Shown here: positions 1 through 64,000 of the stretch, one piece after another | Position numbering within the stretch: the first letter of the stretch is position 1 | Layout: each line of letters begins with the position of its first letter | Source: Pseudomonadota bacterium | GTDB lineage: Bacteria > Desulfobacterota > Binatia > Binatales > Binataceae | Direction of reading: 5' to 3' | Assembly: GCA_021324885.1 (NCBI GenBank) | Contig: JAJPIF010000006.1 | Coordinates: forward strand, 1-64,000 | DNA: 64,000 nucleotides | The notes under the pieces: model-generated | Databases searched by the model: none | Seen by the model: only the letters and a program-made list of their open reading frames with translations | What the model was told of the DNA's origin: nothing | Made by a program: the position numbers and the translations under genes

Positions 1-381
1 ATGCTGCCGGTGCTCGGATGCCCGCTCTGCTGGCCCGGCTATGCGGCGCTGCTTTCGTCGCTGGGCCTTGGGTTCCTGGCTTCGGCGCGCTACCTGTTCC
101 CGCTGACCATTGCTCTGCTCGGGATTGCCCTTGCGGGACTTGCGATTCAGGCGCGGCGGCAGGGATTGATGCCGATTATGCTCGCGTCGGTTGCAAGCGT
201 CGCGATCATGGTGGGCAAGTTTGTGTTGGATTTGAGCGCGGCAACTTACGCGGGCGTCGCGCCGCTCCTGCTTGCCTCGGCGCTTAGCGTGGTTCGCGGA
301 CGTAAAGTGCCGAGCGCTTGCGCCGATTGCGCATCGAATTTAGGGCCGGCATCGACTGGCCACGCCGTACCAGGCCGGTAG
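1..381 (+). CDS. MerC-like small integral membrane protein (possibly 5'-partial)
   Basis: A 126-residue hydrophobic protein with about four membrane segments. A Cys-Pro-Leu-Cys pair (GCPLCWPGY, residues 6-14) sits at the start of the first helix and is followed by the GLGFL stretch found in MerC-type mercury and heavy-metal transporters. The C-terminal tail is polar with a second cysteine pair (CADC, near residues 107-110). The ATG is the first base of the window, so the true start may lie outside. No merA, merR or merP is visible nearby, so transport of Hg(II) or another thiophilic ligand is inferred only from the helix-1 cysteine motif. It could equally be a DoxX-like or redox membrane protein. 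Confidence 0.5.
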   Translation: MLPVLGCPLCWPGYAALLSSLGLGFLASARYLFPLTIALLGIALAGLAIQARRQGLMPIMLASVASVAIMVGKFVLDLSAATYAGVAPLLLASALSVVRGRKVPSACADCASNLGPASTGHAVPGR

Positions 382-414
382 CGCGTCTGCGATAGCTGGT
401 TTCAAAGCAGAAGA

Positions 415-449
415 GCGCGGCGGCCGAGTTTTCCGCTCGGCCGCCGCGC
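415..449. terminator. Perfect GC-rich hairpin after the MerC-like gene
   Basis: A 14-bp perfect stem (415-428 against 436-449) encloses a 7-nt TTTTCCG loop, 34 nt after the stop codon of the first gene. There is no T tract after it on the plus strand, so it is not a textbook Rho-independent terminator. Its position suggests 3'-end formation or mRNA stabilisation. Confidence 0.45.
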
Positions 450-630
450 GCGGATTATGCCGTGACAGTCAGCGAGCGGCGCAGCTTGCGGAGCCCGAGC
501 GGGCGTCTCACAGCGAAGCCGCCGCTTGGGTGCAGCACGAGTTGACATGCGAGGGTTAGAGTCGTGGCAAGGTATCGTGCAGGTGTTTTACTTGACCTTG
601 GTGTAGAGTGAGTAAATTGAGGGAGGAAGA

Positions 631-1530
631 GTGGAGACTAGGGCCACCCGCTCGGCAGTTCCTAGCACCGCGCCAGTTAATTCGTTTTATGGAGCGCGGG
701 TCGCAGAGTTCATGTCGGACGATCCAAATAATGTCGTGGGCGCGCTCACGACTCGTGCTTCGCTCGAATATCGCGGTAACCAGCCCGAACAAGTACGGTC
801 GTGGCGGGAGCAGGTTAAGCTGATGCGATGGGCGTTTAGCGAGGTGAAGGGTTCGGGCGAATGGGGACTGCTGCTTGAATACTCCTTAAGGCGCCTCGGG
901 CGCCGTCCCGATGCAGTGATCCTGGCACCCGGCGTGATCATAGTGGTTGAGTTCAAGATGGGCGCAGAAAAGCATGTTGCGCATCACGTGGAACAGGTCG
1001 AAGACTACGCATTATGCATCCGCGACTTCCATGCCTATTCGCGAGGATTTGTAGTAGCGCCCGTCGTTTGTGCCGAACACGCACCTCGAGTTGTGGCGGT
1101 GCGACCTTCAGTCATCGAAGCAGTAGCATCGGTTATACTTACCAACGCGCGCGACCTACCCGAGGCTCTTCAAATGGCCGCGTCTCTCGGAGCGAGCAAC
1201 GCGCCGTCTGTTTCCTGGCGTGACTTCGACTCGGGCGGTTACAACCCAACTCCCACGATTGTGGATGCAGCGAGAGCGGTTTACGCAGGCCACTCGGTCA
1301 GAGAGATCGGGCGCAGCGATGCGGATGGCATGGCGCTTCAGCGCGCAGCGGAACGGCTGCGCCACTGGATCCTTGAAGCGCGACGAGACGGCCAACACAT
1401 AGTCTGCCTCGTTTCGGGGACGCCTGGAGCAGGCAAGTCTCTCTTGGGGCTGAACTTGGTCCTGGCAGACGGGGCGGGCCGAGTTGCCGGCGAGCCAGCG
1501 GTTATGTGTAAAAGCTCGGACTTAATCTGA
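631..1530 (+). pseudogene. Nuclease-like/DUF2075 helicase, truncated after Walker A by an IS end
   Basis: The gene starts at GTG 631 behind GGGAGG (621-626). The N-terminal half carries an E-(x)n-D-(x)n-ExK signature (E83, D94, E107-F-K109 in VVEFKMG) like PD-(D/E)XK nucleases. It leads into a P-loop NTPase with Walker A GTPGAGKS at 263-270, the start of the DUF2075 (SF1 helicase-like) domain. Family members continue for several hundred residues with Walker B and helicase motifs. Here the frame reads into the terminal sequence of an IS481-type element after about residue 290 and stops ten codons later. No motor domain remains, so the product is almost certainly inactive. Relatives often sit in anti-phage or mobile islands; that role is inference. 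Confidence 0.7.
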
Positions 1531-1640
1531 CAATGCGGTAAGGTGCTTGGGTCTCACAACAGGAGATCGAGGACGATGACGCAGGAACAGAAAGTGATTC
1601 GGGCCAAGGTGGGGGTGCTGGAGTTGGCCAAGCAGCTCGG
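1505..1640 (+). mobile_element. 5' stub of an IS481-family insertion sequence
   Basis: The segment begins with a TGTGTAAAAG end typical of IS481-like inverted repeats. After GGAGATCGAGG it opens a reading frame at ATG 1576 whose 22 codons (MTQEQKVIRAKVGVLELAKQ, then L and G) match the usual N-terminus of IS481-family transposases. The frame then breaks off directly into an unrelated gene at about 1638-1641. The catalytic core and right end are absent, so the element is dead. The left end interrupts the DUF2075 gene and the break abuts a truncated SGNH hydrolase gene, so a deletion running from inside the IS into flanking DNA is the simplest history. Confidence 0.65.
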
Positions 1641-1893
1641 TTGATCACCACGTAGGACCTGCCTTCGTTGGTGTACCATCCGCTCGCGCCGGGCCGCAGC
1701 GTGTAGCCAAGATAGTAGTCCCGCCGGTAGAAAGTCGGGCTCTGAAATCCCGCCAGGCGCAATCCGAACTCGGCGATCACCACAGCCATAAGGACGCCCG
1801 CCAGCACCAACAACAGCCGCGCCGCAGTCTGCGTGAGCCGGTTTTCCTGATCGGCGGGGTCACTTCGTCAGACGTGATCCCTGCTCGTTTCAT
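1637..1893 (-). pseudogene. N-terminal remnant of an SGNH/GDSL-type hydrolase
   Basis: On the minus strand the frame encodes a single N-terminal membrane anchor (VLAGVLMAVVIAEFGLRLAG) followed by a YxLGYTLRPGASGWYTNEG region. Both are typical of membrane-anchored SGNH hydrolases that precede or accompany O-acetyltransferases. The gene is lost after the YVVIN segment, where IS481 sequence begins, so the whole catalytic SGNH domain is missing. Upstream, ATG 1893 opens in a different frame (MKRAGITSDEV) and must shift near 1855 to join the membrane segment, a second lesion. Clearly non-functional. Confidence 0.55.
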
Positions 1894-1953
1894 CTGCCGC
1901 AGGGTCTCAAATTTGCGGTTCCGCGGGGGAATAGATGCTGTGGACGGTGCCAA

Positions 1954-3570
1954 TCAAGGCGGTGGTGGCGGCGTAATCTCAAAAATCGTTCCGTAGCTGT
2001 TGGCGTCGGTCAGATCGTGCGTACCGCCCGCCTGGGTCATGCCGAAAAGGTCGCCCGAGCTGTCGGCAATCAGGTTGTCGATCGGCCGACTGCCGCTCGT
2101 ATCGCAGGTGGTCGGCGTCGGCGCGCTGGGATCGCATCGGGGCCCGCCAATATCGAATGACGCCACCACCTGATAGCAGGTCTGGCCAGGTTGGCAATTC
2201 GTCTGGAGCCGGAAAATCACGCCCCCACCCGACTTCGCCCCGGCATACGCGCCGCCGTTACGCGTCATGCCATACAGCCAGGAGGAAGCGCTATTGACCA
2301 GCGGCCGGGAGCTGGGCTGTGCGAGCAGCGATCCATAGGGATTGAAACCATCCTGGATGAGGTTGCCGGCAGTGTCGGGTACACAACCCACGCCCGACTT
2401 GGCATCACACCGCATCCCGAACCGATGCAGAGTCGTATATGACTGCAGTTGCGGGGTCGCGCCCAGGCTGATCACGGCCTGGAATAAAACCCCAGAACCA
2501 GGCAGCGGCTGACCGCCGTCGGTCAGGGTTCCCGTGCCGCCATCAGTCGTCATTCCATAGACGGTTACAGTCGGAATGCCGCTTGAGTTCTCGCCGATGG
2601 CGCCCGAGATTAGGTTGCCGTGGTCAGTGTAGGCACCGTCGCCGCACGCCGCTCCAAGAAAATAATGCAGTACCGCGTAGTTGCCGTTGTAGTACGCGTA
2701 GATAACCCCGTTGCCGACCGTGTCTTGCGGTAGGTTGGCCAGCCCTCCCTGCCGCGTCATGCCCAACAGGACATCGGAGTTAGCCAGATGAATCACCAGC
2801 GGCCGGCCATGCGGGGTGTCCCCGGTCAGCGCCGCATTGCAGCCCGCCGGCAGTTGGGCCGGGCACGTTCCCGCGGCGATCGTGCAAACATCGCTCGCGC
2901 CCGGAGCATTGAAGTTGAACAGCACCTTGTCGGAGGCGGTGCCGCCCGCGGCCGGAAACGAATACAGCGTCCCGCCGCCGTTGCTGCCGCCTTTCGCGGT
3001 GGCCCCGTACAGCGTCGTGCCGTCGCCCGACAAAGCGAAGGTGCTGTGGGGTTCGGCGCCGTCGGGACCCGAGTCCGCCTTGCCTTTGAAGTCGTAGACG
3101 ATCGATACGCCCGGCTTGGCGATGAAACTTGCCGGATCCACCGTGAAGATCGTTCCGTCGCCCTTTGAGTCGCCGCCGGACAAGGTCGTTCCCCACAGGC
3201 TCAGGCTGTTGTTCAGCACCGGAAGCATCGCGTCATGATGGGGCATGTCGCCGGAACTATCCAGCGGTGCCACCGCGAGATTGCCGGCCGGATTGATTGG
3301 CAGACCAAAGACCGTACCACCGTTCGCGGCGCCGCCGCTCGAAGTGCGTCCAAACAGGAGCCATTGCTTGTTTTGCTCGACCAGCGTCAGCGTGCCCTTG
3401 GGATCGGCGCCGCTGTTCGCGCCATCGAATGAGTAGAGGACCTGAATTGACGGCGCGGCCGGACTTGAGTTGCTGCCCCCGCACCTGCCGACCATCAATG
3501 TCAGCGCCGCGACCGCGAGTGGCCATGGATTAAGCCCGCGCGCCCGCATCGATCCTCTCTTTCTTTTCAT
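1954..3570 (-). CDS. Secreted GloVer tandem-repeat protein
   Basis: A 538-residue protein with a basic N-terminus and a hydrophobic export segment (about residues 15-28) ending near a cysteine (VGRCGG) that is only a poor lipobox. The rest is built from at least seven degenerate repeats with a core like YG-T-GG-(n)-GTVF: LFGRTSSGGAANGGTVFGLP, LWGTTLSGGDSKGDGTIFTV, LYGATAKGGSNGGGTLYSFP, YGMTRNGG and FGMTQAGG. This is the choice-of-anchor tandem repeat known as GloVer (TIGR03803), predicted to form a beta-propeller-like surface domain of unknown ligand. The protein ends in a proline run with no sorting anchor. A start at 3549 is also possible. Confidence 0.75.
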   Translation of the reverse strand: MKRKRGSMRARGLNPWPLAVAALTLMVGRCGGSNSSPAAPSIQVLYSFDGANSGADPKGTLTLVEQNKQWLLFGRTSSGGAANGGTVFGLPINPAGNLAVAPLDSSGDMPHHDAMLPVLNNSLSLWGTTLSGGDSKGDGTIFTVDPASFIAKPGVSIVYDFKGKADSGPDGAEPHSTFALSGDGTTLYGATAKGGSNGGGTLYSFPAAGGTASDKVLFNFNAPGASDVCTIAAGTCPAQLPAGCNAALTGDTPHGRPLVIHLANSDVLLGMTRQGGLANLPQDTVGNGVIYAYYNGNYAVLHYFLGAACGDGAYTDHGNLISGAIGENSSGIPTVTVYGMTTDGGTGTLTDGGQPLPGSGVLFQAVISLGATPQLQSYTTLHRFGMRCDAKSGVGCVPDTAGNLIQDGFNPYGSLLAQPSSRPLVNSASSWLYGMTRNGGAYAGAKSGGGVIFRLQTNCQPGQTCYQVVASFDIGGPRCDPSAPTPTTCDTSGSRPIDNLIADSSGDLFGMTQAGGTHDLTDANSYGTIFEITPPPPP

Positions 3571-3597
3571 TACCCCGCGATCCGCTGCAACCGGGTG

Positions 3598-3690
3598 TTA
3601 AGCTTCCGAACATGCGGCCGCCGCGCTCAGCCGCGCGATGCGCATCAGATTGTAAGCGGCCGCCACCAGGTAGGCCGCTAAACCGCATTT
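3598..3690 (-). mobile_element. C-terminal relic of a DDE transposase
   Basis: Read on the minus strand, about 30 codons end in TAA at 3598 and encode AAYLVAAAYNLMRIARL plus an alanine-rich tail. The AAYNLxRxxRL signature closes many IS4/IS5/IS1182-type transposases. Nothing upstream of this tail remains, because the cyclase gene ends at 3731. A relic of an old insertion; the exact family cannot be decided from this stub. Confidence 0.5.
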
Positions 3691-3730
3691 GGCAAGCTAC
3701 TGAGTATATCGGAGGTTCTTCAACAATCTG

Positions 3731-4666
3731 TTAGAAAAGCGCGATCGGATTTACCGGCGAGGCGGTGCCGTGTCGCACGATCAGCGGCGCCATGACGAAT
3801 TGGAATTCATAGCGACCCAGGGCTTTGGCGCGCTCCGCCGCCGCGTCCAGATCCATGTTGTCGATCAGATGCACGCCCATCATCACGATTGCGCAGGTAT
3901 GAATCGACAGCCACGGCTCGTCGTACCCAAACGGCATCGCGTCGCTGACGCCGTCTGAACCGAGCACCGCGATTTTGCGCTCGTGCAGCCACGGCAGGCA
4001 GGCCGCGTCCAGCCCCGCCAGCCCTTCCTCCGGACTCCATCCACCCCGGGCCTTGCGCCGCCGTGCGCGCCCGGTCCGCACCATCAGCACGTCGCCTTCC
4101 TCGATTGTCACGCGATGGTGGCGCACAGCCGCGTCGAGTTCGTCGGGATAGATGCGCTGATCGTTCTCCAGCCATGGCACATCGCGCAGCGCAGGAATAT
4201 CGAGCAGGACGCCGCGGCCGATCACGCCATCGCGCGCGACGTCCACCGCCAGCTTGCGCGCGCCGCTCGATCCCACTTCAGAAGCTTCGAACCCGTTGTA
4301 CATCCTGCCGTTCCAGATGATGTGACACAGGGCGTCGAGATGGGTATTGGCATAGCCGTGAGTGTTGATTCCCAGGTAATCGGCAGTAAACGGCGGTGAC
4401 AGCAGATGGGCGTCGTAACCCGATTGAATCATCAGATGCGTCACCGGCGTGGGATTGTCGGGCGCGGGAGCCGTCGCCAGCGGCAGTGCCATCGAGACCG
4501 CCTCACCCGTTTTCACCAGACGCGCCGCAGCCTGACGTTTGGCGTCGCTTATGTAGTTCAACGCCCCGCGCTGATCATCCTTGCCCCATCGGCCCCAGTT
4601 GCTGATGCGATCGAACATGCCCTTGATTTCCTGCTCAGTCAGCCGTTGGTTGTTGCTCATCGCCAT
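3731..4666 (-). CDS. Cyclase family protein (kynurenine formamidase-like metal hydrolase)
   Basis: A 311-residue soluble protein of the PF04199 cyclase/formamidase family. The metal-binding signature HGYANTHLDALCH matches the family pattern H-x-G-T-H-x-D-x-P-x-H with minor substitutions. The downstream LLDIPALR, GDVLMVRTGR and HTCAIVMMGVHLIDN stretches also fit. Characterised members hydrolyse N-formylkynurenine or cyclic amides using divalent metal. No tryptophan catabolic genes are adjacent, so the substrate is unknown. It is transcribed divergently from the DUF255 gene. ATG 4658 is an alternative start two codons downstream. Confidence 0.82.
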   Translation of the reverse strand: MAMSNNQRLTEQEIKGMFDRISNWGRWGKDDQRGALNYISDAKRQAAARLVKTGEAVSMALPLATAPAPDNPTPVTHLMIQSGYDAHLLSPPFTADYLGINTHGYANTHLDALCHIIWNGRMYNGFEASEVGSSGARKLAVDVARDGVIGRGVLLDIPALRDVPWLENDQRIYPDELDAAVRHHRVTIEEGDVLMVRTGRARRRKARGGWSPEEGLAGLDAACLPWLHERKIAVLGSDGVSDAMPFGYDEPWLSIHTCAIVMMGVHLIDNMDLDAAAERAKALGRYEFQFVMAPLIVRHGTASPVNPIALF

Positions 4667-4841
4667 TCCCCGCGTGCCGGTTTTCGAACTATCTACTGCG
4701 GCCCGGCCGAATACGCCAGAGCTGGGGCCAACCTGACCGCGGGTCGCGAGCCGGATCCGGGCGTGATAACGTGATAAAAAGGGCCGGGTAAAGCGTCCAG
4801 ACCGCGCGGGCCGGCCTCACAATTATCAAGTCGAGGCGCCG

Positions 4842-6929
4842 ATGAGCGAGCAAAAAACCGGTGACGCGCAGCGTAAACCCAACCGTCTTATCCATGAGCA
4901 AAGTCCTTACCTGCGCCAGCACGCTTACAACCCCGTTGATTGGTATCCGTGGGGCGAGGAGGCCCTCAGCCGCGCCCGGGCGGAGAATAAACCTATCCTG
5001 CTCTCGATCGGTTACTCGGCCTGCCATTGGTGCCACGTGATGGAGCGGGAGTCATTCGAAGACGCCGAAACCGCCCGACTGATGAACGAACTTTTCGTGC
5101 CGATTAAAGTCGATCGCGAGGAACGGCCCGACCTCGACCAGATTTACATGGATGCGGTGCAGGCCTTCTCGGGCCGCGGCGGATGGCCGCTGACGATGTT
5201 TCTGACCCCCGAAGGGGGCCCGTTCTTTGGCGGCACCTATTTTCCTCCCACCGATCGGCATGGATTGCCGGCCTTCAAGCGCGTGCTGCTTGCGGTCGCC
5301 CAGGCTTACAAGGAGCGTTCGCAGGACGTCGCGCACAACGTGGAGAAAATCACCGAGGCGGTGACCGCGATGAGCGGTTATTCGGGATCCGGCGTCGAAG
5401 TTCCCAAAACCATCGTGGTGGAAGCCGCCGCGGCCCTTTCGCGTCATTACGATCGCACCTACGGTGGTCTGGGCCAGGCGCCGAAGTTTCCCAATACTTT
5501 TGCCTTCTCGCTTTTGCTCCGCGCGCTGGACATCTGCGCCGATCCCGCGATGGCTGAGATCGTTGACCGCACGCTGACCCATATGGCCAAAGGGGGCATC
5601 TACGATCAGATCGGCGGCGGGTTCCATCGCTACAGCGTCGATCAGCAATGGCTGGTGCCGCATTTCGAAAAGATGCTGTACGACAACGCGTTGCTCTCGC
5701 GCCTTTACCTCGACGCCGCGCGCGCGTTGGACCGCGCCGATTTCCTGCAAACCGCGCGCGAGATTTTCGATTACGTGCTGCGCGAAATGACCAGTCCGCA
5801 AGGCGGCTTCTATTCCACCCAGGACGCTGACAGCGAAGGCGAGGAAGGCAAGTTCTTCATCTGGACCCGGGACGAAGTCCGCGCCGCCGTGGGACCTGAG
5901 CTGGCGCCGATTGCGGAGCGCTATTTCGACGTCACCGCCGAGGGCAACTTCGAGGGCAAAAACATCCTCCATCGCACGATCGATATCGCCGATGCCGCCA
6001 CGATTTTTCATCTCAAGCCCGAGGAGATGGAACTGCGCATCGCCGAGATCAAACGCCGCCTGTTCGCGGTGCGCGAGCGCAGAGTCAAGCCGGCTCGTGA
6101 CGAAAAGATGCTCGCGGCCTGGAACGGTCTGATGATCGGCGCGATGGCCGAGGGCTACATCGCCCTGGCCGAGCCGCGCCTGCTGCAAGCCGCCATCCGC
6201 GCCGCCGATTTCGTGATGACAAAAATGTGGGACGGGCGCACGCTGTTGCGCTCCTGCAAGGACGGCGTCGCCCGTTTCAACGGCTATCTCGAAGATTACG
6301 CCACCATGGCCAACGCGCTGATCGACCTGTACGAGGCCTCGCTGGATGCAAAATACCTCGCCCAGGCGCGAACGCTGATGGACGCCGTGCTTGAGCGTTT
6401 TGCCGATCGCGCCAACGGCGGTTTCTTTTTCACTTCCGAGGATCACGAACGGTTGATCACCAGGCCCAAGCCAATGTTCGACGGTTCCACCCCGTCGGGC
6501 AACAGCGAAGCCGTCATGGCGCTGCTCCGACTGCATGCTTACAACGGCGAGCAGGCGTATCTGCGCGAGGCCGAACGCGCGATCAAGCTGTTCGGCGAAC
6601 TGATGATGCGCCAGCCGATGGGTTTTGCGCATCTGATCGAGGCGGCCGATCTCTACTTTCGCGGCGCGCTCGAAGTGGTGCTGGTGGGTGATCCCCGCTC
6701 GCCCGATTTCAGACAATGGCGCGAGCGCATCGGTTTGCTCTATCTGCCCAACCGCGCGCTCTTCGCCGTCGATCCGGCGGCGCCTGCGGACGCCTTTATT
6801 CCCGAAGCCGCTCGCGGCAAGGTGCAGATTGACGGGCGCCTGACCGCCTACGTGTGCCGCAATTACACCTGTTCGCCGCCGCAAACCTCGTTGGACGGCC
6901 TCGAAGCGCAATTGAAACATCCGGCATAA
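4842..6929 (+). CDS. Thioredoxin domain-containing protein, DUF255/YyaL family
   Basis: A 695-residue protein with the DUF255 thioredoxin-like N-terminus. [15 protein letters not shown] near residues 58-72 holds the C-x-x-C redox motif, and [20 protein letters not shown] opens the domain. The rest is an (alpha/alpha)6 six-hairpin glycosidase-like fold with [28 protein letters not shown] and [12 protein letters not shown]-type segments. Length and domain order match bacterial YyaL and eukaryotic SPATA20. The biochemical function of the family is unresolved. The stop is 12 bases before the next ATG, so it is probably cotranscribed with the EEP-family gene. Confidence 0.9.
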
Positions 6930-6941
6930 GCGCCGTCCGCG

Positions 6942-7901
6942 ATGATCCTGGAAGAGCTTTCGATCCACTCGCGTCGCGTGGAAACCGACCCGTTCGCCCC
7001 GATCGTTGAAAATCGCGTCGAGCGCACGCCGGCCATCCCCTTCAAGGTGGTCGCGCTGAACGCCCGCGGCTGTCCCGAGCCGGAGGTGGTGGCCCGCCTG
7101 ATGCGCCAGCCGCCGTTGTCAGGCGCGGCAATCATCCTGCTGAGCGAAGCCGATTGGGGCCTGCGCCGGTCGCGCGGCCGGCACACCGCCAAAGAGCTGG
7201 CGCAACTGCTCGAAATGAGCTTCGCCTTCGGCCCCGAGTTCGCTTTCCGCCGCGACGAGAACCGCTTCACGTCGTTTTTTGGCAATGCGATCCTGTCGGC
7301 GGTACCGGTCGATAACGTCCGCGTGGTGCAATTGCCGATGTACTACGATTACACCAACCGGCCCCACTGGAAGCTGGCGCCGGGCGGCGTCAGAGTCGCG
7401 CGGCGGGCGGCGATCTCTGTTGATATCAAACTTGGCGGCCGGCGCCTGACGGTCGCGCTCGCCCATCTGGAAAACCGCACGCAGCCGCGGGATAGGGCAC
7501 GCCAGATCGCCGTTCTGGTCGAGCAAATGCCAAAAGGGGGCCCGGCGCTGATCGGCGGCGATTTCAACACCACCACGATCGATGTGCGCTCGTGGCGCAA
7601 CCGCGCAATTCTGGGCATGCGCCTGGCGCTCGAGCCGTACAGGCTGCGGCTGCCGCAGCGTCACGAGCCGCTATTCGAGGTGCTCGAGCGCGCCGGCTTC
7701 GAGTTGGGCGCTGCCAATGTCCCGCTGGCGCCGACTTTTACCCCTATCGGCCTGGTGCCCCGTTTCCTGCGCGCCAAACTCGACTGGCTGGGCTTGCGCA
7801 AGCTCACGGCGGTCCCCGGTTCGGCGCGAGTGGTTCCGGCCCGCCTGAACCTGCGCCGCATCTCGGATCACGACGCGATAATGTGCGAGTTCACGTTCTG
7901 A
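6942..7901 (+). CDS. Endonuclease/exonuclease/phosphatase (EEP) family protein
   Basis: A 319-residue EEP-fold protein. Landmark residues are VVALNARG near the start, LLSEADWG (the metal-binding Glu), ALAHLENRT (active-site His), GGDFNTTT (DxN motif) and the closing ISDHDAIMCEF (D-H pair). These are the four conserved blocks of Mg2+-dependent phosphodiesterases such as exonuclease III, DNase I-like enzymes and sphingomyelinases. No signal peptide is seen, so a cytoplasmic enzyme is likely. The substrate (nucleic acid or phospho-metabolite) cannot be told from the sequence. Confidence 0.8.
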   Translation: MILEELSIHSRRVETDPFAPIVENRVERTPAIPFKVVALNARGCPEPEVVARLMRQPPLSGAAIILLSEADWGLRRSRGRHTAKELAQLLEMSFAFGPEFAFRRDENRFTSFFGNAILSAVPVDNVRVVQLPMYYDYTNRPHWKLAPGGVRVARRAAISVDIKLGGRRLTVALAHLENRTQPRDRARQIAVLVEQMPKGGPALIGGDFNTTTIDVRSWRNRAILGMRLALEPYRLRLPQRHEPLFEVLERAGFELGAANVPLAPTFTPIGLVPRFLRAKLDWLGLRKLTAVPGSARVVPARLNLRRISDHDAIMCEFTF

Positions 7902-7972
7902 ATTTTCTCCACGCTCGCGGCCATCCTTATCCGGAAGCGGACAGGCACGCGTCGGATGGACAGGCAGGGCTC

Positions 7973-8812
7973 TTACAGCCGCAAACACGCTTCGGCCGCC
8001 AGATGGAATAATCGCTCGCGCATTGCATTGCGGTTCCAGTTGCGCGAATCCCACCGCCGTCCGGCCAGACTGTCGCCGCCGTAGAGGATTTGCGCGCACT
8101 GGACGCGGCGAAAACGCGCGACCGCGAAGAACGCCGCCGCTTCCATCTCGACCACGACGCAACCCTCGCGCCGCCGCCGGTTCATCCGCACCCGCGTCTC
8201 CCGATAGACCGCGTCGGTGCTCCAGGTCTTGCCGCGGATGTATTCGTGATTGTTCTCACGCAGGACCGCCTCGATCGCGGCCAGCGCGCCCGGTGTCGGC
8301 GCCACCTCGCGTGAGGGCTTCAGATAGTGAAACGAGGTGCCCTCGTCGCGTACGGCGCAATCGGGCACCACGATCTGTCCCGCGGCGATCCCGCTGTCCA
8401 GCGTGCCGGCGCCGCCGCAAGCGATGAACTTGCGGCATCCGAGCGCGATCATCAACTCCATCCGTGCCGCCGCGGCGGGTCCGCCGACCCCGGGCGAAAC
8501 CACCGCCAGCCGTCGCCCGCCGTAGTCGATCTCATAGACCGGATAATCGCCCGCCTCGCTGCGTCCGGTGTGAACGTGGCGCGTGGTTGCACCCCCGCTC
8601 ACCAGTTCCCGGATCACTTCCTGGAAAAAGCATAAAACACAATGCTCTGCGATATCGATCGGCCGGATAACGCGCGACGGCTCGATGATCGCGACGCGGC
8701 GCGGGTCGAATTCGAGCAGCGGTATTGGCGCCGGCTCAGTTGGGCGGGCAATCGGCGCGGTGGCACGCGATCGCGCACAGGATCCGGTCGGCGTATTCCT
8801 GCTCGATGCCAT
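7973..8812 (-). CDS. Nucleoside phosphorylase (PNP/UDP family)
   Basis: The sequence from IPLLEFDP onward matches PNP_UDP_1 phosphorylases. Visible blocks are VVSPGVGGPAAAA (phosphate/ribose loop), FIACGGAGTLDSGIAAGQIVV, and VVVEMEAAAFFAVARFR, where the Met-Glu pair binds the ribose. Such enzymes cleave purine or pyrimidine nucleosides with phosphate for base salvage. The first 30 or so residues from ATG 8812 look non-conserved and overlap another plausible minus-strand frame. The real start may therefore be internal, but no clear ATG, GTG or TTG with a Shine-Dalgarno is present there. Confidence 0.78.
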   Translation of the reverse strand: MASSRNTPTGSCARSRATAPIARPTEPAPIPLLEFDPRRVAIIEPSRVIRPIDIAEHCVLCFFQEVIRELVSGGATTRHVHTGRSEAGDYPVYEIDYGGRRLAVVSPGVGGPAAAARMELMIALGCRKFIACGGAGTLDSGIAAGQIVVPDCAVRDEGTSFHYLKPSREVAPTPGALAAIEAVLRENNHEYIRGKTWSTDAVYRETRVRMNRRRREGCVVVEMEAAAFFAVARFRRVQCAQILYGGDSLAGRRWDSRNWNRNAMRERLFHLAAEACLRL

Positions 8813-8935
8813 CGGCCAAGGCTACAGTAACGACGTCCAGCGCCAGCGGCGCGGACGCCGAAGCAACTCGGCGGCATTTTCGCGCATCTGTGTTTGCAGG
8901 TCGAGAATGCCGCGGCTTTTCCAAGGGCAATCCCT
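8736..8935 (-). pseudogene. Possible frameshifted end of a lost gene upstream of the phosphorylase
   Basis: Two overlapping minus-strand frames read ILDLQTQMRENAAELL and then VVTVALADGIEQEYADRI followed by LCAIACHRAD. They look like one coding sequence broken by a one-base shift near 8855 and stopping at 8736. The ILCAIACHRAD tail vaguely recalls the end of MutL (LATIACHxAVRAG), but the match is too short to rely on. It may be nothing more than codon bias on this strand. Confidence 0.2.
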
Positions 8936-9007
8936 GGGAGCCAGCGTGGTCCAGTCCCGGTTGACTCCCCCGGGCGAATCAGTTTTGCTAAGCTTCTTGT
9001 TGGCGAT

Positions 9008-9084
9008 GGGGCTGTAGCTCAGTTTGGGAGAGCGCCTGAATGGCATTCAGGAGGTCGGCGGTTCGATCCCGCTCAGCTCCACCA
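9008..9084 (+). tRNA. tRNA-Ala (GGC anticodon)
   Basis: A full cloverleaf can be drawn. The acceptor stem GGGGCTG pairs with CAGCTCC (one G-T pair), and the D-arm is GCTC...GAGC. The anticodon stem CCTGA/TCAGG encloses the loop ATGGCAT (anticodon GGC), and the T-arm carries GGTTCGATCC. CCA (9082-9084) is encoded. Confidence 0.95.
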
Positions 9085-9219
9085 GAAAAATCAAGCACTT
9101 TTCGCTTCACAGACATGGGCGGATAAGCGGATTGTCCGCAAACTGTTTCGCTTCGGTCAGGGTTCGATTCTTCAATATTCAGATGCGCGCCGAGACAAGG
9201 GCGACGAACGGGCCGAACT

Positions 9220-10215
9220 TTAGACGTGATTGCGAAGCATCAGCTCCTTCGGATGCGGCTCGAGGTAAACCTGTCCTTGCAAGTAGGTGATCTCAAACGT
9301 TCGCACGTAGTGGCGAAATAGCGTGATCGGCACGACCAGCGGCACCAGGCCGCGGCGAAAGTCCTCAATTAGCGTGACGAGTTCGTTCCGCGCATTTCCG
9401 TCGAGATGCTGGCGCAGGTAGCCAAGCATGTGATGCAGCGCGTTCGTGTGACGCGCCGTGGTCGCGAGTTTTTTCAGCGCTTCCATAAATGCGAGTTCGT
9501 AGTGCTCGGATATCTTGTCCCTTTCCAGACGCTTCGCGTTGGCGACGAATCGGCCCAATTCATCGTAGGCCTTGGGCGAATGCGCCATCAGGACCAGCTT
9601 GTGTGCGGTGTGAAACTGAACCAGCCCGCCGAGAGTCCATCGCGACGCGAAGAAGGCGCGCAGACGCCGATAGGCGAACACGCGTTCGACAAAGTTCTCG
9701 CGCAGACGCGGATCGTTGAGGCGCCCTTCTTCCTCTACAGGCAAGCTGGGGTACCGGCGAATCAAAGCCGCGGCAAACAGGCCGATCCCGTCGCGTGTGG
9801 GCATCCCGGAAGTACCGTAAACGCGCACCCGCTCCATCCCGCAGCTCGGCGAGTCCTTTTTCAGCACGTAGCCACAAAGGTCCGCGCGTCCGAGCGCGAT
9901 AACCCGGCGTTGCGCGTACGCGTTCATATTTTCGGTGAGGTCGATGCCGCTTTTGTGGGTAACGAGTCGCGCCTTGTGAGATGCGTTGCCGTCGTGGACC
10001 AGGCGCAGCGTTTCCCGCGGAGTGCCCAGCCCGATCTCCATTTCCGGACAGACAGGAACAAACTCGACGAAGCGGCCCAATGTGTCAACGAGAAAATCGC
10101 TGCGCTTGTGACCGCCGTCGAAACGAACCGGTTCGCCGAGCAGGCAGGAAGAGACGCCGATTTTGATCGGTTCGTCGCTGGCGTAGAGCGCCCTCGCGGT
10201 CGTTACGCGTTCCAT
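9220..10215 (-). CDS. DUF523-DUF1722 fusion protein (YbgA-like)
   Basis: The N-terminal half (residues 15-150) is DUF523, with VSSCLLGEPVRFDGGHK and SPSCG cysteine motifs. The C-terminal half is DUF1722 (YbgA), with LVQFHTAHKLVLMAHSPKAY and TLFRHYVRTFEITYLQGQVY. ATG 10215 overlaps the photolyase stop by 13 bases, indicating translational coupling. Fusions of these two domains very often accompany photolyase genes and light- or stress-responsive regulons. DUF523 is linked to sulfur and 2-thiouracil chemistry and the role of DUF1722 is unknown. The longer frame to 10437 is just the overlap with the photolyase gene. Confidence 0.85.
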   Translation of the reverse strand: MERVTTARALYASDEPIKIGVSSCLLGEPVRFDGGHKRSDFLVDTLGRFVEFVPVCPEMEIGLGTPRETLRLVHDGNASHKARLVTHKSGIDLTENMNAYAQRRVIALGRADLCGYVLKKDSPSCGMERVRVYGTSGMPTRDGIGLFAAALIRRYPSLPVEEEGRLNDPRLRENFVERVFAYRRLRAFFASRWTLGGLVQFHTAHKLVLMAHSPKAYDELGRFVANAKRLERDKISEHYELAFMEALKKLATTARHTNALHHMLGYLRQHLDGNARNELVTLIEDFRRGLVPLVVPITLFRHYVRTFEITYLQGQVYLEPHPKELMLRNHV

Positions 10216-11588
10216 TGTTCGATGTAAGCGCGGCTGTTGAACTTGCGCGAGGTGCTGGCGAACGACATGTAGCGAATTTTGCCGTAGACCGGCCGCTCGG
10301 GGCCCCACGGGCGGTCGTGCTTGCCGCCGACTGCCCAGGCAATGCCGGCGTAGCCGTTGGGATCGCGGCCGTCGAGTTCGTACCGGTCGTTCAGCCTCAC
10401 GCAGATATCGTATGCCTCGTCCGCGGCCGGACTCCACTCCAGGATCTTTTTAGCCCAGTACATGCGCATATATCCGTGCATCCATCCCGAGCTGACCATC
10501 TGTCGCTGTGCAGCGTTCCAAAGCGGGTCGTGGGTCTCGGCGTTCGCGAGCTGTTTTTCCGTGTAGAGATGTGTGCGTTCATCGCGGGCATGCTCGCCGA
10601 GGGTGCGCCGCGCCCACGGCTCGATGCTTTCGAGGGTCCTGAAGCGCGGATTGCAGCGGACAAAATTAACCGCAAGCTCGCGCCGCACGATCAACTCTTC
10701 GAGAAAGGCCTCGCGGTCGCGGGAGGGTGCCGCCGCACCATGAATCGCGAGCGCCACGGTATGCGGTCCAATCTGGCCGAAATGAAGGTACGGCGACAGT
10801 TGACTGGTTGCGTCAATTTCTGGATGGTTGCGGCCGCTGGCATAGCCGCCCAGACGGTCGCGAATAAACCGACGAAGCGCGGTGAGCGCTGCATCGGCGC
10901 CGCCATGGAACTTATCGGTGGGACTGACAGAACCATCGAGATGAAGCTGGCTCGTGAGCCTGCACGAAACGGCGAACGACTCGATTCTTCGGTCATCTTT
11001 CCAAGGCACATGCACTGTGCGGTTTCCGACCGGCTTAAGGAACTCCTTCAGGCGCCGCCGGATACGAGGACGGATCGTGCGTGCCGCGAACTGCTCTTTT
11101 TCGATTAACCTTGAAGGGACGATTACGTCTGCATCCACGCTCCAAAGTGGTGCGGACGGATAAAGCAGCGCTTCCCGCGCCCATTTCGCATCGCGACGGG
11201 ATGGATCCTCGTCACAGACTATGAGTGAGGGATGAACTTCGGCGCAGATTCGCGCAAACTCCAGGTCCGAACTCGGTCCTGCACAGATTCGGACCACGAA
11301 ACCGATTCTCCGCTGGGCCAGCTTCTGCGCCGTTTCTTCGAGGCCTTGAAGCATGAATGTGTAGTGGCGGAGATTCGCCATCGGAGGATGTGCTCGCAGC
11401 CCGAAGAAGACGACGACCGGCTGTTCAAGTACGTTTGCCGCGGCAATAGCCATTTCAAGTGCAGGATTATCGAGTGCACGCTGCGTTCGGCGCATCCGGT
11501 ACGCAACGCATCGACCTCGTGGATCAACGGCGGCTTCACGACGCACCACGATGCGTGGATCGGCGGCGAGCTTGTCGAGCGAGGTCAT
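10203..11588 (-). CDS. phrB: Class II CPD photolyase
   Basis: A 461-residue flavoprotein that repairs cyclobutane pyrimidine dimers using blue or near-UV light. The N-terminal antenna-binding Rossmann domain contains NVLEQPVVVFFGL and RHYTFMLQGLEE. The C-terminal FAD-binding helical domain carries the class II hallmarks SQLSPYLHFGQIG, EELIVRRELAVNFV, WMHGYMRMYWAKKILEW, and DGRDPNGYAGIAW followed by KIRYM. The class II type rather than class I is clear from the DPNGY and KIRYM blocks. It lies between an XRE-cupin regulator gene (48 bases upstream) and DUF523-DUF1722 (overlapping), all on the minus strand. Confidence 0.93.
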   Translation of the reverse strand: MTSLDKLAADPRIVVRREAAVDPRGRCVAYRMRRTQRALDNPALEMAIAAANVLEQPVVVFFGLRAHPPMANLRHYTFMLQGLEETAQKLAQRRIGFVVRICAGPSSDLEFARICAEVHPSLIVCDEDPSRRDAKWAREALLYPSAPLWSVDADVIVPSRLIEKEQFAARTIRPRIRRRLKEFLKPVGNRTVHVPWKDDRRIESFAVSCRLTSQLHLDGSVSPTDKFHGGADAALTALRRFIRDRLGGYASGRNHPEIDATSQLSPYLHFGQIGPHTVALAIHGAAAPSRDREAFLEELIVRRELAVNFVRCNPRFRTLESIEPWARRTLGEHARDERTHLYTEKQLANAETHDPLWNAAQRQMVSSGWMHGYMRMYWAKKILEWSPAADEAYDICVRLNDRYELDGRDPNGYAGIAWAVGGKHDRPWGPERPVYGKIRYMSFASTSRKFNSRAYIEQWNA

Positions 11589-11636
11589 GCTTTCGCTTTC
11601 AGCGATCGAGAAAATTCCGAGGCCAAACTGGCTACC

Positions 11637-12221
11637 TTACGGTGCCAGCGTTACGACCACAGCCGAGCAGGGCGCGTTCCCAGCCGCCCGATAACTATGG
11701 GCTACGCTTGAATCAAAATAGATCGCATCCTCCTTGCGCAGATTGTGCTCCTCCTCACCGATTCTGACGGTAAGACTGCCGGAGAGCAAATAGATGAATT
11801 CGACCCCGTCGTGCTCGTGGGTACGAACGCGTCCCTGCGCAGTCTTCGGAAACTCGGCATAGAACGTATTGAGTCTGCGATCTCCGGCGTTGAAGTCCAG
11901 GCATTCAAAGCGGTAAGTGACCTCGCTCCCGCCGAACTTCTCTTCGAACACCAGCCGGTCCTCTTTGCGCGCTACTGCGGCGACGTGGCGGCCATCGGTG
12001 AAGAAGTGTTCGAGCCCAACGTTGAAGACCATCGCGATTCTGAGCAAAGTTGGCAGCGTCGGAAAGAGCCTGCCGCGCTCGATCTTCGACAGCATCGCGG
12101 CCGAAAGGCCGGTATGGCGGCCCAGTTCCACAAGACCCATTTTTTTTCTGAGCCTAAGTCGTCGGAGCTTCTCGCCGATAGCGTATTTCTTGAGCCCTTC
12201 GGTCAGTGTGTCTGAGAGCAT
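11637..12221 (-). CDS. XRE-family regulator with C-terminal cupin sensor domain
   Basis: A 194-residue protein. The helix-turn-helix at residues 16-72 contains IGEKLRRLRLRKKMGLVELG and SAAMLSKIERG. A cupin at about 105-190 has candidate metal/ligand residues in RTHEHDGVEFIYLLSG and SSVAHSYRA. Proteins of this architecture (PuuR/SutR type) bind a small ligand or metal in the cupin and control adjacent operons. The gene heads the minus-strand photolyase operon. It is divergent from the DUF378/SDR operon across an AT-rich 193-base region containing an inverted repeat, so it probably regulates both. Its signal is unknown. Confidence 0.85.
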   Translation of the reverse strand: MLSDTLTEGLKKYAIGEKLRRLRLRKKMGLVELGRHTGLSAAMLSKIERGRLFPTLPTLLRIAMVFNVGLEHFFTDGRHVAAVARKEDRLVFEEKFGGSEVTYRFECLDFNAGDRRLNTFYAEFPKTAQGRVRTHEHDGVEFIYLLSGSLTVRIGEEEHNLRKEDAIYFDSSVAHSYRAAGNAPCSAVVVTLAP

Positions 12222-12414
12222 TCGTTTAAACCCGTTTGAGCAAAATGAAAGAAAAGCGATTTTCTGGTCTTCACAATTAAATGACTTTTCTTTAAAGGCA
12301 GATGTTTTCTTCTAAGTTAAGATTATTTTCATTATGGTCATAGTTACGCGACGGTCGTGCATTAAAGCAAGAGGGCAGACCGACCGCGAAAAAGGAAAAG
12401 GAGCAGTTAAGACG
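12222..12414. promoter_or_regulatory. Divergent AT-rich promoter region with operator-like inverted repeat
   Basis: This spacer is much richer in A/T than its flanks and separates the XRE-cupin operon from the DUF378 operon. A perfect 9-bp inverted repeat, AAAGAAAAG (12248-12256) and CTTTTCTTT (12285-12293), has arms 28 bases apart, a plausible paired operator for the HTH regulator. Positions 12397-12403 carry an AAAGGAG ribosome binding site for the gene at 12415. Promoter hexamers are not convincing enough to place. Confidence 0.45.
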
Positions 12415-12627
12415 ATGAAAGCTCTGAAGGTGATTGCTGCAGTGCTCGTGATTGTGGGCGCTCTGAACTGGGGACTGGTCGCACTCGCCCACTTCGACCT
12501 GGTAGCCGCGCTGCTCGGGATGAGCTTCGGGCAGACCTCGATGCTGAGTTCGCTGGTCTACGGATTGGTCGGACTTTCGGGTCTTTACCAGTTGGTGGCG
12601 CTGCTGGGCGCGGTCCGCAGCGAATAG
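12415..12627 (+). CDS. DUF378 small membrane protein
   Basis: A 70-residue protein with two hydrophobic helices. ALKVIAAVLVIVGALNWGLV is the DUF378 signature, and SSLVYGLVGLSGLYQLVALL forms the second helix. The chosen ATG follows AAAGGAG by 11 bases; the longer upstream frame lacks both a site and conservation. DUF378 proteins are small inner-membrane proteins of unknown function. It is the first gene of the plus-strand half of the photoprotection island. Confidence 0.85.
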   Translation: MKALKVIAAVLVIVGALNWGLVALAHFDLVAALLGMSFGQTSMLSSLVYGLVGLSGLYQLVALLGAVRSE

Positions 12628-12671
12628 CGTAGTAGTACACGCAACGGGCCAGCCGCGCGGAGAGAATACGA

Positions 12672-14189
12672 ATGTCGATTCAACCGCAGATAAAGAATGA
12701 GTTCCCGGATGCATCCGAGAATCTCATTCTTCTAACCGGTGCGACCGGCTACGTCGGCGGCCATCTGCTGAAACCACTCGAGGCGGCGGGACATCGTGTG
12801 CGCTGCGCAGTCCGCCGCCCCGAGGCGATGCACATCTCGGGGGCGCGAACCACGGTCGTGTGCGCGGACGTACTCGACCGCGGGAGCATCGCCACCGCGA
12901 TGCGCGGCGTCCATACCGCTTACTATCTGGTCCATTCGATGAACTCGGAGCGGTCGTTCGAGCAAGCCGACCGCGAAGCCGCACGTAATTTTGCAGAGGC
13001 TGCGCGTGCAGCGGGAGTTAAGCGAATCATTTATCTGGGCGGCCTCGGGAACCCAAACGCCGCACTCTCACCGCATCTGCGGAGCCGTCTTGAGGTGGGA
13101 GAACTGTTGCGCGCTTCCGGAGTGCAGGTGATCGAATTTCGCGCATCCGCGATTATCGGCGCCGGCAGCCTCTCATTCGAAATAGTGCGTGCTCTTGCGG
13201 AGCGCTTGCCCGTAATGATCACGCCGCGCTGGGTGACGATTGAAGCGCAGCCGATAGCGATCGACGACGTTATCCGCTACCTGGTGGCCGCGCTCGCACT
13301 TGACACCTCAGGCAATCGCGTCTTCGAGATTGGCGGCGCGGAGCGGGTTTCTTACGGCGGCATCATCCGCGAGTACGCCCGCCAGCGCGGACTTAGGCGG
13401 GCGATGATCCGTGTGCCGGTACTGACGCCACGGCTCTCCAGTTGGTGGTTGAGGCTGGTGACGCCGCTGCAGGCTCGGGTGGGACGGGAACTGATCGAGG
13501 GCGTGCGTCATGCGACGATCGTCTCCGACGACCTCGCGCTGCGAATCTTCGCCATACGTTCAGTTGGAATCCGAAAAGCTATTGCCGATACGCTGCGCGC
13601 CGAAGATCTCGAATTTGCGGCAACTCGCTGGTCCGACGCGCGGTCCGCGATGCCACCCCACTCCCCCTGGGGCGGCGTCCGTATCGGCAACCGTTTGATT
13701 GTTTCACAGACCATTGCTGTTGGCGTGCCGCCGGCGATGGCCTTCGCGCCGATACAGCACATTGGCGGCTCGGTCGGTTGGTACTACGGCCGCTGGTTGT
13801 GGGAGCTGCGCGCACTCGCCGACCGGGTACTTGGGGGCGTGGGAATGCGGCGGGGACGTTCCAACGAGGAAAGCATCGAGGTCGGCGACCAGATCGATTT
13901 TTGGCGGGTCTCGGCGTTTGAACCGGATCGCAAGCTAACCCTCGCGGCCGAAATGAAGCTGCCTGGCCGCGCTTGGCTTGACTTCGAAGTCGAACCAAAC
14001 GCGACGGGTTCGACCGTCAGACAGACCGCGATATTTGACCCCAAAGGGCTATTCGGACTTCTCTACTGGTACCTGTCCTTTCCACTGCACCAGCCGCTTT
14101 TCGCGGGGATGCTGCGCGGCATCGCCGCCGCCGGTTCGCGATTGGATCACGCTGTTCCGGGGGTTTCGACACTGAAAGCGCCTCGATAA
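12672..14189 (+). CDS. NAD(P)-binding SDR/NmrA-like protein with C-terminal DUF2867
   Basis: A 505-residue two-domain protein. The N-terminal Rossmann domain (about 15-310) has the dinucleotide loop LLTGATGYVGGHLL and YYLVHSMNSE. The C-terminal DUF2867 domain (about 330-495) contains WYYGRWLWELRALADRVLGG, FWRVSAFEPDRKLTLAAEMK and FPLHQPLFAGMLRG. The architecture is common in bacteria next to photolyase, DUF523-DUF1722 and SRPBCC genes. Its substrate is unknown; the DUF2867 part resembles lipid-binding START/SRPBCC domains. It starts 44 bases after the DUF378 stop. Confidence 0.87.
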   Translation: MSIQPQIKNEFPDASENLILLTGATGYVGGHLLKPLEAAGHRVRCAVRRPEAMHISGARTTVVCADVLDRGSIATAMRGVHTAYYLVHSMNSERSFEQADREAARNFAEAARAAGVKRIIYLGGLGNPNAALSPHLRSRLEVGELLRASGVQVIEFRASAIIGAGSLSFEIVRALAERLPVMITPRWVTIEAQPIAIDDVIRYLVAALALDTSGNRVFEIGGAERVSYGGIIREYARQRGLRRAMIRVPVLTPRLSSWWLRLVTPLQARVGRELIEGVRHATIVSDDLALRIFAIRSVGIRKAIADTLRAEDLEFAATRWSDARSAMPPHSPWGGVRIGNRLIVSQTIAVGVPPAMAFAPIQHIGGSVGWYYGRWLWELRALADRVLGGVGMRRGRSNEESIEVGDQIDFWRVSAFEPDRKLTLAAEMKLPGRAWLDFEVEPNATGSTVRQTAIFDPKGLFGLLYWYLSFPLHQPLFAGMLRGIAAAGSRLDHAVPGVSTLKAPR

Positions 14190-14224
14190 ACGGGGGCATA
14201 CAGAACAGACAAAGGAGTGATGAA

Positions 14225-14875
14225 ATGAAAACTGCAACGAGGATGACAACTAAAAGTGCAGCGCAGCGGCTGTGGCACAGTCGGTTTGAATGGTGGACGT
14301 CGATTGTCGGTGAGGGGGTCGTGGCCGGGACGCTAAGCGGCGCCATAGTAGCGCTGTGGTACCTGTTATGTGACAGCATCGAAGGCCGGCCGTTTCATAC
14401 ACCAGCGCTGCTCGGCGCGATTGTTTTCAACGGATTGCGCGGTCATGACGTGGATGCGGCTACGCTCGCGCCGGTGCTGAGCTTCACCGTACTTCATTTT
14501 GCCGCGTTTATTGCCTTCGGCCTGGCCTCAGCGCTAGTGATCGCCGCTGCCGAGCGTGAACCACTGCTCGTAATGGGCGCGCTGATGGTCTACGCCTGCT
14601 TCGAGATTTACTTCCTCGCTTTCGTGACGGTCCTCGACGGATCAGCTTCAGGAGCGCTTGGATGGTGGAAGTTCGCGGCGGCGAACGCGATCACCCTGGT
14701 AACGGTCTTCGGTTACTTCCAGCATCGTCATCCCAAAATTCTGCGACGTTTCAGTGACCGTTGGGACGATTTGGACGGCGGCGAACTCGCCGCACAGCCG
14801 ACGGTTGCTGCGCGTGTCATCCCGCTAACCCAGTTGGGCACCAGTGCAATTCCGGCAGCCACACGAGGAGCATGA
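14225..14875 (+). CDS. Four-helix integral membrane protein, unrecognised
   Basis: A 216-residue protein. Hydrophobic segments lie near residues 30-50 (VVAGTLSGAIVALWYLLC), 80-107, 112-132 and 142-162, with a charged cytoplasmic C-terminal tail (HPKILRRFSDRWDD). GGAG at 14213-14216 precedes ATG 14225. The stop overlaps the next ATG (ATGA at 14872-14875), so it is coupled to the epimerase relic. I do not recognise the family. Its place between the SDR-DUF2867 gene and the SRPBCC/epimerase remnant suggests a role in the same envelope or stress response. Confidence 0.75.
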   Translation: MKTATRMTTKSAAQRLWHSRFEWWTSIVGEGVVAGTLSGAIVALWYLLCDSIEGRPFHTPALLGAIVFNGLRGHDVDAATLAPVLSFTVLHFAAFIAFGLASALVIAAAEREPLLVMGALMVYACFEIYFLAFVTVLDGSASGALGWWKFAAANAITLVTVFGYFQHRHPKILRRFSDRWDDLDGGELAAQPTVAARVIPLTQLGTSAIPAATRGA

Positions 14876-15215
14876 ACTCTAAAGAGTGGACTCCGCCCGC
14901 ATGGCAGTGGCGAAGTCCGCAGGAAGATGGCATGAGAGCGCTAATTACAGGAGCCACCGGCCTCATCGGAAGGCAACTGATCAGGAGCATCGAGAGCCCC
15001 GTCGTTCTGAGCCGCCGTCCGGGCGAGGCCCGGCGGCTCCTTCGCTCCGTTGAGGTCCACCTCTGGGAACTGGAATCGGGTTCTGCCCCATATGACGCAC
15101 TTAGCGGCAGCGAAGTTGTGCTCAACCTTGCGGGCGAGCCAGTTTCGGAAGGCCGTTGGACCGATAAGAAGGAGCGCCGAATCCGCGATAGCTGGGTGGT
15201 GGGCACGCGCAACCA
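14872..15215 (+). pseudogene. N-terminal fragment of a TIGR01777-family epimerase
   Basis: ATG 14872 (behind ACGAGGAG) overlaps the preceding stop. The frame encodes a Rossmann start (ALITGATGLIGRQL), VVLNLAGEPVSEGRWTDKK and RIRDSWVVGTRN, which are unmistakable TIGR01777/YfcH-type NAD-dependent epimerase segments. Right after VGTRN the epimerase sequence ends and the tail of another protein begins in a different frame. The catalytic and DUF1731 parts are gone. The fragment comprises about a third of the normal 300 residues. Confidence 0.8.
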
Positions 15216-15376
15216 TAGTAGACTACGAGCTGCCGCTGCGCTCCCTGGGAGTCGCCGCACGCAGGCTGCTCGTGGGTCATGCACTAAACCATATTTTCGA
15301 TTACCGCCGCGCTGCTACAATAGAGATGTTCGCAGTGAAGACCCAGGTTGTCACCGGAAGGAAAACAAAAGCCTGA
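15216..15376 (+). pseudogene. C-terminal fragment of an SRPBCC family protein
   Basis: In the frame ending at 15376, the sequence VDYELPLRSLGVAARRLLVG and then HIFDYRR is the characteristic tail of SRPBCC proteins that sit beside, or are fused to, TIGR01777 epimerases. It has no start of its own because the N-terminal part was lost in the deletion that joined it to the epimerase fragment at about 15210-15217. Confidence 0.7.
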
Positions 15377-15471
15377 ACTAAGAATATCGACCCGCGCTGG
15401 GGGGTTCATATATCGATACACCCTCTTGGGCATTGGACTATTCCTGCCACGCAATCGAGGCTAATTTTCAT

Positions 15472-16110
15472 ATGCTTGCGAATTTCCTTTACTACCTGGT
15501 GACGGGCGCGGAAGCAGTATTTTCTGTCTTTGGTATCCGCTCGTTCTACGAACAACCGCCATACGAGGTCGTCGAACGCCTGGGCGATGCGATCGAGATC
15601 CGCTCTTACGGACCGCGTCTGGCTGTGGAAACCACCGTCGAAGCTCCGGACGGTCACACTGCTGAGAACCAAGCCTTCCGGCTGCTGCTAGGCTATATCG
15701 CGGGTGCGAACCGGGGTAGCGTCAGATTCGCCATGACCGCGCCAGTCGAGCAAACCTCCCAACCGTCGCTAATCGCGATGACAGCCCCTGTGCAGATAAC
15801 AGGCAAGCAATCGAACCGGGTAAGCATGCGGTTTTTCCTTCCCAGCGCGCTCGCTGCCAAGGGAGCACCCGAGCCACTAGACAATCGAGTGAGGATCATC
15901 GAAGTTGCTCCATCGACCCTCGCGGTAGTGCGATTCTCCGGCGCTCTGAATGCAGGGGTCGAGGCGAGACGGAGCCAAGAACTCATAGAAGGAGTGGAAC
16001 GCTCTGTCTGGAGGGTGACAGGGATGCCATTTTTGCTGGCTTACGATCCGCCATTTACTATCCCCTTCCTACGCAGGAACGAAGTCGCTGTGGCGGTCAC
16101 GCAGCACTAA
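15472..16110 (+). CDS. SOUL-family heme-binding protein
   Basis: A 212-residue protein with the SOUL/HBP fold. Visible landmarks are the opening YEVVERLGDAIEIRSYGPRL, the duplicated MTAPV motif (FAMTAPVEQ and IAMTAPVQI), MRFFLPS and the closing MPFLLAYDPPFTIPFLRRNE. An N-terminal hydrophobic stretch (FLYYLVTGAEAVFSVFG) may anchor or export it. SOUL proteins bind heme or porphyrin. In a photolyase island this would fit handling of a photoreactive tetrapyrrole, which is an inference. ATG 15472 was preferred to 15433 because it begins the hydrophobic leader. Confidence 0.85.
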   Translation: MLANFLYYLVTGAEAVFSVFGIRSFYEQPPYEVVERLGDAIEIRSYGPRLAVETTVEAPDGHTAENQAFRLLLGYIAGANRGSVRFAMTAPVEQTSQPSLIAMTAPVQITGKQSNRVSMRFFLPSALAAKGAPEPLDNRVRIIEVAPSTLAVVRFSGALNAGVEARRSQELIEGVERSVWRVTGMPFLLAYDPPFTIPFLRRNEVAVAVTQH

Positions 16111-16682
16111 GTTGCAGTAGTTGGAATCGGAGACTCAAATTTACCCAACCCCGGGAAGAATGTCGGGCTATAACCGTTCGCCAGCAAGAACAAGGACGGA
16201 AGACCTGACCTCCGGTAAACCAAAACCCGCGAACCGTCACACAGGCGGAGGGTGCCGGTTTCGTCAGACGCATACCGCGGCGACATCGTAACGGCGGCAA
16301 TAAAACCAACCGCTACAGCTTTGATGGGCTGATCAGGGAGGCCAAGCCGTTCGCGCAGGAGGTTCTGAAGGAGCGCGAGAAGCGCAAGCGCAAGAAGTCG
16401 GCGCGCGACACGAGGAAGGGGCGCCACTTACACACGGTTTAGCGGGATCGCCGGATGTCCGTGCCACTTCCAATCTCCGGCGGCGACTGCGTCCGCGCGT
16501 CGATAAAGTTGGGATCGCGACGCCCGACAGAAGGGGAGCCATGTGCGACTGGTTTCAATCCCGGCGTACCGTTTCACTTCACCCATCCCTCAACCTCCTC
16601 AGTGCTCGCGCTCCGCTCTCGCTTGGCAGCTTTCAGGGCCCGCTACACTCGGGGCGGGAAACCGTTACAATTACGGACCGGT
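16111..16682. other. 572-base region without a supportable gene
   Basis: No convincing gene. A plus-strand stretch ending at 16442 reads NRYSFDGLIREAKPFAQEVL followed by a lysine/arginine-rich tail and a stop; it looks like the C-terminus of a lost gene. On the minus strand, 16107-16427 is open but has no site or recognisable domain. The end of the region holds the 5' region of the GT39 gene, including an upstream in-frame extension to 16455 that is probably not translated. Confidence 0.5.
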
Positions 16683-18434
16683 ATGCGGAGCAGTTCGGCG
16701 CGAAAGCTCGATAGTTACCAAGCCGTATCGCAAACGGGGGGCTCGTCGTGGTACGGCGTGGCGGCGGTAGCCCTGGCCGCGGCGCTTTTTCTGTTGCGGC
16801 TGGGAGCGCGGGCATTGTGGGCGTCGGAGGGACGATGGGCGGAAATCGTCCGCGAGATGTTGCTCAGCTCCAATTACTTCTGGCCCACGATCAACGGTAC
16901 AGTCTATTTCGACAAGCCGCTGCTTTCGTACTGGTTTATACTCGGGGCTACCCACCTGACCGGTGGCCTTAACGAAACCGCGGCGCGACTGCCTTCGGCA
17001 ATTTCCGGGGTGGCCGGAGTTGTTCTGATAATCATGCTCGGACGGCGCCTTTACGATCGGACCACCGGGGTTTGGGCGGGGATCATCCTGGCCACCAGTT
17101 TCAGTTATGTGTTCTATTCCCGCACCGCCTCGGCCGACATCGAAACCACCGCCGGCGTGCTGGCCGCATTGCTGTTGTTCGTATGCAATCGTCAGCGTCC
17201 CAACGGATGGTGGGTGGTTGGGCTGTGGCTTGTGATGGCCCTCACCTCGCTGACCAAGGGACTGATGGGCTTCGCGCTGCCGCCCTTCATCCTCGGACTA
17301 TATTCACTATTGGGCGAGGGGGCGGGTAAGGCATATCAACGGCTGGCCAGCGGGCCGGCGGGCGCCCGATGGAGCTGGATACGCCAGCGCTTTGATTGGT
17401 TGCTCAATTTCAAAACGCCGATCGCCATCATCGCGGCCGGGACGGTGTATCTGGCGCCGTTTGCGATATCGCAAAGCCGCGCCCATTCCGATGCCGGCCT
17501 GTACATGGTTTTTCGCGAAAACGTGGTGCGCTTTTTCGCTCCCTTCGACCATCGCGGACCGGTCTACCTGTACCTCTACGTCCTGTTCGCCCTGATGGTG
17601 CCGTGGTCGGCGTTCATCCCCGCGGCTCTCCTGCAGATGCATCGCCAAGCGCGCAGCGCCGCTCAACGCGCGCTGGCCGACGCCGATGTGTTCGCCTTGT
17701 CTTATTTTTGGGGCACGCTGCTTTTCTTTACCTTGTCGCGTTCGCGCCGCAGCTATTACTTGCTGCCGATCCTGCCGGCATCAGCGCTGGTGGTGGGACG
17801 GCTGTTCGCGCAACGAGCGGAGAGCCTGTGGGCGCCAGCCAGGAGGCTGGTGAATCTTGGGTACGCGCTTTTGTCCGTCGGCGCGATTGGAGTGGGAATC
17901 GCCTTCCTGATGCCGGCCGCGATGCGCCCGGGATGGTTCAGTCTGCTGCCGCCGTCGCCCGCGCGGCTGATTTTCGCGGGTGGATGGCTGATTGTGCTCG
18001 CCACGATCCTTTATGCGTGGCAGCGCCCGACGGTCCGGACGATGGGCGTCTCGACCGTGGTCATGGCTTACCTGGGGATGTTCTTTCTTTTCATAATTGC
18101 GATGCCGCGGGCCGAAACTTATCGCCATGAACGCTCCTTCGCGCGGGCTGTGCGGACCAATGTCGCCACCCACCCGAGCCGGCTCGCGTTTTTCAGAATC
18201 TGGGGTCCCGGACTGGTCTACTACCTCTCGATGGAGCGTCCGATTCCCTTGTTCAACACCACCGAGCAGGTCGCCAGCTTCGCGCATCGTGAGGGAGGCG
18301 CCTGGGTGATCACGCGGGCCAAAGATGCGCAGGATTTGAAAATGGACAAACAAATTCGGGCGGGCGAACCGCGAGACCCTTGGGATCCACCCTCGGAACA
18401 GGGCAACCGTTACGTTCTGGTTAAAATCGATTAA
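16683..18434 (+). CDS. Glycosyltransferase family 39 (ArnT/PMT-like), polytopic membrane protein
   Basis: A 583-residue protein from ATG 16683. The first periplasmic loop carries the GT39 signature ARALWASEGRWAEIVREM (the conserved acidic residue) and FDKPLLSYWFI. It is followed by about ten or more membrane helices. Members transfer sugars from polyprenyl-phosphate donors to lipid A, proteins or other acceptors on the periplasmic side. The C-terminal 100 residues form a soluble domain (LVYYLSMERPIPLFNTTEQV) as in ArnT-type enzymes. No arn operon is present, so donor and acceptor are unknown. In-frame sequence from 16455 is non-conserved and was excluded. Confidence 0.85.
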   Translation: MRSSSARKLDSYQAVSQTGGSSWYGVAAVALAAALFLLRLGARALWASEGRWAEIVREMLLSSNYFWPTINGTVYFDKPLLSYWFILGATHLTGGLNETAARLPSAISGVAGVVLIIMLGRRLYDRTTGVWAGIILATSFSYVFYSRTASADIETTAGVLAALLLFVCNRQRPNGWWVVGLWLVMALTSLTKGLMGFALPPFILGLYSLLGEGAGKAYQRLASGPAGARWSWIRQRFDWLLNFKTPIAIIAAGTVYLAPFAISQSRAHSDAGLYMVFRENVVRFFAPFDHRGPVYLYLYVLFALMVPWSAFIPAALLQMHRQARSAAQRALADADVFALSYFWGTLLFFTLSRSRRSYYLLPILPASALVVGRLFAQRAESLWAPARRLVNLGYALLSVGAIGVGIAFLMPAAMRPGWFSLLPPSPARLIFAGGWLIVLATILYAWQRPTVRTMGVSTVVMAYLGMFFLFIIAMPRAETYRHERSFARAVRTNVATHPSRLAFFRIWGPGLVYYLSMERPIPLFNTTEQVASFAHREGGAWVITRAKDAQDLKMDKQIRAGEPRDPWDPPSEQGNRYVLVKID

Positions 18435-18817
18435 TGCCCACAACCTCGCGCTGTTTGTTTTCGCGCCAAATGCTTTGCCGGCGGGCATCCTGGCTCGGAT
18501 CAGGCAAGGTAATAATCCTTTACAGCCAGCTTGTGCATAATTTTCAACATCAGAACCTTGCCTGAGCACAAAAGTGTCATTATTAGAAGTGTTCCGCTTG
18601 TGCCATTTGGCGGGTAGACTTTAATATGAAACGTGGGTAAAAAGCCGGATTTTCTCGCTGTTCGAGCGGGATTCCTGCTTTAAGTCCCTGGTTTCCGCTG
18701 GATGAGATGGGTGGTGCATGGATTTTGCTTTGCGGGTGAGCATGCGGATAACGACAACCGGGGACTGGCAGCCAAAGCGCTTCTTGAAAGCTGGCTAACG
18801 GGAGGCACCCGAGCGCG
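18435..18817. other. 383-base intergenic region before glycogen phosphorylase
   Basis: No gene seen. The central part (about 18500-18640) is richer in A/T than its surroundings and contains two AAGTGT direct repeats (18568-18573, 18587-18592) that could belong to a promoter or operator. GGGAGG at 18800-18805 is the ribosome binding site for the gene at 18818. Confidence 0.4.
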
Positions 18818-21295
18818 ATGGCTGTTTGGCCAAAAAGTTGTGTTGGAATGACAGGTTTGAGCGTTTCCGAAGTTAATCGGCGTCTTTTCACTAATCTGGT
18901 TGAGCATCACCTCCGTTACACGCTGGCCAAAAGGCGAATCCAGCTCACGCGTCAGGATTGGTACAACGCCACCGCGATGGCGGTGCGCGACATGCTGGTC
19001 GAAAAGATGCTGGCGACCAGCGCCCGATTCGATCGGGCGGGCGCCAAAAAGCTATATTATCTTTCGCTCGAGTTCCTGATCGGGCGCTCGCTGGAAAATA
19101 ATCTATTCAACCTCGGTATCATCGACATCTGCCGCGAGTACCTGGCCGCAAATGGCGTCGATCTGCAGGTGCTGTTGGATGAAGAGCCGGACGCTGCTTT
19201 GGGCAATGGCGGTCTGGGCCGGCTGGCGGCGTGCTTCCTGGACTCACTCGCAACTCTGGACATGCCTGCCTACGCCTACGGCATCAACTATGAATTTGGT
19301 CTGTTCCGCCAGGAAATCCGCGACGGGTACCAGTTGGAACGGCCTGACAGTTGGCGGCGCAGTTCCTCGCCGTGGCTGGTGGCGCGTCCCGAAGAGTCGG
19401 TGCTGGTGCCGGTCTATGGCAGGATCGAACATCGCTTCGATCGCAACGGCGAATACCAACCTCTATGGGTCGAATCGCGCCTGCTGGTGGGTATTCCGTC
19501 AGACCTGCCGATTTCGGGCTACGGCGACCGCACGGTCAACTTTGTCCGCCTTTATTCCGCCAGCGCGTCGGATGAATTCGACATGCAAATCTTCAATGCC
19601 GGCGATTACCTCAAGGCGGTCGAACAGAAGATGGTGTCGGAGACGATTTCCAAGGTGTTGTACCCGTCCGATGATGTGGCCGCCGGACGCGAGCTGCGCC
19701 TGCTCCAGGAATACTTCTTCGTCGCCTGCGCGATGCGCGATATCGTGCGCGGCTTCGTCAATCGTGGTTACGACTTCATCGATTTTCCCGCCAAAGTCGC
19801 AATCCAGCTCAATGATACCCATCCGGCGCTCGCCATCGCGGAACTGATGCGCCTGTTCGTTGACCATTACGATCTGCCCTGGACCACGGCCTGGGAACTT
19901 ACCCGCTCCACTTTCGCTTACACCAACCACACCCTGATGCCCGAGGCGCTGGAGCGCTGGCCGTTGAGTTTGATGGAGCGGGTCGTGCCGCGCCATCTTC
20001 AGATCATCCGCGAGATCAACCGGCGCTTTTTGGCCGAAGCCACCGATATCTGGCCGGAGGAGCCGGAGCGCTGCGCGCGCGTTGCGATCATCGAGGAGGG
20101 GCGCGAGCCGCAGGTGCGGATGGCCCATCTGGCGATCGTTGGCAGCCATTCGGTCAATGGGGTGTCCGAGCTTCATTCCGAGTTGATCAAAACGCGCCTG
20201 GTGCCGGAGTTTTATCAGCTTTGGCCGCAGCGATTCAGCAACAAGACCAACGGAGTGACGCAGCGCCGATGGCTTTTGATGGCCAATCCGGGGCTGGCCA
20301 ATCTTTTATGTGAGACTATCGGGCCGGGATGGATAACCAATCTCGAGGAACTGCGGCGGCTGGAGCCGCTGGCTGATGATCCGGATTTCCGCGCGCGCTT
20401 CGCCGCTATCAAGCGCATCAACAAGGAGCGGCTGGCGACCGTGGCCCGGCGCATCGCTGACGTCGACCTCGACCCGGCCTCCATTTTCGACGTTCAAGCC
20501 AAGCGCATCCACGAATACAAGCGCCAACTCCTGATGGCGCTGGGGATCGTGCATCAGTACTTGAGTATCGTCGAGGACGGAGCCGAGCCGGTGGCGGCGC
20601 GGACTTATATACTGGCGGGCAAGGCGGCGCCAGGGTACTGGGCGGCGCGGATGTTGATCAAGCTGATCAACAATCTGGCCGCGGTTATCAACAGCGATCA
20701 CCGCACCCATGGTTTGATCAAGGTGGCATTTCTGCCCGATTATCGTGTGTCGCTGGCCGAAAAAATTATCCCGGCCGCGGATGTGTCGGAACAGATTTCG
20801 ACCGCCGGGCGCGAGGCCTCGGGCACCGGCAACATGAAATTCGCGATGAACGGCGCGCTTACGATCGGCACTCTGGACGGCGCCAACATCGAAATCCGCG
20901 AGGCCGTGGGCGCGCAGAATATCTTCATCTTCGGCTTGACCGCTGACGAGATCGCGGAGATGGTTGCCCAGCGCGCCTACCATCCGATGACCATCTACAA
21001 CTCCGATACCCGCCTCCGTCGCGTGCTCGACGAACTGACCTCGGATCGTTTTTGCCCGAATGAACCGGGGCTGTTTCGCTGGATTCGCGACTCCCTGCTA
21101 TACAGCGACGATTACTTCCTACTGGCCGACTTCGGTTCCTATATAGACACCCAAGCTGCAATCTCCGCGGAATTTCTTTCTTCAGACACCTGGACGCGCA
21201 AGGCAATCCTCAACGTGGCGCGAATCGGACGCTTCTCCAGCGACCGCACGGTGGCCGAATATGCGCGCGAGATCTGGGGCCTGAAAAGCGCCTGA
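18818..21295 (+). CDS. glgP: Glycogen/starch/alpha-glucan phosphorylase
   Basis: An 825-residue GT35 enzyme that releases glucose-1-phosphate from alpha-1,4-glucans with phosphate and PLP. The PLP-lysine region is GTGNMKFAMNGALTIGTLDG. Other diagnostic blocks are EPDAALGNGGLGRLAACFLD, QLNDTHPALAIAELMR, FSNKTNGVTQRRWLL and VKRIHEYKRQLL-like AKRIHEYKRQLLMALGI. The length matches the family (about 815-840). GGGAGG lies 12 bases before ATG 18818; ATG 18848 is an alternative. It appears monocistronic. Together with glucokinase, FBP aldolase and PPDK elsewhere in the window it fits storage-polysaccharide use. Confidence 0.95.
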   Translation: MAVWPKSCVGMTGLSVSEVNRRLFTNLVEHHLRYTLAKRRIQLTRQDWYNATAMAVRDMLVEKMLATSARFDRAGAKKLYYLSLEFLIGRSLENNLFNLGIIDICREYLAANGVDLQVLLDEEPDAALGNGGLGRLAACFLDSLATLDMPAYAYGINYEFGLFRQEIRDGYQLERPDSWRRSSSPWLVARPEESVLVPVYGRIEHRFDRNGEYQPLWVESRLLVGIPSDLPISGYGDRTVNFVRLYSASASDEFDMQIFNAGDYLKAVEQKMVSETISKVLYPSDDVAAGRELRLLQEYFFVACAMRDIVRGFVNRGYDFIDFPAKVAIQLNDTHPALAIAELMRLFVDHYDLPWTTAWELTRSTFAYTNHTLMPEALERWPLSLMERVVPRHLQIIREINRRFLAEATDIWPEEPERCARVAIIEEGREPQVRMAHLAIVGSHSVNGVSELHSELIKTRLVPEFYQLWPQRFSNKTNGVTQRRWLLMANPGLANLLCETIGPGWITNLEELRRLEPLADDPDFRARFAAIKRINKERLATVARRIADVDLDPASIFDVQAKRIHEYKRQLLMALGIVHQYLSIVEDGAEPVAARTYILAGKAAPGYWAARMLIKLINNLAAVINSDHRTHGLIKVAFLPDYRVSLAEKIIPAADVSEQISTAGREASGTGNMKFAMNGALTIGTLDGANIEIREAVGAQNIFIFGLTADEIAEMVAQRAYHPMTIYNSDTRLRRVLDELTSDRFCPNEPGLFRWIRDSLLYSDDYFLLADFGSYIDTQAAISAEFLSSDTWTRKAILNVARIGRFSSDRTVAEYAREIWGLKSA

Positions 21296-21348
21296 CCGCG
21301 ACGCGCGCGACTCCTGAACCGGGACGGAAATTGTCTATCCAGCAAGCA

Positions 21349-21361
21349 AGTCAAGTTGACT
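21349..21361. promoter_or_regulatory. Small palindrome AGTCAAGTTGACT
   Basis: A perfect 6-bp inverted repeat with one central base lies between glgP and the DUF1329 gene. It overlaps a TTGACT hexamer that could be a -35 element. The matching -10 is weak, so this is only a candidate operator or promoter. Confidence 0.25.
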
Positions 21362-21496
21362 CATCTGACGCCGCTTGATAGCCAAAAACCTGGCGCCCCT
21401 GCGGAAGTAAAGGGTGCCCTCGTGCTGAAGAAAATTCGCCGGGCCTGGGGTGGAACGGCCCTGTAATTCTCTGAGCAAAAGCGGAGACATCAAAAA

Positions 21497-22855
21497 ATGA
21501 CACGACGATTCGTAATGTCAAAAATGGCCGCGTTAGTGGCGGTTTCATTGTTGTGGATGGCTGGGAAAGCCACGGCGGCGCAGGTATTCACCTTTGACAA
21601 CGGCGCCCGCTACAAGGCCGAGGTGGACGCCAGCTCCCCGGCCACTTTGGCCCCTGGCACGCAAATCACCGCGGCAAACTGGAGACAGTATCAGGGCTTC
21701 CTGCCGGTGGGGATTCAGGCTCTTTTCAGCGGTCAATATGGTTTTAAAATCGGCGATACTCCCGACTTCACGATGGTCGTGGGGCCGACCATACCGACGC
21801 CCTTGCCCAAAGAGGTGCTGACCAACGCCGAGAAGTACGGCCATCAGGCGCGGCTGGTCAAACTGCCCAACGGCGGCTACGGAATCCAGGGCTTTGTGGC
21901 GGGAATCCCGTTCGTCAATCCCACCGAACCGGACCTCGGCCCCAAGATCATGTACAACCTGTGGTACGACTTCTGGCCTTTTCTGATCAGCTACCATAGT
22001 CATTTCTTCATCGAGGACAAGTACGGCAATACGACGCCCGAGGAGTCGATTGCGACCACCTGGCAGTTGATGCATCTGAGCGATTCGCCTTACCCGATCA
22101 ATCTGCCTTACGCCGCCGGCATCTATCACAGCACCCGCGACCTGCTGCTTATTCCCGAGCAGAGCAAGTATACGACCGCGTTGGACATGCAGCCCGACGA
22201 TCCCAGCGTGGTGCAGGAAAGTTACGTCTTCCTTCCTTCTCTGCGCCGTCCCTTGCGGCTGTCAAGCGCCGCGCGATGCTCGCCGATCCTGGGCACCGAC
22301 TGGGCGCAGGACGACAACGCCGGCGGCATCGCCTTTCAGGTCGGCAAGTTCGATTCCGTTTACCTCGGTGAAAAGAAAGTCCTCGCCATAGTTCATGCCG
22401 ATATCGCCGCCGGCACGGGCAGCCGCGACAATCTTGAAAAGGTGCTGCACACGGGGATGCCGGTGCCGGGATGGCCGCGTCCGGCGATGGGTAAATGGGA
22501 GGTGCGCGACGCCTACATTATCGACGTCGAGCCAATCGACAAGAGTTACTGCTACGCTCACAAGGTCTTTTATGTCGACAAGGAGAACTGGACCACGCTC
22601 TACTACGAGACCTACGACAAGGAAGGCAAGCTGTGGAAGGTGAACAAGAACTCCCTGGGGCCGGTCAAGCTGAACAACGGTGAAACGGCGATCGTTTCCG
22701 CCGCGACTGAGGATGCGATCTGGGATCTCCAGAACACGCACTCCAGCGTCAGCACGATCGGAACTGTTCCCGAAGTCGACAAAGACGCGGACCCCGAACT
22801 CCAGGATGCCCAGATCTACGCCTTCCCGGGCGGCCTGTCGCGTATCCTGCGTTAA
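21497..22855 (+). CDS. DUF1329 periplasmic protein (LolA/LolB-fold)
   Basis: A 452-residue exported protein. The signal peptide is MSKMAALVAVSLLWMAGKAT with likely cleavage after TAA, followed by the DUF1329 domain. Visible segments include GPTIPTPLPKEVL, NLWYDFWPF, WQLMHLSDSPYPINLPYAAG and RDAYIIDVEPIDKSYCYAHK. DUF1329 proteins adopt a LolA/LolB-like half-barrel and are expected to bind lipids or hydrophobic compounds in the periplasm. In pseudomonads they accompany RND/MMPL-type transporters and sterol or lipid utilisation genes. No such transporter lies beside this copy. A strong terminator follows. Confidence 0.88.
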   Translation: MTRRFVMSKMAALVAVSLLWMAGKATAAQVFTFDNGARYKAEVDASSPATLAPGTQITAANWRQYQGFLPVGIQALFSGQYGFKIGDTPDFTMVVGPTIPTPLPKEVLTNAEKYGHQARLVKLPNGGYGIQGFVAGIPFVNPTEPDLGPKIMYNLWYDFWPFLISYHSHFFIEDKYGNTTPEESIATTWQLMHLSDSPYPINLPYAAGIYHSTRDLLLIPEQSKYTTALDMQPDDPSVVQESYVFLPSLRRPLRLSSAARCSPILGTDWAQDDNAGGIAFQVGKFDSVYLGEKKVLAIVHADIAAGTGSRDNLEKVLHTGMPVPGWPRPAMGKWEVRDAYIIDVEPIDKSYCYAHKVFYVDKENWTTLYYETYDKEGKLWKVNKNSLGPVKLNNGETAIVSAATEDAIWDLQNTHSSVSTIGTVPEVDKDADPELQDAQIYAFPGGLSRILR

Positions 22856-22871
22856 GTAACAGCCCGCGCCA

Positions 22872-22900
22872 GGGGCCGGAGATCTCCGGCCCCTTTTTTT
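22872..22900 (+). terminator. Rho-independent terminator after the DUF1329 gene
   Basis: A perfect palindrome of 22 bases (22872-22893, GGGGCCGGAG with its complement) is followed immediately by seven T residues. It starts 17 bases after the DUF1329 stop codon. Confidence 0.92.
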
Positions 22901-23010
22901 ATTTCTATCCTGACCGGCTCATCTGAAAGATTCCCGTCGTGGCGGTATAAAGACCAGTTGGCTGGCGAGCACAATTTCAATCAGTTAGTCAGAGCGGCCA
23001 ATCCTTAAAG

Positions 23011-24078
23011 CTATGAGACCGGGATTGTTTGCCGAGTTTTAGGCGAGTTTGTGAAAGGCAGCTTGATCGTGAAAACCGTGCCTTTGCCGATTTCCGACCA
23101 TACTTCAATCTCGCCTCCGTGTTCCTGAATTATGTGGCGGCTTAACCAAAGCCCCAGACCGCTGCCACTATCTTTGGTCGTGTAACGCAGATCGAATATC
23201 CTTTCGAGTGTCTCCGGTCGTATCCCCGGGCCATTATCGGCAACACTGACCTGCAAAAATCCGGGTGCGGCGGGGACCAGGCTGGTGGCAATCATGACTG
23301 TGCCGCCTTGAGGCATCGCATCGCACGCATTGATGAGAAGATTTACCAGCACACGCTGTATAGCGATGGCGTCGCCGACTATCCGGGGCAGATTCGAACC
23401 CAGATTGGTTTCGACATCAATGTTATTTTTCTGCATCTGCTCGCGAATCAGGGGTAACGTGCGGTCGATCATCTCATTCAGGTCGATGGGCGCTGGTTTG
23501 CTTTCGCGGGCGCCGAACAATTTCAGGAATTCCTCGATAATCTGACTGGCGCGCTGGGCTTGTCGATGAACGGCAGCCGCAGCCTCGTAAATTTCCCGAT
23601 TCGCCTTGGCCTCTGGCAAATCAAGAACCAGTTCCGATCTGGTTAGAATTGCCTGGAGCGGATTATTGAGGTCGTGCGCGATCCCGGCAGCAACCGACGC
23701 CAACAACTTTAAGTTGTCAGCACGGCGCGCTTCGCATTCAAGCGCGGTCCGCTCAGTGATGTCGGTAAAAGCGGCCACAAGCAAATCGCCGGACAGGATA
23801 CCTGAAAGCGGGGTAAAACTGATCTCAATGGGAAAGGCAAGGTCATTTCTGCGCCGCGCCACGGCCGTGAAGGGGACCCCGATCGCAGACGCCTCTGATC
23901 CTTTGAAATGGGTGTTGCGATAATCGGGCACCAACAACTCAATCGACTGGCCCACGACTTCCTCTCGCGAATAACCGAAAAGCCGTTGCGCCGCCGCGTT
24001 GATTTCCAGAATTTTACCGCCGCGGTCGATGATGACCAGGGCTGCGCTCGCATTCCTGAAATACTCTGCATAGGGCAT
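23011..24078 (-). CDS. Soluble PAS-domain sensor histidine kinase
   Basis: A 355-residue protein. The PAS domain (1-110) contains IIDRGGKILEINAAAQRLFG and FTDITERTALE. The dimerisation/phosphoacceptor region AGIAHDLNNPLQAILTR has the phosphorylated His at about 135. The HATPase_c domain shows NLLINACDAMPQGG, DNGPGIR and GSGLGLWLSRHI. No membrane helix is present, so it senses a cytoplasmic signal. GGAGG four bases upstream fixes ATG 24078 rather than 24132. No response regulator is adjacent. It shares the minus strand with, and lies downstream of, a Crp/Fnr gene. Confidence 0.9.
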   Translation of the reverse strand: MPYAEYFRNASAALVIIDRGGKILEINAAAQRLFGYSREEVVGQSIELLVPDYRNTHFKGSEASAIGVPFTAVARRRNDLAFPIEISFTPLSGILSGDLLVAAFTDITERTALECEARRADNLKLLASVAAGIAHDLNNPLQAILTRSELVLDLPEAKANREIYEAAAAVHRQAQRASQIIEEFLKLFGARESKPAPIDLNEMIDRTLPLIREQMQKNNIDVETNLGSNLPRIVGDAIAIQRVLVNLLINACDAMPQGGTVMIATSLVPAAPGFLQVSVADNGPGIRPETLERIFDLRYTTKDSGSGLGLWLSRHIIQEHGGEIEVWSEIGKGTVFTIKLPFTNSPKTRQTIPVS

Positions 24079-24243
24079 ATGGCCTCCAATTGCAAAACGG
24101 ACCAAATTTGACACCAGGCTGCTTCCCCTCACAGCGTGTTTAAGAAAGCCCGGGCATTCTGAAAAGAGCGGAACGTTATCGATCGAACAATTCGAAACAA
24201 ACAGTTAGAATTCTCCGTACGCCTTTTTGTTTGCGCAAATATA

Positions 24244-24285
24244 AGGACAAAACACATTGTTGTCCTGAATCCAACTTTAAGTTGG
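24244..24285. promoter_or_regulatory. Two adjacent inverted repeats between Crp/Fnr and PAS kinase genes
   Basis: AGGACAA (24244-24250) pairs with TTGTCCT (24260-24266). Five bases on, CCAACTTTAAGTTGG (24271-24285) is a perfect palindrome. They lie downstream of the Crp/Fnr stop and about 170 bases upstream of the kinase start on the minus strand. They could be a weak terminator pair or operators. Confidence 0.35.
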
Positions 24286-24311
24286 CATGGTTCTTCGGCA
24301 TTGGTCACCTT

Positions 24312-24992
24312 TCAAATTAACTTGCGCGCTGCGATGAAAAGACGCCGCCGTCTTTTGATCACAATCCCTTTGCGCTCCAATTCTCGAAGCTGCATCGTGA
24401 TTACCGGCCTGGTCGCGCCTACGAGATCGGCGAGGTCCTGATGTGTCACCGGCAAATCCACAACGGTTCCCCGCGCATCAGGAGTGCCGAACTTACCGGC
24501 AAGGTAGTCAAGGACCGTACGCAGCCTGTCTCCGACTGGAAGTCGGAACATGGCTCTATTTATGGCAAAGATTTGTTCCATATTGGAAAGCAACATGCCG
24601 ATGACGATCTGAAAATCATTCAGAGGCGTATTGAGGAGAATATTCACAAATTGCTGGGCATCGATGATGGCGACCTCACATTCGGTGTAGGCGTCACACT
24701 GAAAGCGGTTTATGTTATCAGGCAGCACTGCAGAGACCCCGAACATCTCTCCCGGTGAAATCAGAGCTGTCAGTTCAAACTCGCCCGACCGGTTTACTCC
24801 GCTGAGCCTGGCTACACCCTTAAGCAAAAGATAAAGCTTTCTCGACCGTTCCCGTCGCGAGTAAATTCGCTCGTGGCGATCGAATCTCGATACCGACATG
24901 GCGTTGGCAAGCCGGTGCAGCTTGGATAAAGGCACCCGAGAAAATCTCTCAAAATGGACCAATATCTCGGGATCTATGCGTTTCATGGACAT
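24312..24992 (-). CDS. Crp/Fnr family transcriptional regulator
   Basis: A 226-residue protein. The cyclic-nucleotide-binding-like beta-barrel (residues 20-130) contains LYLLLKGVARLSG and LISPGEMFGVSAVLP. The C-terminal winged HTH (150-220) has LPVTHQDLADLVGATRPVIT followed by MQLRELERKGIV. The four-cysteine iron-sulfur pattern of FNR is absent, so it is not an oxygen-sensing FNR; cAMP or another small-molecule effector is possible. The AT-rich spacer to the divergent CoA-transferase gene (24993-25194) probably contains both promoters. Confidence 0.9.
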   Translation of the reverse strand: MSMKRIDPEILVHFERFSRVPLSKLHRLANAMSVSRFDRHERIYSRRERSRKLYLLLKGVARLSGVNRSGEFELTALISPGEMFGVSAVLPDNINRFQCDAYTECEVAIIDAQQFVNILLNTPLNDFQIVIGMLLSNMEQIFAINRAMFRLPVGDRLRTVLDYLAGKFGTPDARGTVVDLPVTHQDLADLVGATRPVITMQLRELERKGIVIKRRRRLFIAARKLI

Positions 24993-25239
24993 GACAGGTG
25001 AGACCTTGGAGCTCTGGCTTTATTTATAAAAATTAGTGTTTTATGATTATAATTAATAAAAGCCTCGAAGCAGTCGGCTAATTGATTAAAACTTTTTCGT
25101 ACGCGCACAATGTGCTGTTCGACCTTCGATTGAGTGGGGTTGTGTCTGCGAACCAGCGGGCCGATTCGTTTACACTGCTTGCGAGAAGCTATCCGTGCTC
25201 GCTGGTTTTGTGACAGATATGAATGCGGAGGATTATCCG

Positions 25240-26502
25240 ATGCCTGATGCGCTGCCGATGTTGAGCGGTTACCGCGTGCTGGACATTACCCAATTCGTGG
25301 CCGGACCCACCTGCTGCCGGATTTTGGGCGAGATGGGCGCCGAGGTGGTCAAGCTGGAGCTTGCACCCTTCGGCGACCGCACCCGCGCCGCCGGTTTCAA
25401 GCCGCTGGATCCCAGGTACGTCAAAACGTCTCAAAGTACCCAGTTCTTCCAGCACAACCATTGCAAGAAAAGCCTGGCGATGGACATGAAGAATCCGCGC
25501 GCGCTCGAACTGGTCAAGGCGATGCTGCCGAAGTTCGACGTGGTGGTCGAGAACTTCGCGCCCGGCGTAATCGATCGGCTGGGGCTTGGTTACGATGTAA
25601 TCAGGCAGATCAACCCGAAAATCATCATGTGCTCGATCTCGGTATGCGGCCAGACTGGTCCGCTGCGCAACAAACCCGGCTATGACTATATTGGACAGGC
25701 CTATGCCGGAATCACCGATCAGATCGGCGAAGCGGACCGCGCTCCCTCGCAATTGACCATGGCCGCGGGCGACATCTCCACCGGCGTCGCGGCGGCGATG
25801 GCGGTGGGATTCGCGCTGCTCCATCGCGAGCGCACCGGCGAGGGCCAGTACCTGGACGCCTCCATCACCGACACCTATTTCCACTGGCATCATGAGTTCC
25901 TGCCCAAAGTGTCGCTGCGCGGTCCTTCGGCAGTGCCCAAGCGCAATGGGTCGCAGCATCCGGGCGGCGGTCCGGCGGGAATCTTCAAGTATCGCAACGA
26001 CCAATACGTCTATGTAACCGTCCTGCCCCATCAGTGGCCCCAATTCGTCAAGGCCCTGGGAATGCCGGAACTGGCCACCGATCCGCGTTTTCGCAATGCT
26101 CACACGCGACGCGACAACAACGAGGCGCTGAAACAAATCCTGGAGGATTGGCTCGCCGGATTCCCGACGCGCGACGCCGCACTGGCGGCGCTGGAAAAGG
26201 AACGAGTGCCATGCGCTCCAGTGCTGACGCTGTACGAATCGGCCAATCATCCGCATCTGCGCGAGCGCAAGACCGCGCGGCGGGTGAGGGATCGACTCAT
26301 CGGCGAGTTCGACGTCCCCGGAATGCCGGTCAAGTTTTCTGCGTGGCCGGATCGGACCGACGTCAAAGCTGATCTTCTGGGAGAAAGCAATGAGGCGGTT
26401 CTGCGCGAATACCTTGGCCTGTCTGACAGGGAGATCGCGCAACTTTATGAGGACAAGGTGCTGGTCCACGACCGCCTCCTCGACGCCCGGCAGAAGTCCT
26501 GA
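25240..26502 (+). CDS. CaiB/BaiF family CoA transferase (class III)
   Basis: A 420-residue protein from ATG 25240, which has GGAGGA seven bases upstream; 25195 and 25219 are less likely starts. Landmarks are LDITQFVAGPTCCRILGEMG, GAEVVKLE and NHCKKSLAMDMKN. The AAGDISTG segment holds the catalytic aspartate that forms the acyl anhydride in formyl-CoA and carnitine CoA transferases. It moves CoA between carboxylic acids; the acid is unknown. It is followed 97 bases later by an HIBADH-type dehydrogenase, so the pair may act in catabolism of a branched or aromatic acid. Confidence 0.9.
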   Translation: MPDALPMLSGYRVLDITQFVAGPTCCRILGEMGAEVVKLELAPFGDRTRAAGFKPLDPRYVKTSQSTQFFQHNHCKKSLAMDMKNPRALELVKAMLPKFDVVVENFAPGVIDRLGLGYDVIRQINPKIIMCSISVCGQTGPLRNKPGYDYIGQAYAGITDQIGEADRAPSQLTMAAGDISTGVAAAMAVGFALLHRERTGEGQYLDASITDTYFHWHHEFLPKVSLRGPSAVPKRNGSQHPGGGPAGIFKYRNDQYVYVTVLPHQWPQFVKALGMPELATDPRFRNAHTRRDNNEALKQILEDWLAGFPTRDAALAALEKERVPCAPVLTLYESANHPHLRERKTARRVRDRLIGEFDVPGMPVKFSAWPDRTDVKADLLGESNEAVLREYLGLSDREIAQLYEDKVLVHDRLLDARQKS

Positions 26503-26533
26503 ACTCCAAAATTCCCAGGCTCTCAGCAAGGCC

Positions 26534-26553
26534 TGTTCTGTTCTGTTCTGTTC
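26534..26553. repeat. (TGTTC)4 pyrimidine-rich microsatellite
   Basis: Four perfect copies of TGTTC are followed by a TCTTCTCTC tract in the gap between the CoA-transferase and dehydrogenase genes. It is non-coding and too short and simple to be CRISPR or IS-related; a slippage-prone tract. Confidence 0.8.
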
Positions 26554-26599
26554 TCTTCTCTCAATGAGGGAGAACGAGTAAGGCTGTGGGTAACCAGCA

Positions 26600-27466
26600 A
26601 TGCAACTCGCTTGGATTGGAACCGGAATAATGGGCGCCCCGATGGCGCGGCGGCTGCTGCGCGCGGGCCATCGGGTCGCCGTTTTCAATCGCACGCCGGC
26701 GCGAGCGCAGGCTCTAACCGCCGACGGCGCCACCGTCGCCCACGATGTGGCCGACGCGGTGCGCGGAGCCGAGGTGGTTTTCACGATGGTGCCGGACACG
26801 CCGGACGTCGAACAGGTGGTGGCGCAGATCGCTCCCGCAATCGAAGCGGGCCGCACGGTTGTCGACATGAGCACGATCGCGCCGGCCGGAGCGCGCCTAA
26901 TCGCGCAGCGTCTGGCGCAGCACAATGTCGAATTTCTTGACGCGCCGGTTTCGGGTGGAGAAACCGGCGCGATCGAGGGTACGTTGACGATCATGGTGGG
27001 CGGCAAACGCGAAGCCTTCGACCGTATCCACCCGCTGCTCGAACACCTCGGAAAGCGCATCACCCACATGGGGCCGGTGGGCAGCGGTCAGATGACCAAG
27101 CTGGTCAACCAAATTGCCGTCGCCGTCAACCTGGAGGCGACGGTTGAAGCCCTGCTGCTGGCGATGCGCGGTGGACTGGATCCGGCACTCGTGCTGGAAG
27201 CGATCGGGGCGGGCGCCGCAGCGTCGTGGCAGTTGAACAATCTGGGTCCCAAAATAATCGCCGGCGATTACCGGCCCGGCTTTCTGATCCGGCTGCTGCG
27301 CAAGGATCTGCGTCTGGTAAGCGAAGCCGCGCGCGATTCCAAAACCCCGCTGCCGGCATTGTCGCTGGTCAGCGCGCTGTTCGAAGCCGCCTCCGCCCAG
27401 GGCCACGATTTAGACGGCACCCAGGCGCTGGCCGCCGTGCTGGAGTCGCTGACCAAGGCCAAGTAG
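26600..27466 (+). CDS. NAD(P)-dependent beta-hydroxyacid dehydrogenase (HIBADH family)
   Basis: A 288-residue protein. The N-terminal dinucleotide-binding signature is IGTGIMGAPMARRLLRAGH. The substrate-binding motif is FLDAPVSGGETGA, the catalytic lysine block GSGQMTKLVNQI, and the C-terminal helical domain includes DLRLVSEAARDS. The family oxidises 3-hydroxyisobutyrate or reduces tartronate semialdehyde or succinic semialdehyde. The sequence alone does not choose among these. It is probably cotranscribed with the CoA transferase. Confidence 0.9.
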   Translation: MQLAWIGTGIMGAPMARRLLRAGHRVAVFNRTPARAQALTADGATVAHDVADAVRGAEVVFTMVPDTPDVEQVVAQIAPAIEAGRTVVDMSTIAPAGARLIAQRLAQHNVEFLDAPVSGGETGAIEGTLTIMVGGKREAFDRIHPLLEHLGKRITHMGPVGSGQMTKLVNQIAVAVNLEATVEALLLAMRGGLDPALVLEAIGAGAAASWQLNNLGPKIIAGDYRPGFLIRLLRKDLRLVSEAARDSKTPLPALSLVSALFEAASAQGHDLDGTQALAAVLESLTKAK

Positions 27467-27495
27467 TCGCCGGTAATTCCAAAAACGCCACCTTG

Positions 27496-28335
27496 TCAGG
27501 CGCTTCTGCTTGCGATCGGTTTGCGATCGGCCGTTTTGTCCGGCGCTCTGTTGCGACGCGCCCAGATTATGATGGCCAGCCCGACGATGATCATGGGGAT
27601 CGAAAGAATCTGTCCCATCGTAATCACGCCGCCGATGTACCCTAATTGAGGATCGGGCTGGCGGAAGAATTCCGCCAGGCAGCGAAACAGGCCGTAAAAG
27701 GTCAGGAATGTCCCCAACAGGATGCCGTCCGGAGGGCGTCTGTGGGCTATCGTCCAGACAATCGCAAAGAGTACCAATCCCTCCATGGCGGCCTCGTAAA
27801 GCTGCGACGGATGACGCGGCACCATCATCCCATGGACCAGCGGCGCGCGGGGAAAAATCATCGCCCAGGGAACGTTGGAAGGACGCCCCCATAACTCTCC
27901 GTTGATAAAGTTCCCGATCCTTCCAAGGAACAGGCCCACAGGAACAACCGGCACGACCAGGTCGGCCAGAGTCAGAAATCCGATCCCGGTTTTGCGCGCG
28001 AACAGCGCGCCAGCGACGATCACGCCGATCAGACCGCCATGGAACGACATTCCCCCGTCCCACACGGCGATGATCTGGGCGGGATGACGCAGATAGTACG
28101 GCAAATTGTAAAAGAGCACGTAGCCCAGACGGCCGCCGAGGAGCACGCCAGCAACCAAATAAAGGACGAGTTCCGCCACCGCGTCGCGATCCAACGGCAG
28201 CCGGCGCTTTTGCGCCAGATAACAAAGCAGGAAGTAACCGATTATAAATGCCAGCGCATACATCACCCCGTACCAGTGGATCTGCAGCGGCCCCAGATGC
28301 ACCGCCACGGGGTTTAGATTGTCAACGAAATGCAA
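27496..28335 (-). CDS. lgt: Prolipoprotein diacylglyceryl transferase
   Basis: A 279-residue polytopic inner-membrane enzyme that transfers diacylglyceryl from phosphatidylglycerol to the lipobox cysteine of prolipoproteins. Diagnostic residues are seen in IHWYGVMYALAFIIGY, GGRLGYVLFYN, WDGGMSFHGGLIG (essential His) and GRIGNFINGELWG (essential Arg, Asn, Glu). About seven membrane helices. It is convergent with the HIBADH gene (30 bases apart) and divergent from aqpZ. Lnt, the last enzyme of the same pathway, is encoded at 38964-40631. Confidence 0.95.
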   Translation of the reverse strand: MHFVDNLNPVAVHLGPLQIHWYGVMYALAFIIGYFLLCYLAQKRRLPLDRDAVAELVLYLVAGVLLGGRLGYVLFYNLPYYLRHPAQIIAVWDGGMSFHGGLIGVIVAGALFARKTGIGFLTLADLVVPVVPVGLFLGRIGNFINGELWGRPSNVPWAMIFPRAPLVHGMMVPRHPSQLYEAAMEGLVLFAIVWTIAHRRPPDGILLGTFLTFYGLFRCLAEFFRQPDPQLGYIGGVITMGQILSIPMIIVGLAIIIWARRNRAPDKTADRKPIASRSA

Positions 28336-28594
28336 TGCTCGTATCCCGGATTTATCGGCTGAAGTCAGTGTAACAGCTTAAGGCCGCCGACCGTACTACG
28401 CCGGCCGCGCTGGCCGAAACCCGGAGCCGTCACCCTCGTCGGGCGTCATAATAACAAGCGTCAACAAAAAACGATTGATCTTGGCTGGAACTTATTGGTA
28501 TTGAGCCGCCTGAGTCTTGCCGCGCGGAGAGTTGACCGTGTGACCCGCCGGCCGTTGTGAGAAGCCGGGTGACCTAAACCAAGGGAGATATCTT

Positions 28595-29350
28595 ATGAGT
28601 CTTTCGCGCAGGATGGCGGCTGAACTGATCGGGACATTCTGGCTGGTTTTGGGGGGATGCGGCGCCGCGGTTTTGGCGGCCGGTTTCCCGCATACTGGAA
28701 TCGGCTTTCTCGGGGTGGCACTTGCGTTCGGTCTCACCCTTTTGACGATGGCGTATGCGATCGGTCACATCTCAGGATGTCATATCAATCCGGCGGTGAG
28801 CGTTGGGCTATGGGCGGGCGGACGTTTTCCAGGCTCCGAAGTGATCCCCTACATAATCGCGCAGGTTATCGGCGGGATTATCGCCGCCGCCGTGCTTTAT
28901 GTAATCGCCAGCGGCAAAGCCGGATTCAGTCTTGGCGCAGGCTTCGCCGCCAACGGATATGGCGCGCATTCACCCGGCGGTTACAGTCTGGAGGCGGCGG
29001 CTGTCTGTGAGGTGGTGATGACGCTGATATTCCTGTTCGTCATCATGGGGGCGACCGACAAACGGGTTCCCGCCGGCTTTGCCCCGATACCAATTGGTCT
29101 GGTGTTGACGCTGATTCATCTCATCAGTATCCCGGTGACGAACACGTCGGTGAATCCCGCTCGCAGCACCGGCCCGGCGCTGTTCGTGGGCGGATGGGCC
29201 ATCGCGCAGCTATGGCTGTTCTGGGTGGCACCGATTCTGGGCGCCACTTTGGGCGGGATTCTCTATCGCGTGGTTTGCTCGGAAGAAATCGCGCTGCCCG
29301 CTCCGTCTTTGGCGCCGCCAGTCGCACCGGCCACACAACCTGGCGCTTAA
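28595..29350 (+). CDS. aqpZ: Aquaporin Z-type water channel
   Basis: A 251-residue channel with six helices and two NPA half-helices: [17 protein letters not shown] and [16 protein letters not shown]. The second includes the selectivity-filter Arg after NPA. The N-terminus [20 protein letters not shown] is typical of AqpZ. A narrow water-type filter is suggested by the AqpZ-like loop residues, not a glycerol facilitator. GGGAG precedes ATG 28595. The C-terminal tail is alanine/proline-rich. Confidence 0.93.
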
Positions 29351-29439
29351 GAACCGCGGCAAGATTCGCTCCTGTGCGGTAAAGTAAGAAATCCGCTGAT
29401 CGGCGGGATCTCGATTTTCTTAACCCAAGGAGTTAAACG

Positions 29440-29610
29440 ATGGCCAAAGCTGTAGATCCGGTATGCAAAATGGAGGTCGATGAGCAGAAAGCCGCCAGCC
29501 ACAGCGAGCACCAGGGACATCTGTATTTTTTCTGCTCCAAAAGCTGCAAGACCAAATTCGACCATGACCCGGACCGCTATTTGCCGCGCGACCGCACTCC
29601 CGCCGCATAG
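29440..29610 (+). CDS. Small YHS-domain protein (56 residues)
   Basis: ATG 29440 follows AAGGAG (29427-29432) by seven bases. The product carries VDPVCKMEVDEQKA and YFFCSKSCKTKFDHDP, the complete YHS domain with its C-x-M and FCSxxC cysteine motifs for binding a transition metal such as copper. Stand-alone YHS proteins are often metallochaperone-like or partners of metal ATPases. None is nearby, so its partner is unknown. The only neighbour on the same strand is aqpZ. Confidence 0.88.
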   Translation: MAKAVDPVCKMEVDEQKAASHSEHQGHLYFFCSKSCKTKFDHDPDRYLPRDRTPAA

Positions 29611-29899
29611 CTGCGGCGCGGACAGCCTTCCAGTGGAACTGCCCGCAAGTCGGTAATCGCAGATTGAGAGGGTAGCGATTCAAGGGGCGATTATTCCTGA
29701 GGGTGGCCAATTGCCGGTTCGAAGCGCCGTCCTGCCCACCACGAAAATCAAGTGGCAGGCTGAAAAATTTTGTTTCGAGAACCGCGGTTAACCGCCTTCG
29801 TTCAATTTGTTTCAGATACGCCACCGCATCCTGGCGCCGAGCGCTTGACGGCGGGGCCCCGGCTTCCCTACTACTCGCTTAAGATTATTGAGGTGAGTC

Positions 29900-31333
29900 A
29901 TGCCTTCGGTATCCAAGTCCAAATCAGCCGCCGTCCGCGCCCATTTGAGCCATCCCGTAATCGATTCCGATGGCCATCATGTCGAATATGGACCGCGGGT
30001 GCGCGACTACGTTGCGCAAGTGGCAGGCGTTCAGATGGCGGATCGAGTGGGGCCGGCGCTGGAGGGAACGATTGCCAGCACCAGATGGTATCGCGAAACG
30101 CCCGCTCAACGGCGTGAACACCGCACCAAGCGCTCGCCGTTTTGGGGCTTGCCGACCAAAAACACCCTCGATCTCGCCACCGCTTTGTTTCCCCGGCTGA
30201 TGTGCGAGCGGATGGAGGAAATGGGCCTGGATTTTTGCGTGCTGTATCCAAGTCTGGGTCTGGTTGCAGGCCATTTCGAAGAAGCCGAGGTGAGGCGCGC
30301 GGCATGCCGTGCGCTCAACATGTATTGCTCCGAAATCTGGGGGGAATACCGCGAGCGCATCGCCCCCGTCGCGACGGTCCCGATGCACACCCCGCAGGAA
30401 GCGAGCGAGGAACTGGAGTACGCGGTCAAGGTCCTCAAGATGCGCGCGGTCCTGATGCCGAGTTATGTTAAGCGTCCGATTCCGGCCGCGGCGCGCGACT
30501 ATCCGTATGCGTTCTGGCTGGATACGTTTGGGATCGACAGCGAGTATGATTACGATCCGGTTTGGGCGAAGTGCCAGGAACTGAAGGTGGTGCCGAGCTT
30601 CCACAGTCACGGCGAGGGATGGGGCAGCCGCACTTCAATTTCGAATTACGTCTACAATCACGTCGGCCATTTCGCCTCCTCCGCCGACGCGGTCTGCAAG
30701 TCGCTGTTCCTGGGCGGGGTGACGCGGCGATTTCCACAGCTGCGGTTCTCATTCCTCGAAGGCGGCGTCGGCTGGGCGCGCAGCCTGTTCGCCGATCTGA
30801 TCGGCCATTGGGAGAAGCGTAACCTCAATGCGCTTTCCAATTACGACCCGGCCAATATCGATCAGGAATTGCTGACCGAACTGTCGCGCCGTTATGGCGG
30901 CAAAGTGCTGGGCAACCGGGAGTTCGTCAAAGGCCGCGAAGTGGTCGGATCACGCGCCGGCGATCCCAGCGACGATTTTGCCGCCTGCTCGATTGCCGTT
31001 AAAGAGGATTTCCGGGAACTCTTTTTAAAACCGTTCTTTTTCGGGTGCGAAGCCGACGACCCGATAACGTCCTCCGCTTTCGACGCCAAACGCAATCCGC
31101 TATCGGCACGGCTCAATGCGATCTACGGCTCCGACATCGGCCATTTCGACGTTCCCGATATGAGCGCAGTCACCGCGGAGGCATTTGAGGCGGTCGAAAA
31201 TGGATGCATGAGCGAAGAGGATTTCCGCGACTTCGTGTTCGTTAATCCAGTAAAATTGTGGACCGCGCTTAACCCCGCCTTCTTCAAAGGTACGGTGGTG
31301 GAAAGCGCCGTGAACAAATACCTCGCCAAATAA
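29900..31333 (+). CDS. Amidohydrolase family protein (metal-dependent TIM-barrel hydrolase)
   Basis: A 477-residue protein of the amidohydrolase_2 superfamily. It starts with HPVIDSDGHHVEYGP, the first metal-site strand in this subgroup. Later segments are MEEMGLDFCVLYPSLGL, VPSFHSHGEGWG, FSFLEGGVGWARSLFADLIG and YGSDIGHFDVPDM (the C-terminal metal-binding Asp). Relatives include decarboxylases and aromatic or C-C bond hydrolases, and are abundant in uncultured soil bacteria. The substrate is not deducible. The preceding 289-base gap (29611-29899) holds no gene. Confidence 0.85.
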   Translation: MPSVSKSKSAAVRAHLSHPVIDSDGHHVEYGPRVRDYVAQVAGVQMADRVGPALEGTIASTRWYRETPAQRREHRTKRSPFWGLPTKNTLDLATALFPRLMCERMEEMGLDFCVLYPSLGLVAGHFEEAEVRRAACRALNMYCSEIWGEYRERIAPVATVPMHTPQEASEELEYAVKVLKMRAVLMPSYVKRPIPAAARDYPYAFWLDTFGIDSEYDYDPVWAKCQELKVVPSFHSHGEGWGSRTSISNYVYNHVGHFASSADAVCKSLFLGGVTRRFPQLRFSFLEGGVGWARSLFADLIGHWEKRNLNALSNYDPANIDQELLTELSRRYGGKVLGNREFVKGREVVGSRAGDPSDDFAACSIAVKEDFRELFLKPFFFGCEADDPITSSAFDAKRNPLSARLNAIYGSDIGHFDVPDMSAVTAEAFEAVENGCMSEEDFRDFVFVNPVKLWTALNPAFFKGTVVESAVNKYLAK

Positions 31334-31360
31334 ACCATCCGGGGCCGTCGGCGGTGGTCC

Positions 31361-32056
31361 TCACCGGCGAAAAATTTCGATGTCCTGCGTCAGAATAACG
31401 GCCAACCTGCTAACCTCGATGAAGTTGGGGAGGTCTTCGCGCACCGCCTCGATCTCCCTGGACTCCACGCTGTGTTTCAGATCCTCGAGGCTGTCGAACC
31501 ATGCTTCGGCCACACCGTCGCATAGCGGGGCGTTGCGGGTTCCGTATGATTGCGGCATAGCATGGTCCTGAACGTAACGACGCAGGCCCGGGATGCGGAC
31601 CGCCAGCGGTCCGTGGTGTTCTTTCCAGTAGCGTTGGAAATCAGCGACGCTCATCCCTTCCTTGCGAGTCAACAGCGCCACCAGATGAATACTGGCCGCA
31701 GAGATGGGGCCGTCCTTGTGCGTCACTTCGTTGGAAAGCAGGAAACGGCGCGCGCTTAACTCCGTGAAATTGGCTTGATCCTGTATCGCGACCTGTGCCG
31801 CTGGCGAGAGGTTGCCAATCCGCCGCTCCTCCAGGCTGTTGAACCACATCGTCGCCATCCCGTCATAGGGCGGCTCGCCATTCCCACAGGGAATCTCGGC
31901 ATTGCCGTAGGTTAGGAGCAAAGTGTGCGACTGAATGTAATGACGAATATGGGTCAGCGGCCGCGTTATCTCGGCGTGAATTGTGCGCCAATACTGTTGA
32001 AATTCCTGCGGGGACAATCCCGGCTTTCTTTTGGCAAAAAACAGACCCTTGATCAT
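31361..32056 (-). CDS. Tandem EthD-domain protein
   Basis: A 231-residue protein made of two EthD-like (dimeric alpha/beta barrel) halves. The first has FAKRKPGLSPQEFQQYWRTI and the second LTRKEGMSVADFQRYWKEHH, each followed by an RHYIQSH or RRYVQDH motif and a W-F-DSLE segment. EthD folds normally dimerise, so the internal duplication gives a self-contained pseudo-dimer. EthD was first found with cytochrome P450 ether degradation; its enzymatic role is unclear. It is convergent with the amidohydrolase gene, possibly a functional neighbour. Confidence 0.85.
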   Translation of the reverse strand: MIKGLFFAKRKPGLSPQEFQQYWRTIHAEITRPLTHIRHYIQSHTLLLTYGNAEIPCGNGEPPYDGMATMWFNSLEERRIGNLSPAAQVAIQDQANFTELSARRFLLSNEVTHKDGPISAASIHLVALLTRKEGMSVADFQRYWKEHHGPLAVRIPGLRRYVQDHAMPQSYGTRNAPLCDGVAEAWFDSLEDLKHSVESREIEAVREDLPNFIEVSRLAVILTQDIEIFRR

Positions 32057-32107
32057 GCACGATGCTTTCCAGATGTAAGATGCTTTCCAGGTTTTTGCTC
32101 CACGACT

Positions 32108-33604
32108 TCAGACGCCGAAGATCGAGCGCATCTTGTCCAGCAACCAGTTGCGCCCGCGCCGATCTTCGGTCGAGCTGGCAGCCTGGACGCGCTCGCGAGT
32201 CTCGCTGATACGCCGCGCCACCACCTCGCTCACCTGGTTGAGAGCGTCGGGACGGGCGTGGAACAGATGAATGAATGCCTCGCGGTTGAGCTCCAGCACT
32301 TCCACATCCGAGCGTGCCACCACGCTGGCGTTGCGCGGTTCGCCGGTCAAGAGGGAGATTTCACCAAAAAAGGCCGGCGCATCCAGGTCGCGGATGTGGA
32401 TAGAGCCGCCGTTGCCCGCGTTAGCGACGATCTTCACCTTGCCGCGGCGCAGTATGTGGAAGTAGTCGCCGACCTCGCCCTGATGCATCAGAGTTTCGCC
32501 CGCCCCGAACTGATGCACGTGCGTGTTCGGCACCAGGATCTCGAGTTCTTCGTCGCTCAGCCCGGCCAGAAAATCGACCTGCCGCAACTCCACGATCAGG
32601 CGTTTCTGGCGCTCGGCGAGATCCTGACTGGCCGGCGCCGGATGCAGATGGACGGTACGAATCGGAAACGGGATGTCGATCGAATGGCGCCGCAGCGCGT
32701 ACCACACGTTGCTGATCACCGTGTCGCGAACCTGTTCATGGGTGCCGTAGTCGGAAAGCCAGAACCGCAAGCGGTATTTGATCGCGCAGTCACTGTACTC
32801 CACCGCCATCACTTCGGGCTCGGGATGATGCGACACGCCCTCGGCATGGCGCAGCACCCGCATAAGGATTTCCTTGACCCGGTTGGGCGGCTCTTCGTAG
32901 GGCAGGCCGATGAAGATCGCGTCGGCGACGCCGCCCGCCGTGTAGTTCACGACCACGTCTTTGGCGATCAGGTTGTTGGGGATTTCCAGGCGTTCGTTAT
33001 CGCGCGTAATGAGCCGCGTCGCGCGCCATCCAATACCCTGGACGCGGCCCAGATAATTGCCGAAATGCACCCAATCGCCCGGCTCGAACGGCTTTTGAAG
33101 CTGCATCGACAATCCGGCGAAGATATTGCCCAGCGTGTCCTGCAAGGCGAAACCGATGATCACCGAGATCACCGCCGAAGTTGCCAGCAGCGATGTCACA
33201 TCGACGTGCAAGGTGGCGCGCAGCACCACCATCACGACCACCGCGTAGAGCACGATCAGGATCAGATCCCAGAAGATATTGGACGCTCTGACTTTGCTCG
33301 GCAGCACATAATCCGACAGGTCCAGCAGCAGCCGGATCATCCCGAAAAAAAACAGGACCAGCGCCAGAGCTTCCAGAGACAGGCCGACTTCGGAAGTGCG
33401 CTGCACCAGATGCATCAGGATATCGGCCATGAAGCCGGCGCCGATCAGGATTGGACCGGCGGGACCGACATAGCCGCTGTCCGAACGGTTGAGAGCAAAC
33501 GCGGCCAGCGTGGCGGCGGTCGCCAAGCCGGCTTCAACGGCCAGGCGCACATGCGGCGCCAGCACCGTCAGACTCAGAATCGTTTGCAGCGAGGTTTCCG
33601 CCAT
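32108..33604 (-). CDS. MscS-type mechanosensitive channel with C-terminal cyclic-nucleotide-binding domain
   Basis: A 498-residue protein. About four to five membrane helices come first, then the pore helix and beta domain of MscS (SVIIGFALQDTLGNIFAGLS, PFEPGDWVHFGNYLGRV, IPNNLIAKDVVVNY). A cNMP-binding domain occupies residues 365-480 (GAGETLMHQGEVGDYFHILR, DAPAFFGEISLLTGEPRNAS). The FGEISLLTG...RNASVVA stretch is a phosphate-binding cassette. Such channels may be gated or tuned by cAMP or cGMP as well as membrane tension. It is the last gene of the minus-strand guaB run, 20 bases after the glycosyltransferase stop. Confidence 0.9.
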   Translation of the reverse strand: MAETSLQTILSLTVLAPHVRLAVEAGLATAATLAAFALNRSDSGYVGPAGPILIGAGFMADILMHLVQRTSEVGLSLEALALVLFFFGMIRLLLDLSDYVLPSKVRASNIFWDLILIVLYAVVVMVVLRATLHVDVTSLLATSAVISVIIGFALQDTLGNIFAGLSMQLQKPFEPGDWVHFGNYLGRVQGIGWRATRLITRDNERLEIPNNLIAKDVVVNYTAGGVADAIFIGLPYEEPPNRVKEILMRVLRHAEGVSHHPEPEVMAVEYSDCAIKYRLRFWLSDYGTHEQVRDTVISNVWYALRRHSIDIPFPIRTVHLHPAPASQDLAERQKRLIVELRQVDFLAGLSDEELEILVPNTHVHQFGAGETLMHQGEVGDYFHILRRGKVKIVANAGNGGSIHIRDLDAPAFFGEISLLTGEPRNASVVARSDVEVLELNREAFIHLFHARPDALNQVSEVVARRISETRERVQAASSTEDRRGRNWLLDKMRSIFGV

Positions 33605-33624
33605 AGCGGTGTTTTCCGCACCTG

Positions 33625-34803
33625 CTAGAGTCCCAGCTCGACGGCGATCTCCTCCAGGAGCGCGGCGGCGTCAAAATATTCCCGCGCCAACTCGCGCGCC
33701 GCCCTCGCATGGCGTCGGTAATCCGCATTGACTTGCCTGATCGCGTCCACCGCCTCGGCGGCATCGTTGAAACCGAGCAGTCCAACGCCGGTGGGCAGAT
33801 ACTTCTCGAATCCCGTAAACTGGGTCACCACCGGCCGGCCCGCGGCAAGATAGGTCGCGCTGCGATCGCTGAACCATCCGGAACGCGTTCTGACGTAGGA
33901 ATCCTTGGACACCGTGAATTCGCCGCGCGAGGCGCTTATGTAATTGTGATATTCATCCAGATCCAGCGACATCGGAACCACCGGCCGGATAGTGAACCCG
34001 CCCTTCAGCGCGCGGTCATAATCGGGACCCCCTTCGAGATCGGTGGCGAGTTCAATCGGCTGTCCGGCGCGGCGGGCGACGTCCAGCACCTGCCTGAAAT
34101 TGACGTGCTTGGACCACCAGTATTTTTCACCCTCGATCTCGACATCATTGCCCTTGTTGGTCCACGTGCCGACGGTGGTGAAAACCGCCGGCTCCGCCGG
34201 ACCCACTCCTTCATGCCACAGATCGAGCAGTACGGGCGGACGCGTGCGATGCCAGCGCAGCGATCCCGTGGGCAGCAGGCAGTCAGGCGCGCCGATATTG
34301 TAGGCATAGGTGAAGAAGTCACGATGAGCCCGCGCGGTATGCACGGCGTCGCTATCGCCGCGCGCCAGGCTTACCTGAAACGGTCCCGGGTCGGTCTCGA
34401 GGTAAACCATGCGGCAGGATTGATGCTCTTCGCGGGGCTTGGTCGCAACACACAGGTTGAAGACCGCGTCAGCCTCACGTAGCAGGGCACGACATCGCTC
34501 GCGGCTCATGCCCAGGTAGTCGCCGGAAGCCGGATCGAGAAACCCCCAGCGATCGCCAAATCCATAACGTTGCAGCGCCGGGATGACCAGTTTCATGTTG
34601 GGAGCGGCATCGGGGCCCGGGCTTTGCTTAACCGGGTCATAAACATAAGCCCAGTGATCCTCAAGATAATAAACATCAAAGCCGAGTCGCTCAAAGCCAA
34701 TCAGGTGATGGAGCAATTGCCACACCACCCCCGCGAACGGATAGCGGATCGCCAAATGCTGGACGACGATTTTTCCTCGATGATTGCGTTTGGCAGCAGG
34801 CAC
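33625..34803 (-). CDS. Glycosyltransferase, group 1-like (GT-B)
   Basis: A protein of about 392 residues from GTG 34803. Features are VVQHLAIRYPFAGVVWQLLH, FERLGFDVYYLEDH (N-terminal Rossmann), and a C-terminal donor-site block TRSGWFSDRSATYLAAGRPV followed by VVTQFTGF. The last is the glycosyltransferase pattern in which an acidic/Ser motif precedes a Pro-Val turn. It does not retain a canonical E-x7-E. The donor and acceptor are unknown. The frame upstream of 34803 belongs to antisense of rdgB. The start is uncertain because no ATG exists near the conserved N-terminus. Confidence 0.72.
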   Translation of the reverse strand: MPAAKRNHRGKIVVQHLAIRYPFAGVVWQLLHHLIGFERLGFDVYYLEDHWAYVYDPVKQSPGPDAAPNMKLVIPALQRYGFGDRWGFLDPASGDYLGMSRERCRALLREADAVFNLCVATKPREEHQSCRMVYLETDPGPFQVSLARGDSDAVHTARAHRDFFTYAYNIGAPDCLLPTGSLRWHRTRPPVLLDLWHEGVGPAEPAVFTTVGTWTNKGNDVEIEGEKYWWSKHVNFRQVLDVARRAGQPIELATDLEGGPDYDRALKGGFTIRPVVPMSLDLDEYHNYISASRGEFTVSKDSYVRTRSGWFSDRSATYLAAGRPVVTQFTGFEKYLPTGVGLLGFNDAAEAVDAIRQVNADYRRHARAARELAREYFDAAALLEEIAVELGL

Positions 34804-34834
34804 GCGGCCAAGTATACAGATTTCGGCCGGCCAA

Positions 34835-35452
34835 TTACATGCGCGCAATTTCGCGTAAATAAGGACCGGCACGCTCGACCGCGGTTCTACGCTGGCCAAT
34901 CCGAGCTTCCTCTCGCTCGCCCAGCTGCGCCAGATAGCATCCGCGCGCCGGCAGATACAGGACCGCACGATATGGAAATCCCGGCCGCACCGGCCGGTAG
35001 AGCTGGCGCGCGATGACGCCCTCGATCGCCGCTTCCACCGTGTGTTCCACCTCCCTGCCATCATGCTCATAGACCAGCGCAAGGACGCAGCGGATTCGCG
35101 CTGACCGTTGGCCGTCAGGCACGTCGGCCATCCGGCGAATAATCTCACCCGCCAGCATCTCGTCGCTGGCATCCGGCCCCAGCCATCGATGGGAACTGAC
35201 GCCGGGCGCGCCGCCGAGCGCGTCCACCTCCAGTCCGCCGTCATCGGCGAGGATCGGCAGGTGCGCTCGCTCGAAATAAAAACGCGCCTTGATCAGCGCG
35301 TTTTCAGCAAACGTGCGGCCGGTTTCCGCCGGCTCTTCCCGGATTGCCAAATCACGCAGCGACAGCAACTGGAGCGGATAATGCGCCAGCAGCAGCCGGT
35401 ACTCAGAAAGCTTGGCCGGATTGGTGGTAGCTATTAAAAGCCGCGCATTCAT
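34835..35452 (-). CDS. rdgB: RdgB/HAM1-family NTP pyrophosphatase, divergent
   Basis: A 205-residue protein. N-terminal motifs are canonical: LLIATTNPAKLSEY (T/SxNxxK nucleotide loop), TFAENALIKARFYFE, and DALGGAPGVSSHRWLG. RdgB hydrolyses dITP and XTP to monophosphates. The active-site DDSGLEV is DDGGLEV here. The usual GYDPIF motif reads PYRAVLYLP and the C-terminal SHR base-binding motif reads GQRR, so several substrate-contact residues are changed. It may have altered specificity. It sits between ddl and a glycosyltransferase in the guaB run. Confidence 0.82.
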   Translation of the reverse strand: MNARLLIATTNPAKLSEYRLLLAHYPLQLLSLRDLAIREEPAETGRTFAENALIKARFYFERAHLPILADDGGLEVDALGGAPGVSSHRWLGPDASDEMLAGEIIRRMADVPDGQRSARIRCVLALVYEHDGREVEHTVEAAIEGVIARQLYRPVRPGFPYRAVLYLPARGCYLAQLGEREEARIGQRRTAVERAGPYLREIARM

Positions 35453-35553
35453 TCAAGAGCGCTCCCATTGGTTCCGCACTCTCCATCAGAGCGGTGAGAG
35501 CTCGGGGGTGACGGCGAAGTTTCAACTCTACGACCGCGAATCCAAATCGATCG

Positions 35554-36696
35554 TCATGAGGATGAGTTCAGATCCGCAGTCACTTTGAGGCTGGCGCGTT
35601 CCCGATAATCTTCCAGGGCCAGTTCAATCAGGCGATCGATCAGCTTGGGCAGAGGCAAGCCGGAGACCTCCCACAATTTCGGATACATGCTGATGGAGGT
35701 AAAGCCGGGAATCGTGTTGACCTCGCCCACGTTGATTTCGGTCAGCTCGCGATTGGCCAGAAAATCCACCCGCGCCATCCCGCGCAGCGACAGCGCCTTG
35801 AACGCCGCAATCGACACGTCGCGGATGCGCTGTGAAATATCGGGCGGCAACTCGGCCGGAATTTTGAAACTGGCGCCGTAGGGATCGAGATACTTGGAAT
35901 CATAGCTGTAGAAATCATGCCCATGCTCGACCGTGATTTCCCCCGGCAACGATGCCTGGGGATCGTCGTTGCCCAGCACCGAGCATTCGAACTCGCGTCC
36001 CTCACAGGCCGCTTCGATCAGCACCTTGCGATCGTACTGGAAAGCCTTGTCCAGGGCGGCGGGCAAATCCGGCGGACCTTTAACCCTGGCGATGCCGATC
36101 GAGGAACCCAGGGCGTTGGGTTTGACAAAGACCGGGTAACCGAGTTCGTCGGCGAGCCGCATCGCGGCCGCGGGTTGGCGGCGGTGCTCGCCGCGCTCCA
36201 GTGACTTGAACCGCACCACCGGAACACCGGCCTCGCGGAACAGCCGCTTCTGCATCTCCTTATCCATCCCGACGGCGGAACCCAGCACGCCCGCACCCAC
36301 ATACGGGATACCGGCGAGTTCGAGCAGTCCCTGCACGGTACCGTCCTCGCCGTAAGGGCCATGCAGCACGGGGAAGACCACTTCCAAACCGCTATCAGCC
36401 AACAGCGCGGCGCCTTTGCCGTTGACACCAAGCAGGAGATTGGCGCCGGGTTGTGGCAACAGACCAACCGGAGCCGCGTCAGCGCTGCTCAGTTCGCCGA
36501 CATGCTCGACCACATCGCGCAGCATGCCGATCGCATTTTCGTACATATACCAGCGGCCGTCGCGCGCGATGCCGATCGGCACCACATCGTAACGCGCCGG
36601 GTCCATCGCAGACATGATCGAGAGCGCCGAGCGCAGCGAGATCTCGTGCTCACTGGAGCGCCCACCAAAGATAACCCCCACCCTGATCCTGCTCAT
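35554..36696 (-). CDS. ddl: D-alanine--D-alanine ligase
   Basis: A 380-residue ATP-grasp enzyme that makes D-Ala-D-Ala for peptidoglycan. Blocks seen are [66 protein letters not shown] and [20 protein letters not shown]. The [10 protein letters not shown] and LHGPYGEDG motifs support the assignment strongly. GGAGAG precedes ATG 36696; the longer frame to 36741 overlaps guaB and is less likely. It follows guaB by 41 bases on the same strand. Confidence 0.94.
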
Positions 36697-36737
36697 CCGC
36701 CGCTCTCCAGACAAAACTTCACCGCTGAAAGGAAGAT

Positions 36738-38195
36738 TCAATCCAGCCGATAATTGGGCGCTTCCTTGGTAATGGCGACGCCGTGGACGTGGCTTTCGCG
36801 CTGGCCCGCCGGGGTGACGCGGATAAAGCGGGCGCGGCGGCGGAAGCTTTCCAAATCAGAGGCGCCAACGTATCCCATCCCGGCCTGCAAACCTCCGATC
36901 AACTGGTCGATATTGGATGCGAGCGAGCCGCGATAAGGGACGCGCCCCTCGATTCCTTCGGGTACCAGCTTGGCGTCGGGGACGTTTTCCTGCGAGTAGC
37001 GGTCGCGCGTGCGCTCCATCATCGCGCCCAGCGAACCCATCCCGCGATAAACCTTGTAGGTCCGACCCTGGTAAAGCACGGTCTCGCCCGGGCTCTCCTC
37101 GGTGCCGGCGAACAGCGATCCAATCATAACCGACGACGCACCCGCCGCCAGCGCCTTGGCCACGTCGCCGGAATAACGAATCCCGCCATCGGCAATCACC
37201 GGCACGCGGGCCGCGGCGGCCGCGGCGACGCAATCCATGATCGCGGTGATTTGGGGAACGCCCACGCCCGACACCACACGCGTGGTGCAGATCGAGCCGG
37301 GGCCGATTCCGACCCGCAACGCGTCCGCACCCGCCTCGATCAGGGCTTTGGCTCCCTCGGCAGTGGCGACGTTGCCGGCCACTACTTCAGCCTCGGGCCA
37401 TTCGCGCTTGGTCGCCTTGAGCGCCTCGATAACGTTGTGGGAGTAACCATGCGCGGCGTCAATACACAGCACATCCGCCCCCGCCCGCTTTAACGCGGCG
37501 ACCCGCTCGGCGCGGTCGGCTCCAACTCCGATCGCGGCACCCACGCGCAGACGTCCAAACCCGTCCTTGCTGGCCGTCGGATAGCGCGTCGCCTTCTCCA
37601 TGTCCTTGACCGTGATGAGCCCGCGCAAACGCCCCTGATCGTCGACCAGCGGCAGCTTTTCGATCCGATGGGTCTGGAGGATTTCCTTGGCTTCTTCGAG
37701 GTCGATGCCGAGCTTGGCAGTGATAACCTGGGTAGTCATCACTTCGCGCACCGGCTTGTCCAGCCGTTTGACGAAGCGCAGATCGCGATTGGTGAGTATG
37801 CCAACGATGCGATCCTCACGGACCACGGGGAGACCGGAAATGCGGTAGCGGCGCATGAGGTCCAGCGCCTCGCCGATTTTCTGCTCGGGATGTACGGTGA
37901 TGGGGTCGGTGATCATTCCGCTTTCGTACTTCTTGACCGCCTCGACCTCAGCCGCCTGGTTTTCGATCGACAGATTGCGATGAACAAAGCCGAGCCCGCC
38001 GAGTTGCGCGATTGCAATCGCGGTCGCGGATTCGGTGACCGTGTCCATCGGGCTTGCGACCAGCGGCACATTGAGCCGGATTCGCCGCGACAGCATCGTG
38101 GAGACGTCGCATTGATGCGGCAGGACGTCGGATTCCTGAGGGAGCAGCAGCACGTCGTCAAAAGTCAGCCCCTCGCGCAGCTCGTCAAAACGCAT
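36738..38195 (-). CDS. guaB: Inosine-5'-monophosphate dehydrogenase
   Basis: A 485-residue enzyme converting IMP to XMP with NAD+, the committed step of guanine nucleotide synthesis. The sequence opens [20 protein letters not shown]. Two CBS domains lie at about 95-215 ([20 protein letters not shown]). The catalytic cysteine is in [18 protein letters not shown] and the flap region near [16 protein letters not shown]. Two in-frame ATGs exist. The second (38195) lies seven bases from GGAGG (38203-38207), while 38201 touches it, so 38195 is preferred. A terminator-like hairpin lies just upstream in the leader. Confidence 0.95.
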
Positions 38196-38215
38196 CGGCA
38201 TCCCTCCCCCTGGTT

Positions 38216-38245
38216 AAAAAAAAGCCCGCACCAATGGCGGGCTTT
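38216..38245 (-). terminator. Rho-independent terminator hairpin in the guaB leader
   Basis: Read on the minus strand, a 9-bp stem AAAGCCCGC/GCGGGCTTT (38237-38245 with 38221-38229) with a 7-base loop is followed by a run of T (38216-38223). It ends only about 10 bases before the guaB Shine-Dalgarno. Either it ends an upstream small RNA or it acts as an attenuator of guaB. Confidence 0.8.
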
Positions 38246-38778
38246 GATTTAAAAGCAACAATGTCGGATCGCGCCATATCTGAAAATAACAGATGGAAGT
38301 CTCGCGATGCAATTGGCGCAACTCTCAATCCCTATCCTGCGCCAAGGTGGAGGAAAGCGCTTCGATCAACGCGTTATTGTAACAAAGACCCTCGCACCCG
38401 GGAAAATGCGGTCGGGGGATGGGATTGGCCGGGCTGCTCGCGTTGTCGACCGCTGATTCGGGGATGCCAACGGTCACGGCAGCCCGGCCATTCCGCTGGG
38501 GATGGCGCTGTCTGGGGGAACAGCGCGACCGACACCTCGAGCAATTTGCGTACCCGGCTTGGCCGATTCGGAAAACCGCCCAGTTTACGTGAATTTCCCG
38601 GCAGGCGGGGTCAAATCAGGATGTAAGCGCCTTTTTCGAAATGCGAACTCAGCGGATTCCTCAGCGCGTTGTGATGGGGAAAAATCTAACGCTTGCTTGG
38701 GTTTTCGCGAAATGCGATGCGCCAGCGTTCGTTCGCGGAGATGTTCCTCTCGTTTGCGCCCCCTCCCTGGGAGAAAAC
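38246..38778. other. Gene-poor guaB leader region with two large inverted repeats
   Basis: No supported protein gene. Two structures stand out. TTGGCGCA (38313-38320) pairs with TGCGCCAA (38338-38345). GGATTGGCCGGGCTGC (38422-38437) pairs with 38479-38494 with one mismatch. Together with the terminator at 38216-38245 this could be a small RNA or riboregulator on the minus strand. I did not recognise a known riboswitch, SRP RNA or 6S RNA consensus. Confidence 0.4.
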
Positions 38779-38967
38779 ATGGAGCCCGCCGAAGGTTTCG
38801 ACGCTCAAGCCGCTGGTCGAGGTCAGTCGCGAAGCTGGCGAATTCCGGAAAAGCCGGTGGCAATCGCCACGCCGCCCAGTCCGGAGAATTTTCGCAATTG
38901 GCCTCGCCCGCTGCGCCCGGGCTTCGGTCGGGACAACCTGATGGTGTTGTGGCGCGGCTTTGTCTAG
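38779..38967 (+). CDS. Doubtful small ORF (62 residues)
   Basis: ATG 38779 follows GGGAG. The frame (MEPAEGFDAQAAGRGQ ... NLMVLWRGFV) has G or C at most third positions towards its end and stops four bases into the 3' end of the convergent lnt gene. There is no recognisable domain. It is listed only because the gap is otherwise empty and codon usage looks coding-like. Confidence 0.22.
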   Translation: MEPAEGFDAQAAGRGQSRSWRIPEKPVAIATPPSPENFRNWPRPLRPGFGRDNLMVLWRGFV

Positions 38968-40631
38968 TGCCAGCTGTTGGCGGAGAGCAGGTCGGGGTCA
39001 TGCAGGACGTCGGCGCCCTGAGGATGACGCGGATTCGCCATGGCCAGCATCAGACCGATAATCGTCAGGCCGAAGCATGCTTGCGCGAATACGTCCCCCA
39101 CGACGCAATAAATCGTGCGGCCGTGGCGCCATTGCACGGTGCGGATTTCGGTGCCGCGGGTGAACAGATCGGTGCGTGCGGTGATCCTGCCGTCGGGTTG
39201 GATGATCGCGCTGATTCCCGTGTTTGCCACCCGCACCATCGGCGTGTGCGTCTCCACCGAGCGCAACGCCGACATCGCCAGCAACTGGTAGGGCGCGGAA
39301 CTGTTGCCGTACCAGGCGTCGTTGGTGATATTGACCAGCACATCGGCGCCGTGATCGACGGCGTTGCGGCTGAGGTCGGGGAAGATGCCCTCGTAGCAAA
39401 TCAAAACAGCAAGTTCAGCCCCTTTGATGTTGAATAGCGTCTGCCGCGTTCCCGGCACGAATTCGCCCAGCCCGACCACGACTTTATGCACGAAAAACCC
39501 GAACAACTGGCGAAACGGCACGTATTCCGCGAAAGGCGCCAGGTCGATCTTGTCGTAATAGTCAACGACCTGGCCGTCCGCCGACACCAGGTAGGCGCGG
39601 TTGTAGGAATCGATTTCATTTCGGCCAAACCGCAGCGCCGGCGCCCCGAACAAAAGCGGCGTGTGCGCGTCGCGCGCCAACTGCAGAAGCTTCGCGCGAT
39701 ACTCGGCGTCGGTGGCGAGTTGCGGCGGGTATAAATCCCGGGGTTGGAAGTAAAAGGCGGCGGCGGCTTCGGGCCAGACAATCACGTCCGGGTGATCCCT
39801 GGAGGCCTTCATTGTCTGATCGACATAGACCTTGAAGCTGGACGGGAGGAAGTTGGGGTTCCATTTGATGCTTTGCGGGATATCGCCCTGCACCATCGCG
39901 ACTTTCAGTGAGCCATCGTATTTCTGGTGCTGCAATTGCGAAATGCGCAGCCCGCTGAAGACCATCGCGGCGACCATCAGGACGGTCAGCACCGACAGGC
40001 TGCGGATTTTCAGCGTATGAGCCCTGCCGGGAGCAGCGATCACCGTATAAACCACGGCGTTGAAGAGCACGATCAGCGCCGAGACGCCGTAAACCCCGGT
40101 TATTTCGGCGAACTGGATCAGTCCGAGGTTGCGGTAGGCGGTGTAGCCGATGAAATTCCAGGGAAATCCGATGGGAAAGAAGGTGCGCAGCCATTCGATC
40201 GCAACCCAGGCAACCGGCAGCGTCAGCACCAGCGGCATCCTCAGCCGGCGCGTGACGAACACCGCGCTCACCAGGGTGGCGCCGATGAACAGCGCTTCGA
40301 CGCCGACCAGCAGCAGCATCGGGCCGGCCGCGATCCACATCGCCACGCCGGCAAAGGTATGCAGCGGGATCACGATCCAGTAGAGCGTAACGAGATAGAA
40401 GACAAAGCCCTGGAGGAGGGAGTAACCGAAGACCGCACGCAGGCGGCGGCCGTCAATCGCGTAGAGCAGGGGCACCAGCGCGACCCACGCAAGCAGGTTG
40501 AAATCGAATTTCGGAAACGCCAGCCCCAGCGCCAGGCCGCTGGCCACCGCCAGCGCCGCGCGCGCAAGTCCATGGGACGGCGTTATCACTGGGCTGGGAA
40601 GAGGCTCTTTAAGGGCAGCACTCCGGCGCAT
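38964..40631 (-). CDS. lnt: Apolipoprotein N-acyltransferase
   Basis: A 555-residue inner-membrane enzyme that adds the third acyl chain to lipoproteins. The N-terminal six-helix region contains LLAWVALVPLLYAIDGRRLR and TFFPIGFPWNFIGYTAYRN. The periplasmic nitrilase domain (about 235-500) has catalytic Glu in VIVWPEAAAAFY, Lys in YDKIDLAPFAEYVPFR and Cys in LAVLICYEGIFPDLSR, followed by NITNDAWYG. ATG 40631 overlaps the upstream gene by 46 bases. A GTG at 40589 would give a tidy GTGA overlap instead. Confidence 0.93.
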   Translation of the reverse strand: MRRSAALKEPLPSPVITPSHGLARAALAVASGLALGLAFPKFDFNLLAWVALVPLLYAIDGRRLRAVFGYSLLQGFVFYLVTLYWIVIPLHTFAGVAMWIAAGPMLLLVGVEALFIGATLVSAVFVTRRLRMPLVLTLPVAWVAIEWLRTFFPIGFPWNFIGYTAYRNLGLIQFAEITGVYGVSALIVLFNAVVYTVIAAPGRAHTLKIRSLSVLTVLMVAAMVFSGLRISQLQHQKYDGSLKVAMVQGDIPQSIKWNPNFLPSSFKVYVDQTMKASRDHPDVIVWPEAAAAFYFQPRDLYPPQLATDAEYRAKLLQLARDAHTPLLFGAPALRFGRNEIDSYNRAYLVSADGQVVDYYDKIDLAPFAEYVPFRQLFGFFVHKVVVGLGEFVPGTRQTLFNIKGAELAVLICYEGIFPDLSRNAVDHGADVLVNITNDAWYGNSSAPYQLLAMSALRSVETHTPMVRVANTGISAIIQPDGRITARTDLFTRGTEIRTVQWRHGRTIYCVVGDVFAQACFGLTIIGLMLAMANPRHPQGADVLHDPDLLSANSWH

Positions 40632-41143
40632 GGTGGATGTCCGTCAAAGCGATCGTAAATTTCGTCGACGTCGCGCCAGTCCTCGACCAGAACGACGGCA
40701 TCGCGGGCGGCGAAATGCAAGTCACCCGCCATCCGCCATTCGCGCTCAAAGCTCCAATCGACCGCGGGCCGGCGATTGTAATCCAATCTCACGACCCGCC
40801 ACAGCTCGTGTTCGGGCAAAAGCGCGGCGGCCTCATCCCAGGGCAGATAGATGACCGGGCGCGCACCCATTTTGAAAGCGTAGCGTTTGTTGACGGCGAT
40901 ACCGAACGGCTCGTAACGTCGTCGCGCATGGTTGCTGAGCAGCACCCGCGCCAGATGCTCGAAAGGCGCATCGAAAAAACAGATTACCGGGCGTTTAGTC
41001 CGGATCATTCTGGCACTGGCGCGGATGGTTCCCGCGCTCAGGATGCCGGCCAGGTTATCCAGCGCTGTCGCCGGATGCGACGTGCGGGTGAAATGCGTCA
41101 GCATCCCGGCCCCCGGTCCCTCGATCAGCGCCCGCAGCTTCAT
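40586..41143 (-). CDS. AbiGi/DUF2971-like protein of unknown function
   Basis: A 185-residue soluble protein. The order of features is LTHFTRT, LAGILSAGTIRAS, VICFFDAPFEHLARVLL, YEPFGIAVNKRYAF with GARPVIYLP, and then VDWSFEREWRMAGDL. This resembles AbiGi-type antitoxin and DUF2971 proteins, which share an H-F-x-x plus FGIAFxK-x-GxxPVxY plus E-x-EWR layout. I cannot assign a function. It overlaps ybeY by four bases (ATGA) and lnt by up to 46, so it is embedded and coupled in a housekeeping operon rather than lying in a defence island. Confidence 0.6.
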   Translation of the reverse strand: MKLRALIEGPGAGMLTHFTRTSHPATALDNLAGILSAGTIRASARMIRTKRPVICFFDAPFEHLARVLLSNHARRRYEPFGIAVNKRYAFKMGARPVIYLPWDEAAALLPEHELWRVVRLDYNRRPAVDWSFEREWRMAGDLHFAARDAVVLVEDWRDVDEIYDRFDGHPPCAGVLPLKSLFPAQ

Positions 41144-41646
41144 CGCGATCGGTTGCGGATTTGTTCAGCGTTCCGCGACGCCTCATCCAGTGCCTTTTCG
41201 AGGCGGTCCTGGAACTCGAACATGACGGCGGCCTCAGCCCTCACTTCATGATCGTAGCCGAGCAGATGCAGCACGCCATGCACCAGCAGCGTGCGCAGCC
41301 GCCGGGCCACCGCCAGCTTCAGCGCGCGCGCCTGCCGCGCGGCCGTCTCCAGGGAGATAACCACATCACCCAGGAGCATCGAATCGGCTGGACGGTACTC
41401 GCCGGGCGCCAGCCCGAATCCTTCGGGCTTACCTTCCTCCATCTGAACGAACGCCAGGACGTCTGTGGGCTGGTCGCGGAAGCGATAGTAGCTGTTGAGC
41501 CGGCGCATGTGCAGGTCGCTGGTCAGCAGGATCGACAGTTCGCAATTCTCGCGCTCGATCAGGCGCATGAGGATTTCGGCGTCCTCCCGCAGGGCTCGTT
41601 TGTAGCTGCTGCCCTGCTTCAGATCGGAGCTCAGTTCGACCGGCAC
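41140..41646 (-). CDS. ybeY: rRNA maturation endoribonuclease YbeY
   Basis: A 168-residue zinc-dependent RNase with the signature LLVHGVLHLLGYDHE (H-x3-H-x5-H), preceded by RLNSYYRFRDQPTDVLAFVQ and MLLGDVVISLETA. It acts in 16S rRNA 3'-end maturation and ribosome quality control. It overlaps the AbiGi-like gene by four bases and lies one base after the phoH stop, the standard phoH-ybeY order seen across bacteria. Confidence 0.94.
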   Translation of the reverse strand: MPVELSSDLKQGSSYKRALREDAEILMRLIERENCELSILLTSDLHMRRLNSYYRFRDQPTDVLAFVQMEEGKPEGFGLAPGEYRPADSMLLGDVVISLETAARQARALKLAVARRLRTLLVHGVLHLLGYDHEVRAEAAVMFEFQDRLEKALDEASRNAEQIRNRSR

Positions 41647-41647
41647 T

Positions 41648-42661
41648 TCAGGAGTCTTGCGATTCGCCGTTGGGCATCCCGGTCAGCGGGGGCTCGCCGC
41701 TGGCGGCTTCGTAGGCGGAGATAATCGCCTGGACCAGGCGATGGCGCACTACGTCGCGCTCGTTGAAGTAGATGAATGCGATACCGGGGGTGTTCGACAA
41801 CACGGTGCGCGCTTCCTTAAGTCCCGACAGCTTGCCGCTGGGCAGGTCGATTTGGGTGATATCGCCGGTGATCACCGCCTTGGAGTTGTACCCGAGCCGG
41901 GTCAGAAACATCTTCATCTGCTCGGAGGTGGTGTTCTGCGCTTCGTCGAGGATGATGAACGAATCATTGAGCGTGCGTCCGCGCATGAACGCCAGCGGCG
42001 CCACCTCGATCGTGCCGCGCTCCAGCATCCGGCGCGCCCGGTCGAAATCGACCATGTCGTGCAGTGCGTCGTACAGCGGGCGCAGGTAGGGATTGACCTT
42101 CTCGGCGAGGTCGCCGGGCAGAAATCCGAGCTTTTCGCCCGCTTCGACCGCCGGACGGCACAGTACCATCCGCGTAACCTGGTTCTTCATCAGCGCGGCC
42201 AGCGCCATCGCCATCGCGAGGTAGGTCTTGCCCGTGCCGGCAGGACCAATACCGAAGACCACGTCGTGATTGCGGATCGCGTCGATGTAGAGTTTCTGAT
42301 GGATGCTCTTGGGCGTGATAATCCGTTTGTGCGCGGAGACGTAAACGGTATCGAGAAAAATGTCCTTGAGGGAGGCGTTGCGGTCGCCGCGCAGGATGCG
42401 GATCGCATAATCGACGTCGCTGGGATAAATGGGGTAGCCGGCTTTGAGCAGTTCATACAGCTCGCTGAGCAATTTGCCTCCCAGCGCCTGCTCGGTCAGC
42501 CCGCCGGAGATCTTCAGCGCGTTGCCGGCGACTCCGATACGTACGCCCAGCGCCTGCTCGATAGTTCGCACGTGCGCATCATTCTGGCCCAGCAACTCGG
42601 AAAACAGGCGTTGATCGTCGAAATGAAGCTCGAGCGAATCCTCAGTGAGTGGCTGTGAAAT
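41648..42661 (-). CDS. phoH: PhoH-family P-loop ATPase
   Basis: The P-loop is GIGPAGTGKTYLAMAMA, Walker B is DSFIILDEAQNTT, and VITGDITQIDLP follows. This is the PhoH/YbeZ ATPase, partner of YbeY. The conserved N-terminus LHFDDQRLFSELLGQNDAHV reads in-frame upstream of the first usable TTG (42595), back to a stop at 42719. There is no ATG, GTG or TTG in that extension. An ATT at 42661 lies about 10 bases from GGAGGAG, so a non-standard start giving 337 residues is proposed. Starting at 42595 would give 315 residues and cut conserved sequence. Confidence 0.9.
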   Translation of the reverse strand: MSQPLTEDSLELHFDDQRLFSELLGQNDAHVRTIEQALGVRIGVAGNALKISGGLTEQALGGKLLSELYELLKAGYPIYPSDVDYAIRILRGDRNASLKDIFLDTVYVSAHKRIITPKSIHQKLYIDAIRNHDVVFGIGPAGTGKTYLAMAMALAALMKNQVTRMVLCRPAVEAGEKLGFLPGDLAEKVNPYLRPLYDALHDMVDFDRARRMLERGTIEVAPLAFMRGRTLNDSFIILDEAQNTTSEQMKMFLTRLGYNSKAVITGDITQIDLPSGKLSGLKEARTVLSNTPGIAFIYFNERDVVRHRLVQAIISAYEAASGEPPLTGMPNGESQDS

Positions 42662-42754
42662 AGCTACGATGCTCCTCCTCGGGAAACTGAACGCGGCCGC
42701 CGTTCCCCATAGCAGAATTTAATCATTTTCCGGGCGCTATTGAAGCAGCATTTT

Positions 42755-45415
42755 TTATTTGACACCGAGCAGGCTGCCAACCTTGTCCAAAGCTTCGCGC
42801 AGGCGCTGGGGATCACGTCCACCGGCCTGCGCGAAATCAGGCCGGCCGCCGCCCGATCCGCCGACAATCGGCGCGATCTGCCTGATAATGTCGCCGGCTT
42901 TTACTTTTCCCACCAAATCGGGCGTGACCGCCACCAGCAGCGCGACCTTGTCCGATGCCAGCTCCGAACCCAGCGCGACCACGGCTGAGCCGTACCTGGT
43001 GCGGATCTGGTCCGCGATCCCGCGCATCGCGGCGGGCTCGACGCCTTCCAGTTTGCGCGTCACCAGCTTGATGCCGTCCACCTGGCGGACGTCTTCGTCA
43101 GCCGGCGCCGATCCGCCAGTGGCCAGCTTCTGCTCCAGGGTCCGGAGCTTCTTTTCCAGCTCCTTCTCGCGCGCCAGCAGGCGTTGCAGCCGTTCCAGCG
43201 CGGCGCCGTCTTTGGCCCTTAACTGATCGCCGATCGCGCGCAGGACTTCCTCGCGTTTGCGAATCGCCTCCAGCGCGCCCTGACCGGTCGCCGCTTCGAT
43301 GCGGCGCACCCCCGCCGCCACCCCTGATTCGGCTTCCAGCTTGAAAATTCCGATATCGCCGGTGCGCGACACGTGGGTGCCGCCGCACAGTTCGACGGAA
43401 AAGTCGCCCATCCTGACCACCCTTACGCGATCGCCGTACTTTTCGCCGAAAAACGCCAATGCCCCGGTCTTCAGCGCGTCCACGTACGCCATCTCCTCGT
43501 TAACCACGGCGGCATTTTCGCGGATGCGCGCGTTGACCTCCTCTTCGATTTCCCGCAGATCGCTTTCGCTGATCGCACCCGTGTGCGCGAAGTCAAAGCG
43601 CAGGCGGTCCGGCGCAACCAGCGAACCCGCCTGATGCACGTGAGTGCCAAGGACGTCGCGCAAGGCGTAATGCAGGATATGGGTTGCGGAATGGTTGAGC
43701 ATCGCGGCCTCGCGCCGGGGCCGGTCCACTTCCAGCCTCACGCGCACCCCGGGGCGAACCTGACCGGCATCGCCCTGAAGCAGCCGCCCTGAATGGACGA
43801 TGGTGCCGTCGGCTTTGCGGGTATCCGTTATCTCGATCAGCGCGCCGGACTCGGTGCGGATCGTGCCGCGGTCGCCGACCTGGCCGCCGCCTTCGGGATA
43901 AAAGGGCGTTTCGGCGACCACGATCTCGGCTTTGCCATCGGCGCCGATATGGCTGGCCAGCACCTCGGATTCGCCGGTCAAACGATCGTGGCCGACAAAG
44001 CGGGAGGCGGTTGCGCCGCCAAGCTTGAGTTCCGGCGCGATTATTTCTTCCCTGCGGGCGGAACGGGCGCGCTCGCGCTGCTCGGCCATCAAGCGCTCGA
44101 AAGCAGCCACATCGACCTGGATACCTTCGTCGCGCAAGACGTCCTGAGTCACGTCAAGCGGAAAACCGTAGGTATCGTAGAGTTTGAAGGCGACCTCGCC
44201 GGAAAGAACCCGGTCTCCTGCACCGCCAACCCGGCGCTTTTCGGCCTCGATCAACTCCAAGCCTCGATCCAGCGTCTCACCGAAACGCTCCTCCTCGGCG
44301 GTGAGGATTTCGCAGATTTTGCCTTCGTGCTCCTTGAGTTCGGGATAAGCTCCACCCATCGCAGCGATAACACCCAACTCGACTTGCGCCAGAAAAGGCC
44401 TTTTGATGCCGAGATAACGGCCATGGCGCGCCGCTCTGCGGACGATTCGCCGCAGCACGTACCCGCGATCCGTGTTGCCGGGAACCAGCCCTTCGGCAAT
44501 CAGAAAACACATCGCGCGGGCATGATCGGCGATCGCGCGGAAGGAGACGTCAGTGTCGTATCCTTGTCCGTAACGGGCGCCTTCACCGAGTCGCGCCGCC
44601 GCGCGTTCGATTTCGCGAACTATCGTCTGAAAAACATCAATATCGTAATTGCCCAGCAGCCTGCCAGTCTCGAAGCTTTGCAACACCGAGGTGACGCGTT
44701 CCAGGCCGGTGCCGGTATCGACATGCTTCATCGGCAAGGGCGACAGGTTGCCCGCCGCGTCGCGGTTGTACTGGATGAACACGAGATTGCCCAACTCGAT
44801 GAATCGGGCGCATCCGTCAACGTTGACCCCGCACGCGCTCCCGCGATGGGACGCGCCGTCGCAGGCCGGCGCCCCGCGGTCGATATGGATTTCCGAGCAC
44901 GGACCACACGGCCCGGTCTCGCCCATCTCCCAGAAATTGTCTTTTTCCCCAAACCGCAGGATGCGCTCGCGGGGCAGGACATTCATTTTCAGCCACGCAT
45001 CTTCGGCCTCGAAGTCGTCCTTGTAAACCGTCGCGTAGAGCAGCCTGGGATCGATGCGCCAGACCCTGGTCAGCAATTCCCAATGAAAGGCGATCGCCTC
45101 GGCCTTGTAGTAGTCGCCGAACGACCAGTTGCCGAGCATCTCGAAGAACGTGTGATGGTAGGTGTCACGGCCCACCGCTTCGAGGTCGTTGTGCTTGCCT
45201 GAAATACGCAGACATTTCTGGCAGTCGGCGACGCGGCGCGCTTCGGGCGTGCGGATGCCCAGGAAGTAATCCTTGAACGGCACCATCCCGGCGTTGGTAA
45301 AAAGCAGCGTCGGATCGCCTTTGGGAACCAGCGATGCGGACGGGACAATTTGATGCCTGCGTTCGCGGAAGAAGTCCAGAAACGAACTGCGCACCTTGTC
45401 TGTGGTCCACTCCAT
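42755..45415 (-). CDS. alaS: Alanyl-tRNA synthetase
   Basis: An 886-residue class II synthetase. The catalytic core opens WTTDKVRSSFLDFFRERRHQ and LFTNAGMVPFKDYFLG. The editing domain has HSATHILHYALRDVLG and the zinc/editing motif ELCGGTHVSRTGDIG. A C-terminal DHHA1 region includes GGSGGGRPDFAQAGG. Length is normal (875-890). It heads the alaS-phoH-ybeY-AbiGi-like-lnt run and is divergent from the CysQ-like gene. The AlaRS substrate tRNA-Ala(GGC) is encoded at 9008. Confidence 0.96.
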   Translation of the reverse strand: MEWTTDKVRSSFLDFFRERRHQIVPSASLVPKGDPTLLFTNAGMVPFKDYFLGIRTPEARRVADCQKCLRISGKHNDLEAVGRDTYHHTFFEMLGNWSFGDYYKAEAIAFHWELLTRVWRIDPRLLYATVYKDDFEAEDAWLKMNVLPRERILRFGEKDNFWEMGETGPCGPCSEIHIDRGAPACDGASHRGSACGVNVDGCARFIELGNLVFIQYNRDAAGNLSPLPMKHVDTGTGLERVTSVLQSFETGRLLGNYDIDVFQTIVREIERAAARLGEGARYGQGYDTDVSFRAIADHARAMCFLIAEGLVPGNTDRGYVLRRIVRRAARHGRYLGIKRPFLAQVELGVIAAMGGAYPELKEHEGKICEILTAEEERFGETLDRGLELIEAEKRRVGGAGDRVLSGEVAFKLYDTYGFPLDVTQDVLRDEGIQVDVAAFERLMAEQRERARSARREEIIAPELKLGGATASRFVGHDRLTGESEVLASHIGADGKAEIVVAETPFYPEGGGQVGDRGTIRTESGALIEITDTRKADGTIVHSGRLLQGDAGQVRPGVRVRLEVDRPRREAAMLNHSATHILHYALRDVLGTHVHQAGSLVAPDRLRFDFAHTGAISESDLREIEEEVNARIRENAAVVNEEMAYVDALKTGALAFFGEKYGDRVRVVRMGDFSVELCGGTHVSRTGDIGIFKLEAESGVAAGVRRIEAATGQGALEAIRKREEVLRAIGDQLRAKDGAALERLQRLLAREKELEKKLRTLEQKLATGGSAPADEDVRQVDGIKLVTRKLEGVEPAAMRGIADQIRTRYGSAVVALGSELASDKVALLVAVTPDLVGKVKAGDIIRQIAPIVGGSGGGRPDFAQAGGRDPQRLREALDKVGSLLGVK

Positions 45416-45453
45416 AGGGTCAAGTCTAGCCCATTGGGTCCATCGAAAGGATA

Positions 45454-45469
45454 GGTTGACAAGTCAACC
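45454..45469. promoter_or_regulatory. Inverted repeat GGTTGACAAGTCAACC between alaS and the CysQ-like gene
   Basis: A 7-bp perfect inverted repeat with a two-base centre lies in the 143-base divergent promoter region, 39 bases upstream of the alaS start. It overlaps a TTGACA hexamer on the plus strand. It could be an operator or part of a promoter. Confidence 0.35.
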
Positions 45470-45558
45470 GCCGGCCGCCCGTTCCGGCCGGTCAGGACCA
45501 ACGTCTATCATCGTCCGAAACGGATATGGTACAGACGTAACCGGCGATTGGAGCCGCA

Positions 45559-46344
45559 ATGCCGCATGAGATGTTCTTTAGCCAGGTTTCGAGCCAGATG
45601 CCCATAGCTGATTTCGAGGAGGCCCGCATCGCCGAGCGTATCGCGTCGAGCGCCGGCCAGCTGCTGGTTCTTGCCCGCTCCAGTGGACTTTTGCAGGGTA
45701 AGGCTTTGGGGGCCGTGGGCGACGCTATTTCCAACACCTTCATCACCCGGATAATTCGCGAAAGTCATCCCGACGACGGTTTGCTTTCGGAAGAGGATAA
45801 GGACGACGAGTCGCGGCTGGGCAAACGGCGGGTTTGGGTAATCGATCCGCTGGACGGCACGCGCGAGTTTTCGGAAAACCGTGACGACTGGGCCGTGCAT
45901 ATCGCGCTGGTAATCGACGGCATCCCGGCGGCCTGTGCGGTGGGTTTGCCCAGCCTGGGGCTCACTTTCTCCACCGCAGCCCCCCCGCCGCTCCCGCCTC
46001 CGCCGCCGGGTCTTCCCCGAATCCTGGTCAGCCGCACGCGTCCGCCCGAAGTCGCTTTGAAGGTTGCCGAGCATTTGGGCGGAGAGCTGGTCCACATGGG
46101 ATCGGCGGGCGCGAAAGCGATGGCGGTGCTGCGCGGAGAAGCGCACGCTTACATTCATAGCGGCGGCCAATTCGAATGGGATTCCGCCGCGCCCGCGGGA
46201 GTGGCGGCAGCCGCCGGCCTGCATGTCTCGCGTATCGACGGTTCGCCCTTGCGCTACAACCAGCCCGACCCGTATCTGCCCGATTTGGTCATCTGCCGTC
46301 CCGAGCTGGCCCGCGATATTCTCCAGGCGCTAGCCGCGGATTAG
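45559..46344 (+). CDS. CysQ-like inositol-monophosphatase family phosphatase
   Basis: A 261-residue Mg2+-dependent phosphatase of the IMPase fold. Motif 1 is LLSEEDKDD, motif 2 WVIDPLDGTREF (DPxDGT) and motif 3 QFEWDSAAPAGVAAAAGLHV. The third matches CysQ-type 3'(2'),5'-bisphosphate nucleotidases that recycle PAP from sulfate assimilation better than inositol phosphatases. A proline-rich insert (PPPLPPPPPG) near residue 137 replaces a surface loop. No cys genes are adjacent, so PAP specificity is a likely but unproven assignment. Confidence 0.82.
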   Translation: MPHEMFFSQVSSQMPIADFEEARIAERIASSAGQLLVLARSSGLLQGKALGAVGDAISNTFITRIIRESHPDDGLLSEEDKDDESRLGKRRVWVIDPLDGTREFSENRDDWAVHIALVIDGIPAACAVGLPSLGLTFSTAAPPPLPPPPPGLPRILVSRTRPPEVALKVAEHLGGELVHMGSAGAKAMAVLRGEAHAYIHSGGQFEWDSAAPAGVAAAAGLHVSRIDGSPLRYNQPDPYLPDLVICRPELARDILQALAAD

Positions 46345-46447
46345 AACAGACGTGGGAAGTTCGCTGCTCTCACCTCCCTGTTCCAGCAATTTGGCCGCAA
46401 GGCGCGTTTTTGGTAGAGCTTTGGCGAGCAACGATAGAGGTGGACTT

Positions 46448-46915
46448 GTGCGAAGATTTGCGCTCCTGACGTTCCTGATCGGTGCGATGGTTGCGGATTT
46501 TGCTTTTGTGGGAAGGGCTGGCGCCCAAAACGTGAGCAACGTGGCCGGGCTTTGGTCGGGAACCACCCGTGTTCTGCCGCCCTGCCTTTTTACCGCAGGC
46601 AGATGCGACGCGGTCAACAACATCACGTTCCGGTTCACGCAGAATGGCAATCGGATCAAGGGCAAGTTCACCTGCGCTTACGGCAACATGATCTGCCGCA
46701 ACGGTGGGGCGGACAGCTACGGCAAAATCGTTTCCGGCAAAATCGCAGGCAACCAGATTCGCCTTACCGTGGTCCTTCCGGCCGACGTGTCGAATTGCTT
46801 TTACAGCGGCGTGTTCACCTCGCCCAACGCGGTCCGCGGCGCTTACTCCTGCTACCAGGGTGGAGAGTTGATCGAAGAAGGCATTTGGAATGCGACGCGC
46901 AACATGGCACCCTGA
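46448..46915 (+). CDS. Small secreted cysteine-containing protein, unrecognised
   Basis: A 155-residue protein from GTG 46448, with AGAGGTGG upstream. The signal peptide RRFALLTFLIGAMVADFAFV is likely cleaved after GAQ. The mature part has six cysteines and repeated beta-strand-like stretches such as ITFRFTQNGNRIKGKFTCAY and GAYSCYQGGELIEEGIWNAT. It may be a small disulfide-bonded beta-barrel. I do not recognise the family. A longer frame to 46352 lacks signals. Confidence 0.65.
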   Translation: MRRFALLTFLIGAMVADFAFVGRAGAQNVSNVAGLWSGTTRVLPPCLFTAGRCDAVNNITFRFTQNGNRIKGKFTCAYGNMICRNGGADSYGKIVSGKIAGNQIRLTVVLPADVSNCFYSGVFTSPNAVRGAYSCYQGGELIEEGIWNATRNMAP

Positions 46916-47198
46916 GGCAGTAGCCGCTCCCCTTCGCCGCGCAGCGGCCGGCACGAGCGCGGTTTGTACCGCTGTCCTCCTGCTCCTGTTTATGCCCCCC
47001 GGACCTACGCATCGGCAGGCGGCCTTAGCCGCAGAGTCCAAGCCGGTGGGTGGCGTCGCGTTGTCAAGTCCGAGCGCCAGCATCGCTGCGTCGCCGCACG
47101 CGCAGCCCACCGGCGCCGCGCGCCCCCATAAGCATCACCGGCGCAAGCGGCATAAGCTGCCGAAAATACCGCCGGTGCCGCCACCCTCGCTTCCATAG
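46890..47198 (+). CDS. Small basic proline-rich exported protein, hypothetical
   Basis: A 102-residue frame whose ATG overlaps the preceding gene by 26 bases. One hydrophobic segment (TSAVCTAVLLLLFMPPG) is followed by a low-complexity tail rich in Ala, Ser, His, Lys and Pro (HKHHRRKRHKLPKIPPVPPP). It could be a membrane-anchored, cell-wall or periplasm-facing basic tail. There is no homology I recognise. The strong composition bias means it may be spurious. Confidence 0.4.
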   Translation: MRRATWHPEAVAAPLRRAAAGTSAVCTAVLLLLFMPPGPTHRQAALAAESKPVGGVALSSPSASIAASPHAQPTGAARPHKHHRRKRHKLPKIPPVPPPSLP

Positions 47199-47273
47199 CG
47201 GCTGGCGTTCCAATCGGGCCTTGAACATCGGCCTCTTGACCCTTGCAGCACGCCGGCTAGGCTTGAGAATACG

Positions 47274-47594
47274 ATGCCAACTGCTCCGCTGATCAGTGAA
47301 ATCCTCCCCGATTTTCTTGAAGAGATGGTCTACCTGCTGCATCAGACCGGCGAAGCCGCGCTGGGCGAGCAGATGCGAACGCTCAGAATCGAGTCGCTGT
47401 GCGATTGCGGCCACGAGGACTGCGCCAGCTTTGCCACGGCGGCCGAGGTCAAAGTCGATCGCACCGTCGAGCTTCAATCGATGGAAGGGATTTTACTGAT
47501 CGATTTGAACGCGGCTAATCAGGTCTGTTTCGTCGAGGTACTTGGCCGCAGCGACGTCAAATACCTGCTCGACGATTATAGCGAACGCCGCTGA
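47274..47594 (+). CDS. Conserved small protein with CxCGxxDCAxF motif
   Basis: A 106-residue acidic cytoplasmic protein. The segment LCDCGHEDCASFATA contains four closely spaced Cys and a His, a pattern I associate with an uncharacterised bacterial family (C-x-C-G-x2-x-C-A-x-F). It could bind zinc or be structural. The C-terminal VEVLGRSDVKYLLDDYSERR is typical of the family end. The function is unknown. It has its own start after a 75-base gap and is convergent with the next minus-strand gene. Confidence 0.6.
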   Translation: MPTAPLISEILPDFLEEMVYLLHQTGEAALGEQMRTLRIESLCDCGHEDCASFATAAEVKVDRTVELQSMEGILLIDLNAANQVCFVEVLGRSDVKYLLDDYSERR

Positions 47595-47615
47595 CGCGAT
47601 CAGGTTATTCGCGGC

Positions 47616-48164
47616 TCACAGCAGGGCGCCGCGGAAGGGGTCGTCGCGATCGGGCGGATGTTGCAGCAGGTTGATAGCCCATCGGCGCGCCTGGCGCATC
47701 GCGTCCTCCGCGCGCTTGAACAGCCGCTCGCGATACATCGTATGCCATACGTAGACGTCCACCGACGGCTCCTCACCCAAAAAGATGTCGATCATCCAGT
47801 CTTCGAGCTGCGGACCGCAGATTAGCAGGCGCACAAGGCGGCCGTGATCGATCACGATTCCCCGCGCCTCGCGCGGCAGGCGGAATTCGTCCTTGATGCG
47901 CTTGATAAGATGTTTGGGATAGTGCTCCTCGGTCATTGCCACGTAAGCCCATCCGCCTGGCGGCGGGTTGGCTGCGCGGGCGATGTTGAGGTTGTTGTCG
48001 GTCAGATGCTCCTTGGCGCGATCCTGGTCATAGTCGCGCGCCACGCTGTAAAAGCTCATGGCGATCGGCAACTGCGGCAATTCGGGTTCGTTGCGCGCCG
48101 CCTTGGGTTTTTTGACGGTGGTTTCGACCCACCATCGGTCTTCAACATTGGGCTTGGTGGCCAT
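47616..48164 (-). CDS. Hypothetical cytoplasmic protein (182 residues)
   Basis: No family recognised. The protein is hydrophilic, with a Lys/Pro-rich start (ETTVKKPKAARNEPELPQLP), then AMTEEHYPKHLIKRIKDEFR and a tryptophan/arginine-rich C-terminus (YVWHTMYRERLFKRAEDAMR). It follows the zincin gene by four bases on the same strand, so it may be cotranscribed and functionally paired with it. Confidence 0.55.
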   Translation of the reverse strand: MATKPNVEDRWWVETTVKKPKAARNEPELPQLPIAMSFYSVARDYDQDRAKEHLTDNNLNIARAANPPPGGWAYVAMTEEHYPKHLIKRIKDEFRLPREARGIVIDHGRLVRLLICGPQLEDWMIDIFLGEEPSVDVYVWHTMYRERLFKRAEDAMRQARRWAINLLQHPPDRDDPFRGALL

Positions 48165-48168
48165 CGAA

Positions 48169-48699
48169 TTAAGCTCGCGCCGAACGTGACCGCCGCGAAA
48201 TCTTGCGGCTCCTGGTCGCGGCAGTGCCCGCCCTTAGTTTGCCGGCGACGGAGCGGCGTGCGCTGCCGCGTCTGGAATTTACCTGGGAACTGCGCCGCGG
48301 CGCGGATGCGGACCTGCGCCGGCTGGCGGCGCGCCGCAGTCCGCGCACCATGCGCCGGGTGAACGCGTCGGCCTTGCGCTCAGCGTCGGTCCAGAACAGG
48401 AAATGTCCCATTTCATGATAGAAAGTCTGGATCCACATCCGTTCGGTATTGTAAATCCGACCACGCTTCCAATTCTCGGGATGGATGAGGTGGACACGGC
48501 CGTTCTCGAAGGTTTTACCGGCCGTCTTTCCCCAGTCGATGTACTCGTACCATTCGATCCTTGGCCGTTTCACGCCATAAAAACGGCAAAATTCAGCCAC
48601 CGCGCGCCTGAATTCCGCCGGCTTGTGGGTTCGGAAATAGGCACTTAGGCCGCGGTCGATAACCCTGCGCAAAGCCAATGGCGGAACGATCATTCGCAC
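48169..48699 (-). CDS. Small zincin-like putative metallopeptidase
   Basis: A 176-residue protein from GTG 48699, ten bases after GGAGG; ATG 48732 and 48693 are alternatives. The zinc motif FYHEMGHFLFWTDAERKADA (HExxH followed by an acidic ExKAD) is typical of minimal zincins. The N-terminal part has RAVAEFCRFYGVKRPRIEWY. The last 50 residues are extremely Arg/Ser-rich (RRRSASAPRRSSQVNSRRGS), which may bind nucleic acid or be a low-complexity extension. There is no signal peptide. The substrate is unknown. Confidence 0.62.
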   Translation of the reverse strand: MRMIVPPLALRRVIDRGLSAYFRTHKPAEFRRAVAEFCRFYGVKRPRIEWYEYIDWGKTAGKTFENGRVHLIHPENWKRGRIYNTERMWIQTFYHEMGHFLFWTDAERKADAFTRRMVRGLRRAASRRRSASAPRRSSQVNSRRGSARRSVAGKLRAGTAATRSRKISRRSRSARA

Positions 48700-48927
48700 G
48701 GACAGACGTCCTCCCGGTGTGGGACGAATCATAGAAAGGGCTTCGGACGGCAGTCAATGATCACGGAAATTCATCGTATCTGCGGGTCATTTTCAGGCGC
48801 CTTAACCGGTTTGGACCGGCTTAAACCCGTGCCGTTGTCCGGCCGTCACCGGGGACCGGTTACTGATAGCCTCGGCGGTTTGGTATATTAAGGCCGCCTG
48901 ACCATCGCAAAAGAGAGGATTTCGCAA

Positions 48928-49269
48928 ATGGCCGATTTTTACTCCGCCGACGCTTCCAAAAGCCTGCGCAAGCTGCGCCAACTCAAACCCGATATGTTCA
49001 AGGCGTTTATCGACTTCGATCAGAGCGTGTTCAAGGATGGCGCGATCAGCGGCAAGATGAAGCAGTTGATGGCAATCACCGCCGCGCATGTCACGCAATG
49101 CCCCTGGTGTATCGACGTTCACAGCAAAGCTGCGGTCGAGCATGGCGCCACGGATGAGGAGATCGCGGAGGCGATTTTTGTGGCGATGGCGATGCGGGCG
49201 GGGGCGGCGTTCAGTCATAGCATAATCTCGTTGAACTCCGCCGAACAAGCGCATCAGCATAATCCCTAG
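48928..49269 (+). CDS. Carboxymuconolactone decarboxylase/AhpD-like protein
   Basis: A 113-residue protein of the CMD/AhpD superfamily. The redox motif is [20 protein letters not shown] (C-x-x-C-x3-H) and is followed by [20 protein letters not shown]. AhpD-type members reduce peroxidase partners or act as disulfide reductases, while true carboxymuconolactone decarboxylases lack the CxxC, so a redox role is likely. AGAGAGGA (48912-48919) precedes the ATG. ispG begins 19 bases after its stop. Confidence 0.85.
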
Positions 49270-49288
49270 GCACAGGCTTGACATCATC

Positions 49289-50431
49289 ATGGACCAGTCA
49301 GCACCGCGTAGAACTCGAAAAATCGACATTGGCGGAATTGCGGTTGGCGGTGACGCGCCAGTGGTTGTGCAGTCGATGTGCGCCACGCGCACCAGCGACA
49401 TCGACGCCACCGTCGCCCAGACTCATCAGCTTGCCCAAGCCGGCGCCGGCATCGTGCGCATCGCGATGGACAACGAGAAGGAAGTCGCGGCGCTCAAGGA
49501 AATCCGCGCCCAGACCCGCGGCATCGTGTTGTCGGTGGATTTGCAGGAAAATTACAAAATTGCGAACAAAGTCGCGCCTTACGTGGATAAAATCCGCTAC
49601 AATCCGGGCCATCTTCACCATATCGAAAAGGCCAAGACTATCCCGCAGAAGGTCCGCTGGCTGGTGGATATCGCGCGTGATCACAACCTGGCGATCCGCA
49701 TCGGCGTCAACTGCGGATCGGTCGCACCGGCGTTTTTGGCCCAATATCCGGACGACCAGCTCAAAGCGCTCGTGGAGTCAGCCGTTTGGCATTGCGAACT
49801 GATGGACGAATACGGCTTCAACCGTTTCGTCGTGTCGCTTAAAGATTCCGACCCGGTCAAGGTCGTCGAGGCCAATCGCCGCTTCGCCCAACGCCGTCCC
49901 GACGTGCCGATCCACCTGGGCGTGACTGAAGCCGGGATGCCGCCCGACGGCATCATCAAGACCCGCATCGCATTCGAAAAGCTGCTGGCGCAACACATCG
50001 GCGAGACCATCAGGGTGTCGCTCACGCTGCCCAACGATCGCAAGCACGAAGAAGTCGTGGTCGGCCACCAGATCCTGGACGACGTCGCGGCGGGCCGCTT
50101 CATCTCGGTTCCCGATTACGATAAGGGCCTTAACATCATCTCCTGTCCGTCATGTTCGCGCGTGGAGAACGAGCGCTTTGTCGAACTGGCCCAGCAGGTC
50201 AAGGAGCTGACTACGTACGCGGCACAGCATCGAATCACCATCGCGGTGATGGGCTGCCGGGTCAACGGTCCGGGCGAGACCGACGACGCCGACCTGGGCC
50301 TGTGGTGCGGCCCGAGCACGGTCAACCTGAAAAGGAAGGACCGCAAGCTGGGCAACTTCAGCTACGACGACGTCCTGGGCCGGCTGCGCCAGGAACTGGA
50401 TCGCCTGATCGAAGAGCGCCGCACCGCTTGA
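49289..50431 (+). CDS. ispG: 4-hydroxy-3-methylbut-2-enyl-diphosphate synthase
   Basis: A 380-residue [4Fe-4S] enzyme of the MEP isoprenoid pathway (MEcPP to HMBPP). Landmarks are [35 protein letters not shown] and RIGVNCGSV. The cluster cysteines lie in [13 protein letters not shown] and [20 protein letters not shown]. This is the single-domain bacterial form. It shares the strand with, and directly follows, the AhpD-like gene, which could supply or protect redox state, though that link is speculative. Confidence 0.94.
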
Positions 50432-50534
50432 TAGCAACCGTCGATTGCGGATAGGACAGGCGGCCCTGTCCAGCTCTTCACATCGTACCCAGGCGGCACC
50501 CAGGGCGGGTATGGCGACCCGCCCTACTGCCATC

Positions 50535-52616
50535 CTATCTTTCAGTCAGGCCGTCGGGCGGGGTAGGCGCAGACTCCGACGGCGGCGGGGTCGGCTTTAC
50601 CGCTTCGACGTTGGGCGTGCCCTGCACGTTGAGCTTCAGTCTGGGATCATTCCTGAACGCGTCGACCAACCGTCGCGCTACTTCGTCCTGGGTTTCCGCC
50701 GTGCTGTCGATTCGCACCGGGTAGCGGACCACCAGTTCAATTGCCGTTTCGCTGAACTGGAGCCGCGACATCGGCTTGGGCTGCTCCGCCCTTATGCCGA
50801 GCGTCTTTTCCATGTTGAGGTACTCGCGTTGCACTGAATCCCGATAGCGGTTGTACACTTGCTCCACAATCTCGAGCAGACGTTTTTCCACCACTGTGTA
50901 ATCAGTATCGGGGGCAAGGCTGATTTTCAGTTCGTTCCAGGTGAAGTTGGCGCCTGGCACCTGACGGAAAAAATTTCCGGTAGTTTGAAACACAACCGAA
51001 TTGGGAAAAATAACTGCGCGGCCGGTCGGCTGCTGGCCGTTGGCGTCCCCCGACAGCTCCAGCATCGTCAGTTTGAACAGACCGATTTCCAAAACGTCGC
51101 CGTTGATGCCGGAGATCTGAACCCGGTCTCCGACCCGGATTCCGTAACGGCCGCTTACGTACAGATAACCCGCCATCGACATGATGACGTTCTGCAGGGC
51201 CAGCGCGATGCCCGCAGCGGCGAATCCAAGGATGGTAGCCAACGCGCCGAACTGGTTGGCAAAATCGAACACCAGCACCAGCGCCACAACTACGGTGACC
51301 ACCACGCGGCGGACCTGCAGGAGTTGTTGCCGGCGCTGCCGGTCGTGAACGTAACGAAAAAGAATCCTGCGCCATACGATCGCGCCCACACCCACCGCCG
51401 CCAATACGACCAGCAGTCCGCCCAGTCCCACCGCCAGCGCACGCAAACTGGCCGCGCTTTGGCTGCCGCACATTTCGCGCCATCGCTTCAGGTTGGCCGA
51501 ATACATCGCCAGCACCCCGCTCATCCGGGTCAGCGGCATCAAGGCACCAACGCACAACTTGTAGAGATTGGTGGAATGGTCCAGGCGCGTCTTGATCTGT
51601 TCGAGCGCCGCGGGGTCCGCACCATTGACCTGCATGGCAAGCGTACTTGCCTCGGTATCGATCTGCCGCAGCGCTGCCACCAGAGGGGCGCGCCGCCGGT
51701 TCACAGAATCGTTCAAGGCATTGGTGAGATCGATGGCGCTTGCCAAGGTCTGTTGTTTGCGCGCAAGAGCCAGCAGATTTTCCGCGTTGCCAATTATGCC
51801 GGTATCGGCAATTGGCTGGGCTTGACGCACTGCGTCGGGGGTTTGGGCTGTGACGCCCTCCGGTTTTTGGGGTTGAATGGGTAATTGAACCGATCGCGCC
51901 AGTTCATCGATCTGGCCTTCCAACCCGCCTGCCGAGCTCTCGGCGGCGCCTGTCCCTTTTTCAAAATTGATGAGCGACTGTAGTGACTCGGAGCGCAATT
52001 GGGCCAGCTTGAGCTGGCTTTGCGCTGCCGCGATCTGGTTGATCAATGCCCGGCGTTGCCCGCCCGAACTCCTACGCAGTCGTGCCTGCAGGCGGGCGAT
52101 GGTGGTCCGCCACGATTCGGCGTCGGCCTGTGCCTGTGCCATCTTGGCGGCGAGATCGGAAACCACAGAAATCGCCGCGCTGTTAACTGTGGCAGTTGTC
52201 GTCGCACGCGGAAGCGAAGGCGCAGTGGCCTGAATCAAGGGAACCGCAGCATGCGCGAAGTCGAACGCCAGTTTCAACGCCTTTTGCGCCATCTCCCGGT
52301 CGTCGGCGAAATAGAGGATTTCGGCCGGCTCGGTAGCCAGCCTTTGCTCCACGTCCAGGTTCCGATACCAATTGATCGTCGCGTTCAAAAATGAGATTAC
52401 CCCGGCCTCAGTGATTGGCGGCTTCTCCTGGACCGGCTGCGGTAGTGCCGCGGCCTGTGTCGACGGTTTGGGCATAGCGGTGGGCGGCGCTTTTGGGGAT
52501 CCTTTTTCCCCGGTCATGGCAGCGCTCGACGAGGCGGCGCTCGCCGGGACGCATGAGAGCAACAGCACAAGCAGAAAGAACGAAAAGCAACGCAACTGAT
52601 TTTCCGACAAACGCAA
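50535..52616 (-). CDS. Large MscS-type mechanosensitive channel with periplasmic coiled-coil domain
   Basis: A 693-residue protein. The signal peptide RCFSFFLLVLLLSCVPASAA comes first. The periplasmic region (about 70-380) has long helices likely to form a coiled coil (MAQAQADAESWRTTIARLQA, INQIAAAQSQLKLAQLRSES). It is followed by several membrane helices (residues 390-490) and the MscS domain with FAAAGIALALQNVIMSMAGY and RYGIRVGDRVQISGINGDVL. It resembles MscK/YbdG-size channels that relieve osmotic shock. It appears monocistronic. The C-terminus is proline-rich. Confidence 0.85.
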   Translation of the reverse strand: MRLSENQLRCFSFFLLVLLLSCVPASAASSSAAMTGEKGSPKAPPTAMPKPSTQAAALPQPVQEKPPITEAGVISFLNATINWYRNLDVEQRLATEPAEILYFADDREMAQKALKLAFDFAHAAVPLIQATAPSLPRATTTATVNSAAISVVSDLAAKMAQAQADAESWRTTIARLQARLRRSSGGQRRALINQIAAAQSQLKLAQLRSESLQSLINFEKGTGAAESSAGGLEGQIDELARSVQLPIQPQKPEGVTAQTPDAVRQAQPIADTGIIGNAENLLALARKQQTLASAIDLTNALNDSVNRRRAPLVAALRQIDTEASTLAMQVNGADPAALEQIKTRLDHSTNLYKLCVGALMPLTRMSGVLAMYSANLKRWREMCGSQSAASLRALAVGLGGLLVVLAAVGVGAIVWRRILFRYVHDRQRRQQLLQVRRVVVTVVVALVLVFDFANQFGALATILGFAAAGIALALQNVIMSMAGYLYVSGRYGIRVGDRVQISGINGDVLEIGLFKLTMLELSGDANGQQPTGRAVIFPNSVVFQTTGNFFRQVPGANFTWNELKISLAPDTDYTVVEKRLLEIVEQVYNRYRDSVQREYLNMEKTLGIRAEQPKPMSRLQFSETAIELVVRYPVRIDSTAETQDEVARRLVDAFRNDPRLKLNVQGTPNVEAVKPTPPPSESAPTPPDGLTER

Positions 52617-53043
52617 ATCAAATCTCCGTCTTGCCTTGCGGCCTCGGTCCTGGAATCCTCATCCCGGCCGTCTTATCAACAAACTCCGCGCGCGACGAAA
52701 ATTCAAACCGTCCGCCTACGTCGTCATCGCAACAACATCATGGCGGAGGCTGAAGGCGGCGCGCTGAAGGAGCCGAACCCATAGCAGTGGTTATGAGCTT
52801 CAAAGGGATCAGAGTAACATCTTGCCGTTTGCACCCGGAGGGATGTGGGACCGCGCCAAGCCTGAACCCGCTCCTTGATGCGGCAGGCGGGAAAAGTCGG
52901 GCTCTATTTGACCTCGTTGTACGCCATTGCCGGCTCGAATGCGCGATCGAGTTCCTTCAGCAGCATGGCTGGCTGCGCGTTGCGGCAACGCGGCCGATTG
53001 AGCGTGGGGCGAGCGCGCACTCGGGCATCGTGAGACGTCGCCG
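52617..53043. other. 427-base intergenic region, nothing recognised
   Basis: Between the MscS and glucokinase genes I see no supported coding region, RNA gene or strong terminator on either strand. Short frames here lack ribosome binding sites and any recognisable domain. Confidence 0.5.
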
Positions 53044-54033
53044 CTACATGCACATGTTAAGCGCAAAATGCGCCGCCCCTATCAGCGGCGCGTGCGGATT
53101 GAGCGCCACGCTGACCTCGATGGTTTTGAGCACCGCAGCCATCCGCCCCTTGTCGGCGAATGCCTCCATGAAGCTGCCATTGCGCAGCACCGCGATCAGC
53201 TTGGGCGCAATCCCGCCGGCAACGACCACGCCGCCCAACGCCATACAGCGCAGCGCCATGTTGCCGGCCTCGGCGCCGTAGATCGACGCGAAAACATCGA
53301 GCGTCTCGACGCACAGCTCGCTCCGTCCGGCCAGCCCCGCCTCCGATATGATGGCGCTGCGATCGCCTCCGGCCGCGAATTCATCCTTCAGCCATTGCGG
53401 TTCCGGGGCGAAACCAGTGTCGCGTAGAAAGCAGTAAATGTTGTAAATACCCGGCCCGGATAACAGCCGCTCGTTGCTTATATGGGTGCCGAACCGCTCC
53501 TGCAGGTAGCGCAGCAACCGAAACTGGCGCTCATTGCGCGGCGCAAAATCGGCGTGGCCGCCCTCACTTGCGATCGGGTGGTGCTGGGAGCCGTCCCAGC
53601 ACAAAAACGCCTCTCCCAAGCCGGTTCCAGCCGCAATCACCGCGATATTGCCCTGGTGCGCGGGCAAAGTCCCCTGATTGAGGACCTCGAGCTCCTGGGG
53701 CGAGAGGTGAAGGACTCCGAGAGCGGTGGCCTGCAAATCGTTGAGCAGCCGGACCGGGCACTTGAGCAACGCTTGCAGACTTGCTTCGGAAACATTCCAG
53801 GTCAGGTTGGTGGGATGCGCCCTGCCCTCGATGACAGCGCCCGGGATGCCAAAACAGGCGGACTCCAGTTGGATGGCGGGATAATCACGCAGGAACTCGC
53901 CGATGATGGTCTCCAGGGCGCCGAAGCTGGCGCTGGCAAAGGAGCGCTCGGCTTTTTGACGCAGTCCCTGCGCCGTCCGCTCGTATAGCGCAAGCAGGGT
54001 CTTGGTGCCGCCAATATCGCCCGCGATGATCAT
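53044..54033 (-). CDS. glk: Glucokinase (PF02685 type)
   Basis: A 329-residue ATP-dependent hexokinase-fold enzyme. The phosphate-binding loop is IIAGDIGGTKTLLALYE, followed by SACFGIPGAVIEGR, LTWNVSEASLQALL, LLNDLQATALGVLHL, AAGTGLGEAFLCWDG and PIASEGGHADFAPR. The last is the glucose-binding E-G-G-H motif of GlcK-type kinases. It phosphorylates glucose to glucose-6-phosphate. ATG 54033 begins the conserved fold; the frame to 54093 is an unlikely extension. It lies 67 bases after the aldolase gene on the same strand and may be cotranscribed. Confidence 0.92.
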   Translation of the reverse strand: MIIAGDIGGTKTLLALYERTAQGLRQKAERSFASASFGALETIIGEFLRDYPAIQLESACFGIPGAVIEGRAHPTNLTWNVSEASLQALLKCPVRLLNDLQATALGVLHLSPQELEVLNQGTLPAHQGNIAVIAAGTGLGEAFLCWDGSQHHPIASEGGHADFAPRNERQFRLLRYLQERFGTHISNERLLSGPGIYNIYCFLRDTGFAPEPQWLKDEFAAGGDRSAIISEAGLAGRSELCVETLDVFASIYGAEAGNMALRCMALGGVVVAGGIAPKLIAVLRNGSFMEAFADKGRMAAVLKTIEVSVALNPHAPLIGAAHFALNMCM

Positions 54034-54100
54034 GGGGGGTGCTCGACGTGCTTTCAATGGGCGCGGCGCCATCTGGCCGCATCCGCCCGTCAACAGCCGC

Positions 54101-55027
54101 TCAGCGCGTCTGACCGGCGTAGATGTTGATTATGTCGTTTAACATCTTGAGCGCATCGGGTTTTTTGCGCTGGAAGGTGTTGCGGCCGATGATCGAGCCG
54201 AAGCCGCCGCCGTCGCGAATCGCGCGAATTTCTTCGAGCAATTCCGCCTCGTCCGGTTTGGCTTCGCCGCCCGAGAAGATCACGATCCGCCGCCCGTCAA
54301 ATGCGCTCTGAACTACGTGCCGCACTCGTTCGGCTTGCGTCCCCAGGGGGACCTTGTTCTGTTCGTAAACGGCTTTAGCCTCGGGCTGTTCGATATGAGC
54401 GCTGGGCAGCTTGACCTTGATCACGTGCGCGCCTAACTGCGCGGCTATTTGTGCCGCATAGGCGCAGACGTCCACCGCGGTTTCGCCCGCCTTGCTCAGA
54501 TCGGAGCCCCGCGGATATGACCATACCACCACCGCCAGGCCCGCGTCCTTGGCCTCGGCCGCCAGTTCGCGCAACTGCTCGTACATCTCGGTCCGATGCT
54601 GCGAGCCAGGGTAGATCGTAAAGCCGACAGCGCAGCAGCCCAGGCGCAGCGCGTCGTTCACGCCGGCGGTCATCGCCGGAATTGGATCGGCTTCTTTATG
54701 GAGCAGATCGTGGTTGTTGCACTTGAGGATAAGCGGGATCTCGCCGGCGAACTCCGCCGCGCCGGCTTCGATGAACCCCAGCGGAGCGGCGTAGGCGTTG
54801 AGTCCCGCTTCGAGCGCCAACTGGAAATGATAGAACGGATTATAGGCCGGCGGATTCATCGCGAAGCTGCGTCCCGGCCCATGTTCGAAACCCTGGTCGA
54901 CAGGCAGGATCACCATCCGGCCGGTGCCGGCCAGCCTGCCATGATTAAGCATCCGCGCAAGGTTGCTCAACACGCCCGGATTCTCGCCCTGATACCAGCC
55001 AAGGATTTCACGCACCCGCGGTGTCAT
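54101..55027 (-). CDS. Class I fructose-bisphosphate aldolase (DhnA/FbaB type)
   Basis: A 308-residue Schiff-base aldolase. ILPVDQGFEHGPGRSFAMNP, LKCNNHDLLH and VVWSYPRGSDLSKAGETAVD are family blocks. The Schiff-base lysine lies in AHVIKVKLPSAHIEQ, and IVIFSGGEAKPDEAELL plus IIGRNTFQRKKPDALKM close the barrel. It cleaves or forms fructose-1,6-bisphosphate without metal. With glk, glgP and ppdK it forms a hexose/gluconeogenesis set, though not one operon. It lies between the aminotransferase and glucokinase genes on the same strand. Confidence 0.92.
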   Translation of the reverse strand: MTPRVREILGWYQGENPGVLSNLARMLNHGRLAGTGRMVILPVDQGFEHGPGRSFAMNPPAYNPFYHFQLALEAGLNAYAAPLGFIEAGAAEFAGEIPLILKCNNHDLLHKEADPIPAMTAGVNDALRLGCCAVGFTIYPGSQHRTEMYEQLRELAAEAKDAGLAVVVWSYPRGSDLSKAGETAVDVCAYAAQIAAQLGAHVIKVKLPSAHIEQPEAKAVYEQNKVPLGTQAERVRHVVQSAFDGRRIVIFSGGEAKPDEAELLEEIRAIRDGGGFGSIIGRNTFQRKKPDALKMLNDIINIYAGQTR

Positions 55028-55240
55028 GATTCAAACCTCCAGATTTTCAGCGTTCAACAAGCAAGATGCAGGCCTGCCGATTATACGCTCGCAAGGCCCC
55101 AGTCCGTGTCACAGACTCGTCAATTCGGCAACTGACATCGGCAACGGACATACGATACTGTAGCAGCCCGCGAGGCGAGGCCAAACCGATTGCGGGTTAT
55201 CGGCCAGGACGCCTGCGATGCACTTGTCCGGCACAAGGGC

Positions 55241-56446
55241 TCAGGTTCGCGCGACTTGCCCGAGCGAGTCCGTGATGGCCCGGAGAGCGAAATCCACTTC
55301 CGTATCGCTGATCGTCAGCGGCGGGGCCAACCTCACGACGCGATCGCAGTTCAGGGTCCAATTGACAATCACGCCGGCCTCGATACATCTGGCAGCCAGG
55401 CGGCGCGTGAGATCGGCGCACTTCAATTCGATACCGATCAACAGGCCGACGCCGCGGACCGCAGTGATTGCCGGAGCGCGCAAATTCTTCAGGTGTCCAA
55501 TGATATTGTTGCCAATCCGGGCGGCACGCTCCGCCAGGTTTTCCTCCACCATGACCTCGAGCGCGGCGAGGCCCGCAGCGCAGGACAGCGGATGGCCGCC
55601 AAAGGTGGTGATATGTCCCAGCGGTGGATCGTGCGCCAGCACCGCGAGCAGCGAACGGGAGGCGCAAAACCCGCCCAGCGGCAGACCGCCACCCAGCGCC
55701 TTCGCCATCACGACTATGTCCGGGACGACACCAAAATGTTCGAGGGCGAAGAGCTTGCCGGTACGGCCAAAGCCGGTCAGGACTTCGTCGAAAATCAACA
55801 GCGCTCCCGCCGCGCTGCAACGCTCGCGCAGTGCGTGCATGAATTCGGCGGTTGGGACATGCACTCCGCCTTCGGCCTGGACCGGTTCGATCACTACGGC
55901 GGCCACGGTGTCATCGATTGCTTCCAGCGCCGCGATTTCGCCGTAGGGTAGATGATGGACGGGTCCGGGCAGCGGCTGAAATGGCGCGCGAAATCCGGGA
56001 TTGCCGGCCAGCGCCAGCGCACCCATCGTATCGCCGTGATAGGCGCCGTCGAAGGCGACGAAGGCACTCCGACCGGTATGTTTGCGCGCGGTTTTCAACG
56101 ATCCCTCAATCGCTTCCGCGCCGCTGCTGGTGAAATAGACCTGCTCCAGTCCGGCGGGAAGCAATCGGATCAAACGGCGCGCGAGCTCCACCTGCGCATC
56201 GAGGACGTATTCCCCGTAGACCATCACATGCAGGTAGCGCTCGGATTGGCGGCGGATGGCGGCGAGAACTTTGGGGTTGGCGTGGCCACAATTGGCAACA
56301 CCGATTCCCGATATGAAATCGAGGTAGCGTTTGCCGTCGCGCGCAATAAGCCACGAGCCTTCGGCCCGTTCGATTTCGAGACCGATCGGGTCCGGCGAAG
56401 TCTGGGCGAGGAAATCAAGAAAGTCCGCGTGCAATCGATTATCCAT
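55241..56446 (-). CDS. Class III PLP-dependent aminotransferase
   Basis: A 401-residue fold-type I enzyme. The substrate/PLP region is VYFTSSGAEAIEGSLKTARK, and AYHGDTMGALALAG stacks on PLP. Asp220 in LIFDEVLTGFGRTGK contacts the pyridine nitrogen and Lys249 in VMAKALGGGLPLGG forms the Schiff base. Class III enzymes transfer amino groups to or from terminal carbons (ornithine, GABA, omega-amines, acetylornithine). The start overlaps the end of the LuxE-LuxC gene by eight bases, so an aldehyde product of that protein is an attractive amino acceptor; this is inference. Confidence 0.9.
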   Translation of the reverse strand: MDNRLHADFLDFLAQTSPDPIGLEIERAEGSWLIARDGKRYLDFISGIGVANCGHANPKVLAAIRRQSERYLHVMVYGEYVLDAQVELARRLIRLLPAGLEQVYFTSSGAEAIEGSLKTARKHTGRSAFVAFDGAYHGDTMGALALAGNPGFRAPFQPLPGPVHHLPYGEIAALEAIDDTVAAVVIEPVQAEGGVHVPTAEFMHALRERCSAAGALLIFDEVLTGFGRTGKLFALEHFGVVPDIVVMAKALGGGLPLGGFCASRSLLAVLAHDPPLGHITTFGGHPLSCAAGLAALEVMVEENLAERAARIGNNIIGHLKNLRAPAITAVRGVGLLIGIELKCADLTRRLAARCIEAGVIVNWTLNCDRVVRLAPPLTISDTEVDFALRAITDSLGQVART

Positions 56447-58862
56447 CGCCCGTCTCCATCAACCGCAGGAAGCGGCCGCCACCATGAGGCCAGGAGGGCG
56501 GCGGAGACTGCAGTTGGCCCGGTTCGCAGAAATACGAAACGCCCGCCTGGCGCAGTATCTTGCGCGCCGCTTCCAGGCGCCCGGCGGGGTCCGCGATGAC
56601 GCATCCTTCAAGCACGGCGGTGGCGGAATTCAGCCTTCGCGCCAGTTCTTCCCGACTCTCGAAAACGCTGATACGGACGCTGCGCCGCAGCGGCGCCGGT
56701 TGGAAGCCAGCGTGCGGATCAAAGATCACGGTCCAGCTCAAATCCTTACCCTCCCAAAGCGCGACTGGCGCACCGCCAATCGCGCGCCATCGAGTGCTTT
56801 CGCGCAGCGCACGCGCGGCGGCGCTTTCATCCATCGGCGGATTCGGATCGGGAGGCATCGCGAGGCTGGCTGCCTCCAGTTCCAGCGCCAGCATTTGACC
56901 AAAATCGCGCCCCGACGCCGGCGTGCCCTCGATCATTATGTGATGCAGCGAAAGACATCCGCGCTGATCGAAGAAGCTGACGTCGCGAGCCAAGGCCGCG
57001 GCTGTAGAGCGTGCGCTGGCGCCGGCGATCGCTTCACTTGCGAGCACCGCACCGCTGATCCGGCTGCCAAAGCCGATTAACTTCGGACCGGCAATCGCCG
57101 CCATGGCGGTGATCGTCCGGTCCTCACCAAAAGCCACGATACGATCGCACGCGGCGGCCATCGCGGCGGTCGACGGGTAATCGGAACGACCCCACACCAC
57201 CACGCACATTCGTGAGGCGAGGGCTGGATCGATCGATTGTACGGTGCGGCAAAACTGGGCGAAAAACCGCGGCTCCAGGCTGGAGGCTTTGACTATCACG
57301 GCGGCGCCCGCAATCAGCGCCTGCACCACTTCATGGAGCCCCGCGCCGATCACGTTGCCGGGCATGATGAAGCCGATCAGTCGCTCACGCGTGGAAAGTC
57401 TGCGCGCGAGATCCCCCAAGGCGCCGGCAGTGAAACCCGCCAGCAAAGCGTCGAGTGACGCGTTGAGCAGCGCCAAAGTTGGTCCGTTCGCGGATGCGGC
57501 GGCGACAGTGGCGACACGTTGGGCGAAGCTGGGGTCCCGCCATCGTTCGCAGGCGCGGGCCAGGACCGCGGCGATGTGTTGCGGCGACAACGGCGCGGCA
57601 ACGGCCGAGCGCAGGCGCGATGCGATCTCGCCAAGTTCGGACGCCCCTTCTCCGGTCAGGCAATGGGCAAGTTCCTGGCCGGTTTCCGCGGGAATTCGCC
57701 ATCGTGCCGGCGCATCATAACCCAGCCTTCTGCCCTTTCCTCTGTTTTCCTGCACCAGGCCCTGAGCCGGGAGCGAAGCAGGAAGCCTCGCTGCGAACTG
57801 CTCGATTGCCAACGCGCATCCCCTCGGATCGGCGCTGAGGTAGCGGCCGAAAAGGCGCACGGTCCCGTCGGCATTCACCATGCCTATATCTTCAGTCAGC
57901 AGCGCCGATACCGAACCCGCGTTGGCCAGGTCGAAGAACGAAAGCAGTCCAAGCTCACCGGGCCCTAGCGGAGCGAGAGTTTTTGGGTCGCGCGCGATGA
58001 CCTTCAGCCACGGTGGAGCAACCTTGACGCGTTCAAGCCCGTCGTCTGGCGACGATAGGTAAGAATTCAAGCTGGTCGCATCATAAAGCTGTGAGCACAG
58101 CTCCGTCATCCCGTACTCGTTGATAACCCACGGCGGCGGGATTGCCAGATAACGGCTGGCCATCTCGAAAATGTCGCCGGGGGCCAGCGGATGAGACTGT
58201 CCTTTCGCACCGCCGGTATCCATCAGGCGCGATCCGGCTGCCAGCTGCAGTCGCGCGCCCTTGACGCGCAGGTACTGGAACAACGACGAAATCGCTGCGG
58301 TAGTGGATAAAATACAAAGTGGTGCGCCGCGATTTTCAGCTTCATGCAGGAAGCTCAAAGCCGCCTGGAGGTCCACCCCTTGCCGGGTGGCGCAGCATAG
58401 CCCCTCGCCGCCGCCGAAGACTTCGATACACCAGCTAATCATCTGGCTCAGAGAAGACTCCGGCATCCGATCGGCCGTGGGGTGCAACGCCAGCATCCAG
58501 GGACGGCATCCATCAGGGAATAGCATCCGCTGCATATGCTTCAGCGCGGAGGCACGGTAAAGCTCAATATCCGCGATGAGATGGCGTCCGCGCTCTTCGC
58601 GCCCAAGTGTGGTGCCGCTGGTCATGAAAACCCGCCGGGGCGTTGCGCTGCAAAACTCGACATATTTGAAAGCGGCGGTGGAGACCGGGGGGATTTCAGC
58701 CACGGTGCGAACTTTTTCCGGCGGCATGCCGCAGCTCAACACGAATCGACGATAAGGTTGCACCCTGGCAAATTGGTCCTCGAACACCGCCAGCGCCAGC
58801 TTCTCGAAGTACGTCGGGTCAGGATTTTCAATAAAATTCAGGATTTGCGCTTTGATGGTCAT
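56439..58862 (-). CDS. Fused LuxE (acyl-protein synthetase)-LuxC (acyl-CoA reductase)-like fatty acid reductase
   Basis: An 807-residue protein from ATG 58862. Residues 5-360 are LuxE-like: SCGMPPEKVRTVAEIPPVST, the adenylation motif FMTSGTTLGRE (79-89), VINEYGMTELCSQLY (247-261), and the acyl-accepting cysteine C349 in SADPRGCALAIEQ. Residues about 470-760 are LuxC-like: GFIMPGNVIGAGLHEVVQAL, VIVKASSLEPRFFAQFC, and catalytic C636 in FFDQRGCLSLHHIMIEG. LuxE activates a carboxylic acid and transfers it to LuxC, which reduces it with NADPH to aldehyde. No luxA or luxB is nearby, so this is not bioluminescence. It overlaps the downstream class III aminotransferase. Confidence 0.88.
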   Translation of the reverse strand: MTIKAQILNFIENPDPTYFEKLALAVFEDQFARVQPYRRFVLSCGMPPEKVRTVAEIPPVSTAAFKYVEFCSATPRRVFMTSGTTLGREERGRHLIADIELYRASALKHMQRMLFPDGCRPWMLALHPTADRMPESSLSQMISWCIEVFGGGEGLCCATRQGVDLQAALSFLHEAENRGAPLCILSTTAAISSLFQYLRVKGARLQLAAGSRLMDTGGAKGQSHPLAPGDIFEMASRYLAIPPPWVINEYGMTELCSQLYDATSLNSYLSSPDDGLERVKVAPPWLKVIARDPKTLAPLGPGELGLLSFFDLANAGSVSALLTEDIGMVNADGTVRLFGRYLSADPRGCALAIEQFAARLPASLPAQGLVQENRGKGRRLGYDAPARWRIPAETGQELAHCLTGEGASELGEIASRLRSAVAAPLSPQHIAAVLARACERWRDPSFAQRVATVAAASANGPTLALLNASLDALLAGFTAGALGDLARRLSTRERLIGFIMPGNVIGAGLHEVVQALIAGAAVIVKASSLEPRFFAQFCRTVQSIDPALASRMCVVVWGRSDYPSTAAMAAACDRIVAFGEDRTITAMAAIAGPKLIGFGSRISGAVLASEAIAGASARSTAAALARDVSFFDQRGCLSLHHIMIEGTPASGRDFGQMLALELEAASLAMPPDPNPPMDESAAARALRESTRWRAIGGAPVALWEGKDLSWTVIFDPHAGFQPAPLRRSVRISVFESREELARRLNSATAVLEGCVIADPAGRLEAARKILRQAGVSYFCEPGQLQSPPPSWPHGGGRFLRLMETGDG

Positions 58863-59040
58863 GTAAACCAATCGGCGGCCCCGCCGTCTAATGATCCAGC
58901 GCTGCGGTGGAGCATTCAACCCGACGCCGAAGCGGCATGAAGGTGAAAGTTTTGGATTAAATTTTTTCTTTGCGAGCCTTGATGCATCCTTGGCTTTTTG
59001 CTACTACCAATTCTGGTTGCGCCCAGGAGGGGCGTGGCGA

Positions 59041-59469
59041 ATGAAAAGATTTGCCGCTGGCGTGGTGCTCGGATTCATTCTGAGCTGCGGGTTGGGCTTG
59101 GCTGCCCAAAGTCTGGATCACAACGGTACGTTTTGGAACAATCTGGGCAGTTCTGCGAAGCAGGGTTACGTGGATGGCTATAGCGACGCCATGAACGTGA
59201 GCATCGGCAAACTGGACAATCTGATGATTGCGGCCGACCTGTTTCGATGGAAGGGGGCAAAGAAAATCATCCGTCAGCTCTCGCGTGAGCTTGCCACCTC
59301 GGATCAGCGTCCTGAGGAGTTAGTCAAGCGCCTCAACGAACTCTATGCCGATCGCAAATACAGCGAATTGGATCTGGGTTCGGCGGTGCAGCTGCTGACC
59401 ATGCGCACTCAGGCCCCCGAGGCGCAGTCCCCAACCGGCTCCAGCAATCAGGCGCCGTCAACCCGCTAG
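59041..59469 (+). CDS. Small exported protein, hypothetical (142 residues)
   Basis: ATG 59041 follows AGGAGG. The signal peptide is KRFAAGVVLGFILSCGLGLA with likely cleavage after AAQ. The mature helical protein includes FWNNLGSSAKQGYVDGYSDA, KKIIRQLSRELATS and RLNELYADRKYSELDLGSAV, and has a Ser/Pro/Gln tail. The AKQGYVxGYxDA stretch recalls Rap1a/Tai-like helical periplasmic proteins, but the match is weak. It is divergent from the LuxE-LuxC gene and 215 bases before the HtrA-like gene. Confidence 0.65.
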   Translation: MKRFAAGVVLGFILSCGLGLAAQSLDHNGTFWNNLGSSAKQGYVDGYSDAMNVSIGKLDNLMIAADLFRWKGAKKIIRQLSRELATSDQRPEELVKRLNELYADRKYSELDLGSAVQLLTMRTQAPEAQSPTGSSNQAPSTR

Positions 59470-59684
59470 CCAAACTGCGGGAACTCCTTGCCCTGCACGC
59501 CCAGCGGGCGGCAGCGGGCAGTCGTTGCGGCGTGAGAATCCGAGCCGTCGCCAAGCCTCTTACTGGTTGGCGGCTTCTCCTGTTCAATGACCAAATGGGG
59601 CCGCCGCGCTGTCTGGCGGTCGGCACAATGCACTTGCAAGTGGCCGTGAGCCTGCCTAGCCTAAATCAACGGAGAGTGTAGGGC

Positions 59685-60590
59685 TTGAACGCTTCTTTGC
59701 CTTTGTTGGAGCGGGTTTCACAGGGCACTGTCGGAATCCATTCCCAGGTTCCCGCCTCCCATCCCTCGGCTGCGATGGGTCTGGGGACGGAGCGGCGCGC
59801 CGGCGGTGTGATGGTGGACCCGGGCGGACTCGTCCTGACGGTCAATTACGTCCTGATGGGCGCGCAAAACCTGATCGTGACACTGAGCAACGGGGAACAA
59901 CGTCAGGGATGGGTTCTGGCCCAGGACTACACCAGCGGGCTGGGATTGGTGCGCGTTGACGGCAGGGGGCCGCATCCTCATCTTTTACTCACCCCCTCAA
60001 GCAACGCGTCGCTGGGCGATGACGTCTTCGTCGTCACCAGTATCAGCAACGAAGAGCGGCGCGCGGACTCCGGAATTATCACTTATCTCGGACCCTTTGA
60101 CGCGGTATGGGAGTACCAGTTGGAACGCTGCATCATGGCTTCGGCGATGAACTTTGGCGTCGGCGGTGGTCCCTTGTGCAACAGCAAGGCGCAGATGATC
60201 GGATTGTCTTACCTGAGCCTGGCGGAAATCGGCCGATCGGTGCTGGCGATTCCCAGCGAATATTTCCTCAACGCCCGTGATGAGTTGCTCAGCCATGGAC
60301 GCCGCACCAGCGTCGGTCCACGTCCCTGGCTCGGAGTCCTTTCCTATACGCTGCGCGACCATGTCGTGATCGCCGGGGTGATGCCGGGAGGCCCGAGCGA
60401 AAAAGCCGGACTCAAACCGGGCGATGTCGTGCTGGAAGTTGATGGCCGCGGTATCAAAGAGCGCAAGGCGCTGTACAACGCCCTGTGGAGCGGCCATCCG
60501 GGAGACACTTTCAGATTGAAGATTTTCCGCAACAACCAGGTCCAGGTGATCGACGTGACCGGCGTCGCGGTCGAGGACTACTACGGTTAA
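59685..60590 (+). CDS. HtrA-like trypsin-fold protein with PDZ domain, catalytic triad lost
   Basis: A 301-residue protein starting at TTG 59685 (GGAGAG eight bases upstream; in-frame stop at 59679). The N-terminal chymotrypsin-like fold aligns with HtrA/DegP motifs. LTNNHVV is LTVNYVL (His to Tyr55), the TDLAVL Asp is Gly85 in YTSGLGLVRV, and GNSGGPL is GVGGGPL (Ser to Gly160). All three catalytic residues are replaced. A PDZ domain follows (RPWLGVLSYTLRD, GGPSEKAGLKPGDVVLEVDG). No signal peptide is visible. It probably acts as a peptide-binding scaffold rather than a protease. Confidence 0.82.
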   Translation: MNASLPLLERVSQGTVGIHSQVPASHPSAAMGLGTERRAGGVMVDPGGLVLTVNYVLMGAQNLIVTLSNGEQRQGWVLAQDYTSGLGLVRVDGRGPHPHLLLTPSSNASLGDDVFVVTSISNEERRADSGIITYLGPFDAVWEYQLERCIMASAMNFGVGGGPLCNSKAQMIGLSYLSLAEIGRSVLAIPSEYFLNARDELLSHGRRTSVGPRPWLGVLSYTLRDHVVIAGVMPGGPSEKAGLKPGDVVLEVDGRGIKERKALYNALWSGHPGDTFRLKIFRNNQVQVIDVTGVAVEDYYG

Positions 60591-60862
60591 AGGGAACGCA
60601 AGGGAATCTTTCGGGGCAAATCCGGAGCAACCCAGCTGGCGTCGGGCTTGCGCTCAAAGATGATAAGCGGGCCGCCGCGGTATGAAGCTCTCGCGTCCGC
60701 TCAAGCTCCGGCATTTGACTGCAATCCGCAAACCGCTGCGCCGCCGCCACGATTGAATCGTGTTGCGGCCTCGCGCGATAGCGCAAGAATTCGCGGCGGG
60801 CGCAAGCGGTGGCGTTTACCGGCGCTCGCTGTTGCACTATCAGGTACACCGGGTTGCGCGTT

Positions 60863-63610
60863 TCACACGTCCTTGAATTCGCGCTTCTTCTGACGCCCTT
60901 CGATCGCCGCCTGTGCCGCTGCGAGGCGTGCCACCGGTACGCGGAATGGTGAACAGGAGACGTAGTCCAATCCCAAACTGTAACACAGCTTGATGCTGTC
61001 GGGGTCGCCGCCATGTTCGCCGCAGATGCCCAGTTTGAGCGATTTGTTCGCCTTGCGCCCGCGCTCGATCGCGATCCGCATCAGCTCCCCGACGCCGGTG
61101 GCGTCGAGCCCCTGGAAGGGATCGCGTTTGTAAATTCCGCGTTCGATATAGGTGTCGAGGAACTTCACCGAGTCATCGCGGGACAAACCGTAAGTCATCT
61201 GGGTCAGATCGTTGGTGCCGAAGGAGAAGAACTGTGCCGACGCACCGATCTCATTGGCGACCACGCAGGCGCGCGGCAATTCAATCATGGTGCCGATGGT
61301 AAACTTCAGGTTGCGGGCACCGTCGCTAAGCACCGTTTTTGCCACCTCTCGGATTTCACCGGCCAAAATGTCAAATTCGCGCCGGTCGCCGATCAGTGGC
61401 AGCATGATCTCCGGTAAGGCTTTGACGCCCTCCTTTCTCAATTCCGCGGCGGCTTCAAAAATAGCGCGGGCCTGCGCCCTGTAAATCTCCGGAAAGGTGA
61501 TGCCCAGGCGCGATCCGCGATGCCCCAGCATCGGGTTAAACTCGAACAGGCGGTCGCAGGTCTGTTTCAGATGCTCATAGCTGACCCCCATTTTGCCCGC
61601 CAGTTCACGGATTTCGTCTTCACCTTTGGGCAGGAATTCGTGCAGCGGCGGATCGAGCAGCCGGATGGTCACGGGCAGCCCCTCCATCGCACGCAGGATG
61701 CCCACGAAATCACTGCGCTGCATGGGAAGGATTTTCTCCAATGCCGCGGCTCGCTGCTGAGCGTTTTCCGCCAGGATCATCTCGCGCACGGCAGTGATGC
61801 GATCCTCGTTGAAGAACATATGCTCGGTCCGGCATAAGCCGATGCCCTCGGCGCCGAACTCGCGCGCGACGGCGGCGTCGTGGGGCGTGTCGGCGTTGGC
61901 GCGCACTCCCATCCTGCGCTCGGCATCCGCCCACGTCATGAATTTTTTGAAGGCGGGCGACATTGAGGCCGCGACCGTGGGCACCAAACCCGCCATCACC
62001 TCGCCCGTGGAGCCGTCCAGAGTCAGATACTCGCCGCGGCGGATCACGCGGCCATTCACCGCGATGGTCCCGGCCATGTAATCGATGTTCAGTGCGCCGC
62101 ATCCGGCCACGCAGCACTTGCCCATCCCGCGCGCGACCACCGCCGCATGGCTGGTCATGCCGCCGCGCGCCGTCAAAATCCCTTCGGCCACCTGCATCCC
62201 GTGGATGTCCTCGGGCGACGTTTCAATCCGCACCAGGATTGTCTTGTGACCCGATCGCGCCAGGCTCACGGCTTCGTCGGCCGAAAAAACCACCTCTCCG
62301 GCAACCGCGCCCGGCGAGGCTGGCAGGCCGCGCGCCAGCACCTCCTTGCGCGCATTGGGATCGAGCCGCGGATGGAGCAACTGTTCGAGCTGGTGCGGTT
62401 CCACGCGCATCAGCGCGGTGCGGCGATCGATCAGCCGCTCCGCCACCATGTCGACGGCGGTGCGGACCGCGGCTTCGGCCGTGCGCTTGCCGGTGCGTGT
62501 CTGCAACATGAACAGGCGGCGGCGTTCGATGGTGAACTCCATGTCCTGCATGTCTTTGAAGTGGCGCTCCAGGCGCTGAGCGATCTTGAGCAGCTCGCGG
62601 TAAACTTCGGGAAAGCTTTCTTCGAGCGTGGGATGGGTGGCTTTGCGCTGCTCCTCGCTAATCCCGTTGCGCGCCGCCCATTTGCGTCCGTTGACCAGGC
62701 TGATCTGGAGCGGGGTGCGGATGCCGGCGACCACGTCCTCGCCCTGGGCATTGGGAAGATATTCGCCATAAATGCCCTTTTCGCCGGTGGCCGGATCGCG
62801 GGTGAAGGCGACGCCGGTGGCGCAGTCGTCGCCGAGGTTGCCGAACACCATCGACTGTACCGTCACCGCGGTACCCCAATCGTCGGGAATCTTATTGATT
62901 TTGCGATAGGTGATCGCGCGCTCGTTCTGCCATGAGCCAAACACTGCGCCGATCGCCTGCCATAACTGCTCGTAGGGATCCTGCGGGAGGTCATGGCCCA
63001 CGCGGTTGCGGATCAATTCGCGGAATTCGGACACCAGTTCCTTGAGATCGTCGACCGACAGCTCGAGGTCGCCCTTGATGCCGCGCGCTTTCTTCTTACG
63101 CTCGATAATCTCCTCGAACGGATCGATTGCATTCTTGTCCTCGGGCTTGAGCTTCAAGACGACGTCGCCGTACATCTGGCAAAAGCGACGGTAGGAATCC
63201 CAGGCAAAGCGCGGATTGTTGCTGGCCGCTTCCAACCCCTCGACCGTGCGGTCGGTCAGGCCCAGGTTGAGCACCGTGTCCATCATTCCAGGCATCGAAA
63301 CCCGCGCGCCGGAGCGCACCGACACGAGCAGCGGATTGTGCGCGTCGCCGAACTTGCGTCCCAGCAGCTTTTCGACGCGCCCGACGGCCTTGTCCACCGC
63401 CTTCTCAAGGCCTTTGGGGTAAGTGTGACCGTGTTCGTAAAAGTAGGTGCACACGCGCGTTGAAATCGTGAAGCCGGGCGGCACCGGCAGCTTCAGTGCC
63501 GCCATCTCGGCCAGGTTGGCCCCCTTGCCGCCGAGCAATTCGCGCATACTGGCGCGGCCTTCGGCCGTACCGCCGCCGAAAAAGTAAAGCTCAGGATGCA
63601 TGCGCGCCAT
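60863..63610 (-). CDS. ppdK: Pyruvate, phosphate dikinase
   Basis: A 915-residue enzyme interconverting pyruvate + ATP + Pi with PEP + AMP + PPi. The nucleotide-binding domain opens YFFGGGTAEGRASMRELLGG followed by KGANLAEM. The phosphohistidine swivel is TARGGMTSHAAVVARGMGKC. The C-terminal PEP/pyruvate barrel has GIGLCRTEHMFF and LGICGEHGGDPDSIKLCYSL. Length is typical of bacterial PPDK. GAGGAG eight bases upstream fixes ATG 63610; TTG 63616 is two codons earlier. It supports glycolysis or gluconeogenesis with class I aldolase and glucokinase. glyS precedes it on the same strand. Confidence 0.95.
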   Translation of the reverse strand: MARMHPELYFFGGGTAEGRASMRELLGGKGANLAEMAALKLPVPPGFTISTRVCTYFYEHGHTYPKGLEKAVDKAVGRVEKLLGRKFGDAHNPLLVSVRSGARVSMPGMMDTVLNLGLTDRTVEGLEAASNNPRFAWDSYRRFCQMYGDVVLKLKPEDKNAIDPFEEIIERKKKARGIKGDLELSVDDLKELVSEFRELIRNRVGHDLPQDPYEQLWQAIGAVFGSWQNERAITYRKINKIPDDWGTAVTVQSMVFGNLGDDCATGVAFTRDPATGEKGIYGEYLPNAQGEDVVAGIRTPLQISLVNGRKWAARNGISEEQRKATHPTLEESFPEVYRELLKIAQRLERHFKDMQDMEFTIERRRLFMLQTRTGKRTAEAAVRTAVDMVAERLIDRRTALMRVEPHQLEQLLHPRLDPNARKEVLARGLPASPGAVAGEVVFSADEAVSLARSGHKTILVRIETSPEDIHGMQVAEGILTARGGMTSHAAVVARGMGKCCVAGCGALNIDYMAGTIAVNGRVIRRGEYLTLDGSTGEVMAGLVPTVAASMSPAFKKFMTWADAERRMGVRANADTPHDAAVAREFGAEGIGLCRTEHMFFNEDRITAVREMILAENAQQRAAALEKILPMQRSDFVGILRAMEGLPVTIRLLDPPLHEFLPKGEDEIRELAGKMGVSYEHLKQTCDRLFEFNPMLGHRGSRLGITFPEIYRAQARAIFEAAAELRKEGVKALPEIMLPLIGDRREFDILAGEIREVAKTVLSDGARNLKFTIGTMIELPRACVVANEIGASAQFFSFGTNDLTQMTYGLSRDDSVKFLDTYIERGIYKRDPFQGLDATGVGELMRIAIERGRKANKSLKLGICGEHGGDPDSIKLCYSLGLDYVSCSPFRVPVARLAAAQAAIEGRQKKREFKDV

Positions 63611-63725
63611 TATCAAATCTCCTCAAGAAAAAAGTTTGAAAAAAACTAACCGCCAGGCCCGCACGACGGCGCTGCCGCGTGGGGGCGCTCAAGCATTTAT
63701 CGCCTGGGCCGGGCATCCAGCCTGT

Positions 63726-64000
63726 TTACTCACTCCAACCGATCCGCCGCTCCAGCACCGCCGCAAGTTCGTTGATTGGGAACCGCTCCTGGATGGTGGA
63801 GTCGCGATGGCGCAACGTCACTGTGTCGTCGTCCATCGTCTGATGGTCAATAGTGATACCGAACGGGGTTCCGACTTCGTCCTGCCGCCGGTAGCGCCGT
63901 CCAATCGAGCCGGCTTGATCGTACGCGACCACGAAACGCTTTTGCAGCATCGCCAGCACCTCTTGCGCCTTTTCCGGCTGGCCGCCCTTGCGCAGGAGCG
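63726..64000 (-). CDS. glyS: Glycyl-tRNA synthetase, single-chain form, C-terminal part (runs off the window)
   Basis: The visible 91 codons match the anticodon-binding end of the eukaryote/archaeal-like homodimeric GlyRS. AYDQAGSIGRRYRRQDEVGT followed by PFGITID, then TVTLRHRDSTIQERFPI and NELAAVLER are highly characteristic. The open frame continues to the window edge without a start (EKAQEVLAMLQKRF). This is the alpha2 enzyme, not the alpha2-beta2 GlyQ/GlyS pair. It ends 115 bases before ppdK. Confidence 0.92.
   Translation of the reverse strand, partial: LLRKGGQPEKAQEVLAMLQKRFVVAYDQAGSIGRRYRRQDEVGTPFGITIDHQTMDDDTVTLRHRDSTIQERFPINELAAVLERRIGWSE

Follow-up and report, generated by a model that had tools for sequence, protein, structure and literature searches.

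Reductases joined to class III aminotransferases have been described in natural-product clusters, where PigE (prodigiosin), PtTamH (tambjamine) and, as its authors predict, KecF (koreenceine) take a thioester to an aldehyde and then to an amine; as far as the excerpts of these sources extend, PtTamA and PtTamH jointly carry out the conversion of free fatty acid to amine, and the reductase of all three fusions is similar to the acyl-ACP reductases of cyanobacteria, with an ACP or CoA thioester as substrate (PMC8341465, PMC9594044, PMC6498172). In the lux fatty acid reductase (PDB 7xc6), LuxE and LuxC are separate chains of a system that has a luciferase. Adjacent, non-luminescent LuxE-LuxC pairs (approximately 29-33% identity) occur in Azospirillum, Pantoea, Priestia and Lactiplantibacillus plasmids; an SDR gene comes next in 4/4 of these regions, an ABC transporter directly follows LuxC in two, and no aminotransferase stands among the annotated features of the four, the plasmid gene table being incomplete. 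RfbN of Vibrio cholerae O1, which we take to be a LuxE-LuxC type fusion itself, belongs to an O-antigen pathway in which we know of no aminotransferase of the kind described below. In the part of the source available, RfbN is reported to have a LuxE domain in the non-luminescent context of tetronate synthesis (PMC4772473).

The window, a 64,000-nucleotide stretch of a genome of the class Binatia, carries on its reverse strand a gene that unites both lux families in one polypeptide of 807 amino acids (56439..58862; ATG at 58862, stop at 56439), or of 826 if translation begins at a TTG further upstream. The adenylate-forming LuxE half, an acyl-protein synthetase by family (residues 5-355, 57798..58850), exceeds the Pfam gathering cut-off of PF04443 (45.7 bits against 24.9, 5.4e-12), and a profile of its relatives matches the LuxE chain of 7xc6 at 2e-29. 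Its TSGTT motif (residues 81-85, 58608..58622) is exact in 44 of 67 LuxE sequences and varied in the rest, and the presumed acyl-acceptor Cys349, which ends a PRGC motif near the C-terminus of this half (codon 57816..57818), is kept in at least 97% of the 67 and aligns with a cysteine of the 7xc6 LuxE chain. The LuxC half, an ALDH-like acyl thioester reductase by family, spans residues 498-800 according to Pfam (56463..57371; PF05893, 140.3 bits against 21, 1e-40), or begins near residue 403 according to the profile of relatives, which matches the LuxC chain of 7xc6 at 3.8e-37. Its presumed catalytic residue, Cys636 at the end of FDQRGC (codon 56955..56957), is kept in at least 97% of 64 LuxC sequences and likewise pairs with a cysteine of 7xc6. 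Each Pfam model has a single match in the genome. An assembly or frameshift artefact is unlikely, as both other genomes of the same genus hold the fusion at 60-65% identity. An AlphaFold model of the fusion, built from a four-row alignment, was poor (mean pLDDT 44.7) and was set aside. The cassette has the families and aligned cysteines of the lux reductase, but its two lux components are fused in the window, and an aminotransferase takes the place of the luciferase.

The aminotransferase (401 amino acids, 55241..56446, reverse strand) overlaps the fusion by 8 bp (56439..56446) and is a class III enzyme by PF00202 (353.9 bits against 30.5, 1.3e-105). The presumed PLP lysine, Lys249 in AKALGGG (codon 55700..55702), is kept in at least 97% of 64 aminotransferase sequences, and Arg372 (codon 55331..55333), which we assume from the class III family at large to bind the carboxylate of the amino donor, is present in 46/46 cassette sequences. 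The architecture set out in the preliminary description, namely LuxE-like and LuxC-like halves with their motifs and cysteines, followed by an overlapping PLP-dependent aminotransferase, is therefore borne out by both family models and reading frames. The promoter and terminator scan of 54900-59100 returned a count close to chance expectation, and the portions of the literature on Binatota and on BioE at hand contain nothing on the cassette.

The three activities travel together across the class. Among 148 class genomes, mostly drafts, LuxE/LuxC were found in 107, and all 101 genomes with an orthologue of the aminotransferase fall within these; the six LuxE/LuxC genomes without one are drafts of 470 to 1200 contigs. 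The other 41 show no LuxE/LuxC, so members of the class can do without the cassette. The aminotransferase lies on the same contig and strand as LuxE/LuxC in 92/101 genomes, within 2 kb in 82 and within 5 kb in 90, with gaps of 6 and 15 kb in two others; the genes are split over different contigs in eight genomes, and in one exception (G005) the aminotransferase sits approximately 14 kb from LuxE-LuxC on the opposite strand. The loci of 70 genomes were read for fusion state. LuxE is fused to LuxC in six of these, all among the 32 genomes read of one family (f1, a few of them fragmentary), and the distribution requires about three changes on the tree, whereas LuxC is fused to the aminotransferase in 11/11 genomes read of another family (f6). 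The LuxE-LuxC fusion, which the preliminary description proposed to survey together with the adjacency of the aminotransferase, is thus a local trait; the adjacency is widespread, far from being peculiar to this genome, and the conserved unit is a three-gene cassette. Because fusion has occurred in both directions, joining different pairs, successive action of the three enzymes is strongly indicated. Outside the class, LuxE/LuxC matches were obtained in 23 genomes, the loci of 17 were fetched, and none of the 13 that have both genes contains a cassette-type aminotransferase nearby (profile search at 1e-5), four of those 13 contigs being shorter than 5 kb. Whereas PigE, PtTamH and KecF belong to natural-product clusters in the excerpts of their sources, the cassette stands alone and is spread over a class.

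What flanks the cassette changes from family to family (thiL, CNNM transporters, LarB, an ABC1-family kinase, a histidine kinase, prfB, lnt, a CoA-transferase, a TPR protein and Zn-dependent dehydrogenases). Most of the flanking genes scanned have housekeeping functions or no relation to it. In the window, genes for a class I fructose-bisphosphate aldolase and a glucokinase come next on the strand of the cassette. Of the two other genomes of the genus, one has an SDR gene after the aminotransferase, where the window has the aldolase gene, and the other has an SDR gene of the same family cut by the contig end. No conserved pathway neighbour that would name the product recurs in the relatives' loci, and the neighbours, which vary between families and explain nothing, were dropped as a key to it. 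The aminotransferase locus of G005 contains, as a single case, genes for an enoyl-CoA hydratase, a CoA-transferase, a luciferase-like monooxygenase and an amidohydrolase.

In our judgement, the three activities of the cassette probably take a free carboxylic acid all the way to a primary amine. The reactions and their order, which we infer from direct observations (the domains, the conservation of catalytic residues, co-occurrence and linkage across the class, two-way fusions and separation from ArgD), would begin with adenylation of the acid by LuxE and ATP to acyl-AMP, from which the acyl group would move onto Cys349 (acyl-S-LuxE) and then from Cys349 to Cys636 (acyl-S-LuxC). LuxC would reduce this thioester with NAD(P)H, and the aminotransferase would turn the resulting aldehyde into the amine, with an amino group that probably comes from glutamate. 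In the LuxE-LuxC and LuxC-aminotransferase fusions, the reactive thioester or aldehyde may be held near the next active site. The precedent of reductase-transaminase fusions in PigE, TamH and the predicted KecF counts in favour of this acid-to-amine reading. The self-contained route envisaged in the preliminary description is supported by linkage, fusions and the separation from ArgD, but a fatty acid is only one candidate for its substrate. We give a medium or long aliphatic acid slightly less than even odds.

One rival makes the aminotransferase an ArgD-type paralogue of ordinary amino-acid synthesis and a mere neighbour of LuxE-LuxC. Its best NCBIfam matches are indeed acetylornithine transaminases and the closest structure in the PDB is the acetylornithine/acetyl-lysine aminotransferase 1vef, yet it scores under the cut-offs of PRK03244 (371 bits against 457) and of TIGR00707 (argD, 355.7 against 410.05), as it does for TIGR00508 (bioA, 267.1 against 405), for the PigE model NF053554 (292.7 against 850, over the aminotransferase part only) and for all 25 NCBIfam models listed of the 70 matched. 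The genome has its own ArgD and BioA genes elsewhere, both above cut-off (BioA at 511.9 bits). A first tree, which included a HemL outgroup and other very long rows and was the only one to contain BioA, split the cassette aminotransferases (two changes) and gave no single clade; a second, without HemL, BioA and three other long aminotransferases of the genome, placed them in one clade, apart from the genome's ArgD and 15 other aminotransferases of the phylum sample (97/95). It is therefore the score, and not a sound tree, that excludes a BioA identity. Asp139, within YHGDT (codon 56030..56032), occupies the position of the arginine in the GRT of ArgD; it is aspartate in 46/46 cassette sequences, and [YF]HGDT was found in 64/64 cassette aminotransferases, whereas GRT occurs in the genome's ArgD, in the 10 rows that group with it and in one of the remaining five, the other four having GKT. 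As PigE and putrescine aminotransferase have lysine at this place (GKT and GKS, respectively) and the genome's BioA has aspartate, the absent arginine is weaker evidence on substrate than it appears; it would argue against ornithine-type substrates rather than for alkyl ones. Together with the invariable LuxC fusion in f6 and the fact that the enzyme was never found without LuxE/LuxC in the 148 genomes at the cut-offs used, these results make the paralogue explanation very improbable. By the criteria of score, clade, missing arginine and separate ArgD and BioA genes, the aminotransferase is neither ArgD nor BioA, and does not cluster with the former as the preliminary description had allowed it might. 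One relative was found outside the class: WP_309943019.1 of Aureibacter tunicatorum (Bacteroidota) joins the cassette clade rather than the ArgD side of the tree (100/97), scores 506 bits on the cassette profile and shares VMVYGE and TTFGGHP, but has GNT and DEIQ where the cassette has GDT and DEVL, and the 25-kb stretch read around it contains no LuxE/LuxC profile match. A GNAT acetyltransferase gene lies just before it.

The remaining alternatives concern what the cassette does. Homology to LuxE and LuxC could point to aldehyde supply for a luciferase-like light reaction, with the aminotransferase incidental, and a luciferase-like gene family does lie near the cassette in five relative loci, three of the five having been scanned; against the luciferase alpha model NF052254, with its cut-off of 600 bits, two of its proteins score 115 and 101. 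PF00296, however, has 127 matches in this 4.53-Mb genome, approximately one per 36 kb, a density at which chance alone would place some of them near the cassette. All four luciferase-like proteins examined fall under the cut-offs of the models listed, and the best match of one is to a model for methylenetetrahydromethanopterin reductase. The window itself contains no PF00296 match, in keeping with the lack of luciferase genes first described, and hence no luxAB linkage. A role in bioluminescence, rejected on background density and sub-cut-off scores, is scarcely credible. An explanation in the catabolic direction would have the amine deaminated by the aminotransferase, the aldehyde oxidized to a thioester by LuxC and the acid freed by LuxE. 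Class III aminotransferases and ALDH-type enzymes are in principle reversible, but flow through LuxE and LuxC in lux systems is reductive, the ATP-dependent acid activation typical of the LuxE family would be superfluous for oxidation to a free acid, and no amine transporter or amine oxidase was found in the scanned subset of neighbour proteins; we regard this direction as improbable. Less remote, if still doubtful, is that the same three steps start from an acid that is small and polar, for instance a hydroxy acid, and yield a building block for a surface glycan or head group rather than a fatty amine. Both halves of the fusion fall far under the lux-operon equivalog cut-offs (LuxE NF052244, 50.9 bits against 550; LuxC NF052251, 42 against 750), which leaves room for substrates other than fatty acids, and the aldolase and glucokinase genes downstream would suit such a role, as would the LuxE domain of RfbN and the LuxE and LuxC genes of flagellin glycosylation islands, insofar as the literature excerpts describe them. 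Against this, the aldolase and glucokinase genes form no recurrent cluster in the relatives' loci, and no glycosyltransferase occurs among the neighbour proteins scanned, which are a minority of the neighbours.

Returning to the acid-to-amine reading, the predicted chemistry runs parallel to that of PigE and TamH, although their reductase is of a different type. A fuller picture, offered tentatively as one possibility, is that the cassette supplies a dedicated, hitherto undescribed amine across the class, for example the precursor of an amine-headed membrane lipid or of an amide, through a covalent Cys-to-Cys relay that dispenses with CoA and acyl carrier protein and ends in transamination; it may then be a LuxC-based counterpart of the PigE/TamH fusions, of separate origin and belonging to common metabolism, not to a natural-product cluster. 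Biocatalysis is in search of direct routes from acids to amines; the few published natural examples that we found rely on the other reductase type and lie in natural-product clusters, and the cassette would represent a second solution, with ready-made fusions. More broadly, it predicts that most of a bacterial class produces a hitherto unrecognized amine, and LuxE and LuxC, known mainly from luminescence, would gain a clear non-luminescent partner.

The LuxE-LuxC fusion protein (P0001) is encoded on the minus strand at 58862-56439 as a single frame of 807 residues, the final 8 bases of which overlap the start of the gene for the class III aminotransferase (P0002; 56446-55241, minus strand, 401 residues; PF00202, 353.9 bits). 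These frames, together with domain scans, bore out the coordinates, cysteines, lysine and overlap reported in the preliminary description, and the Pfam search that it proposed recovered both domains of P0001, LuxE at residues 5-355 (PF04443, 45.7 bits) and LuxC at residues 498-800 (PF05893, 140.3 bits), each model matching once in the whole genome (G000). The nearest PDB chains are the LuxE (1.5e-12) and LuxC (1.5e-6) chains of lux entry 7xc6, in alignment with which Cys349 and Cys636 each lie opposite a cysteine; a profile of relatives matched the same chains more strongly than P0001 alone (2e-29 and 3.8e-37, respectively). Divergent from these genes lies one for a 142-residue protein (59041-59466), exported-looking by eye and without a Pfam match, whose family occurs in 28 loci, all of family f1.

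P0001 was matched in 50 of 57 related genomes searched, G000 among the 57. Across the class, 107 of 148 genomes carry LuxE/LuxC (E up to 1e-10); 101 carry the aminotransferase (E up to 1e-110; a single match in each), and all of these 101 also have LuxE/LuxC. Genomes with LuxE/LuxC but without the aminotransferase (G062, G077, G078, G080, G089 and G103) are drafts of 470 to 1200 contigs. The class orthologues separate cleanly by score from other aminotransferases: the weakest complete orthologue reaches 605.7 bits, and two shortened by contig ends 544 and 553 bits, whereas the next-best protein across the 395 genomes sampled from the phylum scores 420 bits (G416 only), the remainder at most 375, and ArgD of G000 itself 356. 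Among the matches listed, LuxE/LuxC and the aminotransferase share one contig and strand in 92 of the 101 genomes; they lie within 2 kb in at least 82 and within 5 kb in at least 90, so that the adjacency is not unique to this genome, and as LuxC positions were taken from matches listed, LuxC-aminotransferase distances are upper bounds. The genes fall on separate contigs in eight genomes, and in G005 the aminotransferase lies on the opposite strand, approximately 14 kb from LuxE-LuxC; two cassette-bearing genomes, G050 and G061, are listed as one contig. LuxE, LuxC and the aminotransferase thus constitute a class-wide cassette.

Loci of 70 genomes were read for gene fusions, 32 of them from f1, a few of which are too fragmentary to judge. 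LuxE and LuxC share a single frame in six f1 genomes (G000, its congeners G001 and G002, and G004, G005 and G010), and LuxC and the aminotransferase do so in all 11 genomes read of the 14 in family f6 with a LuxE/LuxC match (848 to 1234 codons, the shortest ending at a contig edge). By parsimony on quick LuxE and LuxC trees built without bootstrap, the former fusion requires three changes, at least two of them forced by starred branches, and the latter one. Three adjacent genes were probably the ancestral state.

The top NCBIfam scores of P0002 are to acetylornithine transaminases, and it falls below cut-off for all 25 best of 70 matched models, while G000 encodes separate ArgD (482.5 vs 410 bits cut-off), BioA (511.9 vs 405) and HemL (553.5 vs 527) proteins. 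Clustering with acetylornithine enzymes, a concern raised in the preliminary description, was not observed for ArgD. In a tree of 33 cassette rows, ArgD of G000, the best aminotransferases of 15 phylum-sample loci and one Bacteroidota protein (WP_309943019.1), the cassette enzymes form a single clade (97/95) next to the Bacteroidota protein, and every other row, ArgD included, falls outside (100/97); an initial tree whose outgroup rows were very long did not recover the cassette enzymes as a single clade. The arginine of the ArgD GRT motif, presumed to contact the distal carboxylate of ornithine-type substrates, is aspartate in 46/46 cassette sequences. As this position is lysine in PigE and putrescine aminotransferase and aspartate in BioA, the aspartate argues against an ornithine-like substrate more than it identifies the substrate. 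In the same 46 sequences Leu, Val, Ile or Met takes the place of the glutamine of DEVQ, the motif LHVMVYGE is almost invariant, and Arg372, which presumably binds the donor carboxylate, is conserved throughout; [YF]HGDT is present in 64/64 of a larger set. On Aureibacter tunicatorum plasmid pAT2 (L103:11415-13176), a relative of the cassette aminotransferase begins 7 bases after a GNAT acetyltransferase gene, which hints at amine acylation. G000 also encodes a stand-alone aminotransferase (G000:C29:247589-248578) whose top NCBIfam model is PigE (371 of 850 bits) and whose top PDB match is 4ppm.

Outside the class, LuxE/LuxC matches occur in 23 of the 395 phylum-sample genomes. Loci were fetched for 17 of these as controls, and in none of the 13 with both LuxE and LuxC (four on contigs under 5 kb) did the cassette aminotransferase profile find a match at 1e-5. 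At L136, the sole such locus scanned, the neighbours include radical SAM-B12, homocitrate-synthase-like and aconitase-like genes, as well as a pyridine-nucleotide oxidoreductase, a U32 peptidase and VTT proteins. L136 is one of four loci (L135-L138, family f24) in which the LuxE-LuxC pair sits among genes alike in size and order, a group that may represent an undescribed acid-elongation and reduction pathway. Matches also occur on plasmids, in 27 records, with query coverage of 80% or more in 24 of them. In the four plasmid LuxE-LuxC regions read, an SDR gene lies downstream in all and an ABC transporter directly after LuxC in two, and none has an annotated aminotransferase. At L147:6529-10339 and L148:6108-9953, LuxE precedes a protein of approximately 900 residues in which a LuxC part is followed by a PaaK-type AMP ligase look-alike, by eye another fusion of LuxC and AMP-ligase-like activities.

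A role in luminescence is not supported. G000 has 127 luciferase-like monooxygenase matches, and four examined from relatives fall below every cut-off shown, although two of these have weak hits to a luciferase alpha model, at 115 and 101 bits against a cut-off of 600. In a genome of 4.53 Mb, 127 PF00296 matches, or approximately one per 36 kb, are a very large expansion. No neighbour naming the product was found among the neighbour proteins scanned, a part of the total. As LuxE and LuxC are reported from flagellin glycosylation islands (PMC4875605, PMC7874193) and a LuxE homologue from Riemerella (PMC4772473), all non-luminescent settings, a small polar acid stays a live rival as the cassette's substrate.

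The closest parallels in working are the known reductase-aminotransferase fusions. PigE carries the aldehyde- and amine-forming steps on one polypeptide, with channelling thought likely by its authors (PMC8341465); PtTamH performs the same two last steps and acts together with PtTamA to turn fatty acids into amines (PMC9594044); KecF is predicted to do likewise (PMC6498172); and their reductases resemble cyanobacterial acyl-ACP reductases. The cassette differs in reductase family, activation step and setting, and is therefore not a member of this kind. We found no description of it, or of a LuxC-aminotransferase fusion, in literature mostly outside subscription journals, including the accessible text of PMC9594044, PMC7874193, PMC4875605 and PMC12915131. 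The LuxE adenylation signature is TSGTT in 44/67 sequences, with variants elsewhere, NEYGMTE is present in 54/67, and both the acyl-acceptor cysteine of LuxE and the catalytic cysteine of LuxC are present. By lux precedent, LuxE would convert the acid via acyl-AMP to acyl-S-LuxE, from which the acyl group would pass to LuxC as acyl-S-LuxC and be reduced to the aldehyde, and the aminotransferase would form the amine in the final step. By this analogy, conversion of an acid through an aldehyde to an amine is the most likely route of the cassette.
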